A stretch of 30,247 bases of DNA from an uncultured Collinsella sp. Its GTDB lineage: Bacteria; Actinomycetota; Coriobacteriia; Coriobacteriales; Coriobacteriaceae. A program made the translations under genes and the position numbers. Shown piece by piece: positions 1 through 30,247 of the stretch. A model generated the notes under the pieces. The model saw only the letters and a list, made by a program, of their open reading frames with translations. It ran no database searches and was not told where the DNA came from. The stretch covers positions 1 through 30,247 of the forward strand of contig URYU01000005.1 in assembly GCA_900552155.1 (NCBI GenBank). Direction: 5' to 3'. Position 1 is the stretch's first letter; each line of letters begins with the position of its first letter.

Positions 1-291
1 GATTTGTCTACGGGAATGATGCAGAAGGTATCCCTGGTGATCTCACTGGTGCAGGATCCGTAGATCATAATTTTCGATGAGCCCACCAATGGGCTCGACG
101 AGGATTCATGCGACATCGTGGTCACCTTCTTGCTGGCCTACGTCGCGGCGGGTAAGACGGTCTTGATGAGCACGCATCACCAGGATTTGGTGCGACGCCT
201 GGGTGCCCGTGCAATCTATATCGATCGATATCACCATGTGGTCGAGACGCCTTCGCCGTCGTATGGAACCGAAAGCGGTACTACGGACTAG
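1..291 (+). pseudogene. ABC transporter ATP-binding protein, 3' fragment with in-frame stop
   Basis: Frame 1 reads the C-terminal half of an ABC ATPase: the signature region LSTGMMQKVSL at the window start, then Walker B and D-loop IIIFDEPTNGLDE, then the switch region VLMSTHHQDL. A TAG codon at 61-63 interrupts the frame just before Walker B, where this family usually has Lys (as in DPKLLIFDEP), so an AAG to TAG change would explain it. The frame then stays open to the stop at 289-291. No start codon after the TAG could rebuild a working nucleotide-binding domain. The 5' part, and any permease partner, lie outside the window. I call it a pseudogene; amber read-through or a sequencing error are alternatives. 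The family call is firm, the substrate unknown. Confidence 0.75.
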
Positions 292-336
292 TTGCTGCGT
301 AGAGCGTGCGTAGCCGCCCGCGCGGCTTTGCCGTGA

Positions 337-345
337 TGGTATAGT
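337..345 (+). promoter_or_regulatory. extended -10 element (TGGTATAGT)
   Basis: TGG-TATAGT lies 27 bases before the ATG at 372 and matches an extended -10 (TG-N-TATAAT-like). I see no good -35 at the usual distance. It would give a leader of about 20 bases. Confidence 0.4.
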
Positions 346-371
346 TATCCAGGTTTTTTATGGGGGTGGCT

Positions 372-1220
372 ATGCCAAGTTGGAACATTCATATCGCTCA
401 GACGGAGCGTTTGCTGGAGCGCACCGGTGCACTTGCCAATAGCGTGCGCGACCGCAATGCCTTTTTGTTTGGCTGCGTGGTTCCGGATATTTTCGTGGGC
501 TATATGGTCCCTGGCATCGCCGATCCCATCCCGTACCGCATTACGCACTTTGCCAAGCCCGAGCCTATCCCTAAGCCGCGTGAGCACGAGTTCTGGGATA
601 CCTATGTGGCACCGTTGCTTAAAAGTTCGCCCACCGGTGCGCAAGCCGCGGCGACCTCGATTATCGAGGAGCGCGAGCGACTGAATCGCGTGCACTATCC
701 CCAGCGCTACAGGGATGCTGAGCCGGTTGTCGGGCCCGGCGCTCGTGAGTTCTCGCTTGCGTCCGAAGATGTGGCGCAGTCGTTGCTCGATTTGACACTG
801 GGTGTCTGGTCGCATCTGGTGGCCGATACCGTATGGAATACGCGCGTGAATCAGTACCTGGAGGCGCACGGCGGCAAGCCGTGCGAGGAGTTCCGCATTA
901 AAAAGCAAGGCGACTTTGACTGGTTCGGCAAGACGCTCGGCATTGTTTCGATTCCGCGCGCGACCGATCGCCTGTATACTGCGGCGACGCGTTTTGGGCA
1001 GTATCCCATCCATAAGGAGTATGTGCTCAAGACCATTGGCGTTATGCTCGAGATTGTACGCGAAAACCCCGGCGAGCCCGATCATCCGCCGTTTCGCTTG
1101 CTAACCGAGGAGTTTTTCGATGCAACGTTTACCGAGGTCATCGAGCTGACCGAGGCGGGATTTGCGGCTCGCGGTGCTGCTTCTGACGTCCCTGCAGCCC
1201 CCCTGATCGCTAGCTGCTAG
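372..1220 (+). CDS. zinc-dependent phospholipase C family protein
   Basis: A protein of 282 aa resembling the Zn-dependent phospholipase C (PF00882-like) family of putative metallohydrolases. Visible marks are the N-terminal PSWNIHIAQ segment, the GCVVPDIFVGY motif (about residues 36-46) and a helix with WSHLVADTVWN, an HxxxD pair typical of metal-binding helices in this fold. No signal peptide is evident, so it is probably cytoplasmic, unlike secreted clostridial PLCs. Its substrate is unknown. I chose ATG 372 over ATG 360 because the G-rich SD-like sequence GGGGGTGG sits just upstream of 372 and inside the longer frame. It converges on the following - strand gene, and the two stop codons overlap within CTAG at 1217-1220. 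Family assignment is moderate; enzymatic activity is inferred. Confidence 0.7.
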   Translation: MPSWNIHIAQTERLLERTGALANSVRDRNAFLFGCVVPDIFVGYMVPGIADPIPYRITHFAKPEPIPKPREHEFWDTYVAPLLKSSPTGAQAAATSIIEERERLNRVHYPQRYRDAEPVVGPGAREFSLASEDVAQSLLDLTLGVWSHLVADTVWNTRVNQYLEAHGGKPCEEFRIKKQGDFDWFGKTLGIVSIPRATDRLYTAATRFGQYPIHKEYVLKTIGVMLEIVRENPGEPDHPPFRLLTEEFFDATFTEVIELTEAGFAARGAASDVPAAPLIASC

Positions 1221-2290
1221 CCGGCCGGCTTGACGGTGAACAGCTCATCCCAATTGACCAACAGCTCCCGTCGCAGGGCTTCTTCGGTGGTGCGTTCCTG
1301 ACTGGTCTTTGGGATGTAGGGGAGCCCCGCCTTTTTATGGATGAGCTCAGCTATGTGGTCGAAGCTCTTCTTCTCCTTGATCTGGTCATAGGTAATTTGG
1401 ATGACGTCGTAGCCCATGCTTGTGAGTGCGGTGGCGCGCTCGGCATCGGAGAGGCTTGCGGCTTCGCTGTCATGGGCGGAGCGGCCTTGGCATTCCAAGA
1501 TGACGCCCATGCTGTCGGTGGCGCTTTCGATGAGGATATCGGCGTAGCAGCAGGTTTTGTCATACAGCGAACGTGCGGCTTCACTGAGCGGGATGCGCGC
1601 GTTGTTGGCGATCTCGATGCCCTGGCCGCCCTCGTCGCGGGGGAGCGAGATAAGCATGGAGGTCTGTACTTCGAAGGGCGAGGCGGCCTGCCCCGTCATG
1701 TGCTCGGCCGCCCAGCGCAGTTGTTTGACGCCGCGCAGGCCTGCGGCTTGCTTGGCGAACGCGGCGATATCCGTTGCGGTAAGAAGCGGCGTGCGCTTCC
1801 ACAAGTTGGTGTCATTGCCCTTGGTGTCGTTAACTCGCTCCCAGCCGCAGTTGGGTGGAATGAACTTAAGCGAAATAGCTTCATCGAGTTGTTGTTGCGT
1901 TCGCTCGCAGGGCTTAAACACTGCAAAGGAGCCGCACATCTCGTAGCACGCCATGAGTAACTGGTTGCGTGAGACCTGCGTGGCAAGGCTGAGCAGCGTG
2001 AACTCCGGTGAAGTGACATCAAATCCATGTTCAGTCTGTCTAAACGACCCAGGAGGCGGCTCTTGGGTTAGCAGACGGCTATGAAATAGCTTTCCGTTCG
2101 CGCGCTGTTTCCTTTCACTCACGGATCTCCAAACTGGTGTGCCGAGCAAGTCTTTAAATACCGGTTGTTTTGAGTAATGCACCAAGCGATGGTCATGGTC
2201 GGGCGGCAGGATTGCTGGATAGAGTCCCAGTATTTGGGGCGGGATGCGATAGTACTGAAAAGCCGTGGGTCCGCAGGCAAGAAATGACAT
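1217..2290 (-). CDS. hypothetical protein with PD-(D/E)XK (DUF559/Vsr-like) C-terminal domain
   Basis: A 357-aa protein with no confident name. The C-terminal third looks like the DUF559/very-short-patch-repair endonuclease fold: SPFEVQTSMLI (E207), YADILIE (D251), GVILECQGRSAH (E266, Q268, H273), then DAERATALTSMGYDVIQITYDQI, the usual R..L...G..V pattern. E207, D251 and E266-x-Q268 could form a metal-binding nuclease site with Gln in place of Lys. The N-terminal 200 residues are unassigned; it has no membrane segments or signal peptide. Such proteins occur as dispersed single genes in Coriobacteriia (from memory). The start ATG at 2290 has only a weak SD. Nuclease activity is inference; it could be a degenerate, DNA-binding version. 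Confidence 0.6.
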   Translation of the reverse strand: MSFLACGPTAFQYYRIPPQILGLYPAILPPDHDHRLVHYSKQPVFKDLLGTPVWRSVSERKQRANGKLFHSRLLTQEPPPGSFRQTEHGFDVTSPEFTLLSLATQVSRNQLLMACYEMCGSFAVFKPCERTQQQLDEAISLKFIPPNCGWERVNDTKGNDTNLWKRTPLLTATDIAAFAKQAAGLRGVKQLRWAAEHMTGQAASPFEVQTSMLISLPRDEGGQGIEIANNARIPLSEAARSLYDKTCCYADILIESATDSMGVILECQGRSAHDSEAASLSDAERATALTSMGYDVIQITYDQIKEKKSFDHIAELIHKKAGLPYIPKTSQERTTEEALRRELLVNWDELFTVKPAG

Positions 2291-2341
2291 AGCGATCCGA
2301 TCGTTTGAGCGTTATTTGGGCTAGAAAAGCTATCCGTTTCG

Positions 2342-2461
2342 GAAGTGCGGTGAAAAAGACAAATAGGTCAGGCACAAGCGGTATTTAAGCCAACTTTATC
2401 AGGGGTTTTGTTGAAATAAAAGGACTTATGCTCGGGGGTAAGCAATTTTTCCCCGCACTTC
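2342..2461. repeat. inverted-repeat-bounded intergenic element
   Basis: GAAGTGCGGTGAAAAA at 2342-2357 is repeated inverted at 2446-2461 (TTTTTCCCCGCACTTC), 15 of 16 positions matching, bounding about 120 bases of A+T-rich noncoding DNA. Imperfect pairing continues outward (GTTT near 2337 with AAAAC near 2465). A separate small palindrome, GCTAAA-acga-TTTAGC, lies at 2487-2502. The rest of the 2291-2646 gap holds no gene I can support. Confidence 0.5.
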
Positions 2462-2646
2462 TGAAAACGCGGTTGATCTGGTTCTTGCTAAAACGATTTA
2501 GCAGCGTCGGTTAAGGTGTGGGTTTGCCACCGGGCGAACACTTTTAGCGCTTGGGGCTTTATTTTTTGGGCCTCGGAGGGCGGATTTCGCGCTTTTGGTA
2601 ATGAAATGGGTGCGTGCCATGTCGTGCGGTAGGCATCGGTGCACAG

Positions 2647-2683
2647 AAAAAGGGTCCGGAAGGCAATGCCTTCCGGACCCTTT
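2647..2683 (-). terminator. rho-independent terminator of pyk
   Basis: Perfect 16-bp arms at 2649-2664 (AAAGGGTCCGGAAGGC) and 2668-2683 with a 3-base loop. On the - strand the stem is followed by TTTTT (2651-2647). It lies 29 bases past the pyk stop codon. Confidence 0.9.
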
Positions 2684-2711
2684 GCAATGCAAATTTGCTT
2701 GCAAGTACGAT

Positions 2712-4172
2712 TTAGCGCACCTGAGCGACGTAAGCGACGTTGGTCGAGGAGACCTTATCCTCGAGCTGGACGCTCATGCGGGGATCGCCGGCGGTAGCGA
2801 CGGTCAGATCGCCGGCCTTGACGTAGCCGAGCTCCTTAGCGGTCTCGATCGCCTTGACGATCGTGCCGTTGACGGTGCCCTGGGTAATCTCGGCTTGGTG
2901 CGGGATAACGCCCCAGTACATAATCATCTGCTGGACGGCCCACTCGTGGCGGGAGAACGCGCAGATCGGCATGTTGGGACGGAAGTGCGAGATCAGGCGA
3001 GCGGTACGACCGGTGGTCGTCGGCACGGTGATGCACTTGGCGCCAACGGTGGTGGCCATGTTCACAGCGGACATACCCACAACGTTGTTGACGACGCGGG
3101 TGCCGTGAGCATCGGCCGGAACCTCGAGCGGAGCGTGGGCCGGGAGGTACTTCTCGGTCTCGAGAGCAATGCTGGCCTGCATCTTGACGGCCTCGACCGG
3201 GTACTTACCGGCAGCGGACTCGCCAGAGAGCATAACGGCGTCGGTGCCGTCGTAGATGGCGTTTGCAACGTCGGCAACCTCGGCGCGCGTCGGGCGCGGG
3301 TTCTGCTGCATGGAGTCGAGCATCTGCGTAGCGGTGATGACGGGCTTGTAGGCCGCGTTGCACTTGGCGATGATCTCCTTCTGGATGTGGGGAACGAGCT
3401 CGGGCTTGATCTCGATGCCCAGGTCGCCACGGGCGACCATGATGCCGTCGGAAGCCTCGAGGATCTCGTCGAAGTTCTCGACGCCCAGGGCGCATTCGAT
3501 CTTCGGGAAGATCGTCACGTGCTCGCCGCCGTTCTCGCGGCAAAGCTCGCGGATGCCGCGGACGGACTCGCCGTCACGGATGAAGGAAGCGGCGATGTAG
3601 TCGATGTTCTCGGTCAGGCCAAAGAGGATGTCCTGACGATCGCGCTCGGTGATGGCGGGCAGCGAGATGTTGACGTTGGGCATGTTGACGCCCTTGCGCT
3701 CGCCGATCAGGCCGTCATTCTTGACGACGCAGGTCATGTCCTGGCCGCTGACGGACTCGACCTCAAGGGCAACCAGGCCGTCATCGATCAGGATGAGGGA
3801 GCCCTTCTCGACCTCGGAGGGCAGAGCCAGGTAGTCGAGGGAGATGTGCTCAGCGGTGCCGTGGAAATCCTCGGTCGTGGGCTGAGCAGTAACGACGATC
3901 TTGTCGCCGGTCTTGACGGCAACCTTCTTGCCGTCGACCAGAAGGCCGGTGCGGACCTCGGGGCCCTTGGTGTCGAGCAGGATGCCGACGGGCATACCGA
4001 GCTCCTTGGAAATACGACGGACGCGCTCGATGCGACCGTGGTGCTCGTCGTAGGATCCGTGCGAGAAGTTAAAACGGGCGACGTTCATGCCCGCCTTGAT
4101 CATCTCGCGGATGGTCTCGTCGCTATCGCAGGCGGGACCCATGGTGCATACAATCTTGGTGCGCTTGTACAT
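2712..4172 (-). CDS. pyk: pyruvate kinase
   Basis: Pyruvate kinase, 486 aa, converts phosphoenolpyruvate and ADP to pyruvate and ATP in the last step of glycolysis (cytoplasmic, usually a homotetramer). The (beta/alpha)8 domain opens with TKIVCTMGP and holds NVARFNFSHG (R33, N35), the catalytic Lys in IFPKIE (K224), metal-binding MVARGDLGIE (245-254) and TATQMLDSM (280-288). The inserted B domain spans about 71-170. The C-terminal allosteric domain ends the protein, with no extra PEP-utiliser domain. Length is normal for the family. The start is fixed by GGAGGT (4177-4182) on the - strand, five bases before the ATG. It is monocistronic: own -10 upstream and a strong terminator downstream. Codon use matches a highly expressed gene. 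Confidence 0.98.
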   Translation of the reverse strand: MYKRTKIVCTMGPACDSDETIREMIKAGMNVARFNFSHGSYDEHHGRIERVRRISKELGMPVGILLDTKGPEVRTGLLVDGKKVAVKTGDKIVVTAQPTTEDFHGTAEHISLDYLALPSEVEKGSLILIDDGLVALEVESVSGQDMTCVVKNDGLIGERKGVNMPNVNISLPAITERDRQDILFGLTENIDYIAASFIRDGESVRGIRELCRENGGEHVTIFPKIECALGVENFDEILEASDGIMVARGDLGIEIKPELVPHIQKEIIAKCNAAYKPVITATQMLDSMQQNPRPTRAEVADVANAIYDGTDAVMLSGESAAGKYPVEAVKMQASIALETEKYLPAHAPLEVPADAHGTRVVNNVVGMSAVNMATTVGAKCITVPTTTGRTARLISHFRPNMPICAFSRHEWAVQQMIMYWGVIPHQAEITQGTVNGTIVKAIETAKELGYVKAGDLTVATAGDPRMSVQLEDKVSSTNVAYVAQVR

Positions 4173-4235
4173 TCAGACCTCCATCTGACATCGTCTTGCG
4201 CTGATAGATAAACCATAAGAAATAAAACTGAGATG

Positions 4236-4241
4236 ATTATA
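4236..4241 (-). promoter_or_regulatory. pyk -10 element TATAAT
   Basis: A consensus TATAAT reads on the - strand, 64 bases before the pyk ATG. A weak TTGAGG lies 20 bases further upstream (4262-4267). The surroundings are A+T-rich compared with the genes. Confidence 0.6.
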
Positions 4242-4466
4242 ACGAAATGACGACCGAATACCCTCAAAAATCGACCGTATGCCGAATTAGAAGTTCTTTT
4301 TTTGCGGTAAAAACGGTATATGAAAAATCTTTACCAACCGTTCTGACCGCTGCTATCTGGGCGATATTTCAGTTTGATGATGCACCGAAGAAAAAACGTT
4401 TTATCAATGTTGAGCATCACACGGTCTGCATCGTTGCACTCGAGCCGTGTTTCCAATTGGAATGTT

Positions 4467-4496
4467 TTGGCTAGACGCGCCGCTTTGGGGTACCAT
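4467..4496 (+). promoter_or_regulatory. predicted promoter of the P-type ATPase gene
   Basis: TTGGCT (4467-4472), an 18-base spacer, then TACCAT (4491-4496). The transcript would start near 4503, right before the structured leader. The intergenic stretch 4242-4466 is A+T-rich and holds no convincing gene. Confidence 0.45.
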
Positions 4497-4505
4497 AGCC
4501 CCACT

Positions 4506-4608
4506 ATCAACTGCCGCTCAGCACGGCAGCCTTGATGAGCCCTTGCCCTTCTCCTGGGAATTATGATCGGGCATCAATCTGCTGAGTGGCCCGAATCCCA
4601 GGAGGGGA
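4506..4608 (+). promoter_or_regulatory. structured 5' leader that can sequester the ATPase SD
   Basis: Two stem-loops fill the leader. Stem 1: ATCAA + CTGCCG (4506-4516) pairs with CGGCAG (4524-4529) and, past a CC bulge, TTGAT (4532-4536). Stem 2: CTCCTGGGA (4551-4559) pairs perfectly with TCCCAGGAG (4596-4604), extended by two G.U pairs and a C-G to 4548/4607, and encloses TCGGGC (4567-4572) paired with GCCCGA (4589-4594). The right arm of stem 2 contains the SD (AGGAGGGG, 4600-4607) of the gene at 4615. A cis-acting switch is therefore plausible; the ligand is unknown. The GGGGAGTA loop I expect of the Mn2+ (yybP-ykoY) riboswitch is not visible. Confidence 0.55.
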
Positions 4609-4614
4609 CTCTAT

Positions 4615-7296
4615 ATGCAAAAGGAATACCTGTCCGCCGCGGCGGAGGTACTCAGCGACCAAGGTGTCGATGAGAACCTCGGCCTGAGCAGCGACGAGGC
4701 GTCGTCGCGCCTCGCCAAGACAGGCCCTAACAAGCTTGAGGAAGCCGAGAAGACGCCGTTGTGGAAGCGCTTCTTTGAGCAGATGGCCGACCCCATGGTC
4801 ATCATGCTGATCGTTGCCGCCGTCATCAGTGCACTCACGGGCATGGTCAAGGGCGAGGCGGACTTTGCCGATGTCGCCATCATCATGTTCGTCGTTATCG
4901 TCAACTCGGTGCTGGGCGTGGTCCAGGAGGCTAAAAGCGAGGAAGCTCTCGAGGCATTGCAGGAGATGAGCGCCGCGCAGTCCAAGGTTCTGCGCGACGG
5001 CAAGCTCGTGCACCTGCCGAGCGCCGAGCTCGTGCCCGGTGACGTGATCATGCTCGAGGCGGGCGACTCCGTCCCGGCCGACTGCCGTGTGCTCGAGAGC
5101 GCCACGATGAAGATCGAGGAGGCCGCCCTTACCGGCGAGTCCGTGCCCGTCGAGAAGCATGCCAACGTCATTGAGCTCGCCGCCGGCACCGACGACGTGC
5201 CGCTCGGCGACCGCAAGAACATGTGCTACATGGGTTCCACCGTGGTATACGGCCGCGGCCGCGCCGTCGTGGTCGGCACCGGCATGAACACCGAGATGGG
5301 TAAGATCGCCGGCGCCCTGGCCGAGGCCAAGGAAGAGCTCACGCCGCTGCAGGTGAAGCTTGCCGAGCTCAGCCGCATCCTCACCATCATGGTTATCGTC
5401 ATCTGCGTCGTTATCTTTGGCGTCGATATCATCCGCCACGGCGTGGGCAACGTTCTTACCGACCCGACCGCCCTGCTCGATACCTTTATGGTCGCCGTCT
5501 CGCTCGCCGTCGCTGCCATCCCCGAGGGCCTGGTCGCCGTCGTGACCATCGTGCTGTCGCTTGGCGTGACCAAGATGGCCAAGCGCCAGGCAATCATCCG
5601 CAAGCTTTCCGCCGTCGAGACCCTTGGCTGCACACAGACCATCTGCTCCGACAAGACCGGTACCCTCACCCAGAACAAGATGACCGTCGTCAAGCACGAG
5701 CTCGCTGCGCCTAAGGAGAAGTTCCTGGCCGGCATGGCGCTGTGCTCCGACGCCCAGTGGGACGAGGAGCTGGGCGAGGCCGTGGGTGAGCCGACTGAGT
5801 GCGCGCTCGTCAACGACGCCGGCAAGGCGGGGCTCACCGGCCTGACCGCCGAGCACCCGCGTGTGGGTGAGGCCCCGTTTGACTCGGGCCGCAAGATGAT
5901 GTCCGTGGTCGTCGAGACCCTGGACGGCGAGTACGAGCAGTACACCAAGGGCGCGCCCGACGTGGTGATCGGCCTGTGCACCCATATCTACGAGGGCGAT
6001 AAGGTCGTCCCCCTGACCGAGAAGCGTCGTGCCGAGCTCGTGGCCGCCAACAAGGCCATGGCTGACGAGGCCCTGCGCGTGCTGGCGCTGGCGAGCCGCA
6101 CCTACACCGAGGTCCCGGCCGACTGCAGCCCCGCCGCGCTCGAGCATGACCTGGTCTTCTGCGGCCTGTCCGGCATGATTGACCCGGTCCGCCCCGAGGT
6201 CGCCGACGCCATCCGCGAGGCGCACGACGCCGGTATCCGCACCGTCATGATTACGGGCGACCACATCGACACCGCCGTGGCCATCGCCAAGCAGCTGGGC
6301 ATCGTCACCGATCGCAGCCATGCCATCACCGGTGCCGACCTCGATCGCATGAGCGACGAGGAACTCGACGCGCACATCGAGGACTACGGCGTGTACGCCC
6401 GCGTTCAGCCCGAGCATAAGACCCGCATCGTCGAGGCTTGGAAGTCGCGCGACCAGATCGTGGCCATGACGGGCGACGGCGTCAACGACGCCCCGTCCAT
6501 CAAGCGCGCCGACATCGGCGTCGGTATGGGCATCACCGGCACCGACGTCACCAAGAACGTTGCCGACATGGTGCTTGCCGACGACAACTTTGCCACCATC
6601 ATCGGTGCCTGCGAAGAGGGCCGTCGCATCTACGACAACATCCGCAAGGTCATCCAGTTCCTGCTTTCGGCCAACCTTGCTGAGGTGTTCTCGGTGTTTA
6701 TCGCCACGCTCATTGGCTTTACCATCTTCCAGCCGGTGCAGCTGCTGTGGGTGAACCTGGTCACCGACTGCTTCCCCGCGCTCGCGCTGGGCATGGAGGA
6801 TGCCGAGGGTGACATCATGAAGCGCAAGCCGCGCAACGCCAAGGACGGTGTCTTTGCCGGTCACATGGGCCTGGACTGCGTGGTCCAGGGTCTGATCATC
6901 ACCGTGCTGGTGCTGGCGAGCTTCTTTGTGGGCGTGTACTTTGACATGGGCTACATCCACATCGCCGATATGATCGCCGGCAATGCCGACGAGGAAGGCG
7001 TGATGATGGCGTTCATCACGCTCAACATGGTCGAGATTTTCCACTGCTTCAATATGCGCAGCCGTCGTGCGTCGCTGTTCACCATGAAGAAGCAGAACAA
7101 GTGGCTGTGGGCTTCCGCCGCGCTGGCACTGGTGCTGACGGTGATCGTGACCGTGCAGCCGACGCTTGCCGAGATGTTCTTTGGCCCTGTGACGCTTGAG
7201 CTCAAGGGCGTTGTAGCTGCCCTGGGCCTTGCCTTCCTGATCATCCCGCTGATGGAGATCTACAAGGCGATCATGCGCGCGGTCGAAAAAGAGTAA
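4615..7296 (+). CDS. Ca2+-type P-type (P2) cation-transporting ATPase
   Basis: An 893-aa integral membrane pump of the SERCA/PMCA-like P2 class. Domains in order: N-terminal cation-ATPase domain (1-75) with M1-M2, actuator loop with TGES (173-176), M3-M4 with AIPEGL (301-306), phosphorylation site CSDKTGTLTQNK (D346), nucleotide domain with KGAP (445-448), hinge MITGDH (545-550) and TGDGVNDAP (619-627), then M5-M10. Calcium-site residues seen in SERCA are present: E304 in M4, N687 and E690 in M5 (SANLAEV), N714, T717 and D718 in M6 (NLVTDC). This supports Ca2+ export rather than Na+/K+ or heavy-metal transport. The start has the SD AGGAGGGG with a 7-base gap. The gene is monocistronic, behind a structured leader and before a terminator. 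Substrate is inferred from residues. Confidence 0.93.
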   Translation: MQKEYLSAAAEVLSDQGVDENLGLSSDEASSRLAKTGPNKLEEAEKTPLWKRFFEQMADPMVIMLIVAAVISALTGMVKGEADFADVAIIMFVVIVNSVLGVVQEAKSEEALEALQEMSAAQSKVLRDGKLVHLPSAELVPGDVIMLEAGDSVPADCRVLESATMKIEEAALTGESVPVEKHANVIELAAGTDDVPLGDRKNMCYMGSTVVYGRGRAVVVGTGMNTEMGKIAGALAEAKEELTPLQVKLAELSRILTIMVIVICVVIFGVDIIRHGVGNVLTDPTALLDTFMVAVSLAVAAIPEGLVAVVTIVLSLGVTKMAKRQAIIRKLSAVETLGCTQTICSDKTGTLTQNKMTVVKHELAAPKEKFLAGMALCSDAQWDEELGEAVGEPTECALVNDAGKAGLTGLTAEHPRVGEAPFDSGRKMMSVVVETLDGEYEQYTKGAPDVVIGLCTHIYEGDKVVPLTEKRRAELVAANKAMADEALRVLALASRTYTEVPADCSPAALEHDLVFCGLSGMIDPVRPEVADAIREAHDAGIRTVMITGDHIDTAVAIAKQLGIVTDRSHAITGADLDRMSDEELDAHIEDYGVYARVQPEHKTRIVEAWKSRDQIVAMTGDGVNDAPSIKRADIGVGMGITGTDVTKNVADMVLADDNFATIIGACEEGRRIYDNIRKVIQFLLSANLAEVFSVFIATLIGFTIFQPVQLLWVNLVTDCFPALALGMEDAEGDIMKRKPRNAKDGVFAGHMGLDCVVQGLIITVLVLASFFVGVYFDMGYIHIADMIAGNADEEGVMMAFITLNMVEIFHCFNMRSRRASLFTMKKQNKWLWASAALALVLTVIVTVQPTLAEMFFGPVTLELKGVVAALGLAFLIIPLMEIYKAIMRAVEKE

Positions 7297-7307
7297 CGTT
7301 CCTGTCC

Positions 7308-7402
7308 GGGCCCGACCGCCTGCGGGGTTTCCACGGGCACGTCCTCGCCGCTTTGCGGCTGCGGGATGTGCCCTTAGGAAACCCCTCCCGGCGGGCGGGC
7401 CC
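7308..7402. repeat. 95-bp nested palindrome
   Basis: Arms nest in four tiers: 7308-7320 with 7390-7402 (12 of 13), GGGGTTTCC (7324-7332) with GGAAACCCC (7377-7385), GGGCAC (7335-7340) with GTGCCC (7368-7373), and GCCGC (7347-7351) with GCGGC (7355-7359). It follows the ATPase stop directly but has no T-run of its own. It looks like a REP-type intergenic repeat. Confidence 0.65.
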
Positions 7403-7461
7403 TGCGGTATCCTTGCTGGCTTTTCTCCCGTGCGGATGAAAAGGGCTGAGGGAAAGTTTGT

Positions 7462-7495
7462 GAGCTGGTCGGGCTTTGCCCGGCCAGCTCTTTTT
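7462..7495 (+). terminator. rho-independent terminator of the P-type ATPase gene
   Basis: GAGCTGGTCGGGC (7462-7474), loop TTT, GCCCGGCCAGCTC (7478-7490), then TTTTT. Thirteen pairs with one G.U. It ends before the rsgA SD and rules out an upstream ATG at 7430 as the rsgA start. Confidence 0.9.
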
Positions 7496-7543
7496 GATTT
7501 AAAATACCTGCTCAGTTGTGTGGTTTTGTGCTGGGAGGCGCTT

Positions 7544-8728
7544 GTGGGCAAGGCTAAGGCTAAGGCGAAGAAAAAGACGACGGGGGCGCGGGCTAAGCGT
7601 GACCGTCGTCGGAAGCTTGCGACCGAAGCCCCTGCGTCCGCCGAGGAGTTGTTGGCGAGCGTACCGGGGCTCGATGCGCTACAGGATGTTCCGGCGTTCG
7701 ACGATCTGCCGGTCGATGCCGCCCAACAGGCAGCCTTCGATGATTTTTGCGCGCAAGCCGAGCAGCCAGAGCAGATGCAGCTGGGCGCCGTGGTGCGCCT
7801 GGACCGCGGGTTTCCACTGGTGGCAACTGCCGACGACACGTTTCGTGCCGAGCATGCCGTAGGGTTTGCCAAGTCGCGTGGCGAGGACGAGGTCTTGCTG
7901 CCCGCCGTGGGCGACCGCGTGGCGGTTCGCCGTGCTCCCGGGCACGACATGGGCGTGATCGAGTGCGTACTGCCGCGCCGTACGAGCTTTGAACGTTGGC
8001 GTGGCCGTGCCCGCGGTGAGCGCCAGGTGCTCTGCTCCAACGTTGACAGCGTGCTGATCGTGCAGGCGCTCGGCGCCGGCGAGGTGCTGCTCGATCGCGT
8101 CGCGCGCTCACTGGTGTTGGCGCTCGATTGCGATGCCGAGCCGGTGGTGGTGCTCACCAAGGCCGACCGCTGCGAGGCCGATGAGCTCGAGCGCGATCTG
8201 GACCGCGTGCGCCGTCTGGTGGGTCCGGACGTGCGCGTGATCGTGACATCTTCTGCCGAGGGCCGCGGCCTGGACGAGGTCCGTGTCTGCGTGCCTGCCG
8301 GGAGCTGCGCCATGATTCTGGGCGAGTCGGGTGCCGGCAAGTCGACGCTGCTCAATGCACTGCTGGGCCACGATACGTTGGCGACCGGCGGTGTGCGCGA
8401 ACGCGACGACCAGGGCCGTCACACTACCGTCGCGCGCGTGATGGTGGCGCTGCCGGGCGACGCCGGTGTGATCGCCGATGCCCCGGGCCTGCGCAGCCTA
8501 CCGCTCGTGGGTCACGAGCGGGGTCTGGCGCGCGCCTTCCCCGAGATTGTCGAGGCATCGCGCGCGTGCCGGTTTGGCGATTGCACACATACCCATGAGC
8601 CGGGTTGCGCCGTTCGCGAGGCCGAGGACGCCGGGCAGATCGACAGTCTGCGTCTGGAAACGTTCCAAAACTTGGCGTCATCCATGCGCGTGAGCGCTCA
8701 AATGCTCGATCCCGATGTCCATCTGTAA
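7544..8728 (+). CDS. rsgA: ribosome small subunit-dependent GTPase A
   Basis: RsgA (394 aa) is a circularly permuted GTPase that checks late 30S subunit maturation. Order of parts: basic N-terminal tail, OB fold (about 78-165), G4 TKAD (205-208), G1 GESGAGKST (260-268), G2 region GRHTT (291-295), G3 DAPG (312-315), and a C-terminal zinc site C342, C347, H349, C355 (CRFGDCTHTHEPGC). The G4-G1-G3 order is diagnostic. I chose GTG 7544 because GGGAGG (7533-7538) precedes it and because the upstream ATG at 7430 would place a terminator inside the coding region. The N-terminal Lys/Ala-rich extension is longer than in E. coli. The gene is flanked by terminators, so it is probably transcribed alone; TAAAAT at 7500-7505 is a possible -10. 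Confidence 0.96.
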   Translation: MGKAKAKAKKKTTGARAKRDRRRKLATEAPASAEELLASVPGLDALQDVPAFDDLPVDAAQQAAFDDFCAQAEQPEQMQLGAVVRLDRGFPLVATADDTFRAEHAVGFAKSRGEDEVLLPAVGDRVAVRRAPGHDMGVIECVLPRRTSFERWRGRARGERQVLCSNVDSVLIVQALGAGEVLLDRVARSLVLALDCDAEPVVVLTKADRCEADELERDLDRVRRLVGPDVRVIVTSSAEGRGLDEVRVCVPAGSCAMILGESGAGKSTLLNALLGHDTLATGGVRERDDQGRHTTVARVMVALPGDAGVIADAPGLRSLPLVGHERGLARAFPEIVEASRACRFGDCTHTHEPGCAVREAEDAGQIDSLRLETFQNLASSMRVSAQMLDPDVHL

Positions 8729-8746
8729 TTGATTTTTCCTATGACA

Positions 8747-8780
8747 GCCGTCTCCCAACTGTTCGGGAGACGGCTTTTTT
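8747..8780 (+). terminator. rho-independent terminator of rsgA
   Basis: GCCGTCTCCC (8747-8756), an 8-base loop, GGGAGACGGC (8765-8774), then TTTTTT (8775-8780). Confidence 0.95.
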
Positions 8781-8810
8781 GCTGCGGAAAAGCCTCGAAA
8801 CATGCAGCTT

Positions 8811-8883
8811 GCTGACGTGCTGACCAAAACCTTGCCATGAGCTTGACGGGCTGGTCAGCTTTTGGTCAGCGATTGGTTTGACA
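8811..8883 (+). promoter_or_regulatory. predicted operator cluster and -35 of the Tad operon
   Basis: Four copies of GCTGAC(C) or its complement: forward at 8811-8816 and 8819-8825, reverse at 8853-8859 and 8864-8870. The second and fourth extend to a perfect 11-bp inverted repeat (GCTGACCAAAA at 8819-8829, TTTTGGTCAGC at 8860-8870). A consensus -35, TTGACA, follows at 8878-8883, but the -10 at the usual spacing (GATTGC) is poor. This layout fits an activator-dependent promoter. About 100 bases separate it from the first pilus gene. Confidence 0.45.
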
Positions 8884-8980
8884 TCGAAAACCAAGATCGC
8901 GATTGCGCCGCTTTGCACTCTGACCGCCCAGACAATGGTGGTACGGGCATTCGCCCGGCACTGCCATGAGAGGAGCGGCC

Positions 8981-9640
8981 GTGAACAAGAGCAAGCGCAT
9001 CGCCATCAGTCTGGTCGCGGGCGTGCTCGCTGCTCTGCTCTGCATGGTTTACGGCTCGTCGATCCGCTCGCAAGCCGAACGGGTCCAGGCTGAGACCTTG
9101 GCCAAGTACGGTGGCGATCGCGTCGAGGTATGCGTCGCGGCGCGCGATATCGATGTGGGCGAGACCCTCGATGAGACCAATGTCATAACCCAGGAATGGC
9201 TGACGAGCCTGTTGCCGCGTGACGCGGCGACCGAGCTGCGCCAGGTGCGCGGCGACGTGACGACTTCGCGTATTCCCAAAAACGCCGTGATCTGCAATGT
9301 CTACACCAAGGCCGAGAGCCACAAGCTCGAGGTGCCTAAGGGCAAGGTTGCCGTTTCGGTGGCGGTCGATGCCGAGCACTCGGTCGGCGGTGCTACAGGC
9401 GTGGGCAGCTACGTGGATGTGTATGTGCAAAAAGACGGCGTAACCGATCGACTGTGCGGCGCGCACGTGATCGATACCAGTGAGGATTCCTGTGCCACGC
9501 GCGAGGGCAAGATCGAATGGGTGACGCTGGCGGCTGACCCCGAAGACGTCAAGGAACTGCTGGGAGCCTCGGGCAAGGGAACGGTCAGCTTGACGATTCC
9601 CGCCACGGCGCGCGGCAAAAAGAGCGGAGGCGACGAGTGA
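8981..9640 (+). CDS. cpaB: Flp pilus assembly protein CpaB/RcpC (SAF domain)
   Basis: First gene of the Tad locus, 219 aa. An N-terminal membrane anchor (SLVAGVLAALLCMVYG, about 10-25) leads into an extracytoplasmic SAF domain: VEVCVAARDIDVGETLDETNV is the typical CpaB/RcpC opening and VPKGKVAVSVAVDAEHSVGG is the second conserved block. In Gram-negative systems CpaB works with the secretin; here, without an outer membrane, it probably acts at the membrane-wall interface, possibly binding glycan. GTG 8981 is chosen over ATG 8966 because GAGAGGAG (8968-8975) sits five bases before it and overlaps the alternative start. The stop overlaps the next start. Confidence 0.88.
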   Translation: MNKSKRIAISLVAGVLAALLCMVYGSSIRSQAERVQAETLAKYGGDRVEVCVAARDIDVGETLDETNVITQEWLTSLLPRDAATELRQVRGDVTTSRIPKNAVICNVYTKAESHKLEVPKGKVAVSVAVDAEHSVGGATGVGSYVDVYVQKDGVTDRLCGAHVIDTSEDSCATREGKIEWVTLAADPEDVKELLGASGKGTVSLTIPATARGKKSGGDE

Positions 9641-11289
9641 TGAAGGCGATCTGGCTTGCGTGCTGCGCGTGCGGCGATTACGGGCTGTTGCAGCGGGAAG
9701 TCGAGGGCCGTGATGCGGGTGCACAGGTGCTTCGCGTGGGTGACCTGGACGGGCTGATTTCCATGGCGCGGGCGTTTCCGTCGCGCCGCGGGGCTGCCAT
9801 CATCGCGGCGTCTCTGTTTGATACCGAAGATGTGCGCAAGACTGTTGCGCGCCTGACGGCCGAAGGCCGCGTGAGTCGCGTGGTCGTGTTGATAGAAGCA
9901 CTCGATCCGTCGGATATCGAGGGGCTGTTTCGCGCAGGGGCGACCGAGGTCATCGCTGCGCACAGTATATGCGGCAACGGGCGAGCGGGCGAGGGAGCGG
10001 TTGATTCCGATCGGCGCATGACGATTGAGCCCGATGCTTTTGTTGATAGGGAACTCGGGGCGCCTCGCGCTACAAGAGGCCCGCGTGTTGATGATTATGG
10101 AAAAGCGGAAGCCGAGCATGGTCGGCGCCCCCGGAACCCCCTTGTATACGATGACGCTGGAGGACCGGCGCAGCATGCTGGCGACTCCCCGGCTGTAGAT
10201 ATGGGATACGTGCACGGCGTGAATCTGGCGGATGAACTCGACGAAGTTGAGGGCTTTGCCGGGTGCGGCGAGTTGTCGCTGATGCAGCATGAGCAGATTG
10301 CGCAGAACGAGCCTGCCTCGCAGACCGAACAAGCCGCCATGCCGGCTTGGACGCAGCGTGTAGTTGCGGCGGGGGAGACGGGGACGCTGTCACCGACGCC
10401 CGCCCCGCCGCCTCCGATGCCGCCGGCAGACGCTGCCGCTTCGCCGCATCGAGCTCCGGTCATCTGCGCCATTTCGGGTTCGGGCGGTTGCGGCAAGTCG
10501 ACGATCGTTGCCACCATGGCACACACATCGTCGCTGTTGGGCTTGCGTGCCGCCGTGCTCGACCTGGACCTGATGTTTGGAAACCTTTACGACTTGTTAG
10601 GCGTCGATGCTCCGCACGATATGGCGGCACTTATCGAGCCGTCGGCGGCGGGCACGCTCACCGAGCCGGATATCGTGGCCGCATCGATGCGCGTCGCCCC
10701 GGGCGTTACGCTCTGGGGTCCCGTCGCGGCGCCCGAGCAAGCTGAGCTCATGGCACGTCCGGTGGAGCTGCTGCTCGATGTCCTGCGTCGCGAATCCGAC
10801 GTGGTCTTTATCGATACCTCGGTCTTTTGGGGCGATGCCGTGGCGGCTGCGGTGGCGGCGAGCGACCGTTGCCTGGTCGTTGGCGATGCGGCGGTGTCGT
10901 CCGCGACATCGGCGTCGCGCGTCATTGAACTGGCAAGTCGAGTAGGTGTGCCGCGCACGCGCATGAGCGCCGTGTTCAACCGGTTCGGTGCGCGCGGGGC
11001 AGACGAGGACGTCGCCATGCGCTTTGAGATTGCCTGTGCGTTGAGCTCCAAGATTCGTATCGCCGATGGCGGGCAGGATCTCGCCGCGCTCATGGCGTTT
11101 GGGCGCGCCGACGAGGCAGTGGGTCAGACGAGCGCTTTTGCGACCAGCGTGCGCGAGGCCACGCGCGAGATGCTCGTGGAACTGGGGTGCGCCGTCGGCC
11201 CTTGGAGCGATATAGTCGCCGACCGTGCAACGCGTACCGAACGCCCACGTATCCGCCTTCCCTGGTCGCGCGAGGGTGATCAGCGATGA
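9640..11289 (+). CDS. tadZ: TadZ/CpaE-like pilus localisation ATPase
   Basis: A 549-aa protein with three parts. Residues 1-110 resemble the atypical receiver domain of TadZ/CpaE (IIAASLFDTEDV, VVVLIEALDPSDIEGLFRAG). Residues about 115-270 are a low-complexity, Ala/Pro-rich linker. Residues about 274-530 are a ParA/MinD-type ATPase: GSGGCGKST (about 280-288) and DLDLMFGNL. The signature Lys of the deviant Walker A (KGGxGKS) is replaced by Ser, as in some TadZ proteins. TadZ helps place the Tad machine in the cell. The start is ATG 9640 (TGATG overlap with cpaB) or GTG 9637; the SD GGAGG is at 9626-9630. It ends with ATGA overlap into tadA. Confidence 0.88.
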   Translation: MKAIWLACCACGDYGLLQREVEGRDAGAQVLRVGDLDGLISMARAFPSRRGAAIIAASLFDTEDVRKTVARLTAEGRVSRVVVLIEALDPSDIEGLFRAGATEVIAAHSICGNGRAGEGAVDSDRRMTIEPDAFVDRELGAPRATRGPRVDDYGKAEAEHGRRPRNPLVYDDAGGPAQHAGDSPAVDMGYVHGVNLADELDEVEGFAGCGELSLMQHEQIAQNEPASQTEQAAMPAWTQRVVAAGETGTLSPTPAPPPPMPPADAAASPHRAPVICAISGSGGCGKSTIVATMAHTSSLLGLRAAVLDLDLMFGNLYDLLGVDAPHDMAALIEPSAAGTLTEPDIVAASMRVAPGVTLWGPVAAPEQAELMARPVELLLDVLRRESDVVFIDTSVFWGDAVAAAVAASDRCLVVGDAAVSSATSASRVIELASRVGVPRTRMSAVFNRFGARGADEDVAMRFEIACALSSKIRIADGGQDLAALMAFGRADEAVGQTSAFATSVREATREMLVELGCAVGPWSDIVADRATRTERPRIRLPWSREGDQR

Positions 11290-12614
11290 GCCTGCAAACG
11301 AGGATTAAGGCTGCCGGCGCTGCAGCGGCGGCAGCTCCTGTAGATGCGGGGCGTCGCCGCGCGGTGAAACGACGCACTAAGCGCGCCGTGATGGACCGCA
11401 TGGGTTACGACGAAGTGGCGCGTATCAGCGCCTATATCGACCCGGTACTTGCCCGCTCGGAATTGCGTCCCGCGGTGGAGGCGGCGCTCAATGTTGAGGA
11501 GCCGACCGATCTCGCGACGCCCGAGCGCGAGACCATCATCGACGAGATTTTGGATGACGTGGTGGGCTTGGGGCCGTTGCAGCCGCTCATCGAGGACGAC
11601 ACCGTTACCGAAATCATGATCAACGGCTGCCGCTCGGCTTTCTTTGAACGCGGCGGCGTCTTGTACCCCATCGAGCATGCGTTTGAGGATGATGAGCAGA
11701 TCCGGGTGCTTATCGACCGCATCATCTCGCCACTTGGCCGCCGTATCGACGAGCGCAGCCCCATCGTCAACGCCCGCCTCAAAACGGGCTATCGCGTCAA
11801 CGCGGTGATTCCGCCTGTGGCGATTGACGGACCGATTCTCACCATCCGAAAGTTCTCGGACCGTATCTGCTCGCTGGACGAGCTTGTGGGGCTGGGGTCG
11901 CTGCCGCTTTGGTATGCGCAGCTGCTGTCGTGCGCGGTGTCGCTGCGACAGGACCTGGCGGTTGCGGGAGGCACGGGATCTGGTAAGACCACCCTGCTCA
12001 ACGCGTTGTCATGCGAGATCTCCACCGGCGAGCGCATCGTGACGATCGAGGACTCTGCTGAGCTCAAGTTTGCGCATCATCCGCACGTGGTGCGCCTAGA
12101 GGCGCGCGAGGCTTCAATTGAGGGCGAGGGCGCGGTGACGATCCGCGACCTGGTGACCAATGCCCTGCGCATGCGCCCCGACCGCATCGTGGTGGGCGAG
12201 GTGCGCGGCGCCGAGTGCTGCGACATGTTGCAGGCCATGAACACGGGCCACGACGGGTCGCTCACCACGCTTCATGCGGGTTCCGAGCAGGAGACCGTGG
12301 TGCGTCTGACGTTGCTTGCACGCTATGGCATCGATCTGCCGAGCGAGCTCATCGAGGAGCAGATTGCCATGGCGCTCGACGGCATCGTGATGTCCGAGCG
12401 CCACGCCGATGGCAGGCGTTTCGTCTCCTCGTATTCGGGGGTGCGTCGCGCCGCGTCGGGCGGCGTAGAGCTCGAGCGCTATGTGACTTTCGATGCCGCC
12501 GAGCGCACCTGGAAGCTTGACCGCGAGCCGCCGTTTATCGCAGAAGGCCTGCGGTCGGGGACGCTCACACAAGAGGAGGTGGACGAATGGAGGTCGCTGT
12601 GCCCCTCGTCGTAG
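11286..12614 (+). CDS. tadA: Tad pilus assembly ATPase TadA/CpaF
   Basis: A 442-aa secretion ATPase of the VirB11/CpaF family that powers Flp pilus assembly as a cytoplasmic hexamer. The N-terminal domain (40-190) includes [21 protein letters not shown]. The catalytic domain has Walker A GGTGSGKT (228-235), an acidic TIEDSAEL segment (253-260), Walker [11 protein letters not shown] (301-310) and the His box [11 protein letters not shown] (321-331). Length and motif order are normal. The first 35 residues are Ala/Arg-rich. ATG 11286 overlaps the tadZ stop (ATGA), and the SD-like GAGGGTGAT lies just before it. The last 28 bases overlap tadB, so translation is probably coupled. Confidence 0.96.
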
Positions 12615-13513
12615 GGGGTTTGGCAGGGTTTTCTGTTGCGACGGCGTGCGGGGCGGAACCTCGTGTGCCGCAGGTACCGCCGGCGGAGCTGGCGCGTCAG
12701 GCGCTCGAGACGGTGGCAGAGAAGCTGCCGCGTGAGCTGGTGGAAAACGATCTGCTGAAAAAGATCGCCCGTTCGTGGGCATCGCTGGCTCCGGCGCGTC
12801 GCCTTGGCCTCGCGATCGAGGATGCTTCGGGGCGTTTGGCGTTTCTGCTGCTATCGAGCGGTGTCTGCTGCGTTTTGCTAACGATGGTGTCGTTATCGCC
12901 CCTCGGATTTGCCTTGGGACTTGTTGCTCCGTTTGCCGTTGGCGCCGCTCGGGATGGCTTTGAGAGCCGGCGCGAGCAACACGATGCAGAAGAGGCCATG
13001 CCCGAGGCGTTTACCGCACTTTCCATGTCGCTTGCCTCGGGACATTCACTGGCCCAGGGCATGCGCTTTGTGGGCGCTCATGCGCAAGAACCGGTGCATA
13101 CCGAGTTTTTGCGGGTGGCGGCGGCAATCGATTGCGGCATCTCGGCGACCGACGCGCTCGATGACTTGCTCGTGCGCATCGACGCCCCTGGCCTTTCGCT
13201 TGTGACCTTGGCGCTTAAGGTGTCTCAGCGCACCGGTGCTCCGCTTGCCGACTTACTGTCCGAGGCGTCGAGCATGGTGGGGGAGCGCATTGAGCTCAAG
13301 CGCCGCCTGGATGTTAAGACGTCGCAGGCTCGCATGTCTGCGCATATGGTCGCGGCGATGCCGACGGGCATGTGCGCGGTGTTGGCGCTGCTTTCGGCAG
13401 ATTTTCGTCGCGGTCTTGCGACGCCTGCCGGCGCGGGCACTGTGGTGCTGGGTCTTGCCCTCAACGCCGTTGCCCTGGTGGTTATCCGGCGCATTATGCG
13501 GGTGAAGCTATGA
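12587..13513 (+). CDS. tadB: Tad pilus inner-membrane platform protein TadB
   Basis: A 308-aa membrane protein of the T2SSF family. After an N-terminal hydrophobic stretch and a polar region (30-85), two adjacent membrane segments lie near 88-125 (LAFLLLSSGVCCVLLTMV and PLGFALGLVAPFAVGAA). The cytoplasmic GspF-like domain (about 135-245) shows AMPEAFTALSMSLASGHSLAQGM-type helices and TGAPLADLLSEAS. A C-terminal hydrophobic pair ends the protein. TadB and TadC form the platform that couples ATPase movement to pilin insertion. The SD AGAGGAGGT (12572-12580) lies inside tadA six bases before ATG 12587, which fixes the overlapping start. Confidence 0.9.
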   Translation: MEVAVPLVVGGLAGFSVATACGAEPRVPQVPPAELARQALETVAEKLPRELVENDLLKKIARSWASLAPARRLGLAIEDASGRLAFLLLSSGVCCVLLTMVSLSPLGFALGLVAPFAVGAARDGFESRREQHDAEEAMPEAFTALSMSLASGHSLAQGMRFVGAHAQEPVHTEFLRVAAAIDCGISATDALDDLLVRIDAPGLSLVTLALKVSQRTGAPLADLLSEASSMVGERIELKRRLDVKTSQARMSAHMVAAMPTGMCAVLALLSADFRRGLATPAGAGTVVLGLALNAVALVVIRRIMRVKL

Positions 13514-14151
13514 GCGCCCCGGTTGCAGTTGCGGCTTGCCTGTGCGCTCTGAGTGTATTTGTCGCGACGGGTTTGGATCGGGCGGATGCACGCAAGATCG
13601 CAGAGGCCTGCAAGCGCGAGGCGGTGCTGGTCGCTGCCGCGGGTCGCTCGGTGGTCGATGCTCTGGCCGCGCGAATGAAGGGCGCGGTTGGAGCGGGCGG
13701 CCCGGCGCGAGTATCGCTCGGCGAAGTGTCCGAGATGATCGATGTTGTGCGCTTGGGTCTTTCGGCCGGTCTTTCGTTTGATGCGGCGCTTGAGATTTTC
13801 TGCGCCAACCGCCGGTCAGTGCTGGCTCTTCGACTTGAGCGGGCCTGCATGGCGTGGCAGGTGGGCGTGGGCACGCGTGAGGACGAGTTGTTGGCCGCCG
13901 CACGCGATCTGGACGTGCGAGCGCTCGAGACCTTTGCCATCACGGTGGGGCAGGCGCTCGCTCTGGGTGCCCCACTTGCCGAGACACTGGCCGCTCAAAG
14001 TCGCGAGATCCGTGCGGCTCATCGCGCCGCGGTCGAGCGCGAGATCGAGCGTGCGCCCGTCAAGCTGCTGATTCCCACCGGCACGCTCATCTTGCCGGCG
14101 TTGCTTCTGTCCATATTGGGCCCGCTGTTGGGAGCAGGCGGGATGATGTAG
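13510..14151 (+). CDS. tadC: Tad pilus inner-membrane platform protein TadC
   Basis: A 213-aa T2SSF-family protein, partner of TadB. It has an N-terminal membrane segment (VAVAACLCALSVFVATGL), a cytoplasmic helical domain with VVRLGLSAGLSFDAALEIF and VGQALALGAPLAETLAAQS, both typical of GspF repeats, and a C-terminal hydrophobic segment (LLIPTGTLILPALLLSILGPLL). It is short for the family, mainly in the N-terminal part. ATG 13510 overlaps the tadB stop (ATGA); the longer open frame upstream runs inside tadB and is not used. Confidence 0.9.
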   Translation: MSAPVAVAACLCALSVFVATGLDRADARKIAEACKREAVLVAAAGRSVVDALAARMKGAVGAGGPARVSLGEVSEMIDVVRLGLSAGLSFDAALEIFCANRRSVLALRLERACMAWQVGVGTREDELLAAARDLDVRALETFAITVGQALALGAPLAETLAAQSREIRAAHRAAVEREIERAPVKLLIPTGTLILPALLLSILGPLLGAGGMM

Positions 14152-14161
14152 GGAGGAATAC

Positions 14162-14395
14162 ATGAACACGATGACTGACGTTGCTGGCAAGGTCTGGAGC
14201 TGGGCTGTTTGCCAGTCAATTCGCGCTCGCCAGCATGCCGGGGAGCTACTGCAGGAGGAGAGTGCGCAGGGCACCACCGAATACGCCATCTTGGTCGGCG
14301 TGCTCGTGGTGATCGCCATCATTGCCATTGTCGCATTTAAGGGCAAGGTCCAAGACCTATGGAACGCTATCAGCGAGGGCATCAACAGCCTGTAG
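14162..14395 (+). CDS. flp: Flp-type class IVb pilin
   Basis: A 77-aa prepilin, the likely main pilus subunit. A leader of about 35 residues precedes EESAQGTTEYAILVG (32-46), followed by one hydrophobic segment and a short polar tail ending NAISEGINSL. With E40-Y41 as the conserved Glu5-Tyr6, the residue at -1 is Ala35 and +1 is Gln36, not the usual Gly/x. The leader is longer than in most Flp prepilins. The SD GGGAGGAA (14151-14158) lies between the tadC stop and ATG 14162. Being the only small pilin after tadC makes the role likely. Confidence 0.9.
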   Translation: MNTMTDVAGKVWSWAVCQSIRARQHAGELLQEESAQGTTEYAILVGVLVVIAIIAIVAFKGKVQDLWNAISEGINSL

Positions 14396-14922
14396 AGGGT
14401 AGGCGGCCTGTCGGCGCACTGCTGGTGTTTGCCTGTGTGGTTGTGGCGGTGGCAGTGGCGGTTTGGGGGCTAAACGCCGCGCGGCAGCAGCGTCCTGGGG
14501 CCGCCTTCGATTCGGGCTCAGATTCGGCGGTGGCGTCTCAAAAAGATGAGATGCGAGATGCGGACGATTCGGATGTCGCTGTCACGGCGCAAACCTTTCT
14601 GCGGATGCTCGACAAGCGGTCTGGCACTGCGACGGATTCGCCTGAGGACAACGCGATTGCGGTCCGGCTTGCATGGTCCGAGGACCGACCGATGACCGAG
14701 GCAGCGGCGGATATGTTACGCGCCTACCGCGAGGTGCCAACGGCCCAGCTCGCCCTGAGCGGCTATCTCGATATTAAGGGTAACGTATGGGGCGCCATTG
14801 TGCGCGATGGGCGCGGCTGGGTCGATATGGTGACGGTTGCCGCGGATACTGGCGATGCTTCGTGTCGTCTGCGCGCGGTGCGCCTGGCCCCGCAAACAAT
14901 AAGCTCAAAGGAGGGGTCGTGA
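14359..14922 (+). CDS. hypothetical membrane-anchored protein of the Tad operon
   Basis: A 187-aa protein I do not recognise. It has one N-terminal membrane segment (GALLVFACVVVAVAVAVWGL, about 19-38), an acidic, low-complexity stalk (48-75), and a small globular domain (80-180) with GYLDIKGNVWGAIVRDGRGWVDMVTV, which looks like beta-strands outside the membrane. It starts 37 bases inside the flp gene in another frame; the nearest SD-like sequence (GGGCAAGG, 14341-14348) is weak, so coupling to flp translation is likely. Position between the pilin and pseudopilins suggests a pilus assembly or minor subunit role. It is not a pilin by motif. Confidence 0.7.
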   Translation: MERYQRGHQQPVEGRRPVGALLVFACVVVAVAVAVWGLNAARQQRPGAAFDSGSDSAVASQKDEMRDADDSDVAVTAQTFLRMLDKRSGTATDSPEDNAIAVRLAWSEDRPMTEAAADMLRAYREVPTAQLALSGYLDIKGNVWGAIVRDGRGWVDMVTVAADTGDASCRLRAVRLAPQTISSKEGS

Positions 14923-14923
14923 A

Positions 14924-15142
14924 ATGCATGACGTCCTGCGCGAGGAATCTGCCCAGGCGACGGTCGAATACGCCATCGTCACGGTGGCGCTGTTATCGAT
15001 CGTGCTGGCGTTTGCGGGGCTTTGGCGTGCTGGCACCGTTGGGCACTTGGCGGCGCTGGTTGAGCGGGCGGCAGCCCATGGCGTTGCCTCGACGTCGGTT
15101 ATCGACGCTGCTGCGGGCGCTAAGGACATCGCGTTGTATTGA
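14924..15142 (+). CDS. small TadE/Flp-like pseudopilin
   Basis: A 72-aa protein with a very short leader, MHDVLREESA, followed by QATVEYAIVTVALLSIVLAFAGLW, a pilin-like hydrophobic helix with the conserved Glu (E15) and Tyr. The rest (26-72) is a small Ala-rich domain. It resembles a minor pilin of TadE/TadF or Flp type. The strong SD AAAGGAGGGG (14907-14916) supports ATG 14924. The next gene starts inside it in another frame. Confidence 0.8.
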   Translation: MHDVLREESAQATVEYAIVTVALLSIVLAFAGLWRAGTVGHLAALVERAAAHGVASTSVIDAAAGAKDIALY

Positions 15143-15614
15143 TATCGCGCGCGAGGACCGGGCGCAGTCTACGGTCGAGGCTGCTTTTTTGCTGCCGACG
15201 TTTCTGATGCTCATTCTTCTCGCACTGCAACCGGTGTGTTTGCTCTATACGCGCGCGGTCATGGAGTCTGCCGCTGCCGAGACCGCGCGGCTCATGACCA
15301 CGACGACGGCGGAGGACGACGATCTTAAGGAGTTCACCCGCCGCCGGCTTGCCGCAGTGCCCAACGTTTCGATCTTTCATGCCGGCGGGCCGTTGTCGTG
15401 GGATATCGAGCTTGGCCGGGCCGGTGCGGGTGGTGTCTCGTCCGTGTCCGTTTCCGGCGAGGTCAAGCCGTTGCCTGTGATCGGTGCGTTTGCGCAGGCT
15501 ATGGGTGGTACCGCCGAGGGCGGCTACGTTGAGCTCAAGGTCGATGTCTCGTATCAATCGCGTCCCGAATGGCTGGAGGGAGATTATGATTCGTGGATTG
15601 CTGCATGGGATTAA
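15078..15614 (+). CDS. TadE-like minor pilin
   Basis: A TadE-family protein with REDRAQSTVEAAFLLPTFLMLILLAL near its N-terminus, the standard pseudopilin processing site and helix (Glu5 equivalent in TVEAA), then a globular region with VMESAAAETARLM typical of TadE. From ATG 15078 it has 178 aa and overlaps the previous gene by 65 bases. No ATG, GTG or TTG lies closer in frame; AAGGA at 15122-15126 would instead suit ATT 15138, which would give a leader as short as in the neighbouring pseudopilins. The start is therefore uncertain. It overlaps the next gene by 29 bases. Confidence 0.8.
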   Translation: MALPRRRLSTLLRALRTSRCIDIAREDRAQSTVEAAFLLPTFLMLILLALQPVCLLYTRAVMESAAAETARLMTTTTAEDDDLKEFTRRRLAAVPNVSIFHAGGPLSWDIELGRAGAGGVSSVSVSGEVKPLPVIGAFAQAMGGTAEGGYVELKVDVSYQSRPEWLEGDYDSWIAAWD

Positions 15615-17739
15615 GCGTTTCTGGTCTAGATGCGTTTTGACGCGCCGTCCGAGCTGCCATCGCAAGCGAGGCGGCTTTATGGGCCGCGCCGGTATCGACC
15701 TGTTTATCGAAGACGGTGCCTACACCACGCTTTCTTCTGCCGTGGTCATCCTAGTGGTGCTCACGTTGTTGTTTTCGTCGACCGCGGCGATATGGAGCAT
15801 GTCGCGTGCCGGGGATACCCAGGTGGCGGCCGATAGCGGCGCGCTGGCGGGTGCCAACGTGGTGTCGTCCTATCACACGGCTGCCACGGTGGTTGATGCG
15901 AGCATCTTGAGTCTGGGGCTAGCGGGGTTTGCCACAATCGGGACGGGCCTGGTTGCCATTCTCATCCCAGGTGCCGAACCAGTTGCCGGCAATATGGTCG
16001 ACACCGGGATTGAGATCATTAAAACGCGCAACAAGTTTGCCAAAAGCGCATCGGAAGGCTTGCAGAAAATCGAGACGGCTCTGCCGTATCTGATTGCCGC
16101 GCGTGCCACGCAGGCGGTGTCGGCGCAGGATACCGATAGTGTGGCCTATACCGGTACGGCGCTTGCCGTGCCCAGGACATCCGAGTCGGACTTCGCTGCG
16201 CTCAAAGGGTCAGAGATCTCGACCGATACCATTAAAGACACATCAGATGATTTAGAGCGTGCGGCCGAGGAGCTGCGGAAGGCTTCTGAGGACACGGCGA
16301 AGGCTAAAGAGCGCGCTTGGCTGGCGGATTGTGGCGGGTCTGACAAGGGCTCGGTCAGCAGCTGTTCTTGCATGTGGGAGCGTGTGAAAAGTCTAACGGA
16401 TCTCTCTGGTGCTCAAAATCCGCATTACGCTTCGAGCGTTACGTGGGAACCGCAAGTGGCGCTCGATCGCGCGAAGGCCTACTATCGCCAGCGCCTGGCA
16501 AATGAGAAACCGCTTGGCGAGGGTCCGGAAAAACAGGCAGATTCTGCTGCACGAAAGGTGTTCTTCGCTTATGCGGGCGAAGAAGTCGAGCGGGCATATA
16601 TAACTGAAAAGGACGGCAAAGTTTCCGCCCGCATCCCTTTCCTTCCGCGAAATCCAGATGAGGCGCGGACGACTGAACTCTATACCGATGCGCGTTGGCC
16701 CACGAGTGAAGTAGATAAAGTTACCTATTTGCATTATGGGACTGACTGTCCAAATTACAAAAAAGGAAAGCCGGGTGGGCTGGCATCCGTCGCAGATTTT
16801 GACGGTCACGAAACGTGTAGCGAATGCCATTTCGGTGTGTCGTCTTTAGGGTACGTTGCGATTGCAACGACTTCTGTCGAAAGGGGCTTCGAGTACCACT
16901 TCGATAAGTTCAAAGAGGCTCTGGAAGACTACGTCGAATGCCGCAACAAAGAACTCGAACTTGAGCGTCAGACCGAGGATGAGGCCGACCGTGCGGGCAA
17001 TGCGTTTGACCAGGCCATTAAAGCGCTTTCCGGCGAGCGCCCGCGTATCGCCCCACCTGGACGCAACGGCGTGGTCGCATTTGCAGTTTCGGGTGATATT
17101 ACCAGCCCCGATCAACTTAACTCCTCGTTTAACACGGCAGTCAGGCTTGGCGATCGCGGTGCTATCTCTGCCGCGGTGCTGGCGCCCGATGAGGCGACGG
17201 CGCAAAACAACGTGCTTTCGCGATTTTTCTCGACATTGAAGGAACGCTCGGGCGGCGTTGCCGGCGTGCTCGACGGCGTCATGGATGTTTGGGGACGGCT
17301 GCTCGTGGGATACGGTGATATCCAAGGTTCGGCCGACGAACTTATGGACGAGATGATTAAAGACCTAGGAGGGGGCAGCGGTGCGTTGGACTCCATTGCA
17401 TCGTGGCTCGGCGATACCGTTTCGGCGTCCGTGGCGGCGCTGGGTTTGGAACCGTGCGACTTGCGCCTGCGAAAGCCGGTGCTGACCGATTCCGCCAACG
17501 TCATTAAGAGTCCGGGGTCTGACATTGCTGGTCTCTCTCAAGCGCAAGACAAACTGCGAAGTATTCCGTTGGGCGTGACCGATCCCAAGGCGCTTTGCGA
17601 GGCGTTGGAATATCAAGTCGAACGCACCATTAGCGGTACGGTGTTCACGCTTGCGGAGATTCCTCTGCCCGGCGGCGGCTCCATCCCACTCACCGTCGAT
17701 GTCGCGACACTGGTTGGCGCTCTGGGCGGTGGGTCGTAA
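15586..17739 (+). CDS. large TadG-like pilus-associated protein
   Basis: A 717-aa protein. A basic N-terminus leads to one membrane segment (about 48-71, SSAVVILVVLTLLFSSTAAIW), then SRAGDTQVAADSGALAGANVV (73-93), the hallmark of Tad/TadG-like N-termini. A long exported region follows: helical, charged segment 220-245, Cys at 249, 260, 262, 388, 411 and 414 (HYGTDCPNY and CSECHFG), GFEYHF (434-439), a second charged helix (445-480), and a Gly-rich C-terminus. Possible zinc or disulfide-stabilised domain; function unknown. It may be a pilus tip or wall-spanning component. ATG 15586 has SD GGAGGG (15575-15580); ATG 15679 is an alternative. The stretch from about 16370 to 16870 is clearly lower in G+C than the rest. 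Confidence 0.75.
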   Translation: MIRGLLHGIKRFWSRCVLTRRPSCHRKRGGFMGRAGIDLFIEDGAYTTLSSAVVILVVLTLLFSSTAAIWSMSRAGDTQVAADSGALAGANVVSSYHTAATVVDASILSLGLAGFATIGTGLVAILIPGAEPVAGNMVDTGIEIIKTRNKFAKSASEGLQKIETALPYLIAARATQAVSAQDTDSVAYTGTALAVPRTSESDFAALKGSEISTDTIKDTSDDLERAAEELRKASEDTAKAKERAWLADCGGSDKGSVSSCSCMWERVKSLTDLSGAQNPHYASSVTWEPQVALDRAKAYYRQRLANEKPLGEGPEKQADSAARKVFFAYAGEEVERAYITEKDGKVSARIPFLPRNPDEARTTELYTDARWPTSEVDKVTYLHYGTDCPNYKKGKPGGLASVADFDGHETCSECHFGVSSLGYVAIATTSVERGFEYHFDKFKEALEDYVECRNKELELERQTEDEADRAGNAFDQAIKALSGERPRIAPPGRNGVVAFAVSGDITSPDQLNSSFNTAVRLGDRGAISAAVLAPDEATAQNNVLSRFFSTLKERSGGVAGVLDGVMDVWGRLLVGYGDIQGSADELMDEMIKDLGGGSGALDSIASWLGDTVSASVAALGLEPCDLRLRKPVLTDSANVIKSPGSDIAGLSQAQDKLRSIPLGVTDPKALCEALEYQVERTISGTVFTLAEIPLPGGGSIPLTVDVATLVGALGGGS

Positions 17740-18215
17740 TGAGTATTCGCATGCGTCTGCGCGAGGAGCGCGCCCAAGCGACGGTGGAGATGGCAGTGGT
17801 TACGCCCGTTTTGCTGGTGCTGGCACTCATCGTGTACAACGTCATGATCTTTGCCGGCGCTGTCGCGCGCTTCGACCGCGTGGTGCCCGACATCGTGCTG
17901 GCGCACGCTGTGGCGCCGGGCGGGGAAGGTGACGAGAGCTCTGCCGATGCCTCGGCGACGGTTCAGACTCAAATTCTGAATGCCATGGAAGGCTATGACT
18001 TGCAGATCGAAGTGTCGAGCGAGCAAGGCGCGGAGGCATCGGATGGTGGCCTGCTCTCCCTATCCGGTACGTTTAGGACCTACACCTGCACCATGCACTA
18101 TGAGCCGTGGCCGACTTCTCTCAGCATCGCTGGCGTTCCGCTGGGGGCGCCGACAACGTTGTCGCACGAGCGCGCGGTGACGGTCGATCCGTGGCGTCCG
18201 GGGGTGGTCATGTGA
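17739..18215 (+). CDS. TadE-like minor pilin
   Basis: A 158-aa protein with leader MSIRMRLREERA then QATVEMAVVTPVLLVLALIVYNVM, a TadE-type processing site and hydrophobic helix. The exported part (40-158) contains a possible disulfide-free beta domain with FRTYTCTMHYEPWP. It is the third protein here with an A-Q-x-T-V-E junction besides the pilin. The start overlaps the TadG-like stop (TAATG), and the stop overlaps the next start (GTGA), so it is translationally coupled on both sides. Confidence 0.82.
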   Translation: MSIRMRLREERAQATVEMAVVTPVLLVLALIVYNVMIFAGAVARFDRVVPDIVLAHAVAPGGEGDESSADASATVQTQILNAMEGYDLQIEVSSEQGAEASDGGLLSLSGTFRTYTCTMHYEPWPTSLSIAGVPLGAPTTLSHERAVTVDPWRPGVVM

Positions 18216-18571
18216 CCGCGGTCTCGTCCTACATCGCTTACGCGCGGGCACTCAACAGGCTGGGTTGGACGCCGGCCGAGTTTGTGGTGGCGGAGTCGTT
18301 TGCCGTGCGCCTGCGCGGCATGCTGGGACGGCGTCCGGTTGCCGCCAACGGCCTGCCGCTCGTCATGGCGTTTCCACGCTGCTCTTCGGTCCATACGTGT
18401 TTTATGGCCTATCCCATCGACATCGCCTTCATCGATCGCGACGGCAATATCCTCGCGCGCTACGAAAACGTTCGTCCTTGGCACATGTGCTCCCACCCAT
18501 GCGCCTGGGCCGCACTAGAGCGTCCTTCAATCATTGTTTCGACCCCTGCTCTCCAACGCGTGCCGGCGTAA
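18212..18571 (+). CDS. DUF192 family protein
   Basis: A 119-aa protein of the DUF192 (PF02643) family: FAVRLRGMLGRRP, then PLVMAFPRCSSVHTCFMAYPIDIAFIDRDGNIL, the family core with the H-T-x-F-M pattern. Its molecular role is not established. It has no signal peptide here, while many relatives are exported. It is the last gene of the pilus operon: GTG 18212 overlaps the preceding TGA, with GGGGTGG (18200-18206) upstream. Association of DUF192 genes with Tad loci is something I recall but cannot check. No terminator is visible after the stop. Confidence 0.85.
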   Translation: MTAVSSYIAYARALNRLGWTPAEFVVAESFAVRLRGMLGRRPVAANGLPLVMAFPRCSSVHTCFMAYPIDIAFIDRDGNILARYENVRPWHMCSHPCAWAALERPSIIVSTPALQRVPA

Positions 18572-18575
18572 GAGA

Positions 18576-18605
18576 TTGACGACGGCGGACTTTCGTCATA
18601 CGAAA
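18576..18605 (+). promoter_or_regulatory. predicted promoter/operator of the toxin-antitoxin-like pair
   Basis: TTGACG (18576-18581), a 17-base spacer and TACGAA (18599-18604) as a weak -10. A palindrome, TTTCGT-cat-ACGAAA (18591-18605), overlaps the -10. Ribbon-helix-helix antitoxins commonly repress their own promoter at such sites; that link is inference. Confidence 0.4.
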
Positions 18606-18634
18606 TTGGGTAAGATGGAGGAGAAGATGCATGG

Positions 18635-18898
18635 ATGTTGAGATCCATCCGAACGCCAAAAAAACACTTGACGGAAAAGCAGGTGCTTGGTGCCTGGTTC
18701 GCGGTTACTGAGTGCATTCGCCGCGAGTCGGAGGACGAGCCGCCGAGATGGCTTGCCATTGGATGGCTTCCAGATGGTCGAAGTGTGGAACTTGTTGCGG
18801 TCGAACTAATTCGTGGATGGCTCATTATTCATGCCCTGTCTCCGGTTCAGAAGAAATTCTGGCAAGAGATCGAGCGAGCTCGGCAGAGGGGTCGATGA
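18635..18898 (+). CDS. toxin-like small protein, N-terminus probably frameshifted
   Basis: An 87-aa frame from ATG 18635 ends KKHLTEKQVLGAWFAVTECIRRESEDEPPRW..., a compact alpha/beta protein with the look of actinobacterial toxin partners encoded just upstream of RHH antitoxins (BrnT/DUF4258-like in size and style). The ATG best placed behind the SD GGAGGAGA (18617-18624) is 18631, whose frame starts MDVEIHPNAKK, a better family N-terminus, then hits a run of seven A (18658-18664). With six A the two frames join as ...NAKKHLTEKQ.... As sequenced, only the 18635 frame is open, starting MLRSIRTPKK. It overlaps the next gene (ATGA). Activity is uncertain. Confidence 0.6.
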   Translation: MLRSIRTPKKHLTEKQVLGAWFAVTECIRRESEDEPPRWLAIGWLPDGRSVELVAVELIRGWLIIHALSPVQKKFWQEIERARQRGR

Positions 18899-19182
18899 TG
18901 GGCAAGACGTATACGGCCGCTAATGGTCAGGTTGTAACGGATGAAATGATTGACGCGTGGTGTGAGTCGTACGAGCGCGGAGAGTTTCCGGATGGCGAAC
19001 ACACCGTTGGTGGAATCGTGCGTGGACGGCCCCCGCTCTCAGGTGAGGGGACGGCAACGCTGTCGGTCAAGATTCCTCTGGGAATGAAGGAGGCCATTCG
19101 TCGACGGGCGGCTGCCGAGGGGATGACGCCAAGTGAGTTTGCCCGTGCGGCTCTGAGTGAAAAACTTCTTGCTGCCGGCTGA
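18895..19182 (+). CDS. ribbon-helix-helix (CopG-like) antitoxin
   Basis: A 95-aa protein whose C-terminus ATLSVKIPLGMKEAIRRRAAAEGMTPSEFARAALSEKLL is a ribbon-helix-helix DNA-binding fold: a short beta strand, then two helices joined at GMTPSEF. The N-terminal half (VTDEMIDAWCESYERGEFPDG) is the likely toxin-binding part; this DEMIDAWCE..Y..G..P arrangement is common in antitoxins of gut Actinobacteria (from memory). ATG 18895 (ATGA overlap) has CAGAGGGG just upstream; ATG 18898 is equally possible. Together with the preceding gene it forms a probable type II toxin-antitoxin operon. Confidence 0.8.
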   Translation: MMGKTYTAANGQVVTDEMIDAWCESYERGEFPDGEHTVGGIVRGRPPLSGEGTATLSVKIPLGMKEAIRRRAAAEGMTPSEFARAALSEKLLAAG

Positions 19183-19245
19183 TGCCTCTGACGTGCCGAT
19201 TTATAGAACCGAGGCTGTGCTCAAAAACTTTTTTAAAATTCTCGG

Positions 19246-19273
19246 TTGACCGGAACGCGTCCTTGGTTATACT
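19246..19273 (+). promoter_or_regulatory. tRNA-Phe promoter
   Basis: TTGACC (19246-19251), 16 bases, TATACT (19268-19273). A hairpin GCCTTG-aaa-CAAGGC (19280-19294) follows in the 5' leader of the pre-tRNA. Confidence 0.8.
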
Positions 19274-19305
19274 AATCAAGCCTTGAAACAAGGCACACAT
19301 CAAAT

Positions 19306-19378
<73 letters not shown>

Positions 19379-19391
19379 CCTTGAATTGACT

Positions 19392-19421
19392 AGGACCTCT
19401 GCAAAGGGGTCCTTTTCTTTT
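19392..19421 (+). terminator. terminator after tRNA-Phe
   Basis: AGGACCTC (19392-19399), 6-base loop, GGGGTCCT (19406-19413), followed by TTTCTTTT. Confidence 0.85.
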
Positions 19422-19435
19422 ATCGAGGGCTCTGC

Positions 19436-19666
19436 GGAAATTGCGTCCCGGAATTTGGCTTCAGAGTGGGATGCGTTTTCCGCTTTGATGTCGCTTGGGA
19501 AAGCGCGACCCGGAATCCGGCGTCAGAATGGGACGTGCTTTCCTTTTGCGGCCTTTGGCGGAAACTGCGTCCCAGATCTCGCGCTCAGAACGGGATGCAT
19601 TTTCCGATTGAGGCCTCGAACGGAAAATGCATCCCAGTCTTTTGCGAAAAACGGGATGCGCTTTCC
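19436..19666 (+). repeat. four tandem 62-bp hairpin-forming repeats
   Basis: Left arms (GGAAA..GCG.CCC type, 14 nt) start at 19436, 19498, 19560 and 19622, exactly 62 bases apart. Right arms (GGGA.G..TTTCC type) start at 19468, 19530, 19592 and 19653. Loops are 18, 18, 18 and 17 bases; the gaps between units are 16 bases each. Arms of a unit pair at 12-13 of 14 positions counting G.U. Open frames cross the array on both strands, but their periodic products and lack of SD argue against coding. I see no cas genes and no unique spacers. Confidence 0.85.
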
Positions 19667-19788
19667 GGCGCTTACTTCCGACGTGCGCGCACATCTCGGC
19701 GCACCAGCTCGTGCCCACCTGTCCCAGACATTCCTCCCACTTTTGCGCCACTTTGTAGACCGTTCGGTCGCCTGTCTGCATGCGCGGG

Positions 19789-19842
19789 TATACTCAAATC
19801 GATAGATATGTCATGCAAGAGCGATGCGGGCTTAGCCCGTAT
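19789..19842 (+). promoter_or_regulatory. -10 and leader hairpin of the GH5-like gene
   Basis: TATACT (19789-19794) lies 68 bases before the ATG; no -35 is clear at 16-18 bases. The leader holds ATGCGGGC-tta-GCCCGTAT (19824-19842), an 8-bp stem with one G.U. Confidence 0.45.
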
Positions 19843-19861
19843 GATTCAAAAGGGGGCAGTG

Positions 19862-20923
19862 ATGGAGAGGATACTCGGCGTTAATCTCTCTGGCTGGTTT
19901 ATTCCCGAGCCTTGGGTGACCCCGTCGCTATACGCGGCGACCGGTGCATCCAACGCGGCCGAGCTGCAGGAGGCCATGGGCACCGCCGCCTATAACGAGC
20001 GCATGCGCCGTCATTACGAGACGTTTGTGAGCGAGGACGATTTCCGTCGCATGGCGCAGATCGGTCTCAATGCCGTGCGTCTGCCGGTGCCCTGGTATGC
20101 CTTTGGCTCGCAGGAGTCCGATGCGTCCTACATCTCGGTTGTCGACTACATCGACCGTGCAATTGAGTGGGCTGCCAAGTACGACATCCGCGTGCTGCTT
20201 GATCTAGCAACTGTGCCCGGTGGCCAGGGCGATTCCAACGATTCGCCCGCCACGCCAGAGGCTGTTGCCGAGTGGCATTCGTCCACTAACGGCCGTCATG
20301 TCGCACTCGACGTGCTCGAGCGCTTGGCTGATCGCTACGGCGAGGCCGAGAGCCTGCTGGGCATTGAGCTGCTGGATACGCCGCAGATGAGTGTCCGCAA
20401 GAGCCTCTTCACCATGACGGATGGCATTCCTGCTCACTACCTGCGCAATTTCTATCGCGATGCCTACGAGCTCGTCCGTTCGTATATGCCCGAGGATAAG
20501 ATCGTCGTCTTCTCGTCGTCGGGGCATCCCAGCGAGTGGAAGCATTTTATGCGCGGCGCCAAGTACAAGAACGTCTACATGGACCTTCACCTGTACCATT
20601 ACCGCGACGAGCATGCGCTCGACATCACGAGCCCCCGCGGGCTGACGACGGCGATTTCTCGTAACAAGCGCGAGCTCAAAGAAGCGATTTCGACTGGGTT
20701 CCCCGTGCTGGTGGGCGAATGGTCGGGCGCGGCGATCTTTGCCAACTCGTCGGTTACGCCCGAGGGCCGCAATGCCTACGAGCGCGTGTTTATCGCCAAC
20801 CAACTGGCTTCGTTTGCACCGGCTGCCGGTTGGTTCTTCCAAACGTGGAAGACCGAGAAGCGCATTGCAGCATGGGACGCCCGCGCGGCGCTCGGTACGC
20901 TCGAGCGTGGCATGATTGAATAG
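19862..20923 (+). CDS. GH5-like (cellulase-fold) protein lacking the acid/base Glu
   Basis: A 353-aa (beta/alpha)8 protein resembling glycoside hydrolase family 5, closest in style to glucan exo-beta-1,3-glucosidases. Seen: GVNLSGWFIPEPW (6-18), GLNAVRLPVPWYAF (68-81, with the conserved Arg73), LLDLATVPGGQGD (112-124), GIELLDTPQ (167-175), DLHLYHY (241-247) and the nucleophile strand VLVGEWSGA (E286). The usual NEP after beta-4 is DTP here, so the acid/base Glu is Thr173, and the DLH of beta-3 is DLA. No signal peptide, so it is cytoplasmic. It may be a non-hydrolytic relative or use another mechanism. ATG 19862 follows AGGGGG (19851-19856). The next gene begins six bases after the stop, so it may be co-transcribed with rsmI. 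Confidence 0.85.
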   Translation: MERILGVNLSGWFIPEPWVTPSLYAATGASNAAELQEAMGTAAYNERMRRHYETFVSEDDFRRMAQIGLNAVRLPVPWYAFGSQESDASYISVVDYIDRAIEWAAKYDIRVLLDLATVPGGQGDSNDSPATPEAVAEWHSSTNGRHVALDVLERLADRYGEAESLLGIELLDTPQMSVRKSLFTMTDGIPAHYLRNFYRDAYELVRSYMPEDKIVVFSSSGHPSEWKHFMRGAKYKNVYMDLHLYHYRDEHALDITSPRGLTTAISRNKRELKEAISTGFPVLVGEWSGAAIFANSSVTPEGRNAYERVFIANQLASFAPAAGWFFQTWKTEKRIAAWDARAALGTLERGMIE

Positions 20924-20929
20924 GTTGAT

Positions 20930-21808
20930 ATGACGCAAAACAGCGCCCATACGGGCAAACTCTATGTGGTCGGCACGCCCATCGGCAACCTGGGCGACCT
21001 GTCCCCGCGCGTTGGCGAGGCGTTTGCCGCCGCCGATGTCATTTGCTGCGAAGACACGCGTGTGACGTCAAAGCTGCTGATGCATCTGGGCATTTCCAAG
21101 CCGCTTGTCCGTTGCGATGAGAATGTGATCGCCAGCCGCGCCGCCGGCCTGGTCGACCGTCTGCTGGCGGGGGAGACCCTCGCTTTTGCCTCGGACGCCG
21201 GCATGCCGAGTGTGTCCGATCCCGGACAGGCGCTGGTCGAGGCGGCGCGTGAGGCCGATGTGCCCGTTGAAGTTATTCCCGGGCCCTCTGCTTGCGTCAC
21301 GGCGCTCGTTTCGTCCGGCATTCCCTGCGAGCATTTTTTCTTCGAGGGCTTTTTGGGCCGAAAGCACGGCGACCGCGTGCGCCGTTTACAGCGCCTTGCC
21401 GTGGTGCCCGGCGCACTCATCTTCTACGAGTCTCCACATCGCATCGTGGCGACGCTCGAGGCCGTGGCGGAGGTCTTTCCCCAGCGTGAGGTTGCCGTCT
21501 GCCGCGAACTCACCAAGCTGCACGAGGAGGTCTTGCGCGGGCCCGCTGCCCAGCTTGCCGAGGAGCTGCGTGCTCGCGGCGAGGTAAAGGGCGAGATTGC
21601 GCTGGTCATCGCGCCGCCGAGCGAGGATGAGGAGGCCGGTGTCGCGCCGGTTGGCGCCGCGGCAGCGGATCCCGACGAGGCCCTGCGCGCGGATATCCGC
21701 GCCGCGCTCGAGGAGGGGGAGCCCGCGTCTGCGGTGGCCAAGCGCCTGTCTCAGAAGTATTCGCGCCGCAAGCGCGATGTCTATGCCATGGTGCTCGATA
21801 TGCAATAG
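20930..21808 (+). CDS. rsmI: 16S rRNA (cytidine-1402-2'-O)-methyltransferase
   Basis: RsmI (292 aa) 2'-O-methylates C1402 in the decoding centre of 16S rRNA using S-adenosylmethionine. It belongs to the tetrapyrrole-methylase fold: LYVVGTPIGNLGDLSPR (11-27), CCEDTRVTSKLLMHLGI, LAFASDAGMPSVSDPG and VIPGPSACVTALVSSGI are the family blocks. A C-terminal extension (about 225-292) with an acidic, Ala-rich linker and a basic helix SAVAKRLSQKYSRRKRDVYAMVL is common in this group. The SD is weak (AGGTTG). It follows the GH5-like gene closely and precedes metG, a common pairing. Confidence 0.96.
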   Translation: MTQNSAHTGKLYVVGTPIGNLGDLSPRVGEAFAAADVICCEDTRVTSKLLMHLGISKPLVRCDENVIASRAAGLVDRLLAGETLAFASDAGMPSVSDPGQALVEAAREADVPVEVIPGPSACVTALVSSGIPCEHFFFEGFLGRKHGDRVRRLQRLAVVPGALIFYESPHRIVATLEAVAEVFPQREVAVCRELTKLHEEVLRGPAAQLAEELRARGEVKGEIALVIAPPSEDEEAGVAPVGAAAADPDEALRADIRAALEEGEPASAVAKRLSQKYSRRKRDVYAMVLDMQ

Positions 21809-21832
21809 ATGGAGGATATCCAGCCCTTGCGC

Positions 21833-21838
21833 TAGAAT
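21833..21838 (+). promoter_or_regulatory. possible metG -10 (TAGAAT)
   Basis: TAGAAT lies 40 bases before the metG ATG in the rsmI-metG gap. No acceptable -35 is visible, so this is tentative; metG may instead be read through from rsmI. Confidence 0.35.
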
Positions 21839-21877
21839 CATCCTCTGTATGCAACGTTTTTCTGGAGGACAAACCCC

Positions 21878-23479
21878 ATGGATCAAAGCAAGCCTTCGTT
21901 CTTTATCACGACGCCCATCTACTACGTCAACGCCGATCCGCACCTGGGCACGGCTTATTCCACCATCATCGCCGACGTTCAGGCTCGCTATCGCCGTTCC
22001 GCCGGCTATAACGTCAAGTTCCTGACCGGCATGGACGAGCACGGCGAGAAGGTCGCCGAGGCCGCGGCCAAGCACAACATGACGCCGCAGGAGTGGACCG
22101 ATAGCCAGGCTCCGCACTTCAAGGAGCTTTGGAGCAAGCTCGAGATTTCCAATGATGACTTCATCCGCACCACCGAGCCGCGCCAGCACCATGCCGTGCA
22201 GTACCTGTGGGAGCGCATGAAGGAGTCCGGCTACCTGTATAAGGGCAGCTACGACGGCTGGTATTGCGTGCCTGACGAGACCTACTTTACCGATACGCAG
22301 GTCCAGAAGGGCGACGAGGAGTACGGCAGCGTCGGCCAGCACCTGTGCCCCGACTGCCACCGTCCGCTTGAGCGCGTGCAGGAGGAGTCCTACTTCTTTA
22401 AGCTTTCCGCCTTCCAGGACAAGCTGCTTAAGCTCTATGACGAGCATCCCGACTTTGTCGAGCCTGCGTTCCGCATGAACGAGGTTCGCAGCTTTGTCGA
22501 GGGCGGCCTCAACGACCTTTCCGTGAGCCGTACGAGCTTTGACTGGGGCATTCAGGTCCCGTTTGACGAGGGTCACGTGACCTACGTGTGGTTCGATGCT
22601 CTGCTCAACTATATGACGGCCGTTGGCTACGGTGTCGACACCGACGACGCGCGTGCCGAGCTGGCCTATCGCTGGCCCGCGCAGTTCCACATCGTGGGTA
22701 AGGACATCATCCGCTTCCACTGCGTCATTTGGCCCGCCATGCTCATGGCCATCGGCGAGGCCCTGCCCGAGCACGTCTTTGCCCACGGCTTCCTGACCGT
22801 GCGCAATGCCGAGACCGGCAAGGCCGAGAAGATGTCCAAGAGCCGCGGCAACGCCATCGCTCCGCAGGACGTTATCGACATGCTGGGCGTCGAGGGCTAT
22901 CGCTACTACTTTATGACCGACGTCGTCCCCGGCACCGACGGTGCCATCAGCTTCGACCGCATGGAGCAGGTCTACAACGCCGACCTGGCCAACAGCTGGG
23001 GCAACCTCATTTCGCGTTCGCTCAACATGAGCGGCAAGTATTTTGACGGTTGCGCGCCCGCCAAGCCCGCATCGTTCGACGCGTTTGACAACCCGCTGGC
23101 AAAGATCGCCGATGGCCTGGTCGACCGCTACATGGCCAAGATGGACGTGCTCGATTACGGCGGAGCCAAGGATGAGGTCATGGAGCTCATCCACGCCGCC
23201 AACCACTACATCGAGGACTCCGAGCCTTGGGCACTTGCCAAGGACGAGGCCAAGGCTGACGAGCTGGCGTTTGTGATCTACAACCTGCTCGAGGCCATCC
23301 GCATTGCCGCTCACCTGCTGATGCCGCTCATGCCCCAGACTTCTGCCGAGGCTCTGCGCCGCCTGTCCTGCGAGGACGAGGCCGCGAGCGACGACCTCAA
23401 GGGCATTTGCGCTTGGGGCCTGCTTGCTGGTGGTCAGCCCGTCGAGAAGGGCGATCCGCTGTTCCCGCGTCTGGCGTAG
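21878..23479 (+). CDS. metG: methionine--tRNA ligase
   Basis: MetRS (533 aa) charges tRNA-Met and initiator tRNA. Class I signatures: TPIYYVNADPHLGTAYS (12-28, HIGH variant HLGT) and KMSKS (318-322). The connective domain has a single zinc-type knuckle CPDC (near 147-150) and ERVQEESYFFKLS; the first half of a two-knuckle site is degenerate (YCVPDE). An anticodon-binding helical domain ends the protein; the C-terminal tRNA-binding (EMAP-like) extension of longer MetRS is absent. The SD TGGAGGAC lies just before ATG 21878. Codon use is that of a highly expressed gene, and a strong terminator follows. Confidence 0.97.
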   Translation: MDQSKPSFFITTPIYYVNADPHLGTAYSTIIADVQARYRRSAGYNVKFLTGMDEHGEKVAEAAAKHNMTPQEWTDSQAPHFKELWSKLEISNDDFIRTTEPRQHHAVQYLWERMKESGYLYKGSYDGWYCVPDETYFTDTQVQKGDEEYGSVGQHLCPDCHRPLERVQEESYFFKLSAFQDKLLKLYDEHPDFVEPAFRMNEVRSFVEGGLNDLSVSRTSFDWGIQVPFDEGHVTYVWFDALLNYMTAVGYGVDTDDARAELAYRWPAQFHIVGKDIIRFHCVIWPAMLMAIGEALPEHVFAHGFLTVRNAETGKAEKMSKSRGNAIAPQDVIDMLGVEGYRYYFMTDVVPGTDGAISFDRMEQVYNADLANSWGNLISRSLNMSGKYFDGCAPAKPASFDAFDNPLAKIADGLVDRYMAKMDVLDYGGAKDEVMELIHAANHYIEDSEPWALAKDEAKADELAFVIYNLLEAIRIAAHLLMPLMPQTSAEALRRLSCEDEAASDDLKGICAWGLLAGGQPVEKGDPLFPRLA

Positions 23480-23521
23480 AGACCGCGCGAGCGCCATATC
23501 GGCAATTTGTTGTTTAGCTGT

Positions 23522-23557
23522 AAGGGCATGGCCGCCACGGTCCATGCCCTTTTGTTT
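23522..23557 (+). terminator. rho-independent terminator of metG
   Basis: AAGGGCATGG (23522-23531), 10-base loop, CCATGCCCTT (23542-23551), then a TTTGTTT tail. Confidence 0.88.
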
Positions 23558-23589
23558 CAAGACGCCGCCATCATGCTAAGGAGGCAACC

Positions 23590-24450
23590 ATGACAACTTC
23601 GCCTTTGGCAAACCCCACGGCCACCAGGGAGCTGCTAGAGGAGTTTGGCCTTGCGACTAAGCATCGCCTGGGCCAGAACTTTCTAATCGACAATCATGTG
23701 ATCGAGCGTATCTGCGAGCTTGCCGAGCTTGCAGGTGACGAGTGCGTACTCGAGGTGGGTCCGGGTTGCGGTACGTTGACACTTGCGTTGCTGCAGGAGG
23801 CGGCGTGCGTTACGTCGATCGAGGCCGATCCCGAGCTTGAGCCGGTGCTTGACGCCCACGCCGCCGACTATGCCAACTTCCGCTTTATCATGGGTGACGC
23901 GCTCAAGGTGACGCCGGGGCAGATTGAGCAGGCTGCAGGCGGTGAGCCAACGGTATTTGTTGCGAACCTGCCCTATAACGTGGCGGCGACGATCATCCTG
24001 CAGTTCTTCCAGACGATGCCCGCGCTCAAGCGCGCCGTCGTCATGGTTCAAAAGGAGGTTGCCGATCGCATTGCCGCAACGCCGGGCAACAAGACCTATG
24101 GCGGCTATACGGCAAAGCTCGGCCTGTATGCGCAGGTGACGGGTCGTTTTGAGGTGCCGCCGCGTTGCTTTATGCCGGCGCCGCACGTGGACTCGGCCGT
24201 CGTGCGTATCGACCGTGTTGACGGCGTGGTGCCCGAAGGGCTCGATCGCGACTTTGTGGCTCGCGTGATTGATGCTGCATTTGCCCAGCGTCGCAAGACC
24301 ATCCGCAATTCCATGAGCGCCAACGGCTTTGCCAAGGACGTGCTCGATGCCGCCTTTGAGGCTTGCGGTATCGCACCCACCACGCGCGCCGAGACGCTTG
24401 ATGTTGCCGACTTTGTCCGTCTGGTCCAGGAGCTAATCCATGATGCCTAA
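23590..24450 (+). CDS. rsmA: 16S rRNA (adenine-1518/1519-N6)-dimethyltransferase
   Basis: RsmA/KsgA (286 aa) dimethylates two adjacent adenines in helix 45 of 16S rRNA. The SAM-binding fold shows KHRLGQNFLIDNHVIERI (22-39), VLEVGPGCGTLTLAL (motif I), SIEADPELEPVL, IMGDALKV, and the catalytic VANLPYNVAATII (NLPY). The C-terminal domain has RRKTIRNSM. All key residues are intact. The SD AAGGAGG lies six bases before ATG 23590. Its last 11 bases overlap the TatD-family gene, so the two are coupled. Confidence 0.97.
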   Translation: MTTSPLANPTATRELLEEFGLATKHRLGQNFLIDNHVIERICELAELAGDECVLEVGPGCGTLTLALLQEAACVTSIEADPELEPVLDAHAADYANFRFIMGDALKVTPGQIEQAAGGEPTVFVANLPYNVAATIILQFFQTMPALKRAVVMVQKEVADRIAATPGNKTYGGYTAKLGLYAQVTGRFEVPPRCFMPAPHVDSAVVRIDRVDGVVPEGLDRDFVARVIDAAFAQRRKTIRNSMSANGFAKDVLDAAFEACGIAPTTRAETLDVADFVRLVQELIHDA

Positions 24451-25357
24451 TGCCGAACGTGTGACGTTTACCAAGAAAAAGAAGACGGTTGCTTGTCCCG
24501 TGCCCTTGGCACCGCTTGCCGACACGCATGCGCATCTACTTTCGTTCTGGGGCAAGGATGTGCCTGAGACGCTCGTGCGTGCCAAGGCGGCGGGCGTCGA
24601 CCTGTTGGTGACGATGCTCGACCCCATCGCTGACAAACGCAGCGTGACGGACTATAGCGACTGGCTCGTGCGCGAAATTCTGCCGATGCAGGATATCCCG
24701 CAGATCAAGTATCTTGCCGGCGTGCATCCGTATGGCGCACCGGACTATACCGACGACGTTCACGCACAGGTCGTTGCCGCGCTCGATGATTCCTTATGCG
24801 CCGGTATTGGCGAAATCGGCCTGGACTACCACATGGACTATGACGACGATATCGCGCCGGCACCCCATAACGTGCAGATTGACTGCATGGCGCGTCAGCT
24901 CGAGCTTGCCGTGTGCCGTAACGTGCCGGTGGAGCTGCATCTGCGCCACGAGGACACGGACCATGAGCGCACCTCGCACGTTGATGCGTACAACGTGCTT
25001 CGTGAGGTGGGCGTGCCCCAGGCCGGTTGTGTGCTGCACTGCTTTGGCGAGGACCGCGCCACGATGGAGCGCTTTGTGGAGCTGGGCTGCTATATCGCCT
25101 ATGGTGGTGCGGCCACCTTTAAGCGCAACGACGACGTGCGCGAGGCATTTGCGGCAACCCCACTCGATCGAATTTTGTTCGAGACGGATTGCCCGTATAT
25201 GGCTCCGGAGCCCATCCGCGGTCTTGAATGCGAGCCCGCAATGATCTCCATTACGGCAAACGCGCTGGTTAACGACCGTGTCGATCGTACCGGCGAGGAT
25301 GCTGAGGCAATCGCGCAAGCCGCTTGGGAAAATGCCTGCAAACTTTTTCAAAAATAG
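24440..25357 (+). CDS. TatD family hydrolase (metal-dependent DNase)
   Basis: A 305-aa TIM-barrel metal hydrolase of the TatD family. Metal-ligand blocks: ADTHAHL (H-x-H), GVHPYG, AGIGEIGLDYH (Glu), VELHLRHED, VLHCFGED and LFETDCPYMAPEP (Asp). Relatives are 3'-5' DNases linked to DNA repair or quality control of nucleic acids. A basic N-terminal extension of about 30 residues (FTKKKKTVACPV) precedes the barrel. ATG 24440 has SD AGGAGC (24428-24433) inside rsmA; ATG 24443 is an alternative. The tatD-rsmA pairing is common in bacteria. I give no symbol because several TatD paralogues exist. Confidence 0.93.
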   Translation: MMPNAERVTFTKKKKTVACPVPLAPLADTHAHLLSFWGKDVPETLVRAKAAGVDLLVTMLDPIADKRSVTDYSDWLVREILPMQDIPQIKYLAGVHPYGAPDYTDDVHAQVVAALDDSLCAGIGEIGLDYHMDYDDDIAPAPHNVQIDCMARQLELAVCRNVPVELHLRHEDTDHERTSHVDAYNVLREVGVPQAGCVLHCFGEDRATMERFVELGCYIAYGGAATFKRNDDVREAFAATPLDRILFETDCPYMAPEPIRGLECEPAMISITANALVNDRVDRTGEDAEAIAQAAWENACKLFQK

Positions 25358-25360
25358 TTC

Positions 25361-25389
25361 TTGCGTTCGCGGTGGCGCTCCGTTATTCT
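25361..25389 (+). promoter_or_regulatory. tRNA-Leu promoter
   Basis: TTGCGT (25361-25366), 17 bases, TATTCT (25384-25389), 12 bases before the mature tRNA. Confidence 0.75.
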
Positions 25390-25400
25390 AATTCCTGCAC

Positions 25401-25487
25401 GCGGGCGTGGCGGAATTGGCAGACGCGTACGGTTCAGGTCCGTATGGGGGCAACCCCATGAAGGTTCAAGTCCTTTCGCCCGCACCA
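25401..25487 (+). tRNA. tRNA-Leu (CAG)
   Basis: Acceptor GCGGGCG/CGCCCGC, anticodon stem TACGG/CCGTA around TTCAGGT (anticodon CAG), a long variable arm TGGGGGCAACCCCA as in class II tRNAs, T arm with GGTTCAAGTCC, and an encoded ACCA end. Confidence 0.97.
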
Positions 25488-25498
25488 TTAAATGAAAG

Positions 25499-25523
25499 AG
25501 CTCCCAGCAATGGGAGCTTTTTT
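25499..25523 (+). terminator. terminator after tRNA-Leu
   Basis: AGCTCCCA (25499-25506), loop GCAA, TGGGAGCT (25511-25518), then TTTTT. Confidence 0.92.
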
Positions 25524-25576
25524 GTTATGGGCCGTTTTTGGCAGATTTGACCTATCGATTTCGCGCGGTAGATGCC

Positions 25577-25801
25577 CCCGTGGTCAAAAAGTGGCAAATA
25601 TGAGTACTGGCACGAAAATAGAGACATTTCACGAAGCCATTTTTGCTCATTTTGCGCAACAGATGTACGCTAATTTGACCCAATCTTGAGACAAGACGAA
25701 GTAAATTCGATAGACCTCGGGTTCAAAGAGGCGATTTTGACCCAAATACGCTGTTACTAAACTGGTAACAGTACTCATATTTGGCCTTTTTTGACCACGG
25801 G
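25577..25801. mobile_element. MITE-like element with 33-bp terminal inverted repeats
   Basis: The ends 25577-25609 and 25769-25801 are inverted repeats matching at 30 of 33 positions (outer end CCCGTGGTCAAAAA, inner end AAATATGAGTACTG). The 159-base interior is A+T-rich and noncoding, with TTTGACCCAA twice as a direct repeat and a CTGTTAC/GTAACAG stem (25751-25771) next to the right end. No target-site duplication is obvious. Size, ends and lack of coding fit a non-autonomous transposable element; a structured RNA is the alternative. Confidence 0.6.
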
Positions 25802-25837
25802 TCCTCTTGTTGGTGTCACACAGCTGCTTCGTGCGGG

Positions 25838-25843
25838 TATCCT
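25838..25843 (+). promoter_or_regulatory. predicted -10 (TATCCT) of the SPFH gene
   Basis: TGCGGGTATCCT precedes the ATG at 25876 by 33 bases. It is similar in context to other -10 candidates in the window (GGGTATACT at 19786). No clear -35. Confidence 0.4.
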
Positions 25844-25875
25844 AGTCCCAACGCGTGCCTAACAGAGGAGAAACC

Positions 25876-26814
25876 ATGCTGTTGTCCGGTATCATCGCTA
25901 CCCTTACGAGCCTTCTACTTCCCATCATCCTTTTGTTGCTATTGCTCCCCAACGCCTGCTATGTCGTTGAACAGCAGCATGCTGTGATCATCGAGCGCCT
26001 GGGCAAGTTCAATCGCATCGTCAACGCGGGCTTCCACATGAAGGTACCCGTGATCGACCGCAAGGCCGCCACGGTGAGTCTGCGCACCATGAAAAACGGC
26101 TTCGGCATCGACGTTAAGACCCAGGACAACGTGACCATCGGTCTTGAGGTCTCTGCCCAGTACCACGTGAGCTATGACATGGGCGCCGGCCCGGCAGATT
26201 CGGGTATCTACAAGAGCTACTACATGCTGCAGGAGCCCGTCGACCAAATGCGTGACTTCATCACCGATGCCCTGCGCTCTTCCATCCCCGTCTACACGCT
26301 CGATGAGGTCTTTGCCAAAAAAGACGATATCGCCAAGGACGTCAACGCCACCGTGTCCGAGCAGATGGCCGCCTACGGCTTCACCCTCGTGTCGACACTT
26401 ATCACCAAGATCGCGCTGCCGACCGAGGTCGAGAACTCCATGAACGACATCAACGCCGCTCAGCGAAAGCGGGCCGCTGCGCAGGAGCTCGCCGAGGCCG
26501 ATCGCATCAAGCGCGTTACCGAGGCGACCGCCGAGGCTGAGGCGATGGAAAAGGCGGGCGAGGGCATCGCCAACCAGCGCAAGGCCATCGCGCTGGGCAT
26601 CAAGGACTCGCTCGAGATTATCCAGGAGACGGGCGTCGGCAACGATGAGGCCAACCAGCTGTTCATGTTTACGCAGTGGTCCGAGATGATGACGGAGTTC
26701 GCTCGCACGGGCAAAACCTCGACGGTCGTGCTGCCGAGCGATTTCTCACAGTCGGCCTCGATGTTCGAGCAGATGCTGACCGCCGGCAAAGTTCAAAACG
26801 ATTCGAAGGAGTAG
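25876..26814 (+). CDS. SPFH/band 7 domain membrane protein (stomatin-like)
   Basis: A 312-aa protein with one N-terminal membrane segment (LTSLLLPIILLLLLLPNACYVV, about 8-29), then a band 7 domain: VVEQQHAVIIERLGKFNRIVNAGFH, DVKTQDNVTIGLEVSAQYHV, and a long charged coiled coil (KRAAAQELAEADRIKRVTEATAEAEAMEKAGEGIANQRK, about residues 198-236). Such proteins form membrane-associated rings or scaffolds that organise membrane microdomains and proteases. No NfeD partner is next to it, so its client is unknown. ATG 25876 has SD GAGGAG (25865-25870); the earlier ATG at 25855 would include that SD. It is followed six bases later by rlmH. Confidence 0.92.
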   Translation: MLLSGIIATLTSLLLPIILLLLLLPNACYVVEQQHAVIIERLGKFNRIVNAGFHMKVPVIDRKAATVSLRTMKNGFGIDVKTQDNVTIGLEVSAQYHVSYDMGAGPADSGIYKSYYMLQEPVDQMRDFITDALRSSIPVYTLDEVFAKKDDIAKDVNATVSEQMAAYGFTLVSTLITKIALPTEVENSMNDINAAQRKRAAAQELAEADRIKRVTEATAEAEAMEKAGEGIANQRKAIALGIKDSLEIIQETGVGNDEANQLFMFTQWSEMMTEFARTGKTSTVVLPSDFSQSASMFEQMLTAGKVQNDSKE

Positions 26815-26820
26815 ACGCGC

Positions 26821-27291
26821 GTGAAATACACCGTCGTTTGCGTCGGTAAGCTCAAGGAGCGCTTTTGGAAGGACGCGTGCGCTGAGTACACCAAGCGCCT
26901 AGGTGCCTATGCAAAGGTGGATATCCGCGAGGTGGCCGATATCGATCCGGCCAAGGCGGGCGGTGTGGATGTCGCGCGCAACAAAGAAGGCGCGGCGATT
27001 CTTGCTGCCCTGCCACTGCGGGCACATGTGATTCTGCTGGCTATCGAGGGCAAGGAGCGTTCGAGCGAGGAGCTCTCGACCCGTCTCGATGACCTCATGC
27101 TGCGAGGCAACAGCGACATCGCTTTTGTAATTGGCGGATCGGATGGCGTGAGCGATGCCGTGCGCGCCCGCGCCGACGAGATGCTCAGCTTTGGGCGCAT
27201 TACCTTGCCGCACAACCTGGCGCGCGTGGTGCTGCTGGAGCAGATTTACCGCGCCTGCAAGATTAGCCGTGGCGAGCCGTATCACAAGTAG
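26821..27291 (+). CDS. rlmH: 23S rRNA (pseudouridine-1915-N3)-methyltransferase
   Basis: RlmH (156 aa) is a SPOUT-fold enzyme that N3-methylates pseudouridine 1915 in helix 69 of 23S rRNA, using SAM on assembled ribosomes. Seen: the N-terminal VVCVGKLKERFWKDACAEY, ILLAIEGKERSSEELS, the knot FVIGGSDGVSDAVRARAD, and the C-terminal LPHNLARVVLLEQIYRACKISRGEPYHK, nearly invariant in the family. Length is standard (about 155-159). It starts with GTG 26821 behind GAAGGAG (26806-26812, inside the SPFH gene), so it is probably co-transcribed with it. Confidence 0.97.
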   Translation: MKYTVVCVGKLKERFWKDACAEYTKRLGAYAKVDIREVADIDPAKAGGVDVARNKEGAAILAALPLRAHVILLAIEGKERSSEELSTRLDDLMLRGNSDIAFVIGGSDGVSDAVRARADEMLSFGRITLPHNLARVVLLEQIYRACKISRGEPYHK

Positions 27292-27364
27292 GTCGGCAAT
27301 ACGAAACAATGGCGTGGGACAATGACTTTCGTTTTGAGGAACGCATCTGAGAGGACTGTGTGAT

Positions 27365-28135
27365 ATGAAGATCGGATTTGTCGGTTTTGGCAATATGGCG
27401 AGCGCTATGGCCGATGGCTGGATTGCCGCCGGCGTGGCCGCGGGCGACATGTGCGCCTGCGCAGGCCGCTACGATGCTCTGGTTGAGCGTTGCGAGGAGC
27501 GGGGCATGGCTGCCTGCCACGATGCGACGGAGGTTGTTGCCGCGTCCGATATCGTGGTTGCGGCGGGCAAGCCGTACATGATTGAGAGGGTCTTCGCTCC
27601 ACTCAAGGATGCGCTTGCCGGCAAGGCCGTCCTTTCGGTCGCCTGGACCTGGGATAGCGCCAAGTGGGAACAGGTCCTGCCAGGTGTCGCTCATATCTCG
27701 ACGGTGCCCAACACGCCGGTTTCGGTGGGCGAGGGCGTTATCGCCTGCGAGAAGGCTTCCACGCTTAGCGATGAGCAGCGTGCCACGGTGCTCGATCTGC
27801 TCGGAAAGCTTGGCACGGTGGTCGAGCTCGATTCGAGCCTGCTGTTTGTGGGCGGTACCGTGGGCGGTTGCGCCCCGGCGTTTGTCGCCATGGCGATCGA
27901 GGCTCTGGGCGATGCGGCCGTCAAACACGGTATTCCGCGCGCCGATGCCTATCGCATTGTGAGCCAAATGGTGCTGGGTACGGCAAAGTTGCAGCTTGCA
28001 ACTGGTCAGCATCCCGCAGCGATGAAGGATGCCGTGTGCTCGCCCGGCGGTGCTACAATCAAGGGCGTCGTCGCGCTCGAGGACGCCGGCATGCGCAGCG
28101 CCCTAGTCAAGGCCATCGACGCTACTCTCCAGTAA
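27365..28135 (+). CDS. proC: pyrroline-5-carboxylate reductase
   Basis: ProC (256 aa) reduces 1-pyrroline-5-carboxylate to L-proline with NAD(P)H. The N-terminal Rossmann motif IGFVGFGNMASAMADGW (3-19) binds the cofactor; VVAAGKPYMIERVF, HISTVPNTPVSVGEGV and the C-terminal dimerisation region with SPGGATIKGVVALEDAGMRSALVKAI are family blocks. Length is slightly below the usual 265-280. The SD GAGAGGAC (27350-27357) precedes ATG 27365. The 73-base gap after rlmH contains ACGAAA/TTTCGT inverted arms but no clear terminator, so its transcription may be independent or read-through. Confidence 0.95.
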   Translation: MKIGFVGFGNMASAMADGWIAAGVAAGDMCACAGRYDALVERCEERGMAACHDATEVVAASDIVVAAGKPYMIERVFAPLKDALAGKAVLSVAWTWDSAKWEQVLPGVAHISTVPNTPVSVGEGVIACEKASTLSDEQRATVLDLLGKLGTVVELDSSLLFVGGTVGGCAPAFVAMAIEALGDAAVKHGIPRADAYRIVSQMVLGTAKLQLATGQHPAAMKDAVCSPGGATIKGVVALEDAGMRSALVKAIDATLQ

Positions 28136-28150
28136 AACCTTCCATTTAGG

Positions 28151-28279
28151 GACAGGTTTATTTTGGCAGGTTTTTCCTGCGGTTTTATCTCTATAGCAAA
28201 AAGCGCCCCGCAACTGGCTCAATTCCAGTTGCGGGGCGCTTGCGTTTGCCCAGATAAAACCGACCAAAATAAGCCTGTC
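28151..28279. repeat. nested palindromic element, 129 bp
   Basis: Three tiers of inverted arms: 28151-28166 with 28264-28279 (15 of 16), CGGTTTTATCT (28180-28190) with AGATAAAACCG (28252-28262, perfect), and AAGCGCCCCGCAACTGG (28201-28217) with its perfect complement (28225-28241). A side hairpin GCAGG-TTTTT-CCTGC lies at 28166-28180. No T-run follows the central stem, so it is not a standard terminator, though it probably stops transcription between proC and the convergent small gene. Confidence 0.65.
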
Positions 28280-28292
28280 TCTTTTTGGCAGG

Positions 28293-28466
28293 TTAGTCCC
28301 AGAAGCTGTCTTCCTCATCCTCGGACTTGGGACCGCGGTCGACATACATCTTATGGGTGCGCTTCTCCATTACAAAGGCAAGAATCGCAAACAGCAGGAT
28401 GCCGCCGGCGAAAAGAATGGCAAAACCGGTGCGGGTGCCAAACAAAAAGGAAAAAACTGCGTCCAT
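28293..28466 (-). CDS. small single-span membrane protein (57 aa)
   Basis: A 57-aa frame on the - strand starts at ATG 28466-28464 behind an AAGAAGG SD (about 28473-28479) and ends at TAA 28295-28293. It encodes MDAVFSFLFGTRTGFAILFAG at its start, one hydrophobic helix of about 20 residues (14-33), a basic patch (MEKRTHKMYVDRGPK) just after it, and an acidic tail SEDEEDSFWD. The positive-after-helix pattern suggests the C-terminus stays in the cytoplasm. I do not recognise the family. It sits divergent from serS and convergent with proC. It is short but has a good SD, natural composition and its own plausible promoter. Confidence 0.7.
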   Translation of the reverse strand: MDAVFSFLFGTRTGFAILFAGGILLFAILAFVMEKRTHKMYVDRGPKSEDEEDSFWD

Positions 28467-28490
28467 TGGGTGCCTTCTTGCGTAGTTGAG

Positions 28491-28537
28491 TTGGGTCGTA
28501 AACGCTCATAAGTATATACTTGCCCATACATGTACAA
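28491..28537. promoter_or_regulatory. overlapping divergent promoters with a symmetric -10
   Basis: For serS: TTGGGT (28491-28496), 18 bases, TATACT (28515-28520). For the small - strand gene: TTGTAC (28537-28532) with 15 bases to TATACT (28516-28511). Both -10 elements lie in the perfect palindrome AAGTATATACTT (28510-28521). Confidence 0.5.
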
Positions 28538-28577
28538 GGTTGCAACCTAAATGGAATGTATATCGCCGGAGGATCTA

Positions 28578-29861
28578 ATGCTTGATATCAAGTTTGTTCG
28601 CGAGAACCCCGATGCCATCGATACCGCCATGGCAAATCGCCAGACGTCTTGGGATCGCGAGAAGTTCTTTGAGCTCGACGACGAGCGCCGTGCCGTCATC
28701 ACCGAGGTCGAGGAGCTCCAGGCCACGCGTAACGCCGAGTCCAAGAAGATTGGCGCCCTGATGAAGGAGGGCAAGAAGGACGAGGCCGAGGCCGCCAAGG
28801 AGGCCGTGCGCTCCGTCAACGAGAAGATCGACGGTCTGGCCGAGCGCCGTATCGCTCTCGAGCAGGAGCAGTACGACTTCATGTCTCACCTACCCAACAT
28901 TCCGTGCGAGGCTACCCCGTACGGTAAGGACGAGGACGAGAACATCGAGCGTCGCCGCTGGGGCACCCCGCGCGAGTTCGACTTCGACTTTAAGCCGCAC
29001 TGGGATCTGGGCACCGATCTGGACATCCTCGACTTCGAGCGTGGCAACAAGCTCTCCGGCAGCCGCTTCACCGTTCTCGGTGGCGCCGGTGCCCGCCTGG
29101 AGCGCGCTCTGATTAACTTCTTCCTGGACACGCATACGAGCCGTGGCTTCAAGGAGTGGTGGCCGCCCATCGTCGTCAAGCGTCAGACCATGTTCGGTAC
29201 GGGCCAGCTGCCCAAGTTCGAGGACGACGCCTATCACGTCTCGGGCGATAACTTCCTGATCCCCACCGCCGAGGTCGTGCTTACCAACCTGCACGCCGGC
29301 GAGGTCCTCGACGCCGACACCCTGCCGCGCCGCTACACTGCCTTCACCCCCTGCTTCCGTGAGGAGGCTGGCTCCGCCGGTCGCGACACCCGCGGCATCA
29401 TTCGCCAGCACGAGTTCGACAAAGTTGAGATGGTCAAGTTTGCCAAGCCGGAGGAGTCCGACGAGGAGCTCGAGAGCATGACCGCCGAGGCCGAGTACCT
29501 GCTGCAGCAGCTGGGCCTGCCGTATCGCGTGATTAGCCTGTGCACCGGCGACCTGGGCTTCTCTGCCCGTCAGACCTACGACGTCGAGGTTTGGCTGCCG
29601 AGCTACAACGCCTACAAGGAGATCAGCTCCTGCTCCAATTGCGGCGACTTCCAGGCCCGTCGTGCCAACATCAAGTATCGCGACCCCGAGAACTTCAAGG
29701 GTTCGCGCTACCTGCACACCCTTAACGGTTCCGGCCTGCCGGCTGGTCGTACCATGGCTGCTATTCTGGAGAACTACCAGAACGCCGACGGCACCATCAC
29801 GATTCCCGAGGTTTTGCGTCCCTACATGGGCGGCCTCGAGAAGATCGAGCCGGTCGCGTAA
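28578..29861 (+). CDS. serS: serine--tRNA ligase
   Basis: SerRS (427 aa), class II, charges tRNA-Ser (and tRNA-Sec where present). The N-terminal domain (1-110) is the long antiparallel coiled coil that grips the tRNA variable arm. The catalytic domain has [13 protein letters not shown] (motif 1 region), [21 protein letters not shown] (motif 2, from residue 260), [15 protein letters not shown] and [19 protein letters not shown] (motif 3 region). All conserved blocks are intact and the length is normal. ATG 28578 is set by GGAGG (28568-28572); an earlier ATG at 28551 would include this SD. Codon use indicates high expression. Confidence 0.98.
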
Positions 29862-29884
29862 CTTGCCTGCATAGGGGATATGCA

Positions 29885-29913
29885 AGGGCGCTCCTTCGGG
29901 GGCGCCCTATTTC
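29885..29913 (+). terminator. terminator of serS
   Basis: AGGGCGCTCC (29885-29894), TTCG tetraloop, GGGGCGCCCT (29899-29908, one G.U), then a short ATTTC tail. The stem is strong; the U-run is weak. Confidence 0.7.
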
Positions 29914-29971
29914 GTGCGCAGGTCCATACCATGCCGTGCGGACAGCTCAATAGAAAACACACGAACAACTG

Positions 29972-30001
29972 TTCTGTATACAGTCATCTACCTGCTATGC
30001 T
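29972..30001 (+). promoter_or_regulatory. predicted promoter with palindromic site
   Basis: TTCTGT (29972-29977), 18 bases, TATGCT (29996-30001) with an extended TGC. The palindrome CTGTATACAG (29974-29983) overlaps the -35 and could be a repressor site. Confidence 0.45.
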
Positions 30002-30034
30002 TTTGCTAATTAAGAGTGAGAGAAAGGTGACGCG

Positions 30035-30247
30035 ATGGTGCTGTTTGATGATCGGGTTGTGTTGTTTGAGAGCGACGAGGGCGGGGAGTACCTGCTTGTA
30101 ACGTGTGAGCCGTCTGGCATGGGCGGCCTGGTGGTTCGGCAGACGAGTGAGGGTCCGTTGACACAATGGTGCTTTGAGGAGTCGCCGCATGTGGTCGAGA
30201 CGTTTGTGGCGCACGAGGGGCTTGTGGCGCTGGAGCAATTCTATGGA
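30035..30247 (+). CDS. hypothetical protein, 5' part (cut by window end)
   Basis: ATG 30035 follows AAAGGTGA (30023-30030). The first 71 codons are open to the window edge: MVLFDDRVVLFESDEGGEYL, then LVTCEPSGMGGLVVRQTSEG, then a mixed region ending EGLVALEQFYG. The protein is acidic, has no signal peptide or membrane segment, and I do not recognise it. It has its own predicted promoter and comes after the serS terminator. Confidence 0.65.
   Translation, partial: MVLFDDRVVLFESDEGGEYLLVTCEPSGMGGLVVRQTSEGPLTQWCFEESPHVVETFVAHEGLVALEQFYG

Follow-up and report, generated by a model that had tools for sequence, protein, structure and literature searches.

In the accessible parts of the literature cited here, the BIME-2 elements of enterobacteria are described as intergenic, tandem rows of alternating inverted units that are regularly spaced and vary in number (PMC2817692), an architecture also set out in PMC8266576. 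REPs usually number more than 100 copies per genome (PMC2817692) and are frequent between convergent genes (PMC1525189), and experiments in E. coli found BIME-2 to be bound and cut by DNA gyrase (PMC6379681). The phyla with GTAG and CGTC repeats listed in the accessible part of PMC3733652 do not include Actinobacteria, and its main text, to the same extent, mentions neither Actinobacteria nor Collinsella. The open-licence literature searched on Collinsella yielded no BIME-like repeat family, and the available part of PMC6006769 gave no match to the four names looked for; the family described below could, unnamed, be among the 3161 candidate structured RNAs (250 of them palindromic) that PMC8040213, in its available part, reports from human microbiomes.

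The stretch of DNA analysed here (the window; 30,247 nt from an uncultured Collinsella sp.) carries at 19436-19666 an array that can be compared with these elements. With moderate confidence, we read this array and its relatives as BIME-like rows of helically phased, inverted half-sites that serve, at the level of DNA, a putative DNA-binding protein. The initial annotation of the window had offered three readings, of which a protein-binding array and an expanding repeat family fit the data presented below and a multi-hairpin small RNA does not.

Layout of the array and its recurrence in one clade

The array consists of eight 14-nt arms, alternately GGAAA-N6-CCC and its reverse complement, whose starts lie 32 and 30 bases apart in turn (31 for the last pair), giving a period of 62 (Table 1). 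Four 62-bp units in exact register had been noted initially, and the left arms do recur every 62 bases, with loops and spacers of the lengths tabulated. The placement between tRNA-Phe and a GH5-like gene likewise stands: upstream lie a tRNA-Phe gene (19306-19380) and then a terminator-like hairpin (19392-19413), and the other neighbour is a GH5-family gene. Farther upstream, 14787-15614 encodes a TadE-like domain protein that may belong to a gene group for a Tad-type pilus (only the domain was seen).

Table 1. Elements of the array in the window, in order of position.
Feature	Coordinates	Strand	Basis
Arm 1, left form	19436..19449	+	arm pattern
Loop 1, 18 nt, directional type RGAAT...CARAAY	19450..19467	+	
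Arm 2, right form	19468..19481	-	arm pattern
Spacer 1, 16 nt	19482..19497	none	
Arm 3, left form	19498..19511	+	arm pattern
Loop 2, 18 nt	19512..19529	+	
Arm 4, right form	19530..19543	-	arm pattern
Spacer 2, 16 nt	19544..19559	none	
Arm 5, left form	19560..19573	+	arm pattern
Loop 3, 18 nt	19574..19591	+	
Arm 6, right form; complementary without mismatch to arm 7 over spacer 3	19592..19605	-	arm pattern
Spacer 3, 16 nt	19606..19621	none	
Arm 7, left form	19622..19635	+	arm pattern
Loop 4, 17 nt	19636..19652	+	
Arm 8, right form	19653..19666	-	arm pattern

A loose arm pattern (at most one mismatch) matches eight times in the window, always inside the array, against a chance mean of 1.8; because eight matches were also reached in 2 of 100 shuffles, the arm count alone is weak evidence, and it is the register, together with the recurrence of the R-arm/16/L-arm pattern across genomes, that confirms the array as a genuine feature. 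Tandem Repeats Finder did not report the 62-bp array in the window, as its units are too diverged. The absence of such a tandem-repeat call, and loops and arms that follow one consensus in place of near-identical direct repeats with unique spacers, agree with the initial rejection of a CRISPR array.

Copies elsewhere, with unit numbers that vary between orthologues, bear out the proposal of a repeat family. BLAST searches with the array region gave 14 matches in the nearest genome (G001) and 9-25 per genome in 22 of 43 genomes of the genus, while the strict R-arm/16/L-arm pattern matched 11-34 times per genome in 22 of 65 genomes of the bacterial family and never in the other 43; its reversed control matched in none of the 65. 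Allowing up to two mismatches, the unit pattern matched 28 times in G003 and 42 times in G024 (reversed control, once each). The GH5 neighbour is 98-100% identical to that of the window in the 22 array-bearing genomes and 64-74% identical in the 21 array-free genomes of the genus, and the arrays therefore mark one Collinsella clade. Among the genomes searched, they are intergenic repeats dispersed through members of the C. aerofaciens group. Scanning contigs of reference genomes yielded at least 120 stretches, all from Collinsella among the 80 matches listed. A phage origin was rejected, the viral collection having no exact three-arm match.

The 188 loci collected, together with the window, comprise 156 distinct arrays of 3-17 arms in approximately 21 site clusters, in which neighbouring sites may be merged. 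With a cut-off of three arms, single units fall outside this collection; they do occur, and were found at the window's site in genomes of the clade. The pattern GGAAANYGYRTCCC matched 25 times in G003, always at array loci and once out of register, and 48 times in G024, where 46 matches fell at array loci and the other two, on contig C2, make up a pair spaced by 30 bp. It had no match in two array-free genomes. Consensus arms in G003 and G024 are confined to arrays or phased pairs, with none far from other arms.

Conservation of arm ends and pairing between arms

Thinning to 55 arrays leaves 402 arms, whose consensus reads GGAAA-S-Y-G-C-R-T-CCC and is conserved at 95% or more in its end positions. 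Loops are 18 nt long in 181 of 185 cases and spacers 16 nt in 146 of 162; as arms were recruited via their constant ends with a spacing tolerance of 1 bp, this conservation of ends and spacing carries an ascertainment bias. The oriented loop consensus, RGAAT ... CARAAY, is partly so by construction, since loop direction was fitted. Between orthologues, the arm ends GGAAA/CCC differ at 67 of 3452 positions (1.9%), and the arm centres (479/2593, 18.5%) diverge faster than loops (476/3554, 13.4%), spacers (385/2622, 14.7%) or the partly coding flanks (1697/23530, 7.2%), with element labels in these counts taken from one sequence only. A stricter count over 68 orthologue pairs, with labels agreeing in both sequences, gives 1.7% for ends, 19.5% for centres, 13.7% for loops, 16.1% for spacers and 7.2% for flanks, and it is unlikely that the arm cut of two mismatches in eight could by itself produce the tenfold difference between ends and centres. 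Changes between orthologues at arm positions 7-10 are mostly C/T and A/G; at position 6 they are G/C swaps (48 of 82).

Arm ends that are invariant, with no swapped base pairs, argue for sequence recognition; the conserved property of the arrays thus appears to be the sequence of the arm ends, which would point to a protein that reads it. Inverted half-sites of the form GGAAA-SYGCRT-CCC placed 32 and 30 bp apart, or about three helical turns, would all sit on approximately the same helix face, where a putative sequence-specific DNA-binding protein could bind them cooperatively.

The initial annotation had supposed that the diverged units keep their arm pairing, and had taken a bias towards G.U pairs as a hint of selection on + strand RNA. 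A transcribed multi-hairpin RNA, either a small RNA or a 3'-end structure, with its + strand fold under selection would suit the strong fold of the window array (z -8.8 on the + strand, -7.0 on the - strand), its position behind tRNA-Phe and the terminator-like hairpin, and the stability of hairpins formed across the spacer (see below). The six transition-type differences between arms of the same unit in the window do, as originally counted, include five that give G.U on the + strand, the sixth giving A.C; mismatches of other types occur at three more positions. However, re-dealt partners reproduce the G.U bias in the collection at large (loop-oriented G.U to A.C, 178:124 observed and 185:131 re-dealt), so that the excess reflects arm composition rather than pairing. 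Nor was pairing found to be kept: identity at arm positions 6-11 is 0.536 within units and 0.523 between different arrays, Watson-Crick pairs within units number 590 against 578 +/- 14 with right arms re-dealt, and no pair of in-unit arm columns covaries above chance in 181 units (zMI at most 0.3, zWC at most 1.8). The strongest column couplings in these units mostly join columns no more than three apart, and loop columns 20 and 27 give a weak covariation signal (zMI 4.3, zWC 2.9). Swapping right arms left the folding energy unchanged: on the two strands, 15 and 11 of 25 swaps matched or exceeded the stability of the native units. Two further observations sit poorly with a transcript: gene calls put 6 of the 24 arrays of G003 and G024 between divergent genes (one of them L064, the window's site, where the caller had ignored tRNA-Phe), and Rfam placed only two tRNAs of the window at or above the gathering score, its eight matches in the array region being sub-threshold. 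A small RNA with selected structure was rejected in view of the covariation, the partner shuffles and the swapped-arm energies, and we consider the broader proposal of a transcribed multi-hairpin RNA quite unlikely.

The arrays resemble a series of regularly spaced DNA half-sites more than a structured RNA, and they contain hairpins because their inverted half-sites have one consensus in common. Arm pairing may still play a minor role, for which cross-unit hairpin stability, loop columns 20 and 27 and site-level identity can be cited: when each site contributes a single array, identity within units comes to 3.47 against 3.21 of 6 (p 0.018, or 0.16 without perfect pairs), and over all units 9 of 185 in-unit pairs are identical at positions 6-11 where 4.9 are expected. 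The spacer was also considered as an inner hairpin and rejected, spacers being less self-complementary than swapped halves.

Turnover of units and genomic placement

Orthologous arrays often differ by approximately 62, 124 or 186 bp, and units of 62 bp may be lost or gained through recombination between arms. The tRNA-Phe/GH5 site is readable in 19 of the 22 clade genomes and holds four units in three of them, three in five, one in ten and a single arm in G035; with a range from one arm to four units, the array is dispensable at this site, which counts against the protein-binding reading. In eight array-free genomes the gap from tRNA to GH5 measures 71-326 bp and has no array, with isolated loose arm matches in three. 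Since the number of units at a fixed site varies between species, the arrays could serve as typing markers.

The same gap appears to carry an extra ~186 bp past the tRNA-Phe terminator in 13 of the 19 readable genomes (loci L210, L211, L214-L217, L220, L222-L224, L226, L227 and L229), where its sequence was seen in nine genomes and its presence inferred from shifted arm positions in four. The tRNA-Phe 3' end and its terminator are repeated at the end of the extra stretch, which thereby resembles an integration scar or a tRNA-derived element. The window lacks it behind its own tRNA-Phe terminator.

Pairs of arms facing each other across the spacer are identical at arm positions 6-11 in 18 of 162 cases, against 3.7 expected (9 of 68 when a single array is taken from each site, where 2.3% is expected). 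The excess is all-or-none, the remaining pairs being as by chance, and because of it hairpins across the spacer, that is, between units, have a stability that none of 25 swaps reached. Among arms at least two positions off their orthologue, 24 of 188 equal their cross-spacer neighbour, 12 of 278 their in-unit partner and 27 of 1238 a distant arm, counts in which states come from related genomes and are not independent. Palindrome copying, in which one arm is copied onto its palindromic neighbour, is a mutational mechanism. As selection on pairing should yield graded rather than all-or-none enrichment, the perfect pairs look like the result of such copying, which would now and then rewrite an arm interior from the arm over the 16-bp spacer. 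Block conversion specific to arms was rejected, since changes are overdispersed in arms (variance 1.38 against a binomial 0.78) and in loop and spacer centres too (0.97 against 0.57). Adjacent loops within arrays point the same way in 89 cases and opposite ways in 26; shufflon-like loop inversion was likewise set aside, with no in-place inversion among 187 orthologue pairs of equal arm number.

Variable unit numbers, arrays that can be nearly absent and arms identical to the one over the spacer would all be expected if the arrays were non-functional relics of an old repeat burst, their ends alike through copying between arms rather than selection. We nevertheless regard this as very unlikely: arm centres have not been homogenised, arms of one array being as diverged as arms of different arrays, and arm ends stay fixed in situ, whereas copying alone would not spare the ends only. 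Phased half-sites for a DNA-binding protein remain our preferred reading.

Nearly all distinct arrays (150 of 156; 23 of 24 in G003 and G024) overlap no called ORF. Of the 24 arrays of these two genomes, 10 have convergent neighbours, 7 have tandem and 6 divergent ones, and 1 overlaps an ORF call, compared with 6 convergent, 29 tandem and 22 divergent among 57 array-free gaps of at least 150 bp at the same loci; the genes were called ad hoc with tRNA genes ignored, so that L064 counts as divergent, and orthologous sites are counted twice in the 24-array tally. When distinct sites were tallied by hand, convergent placement accounted for 10 of 23, against 6 of the 57 array-free gaps (Fisher p 0.0018).

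Along the chromosome, 19 of 21 mapped array sites fall within the first 61% of the replichores, counted from the origin (KS p 0.037, with the cut selected after the fact), and two are closer to the terminus. Distances refer to the located dnaA, with G024 contig C1 taken as a whole circle and sites absent from G003 or G024 placed by their flanks; two sites were omitted, 16 for its weak flank matches and 15 because it occurs on G024 contig C2 only, L053 (one unit, one mismatch) was kept, and site 20 (duplicated flank) was put midway. The bias is weak, and placement is a lead rather than a result. It is conceivable, if rather doubtful, that a clade-specific chromosome-organising protein loads onto the arrays and polymerises along their helically phased, inverted half-sites, the arrays being placed by preference at convergent gene ends and in the origin-proximal part of the chromosome. 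A role for the arrays may also lie in, for example, the handling of supercoils between genes. The main contigs of G003, G024 and G002 each show an array-free arc of ~0.93-0.95 Mb, centred in G003 and G024 near the point opposite dnaA; two sites from other genomes map inside this arc or at its edge.

Comparison with REPs, BIMEs and other protein-site systems

If the arrays were REP/REPIN-type miniature elements moved by a Y1 (RAYT/TnpA-REP) transposase, the single-stranded hairpin and conserved ends would be its recognition target. The architecture of the arrays is that of BIMEs (PMC2817692), and all 22 array-bearing genomes have Y1_Tnp matches, as do 15 of 21 array-free genomes of the genus. 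Among 20 sampled loci, the Y1 proteins from array-bearing genomes fall mostly into three groups with no array-free members, in a tree that is weak, with long branches, and that places the array-bearing L195 elsewhere, probably through a wrong frame. Against this, array-bearing genomes have 56 Y1 matches, and at the 12 of these loci that were examined no arm with intact ends lies within ~1.2 kb, so that no RAYT gene flanked by repeats was seen among them. All seven Y1 matches in G003 and G024 are more than 70 kb from any array on the main contig. Among the 402 arms, neither terminal tag is conserved: GTAG is absent from the conserved columns, and CGTC is possible in at most 134 (CG at positions 9-10). 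The palindrome shows no compensatory changes within units (181 units) and, across the spacer, only the all-or-none excess of perfect pairs; arms within an array are as diverged as those between arrays, with no sign of recent dispersal; and the unit matches in G003 and G024 fall well short of 100 per genome. Mobilisation by a Y1 transposase is therefore an unlikely account, and we class the family as a BIME-like variant outside the REP family, since its tag, its copy number, the surroundings of the Y1 genes and the lack of compensatory changes do not agree with REPs. Four Y1 transposase matches in G007, on contigs C1 and C6, share one score and length (167 aa), as would a multi-copy IS200-type element.

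The sites of Noc and SlmA form terminus-poor protein-site systems. The arrays resemble them in their origin-side placement, but their bias is weak, with two sites closer to the terminus, and their motif differs from those of Noc and SlmA. With REPIN/RAYT systems and CGTC-tagged repeats the arrays have in common short, inverted palindromic repeats outside genes, although the tags conserved there are not conserved in Collinsella arms.

A BIME-like repeat family is hereby added in a common human gut genus, and the case illustrates how covariation tests can undo the appearance of a multi-hairpin RNA, given that conserved inverted half-sites form hairpins for free. Naming the putative binder would tell what such arrays do outside the proteobacteria. 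Compared with BIME-2, whose binding by gyrase is experimental, the Collinsella arrays have a putative binder; they carry no GTAG tag, had no arms beside the Y1 genes examined, comprise tens rather than hundreds of units and show no compensatory in-unit changes. They nonetheless share with BIME-2 an intergenic, tandem arrangement in which inverted units alternate, are evenly spaced and vary in number (PMC2817692), and with REPs an apparent preference for positions between convergent genes (PMC1525189).
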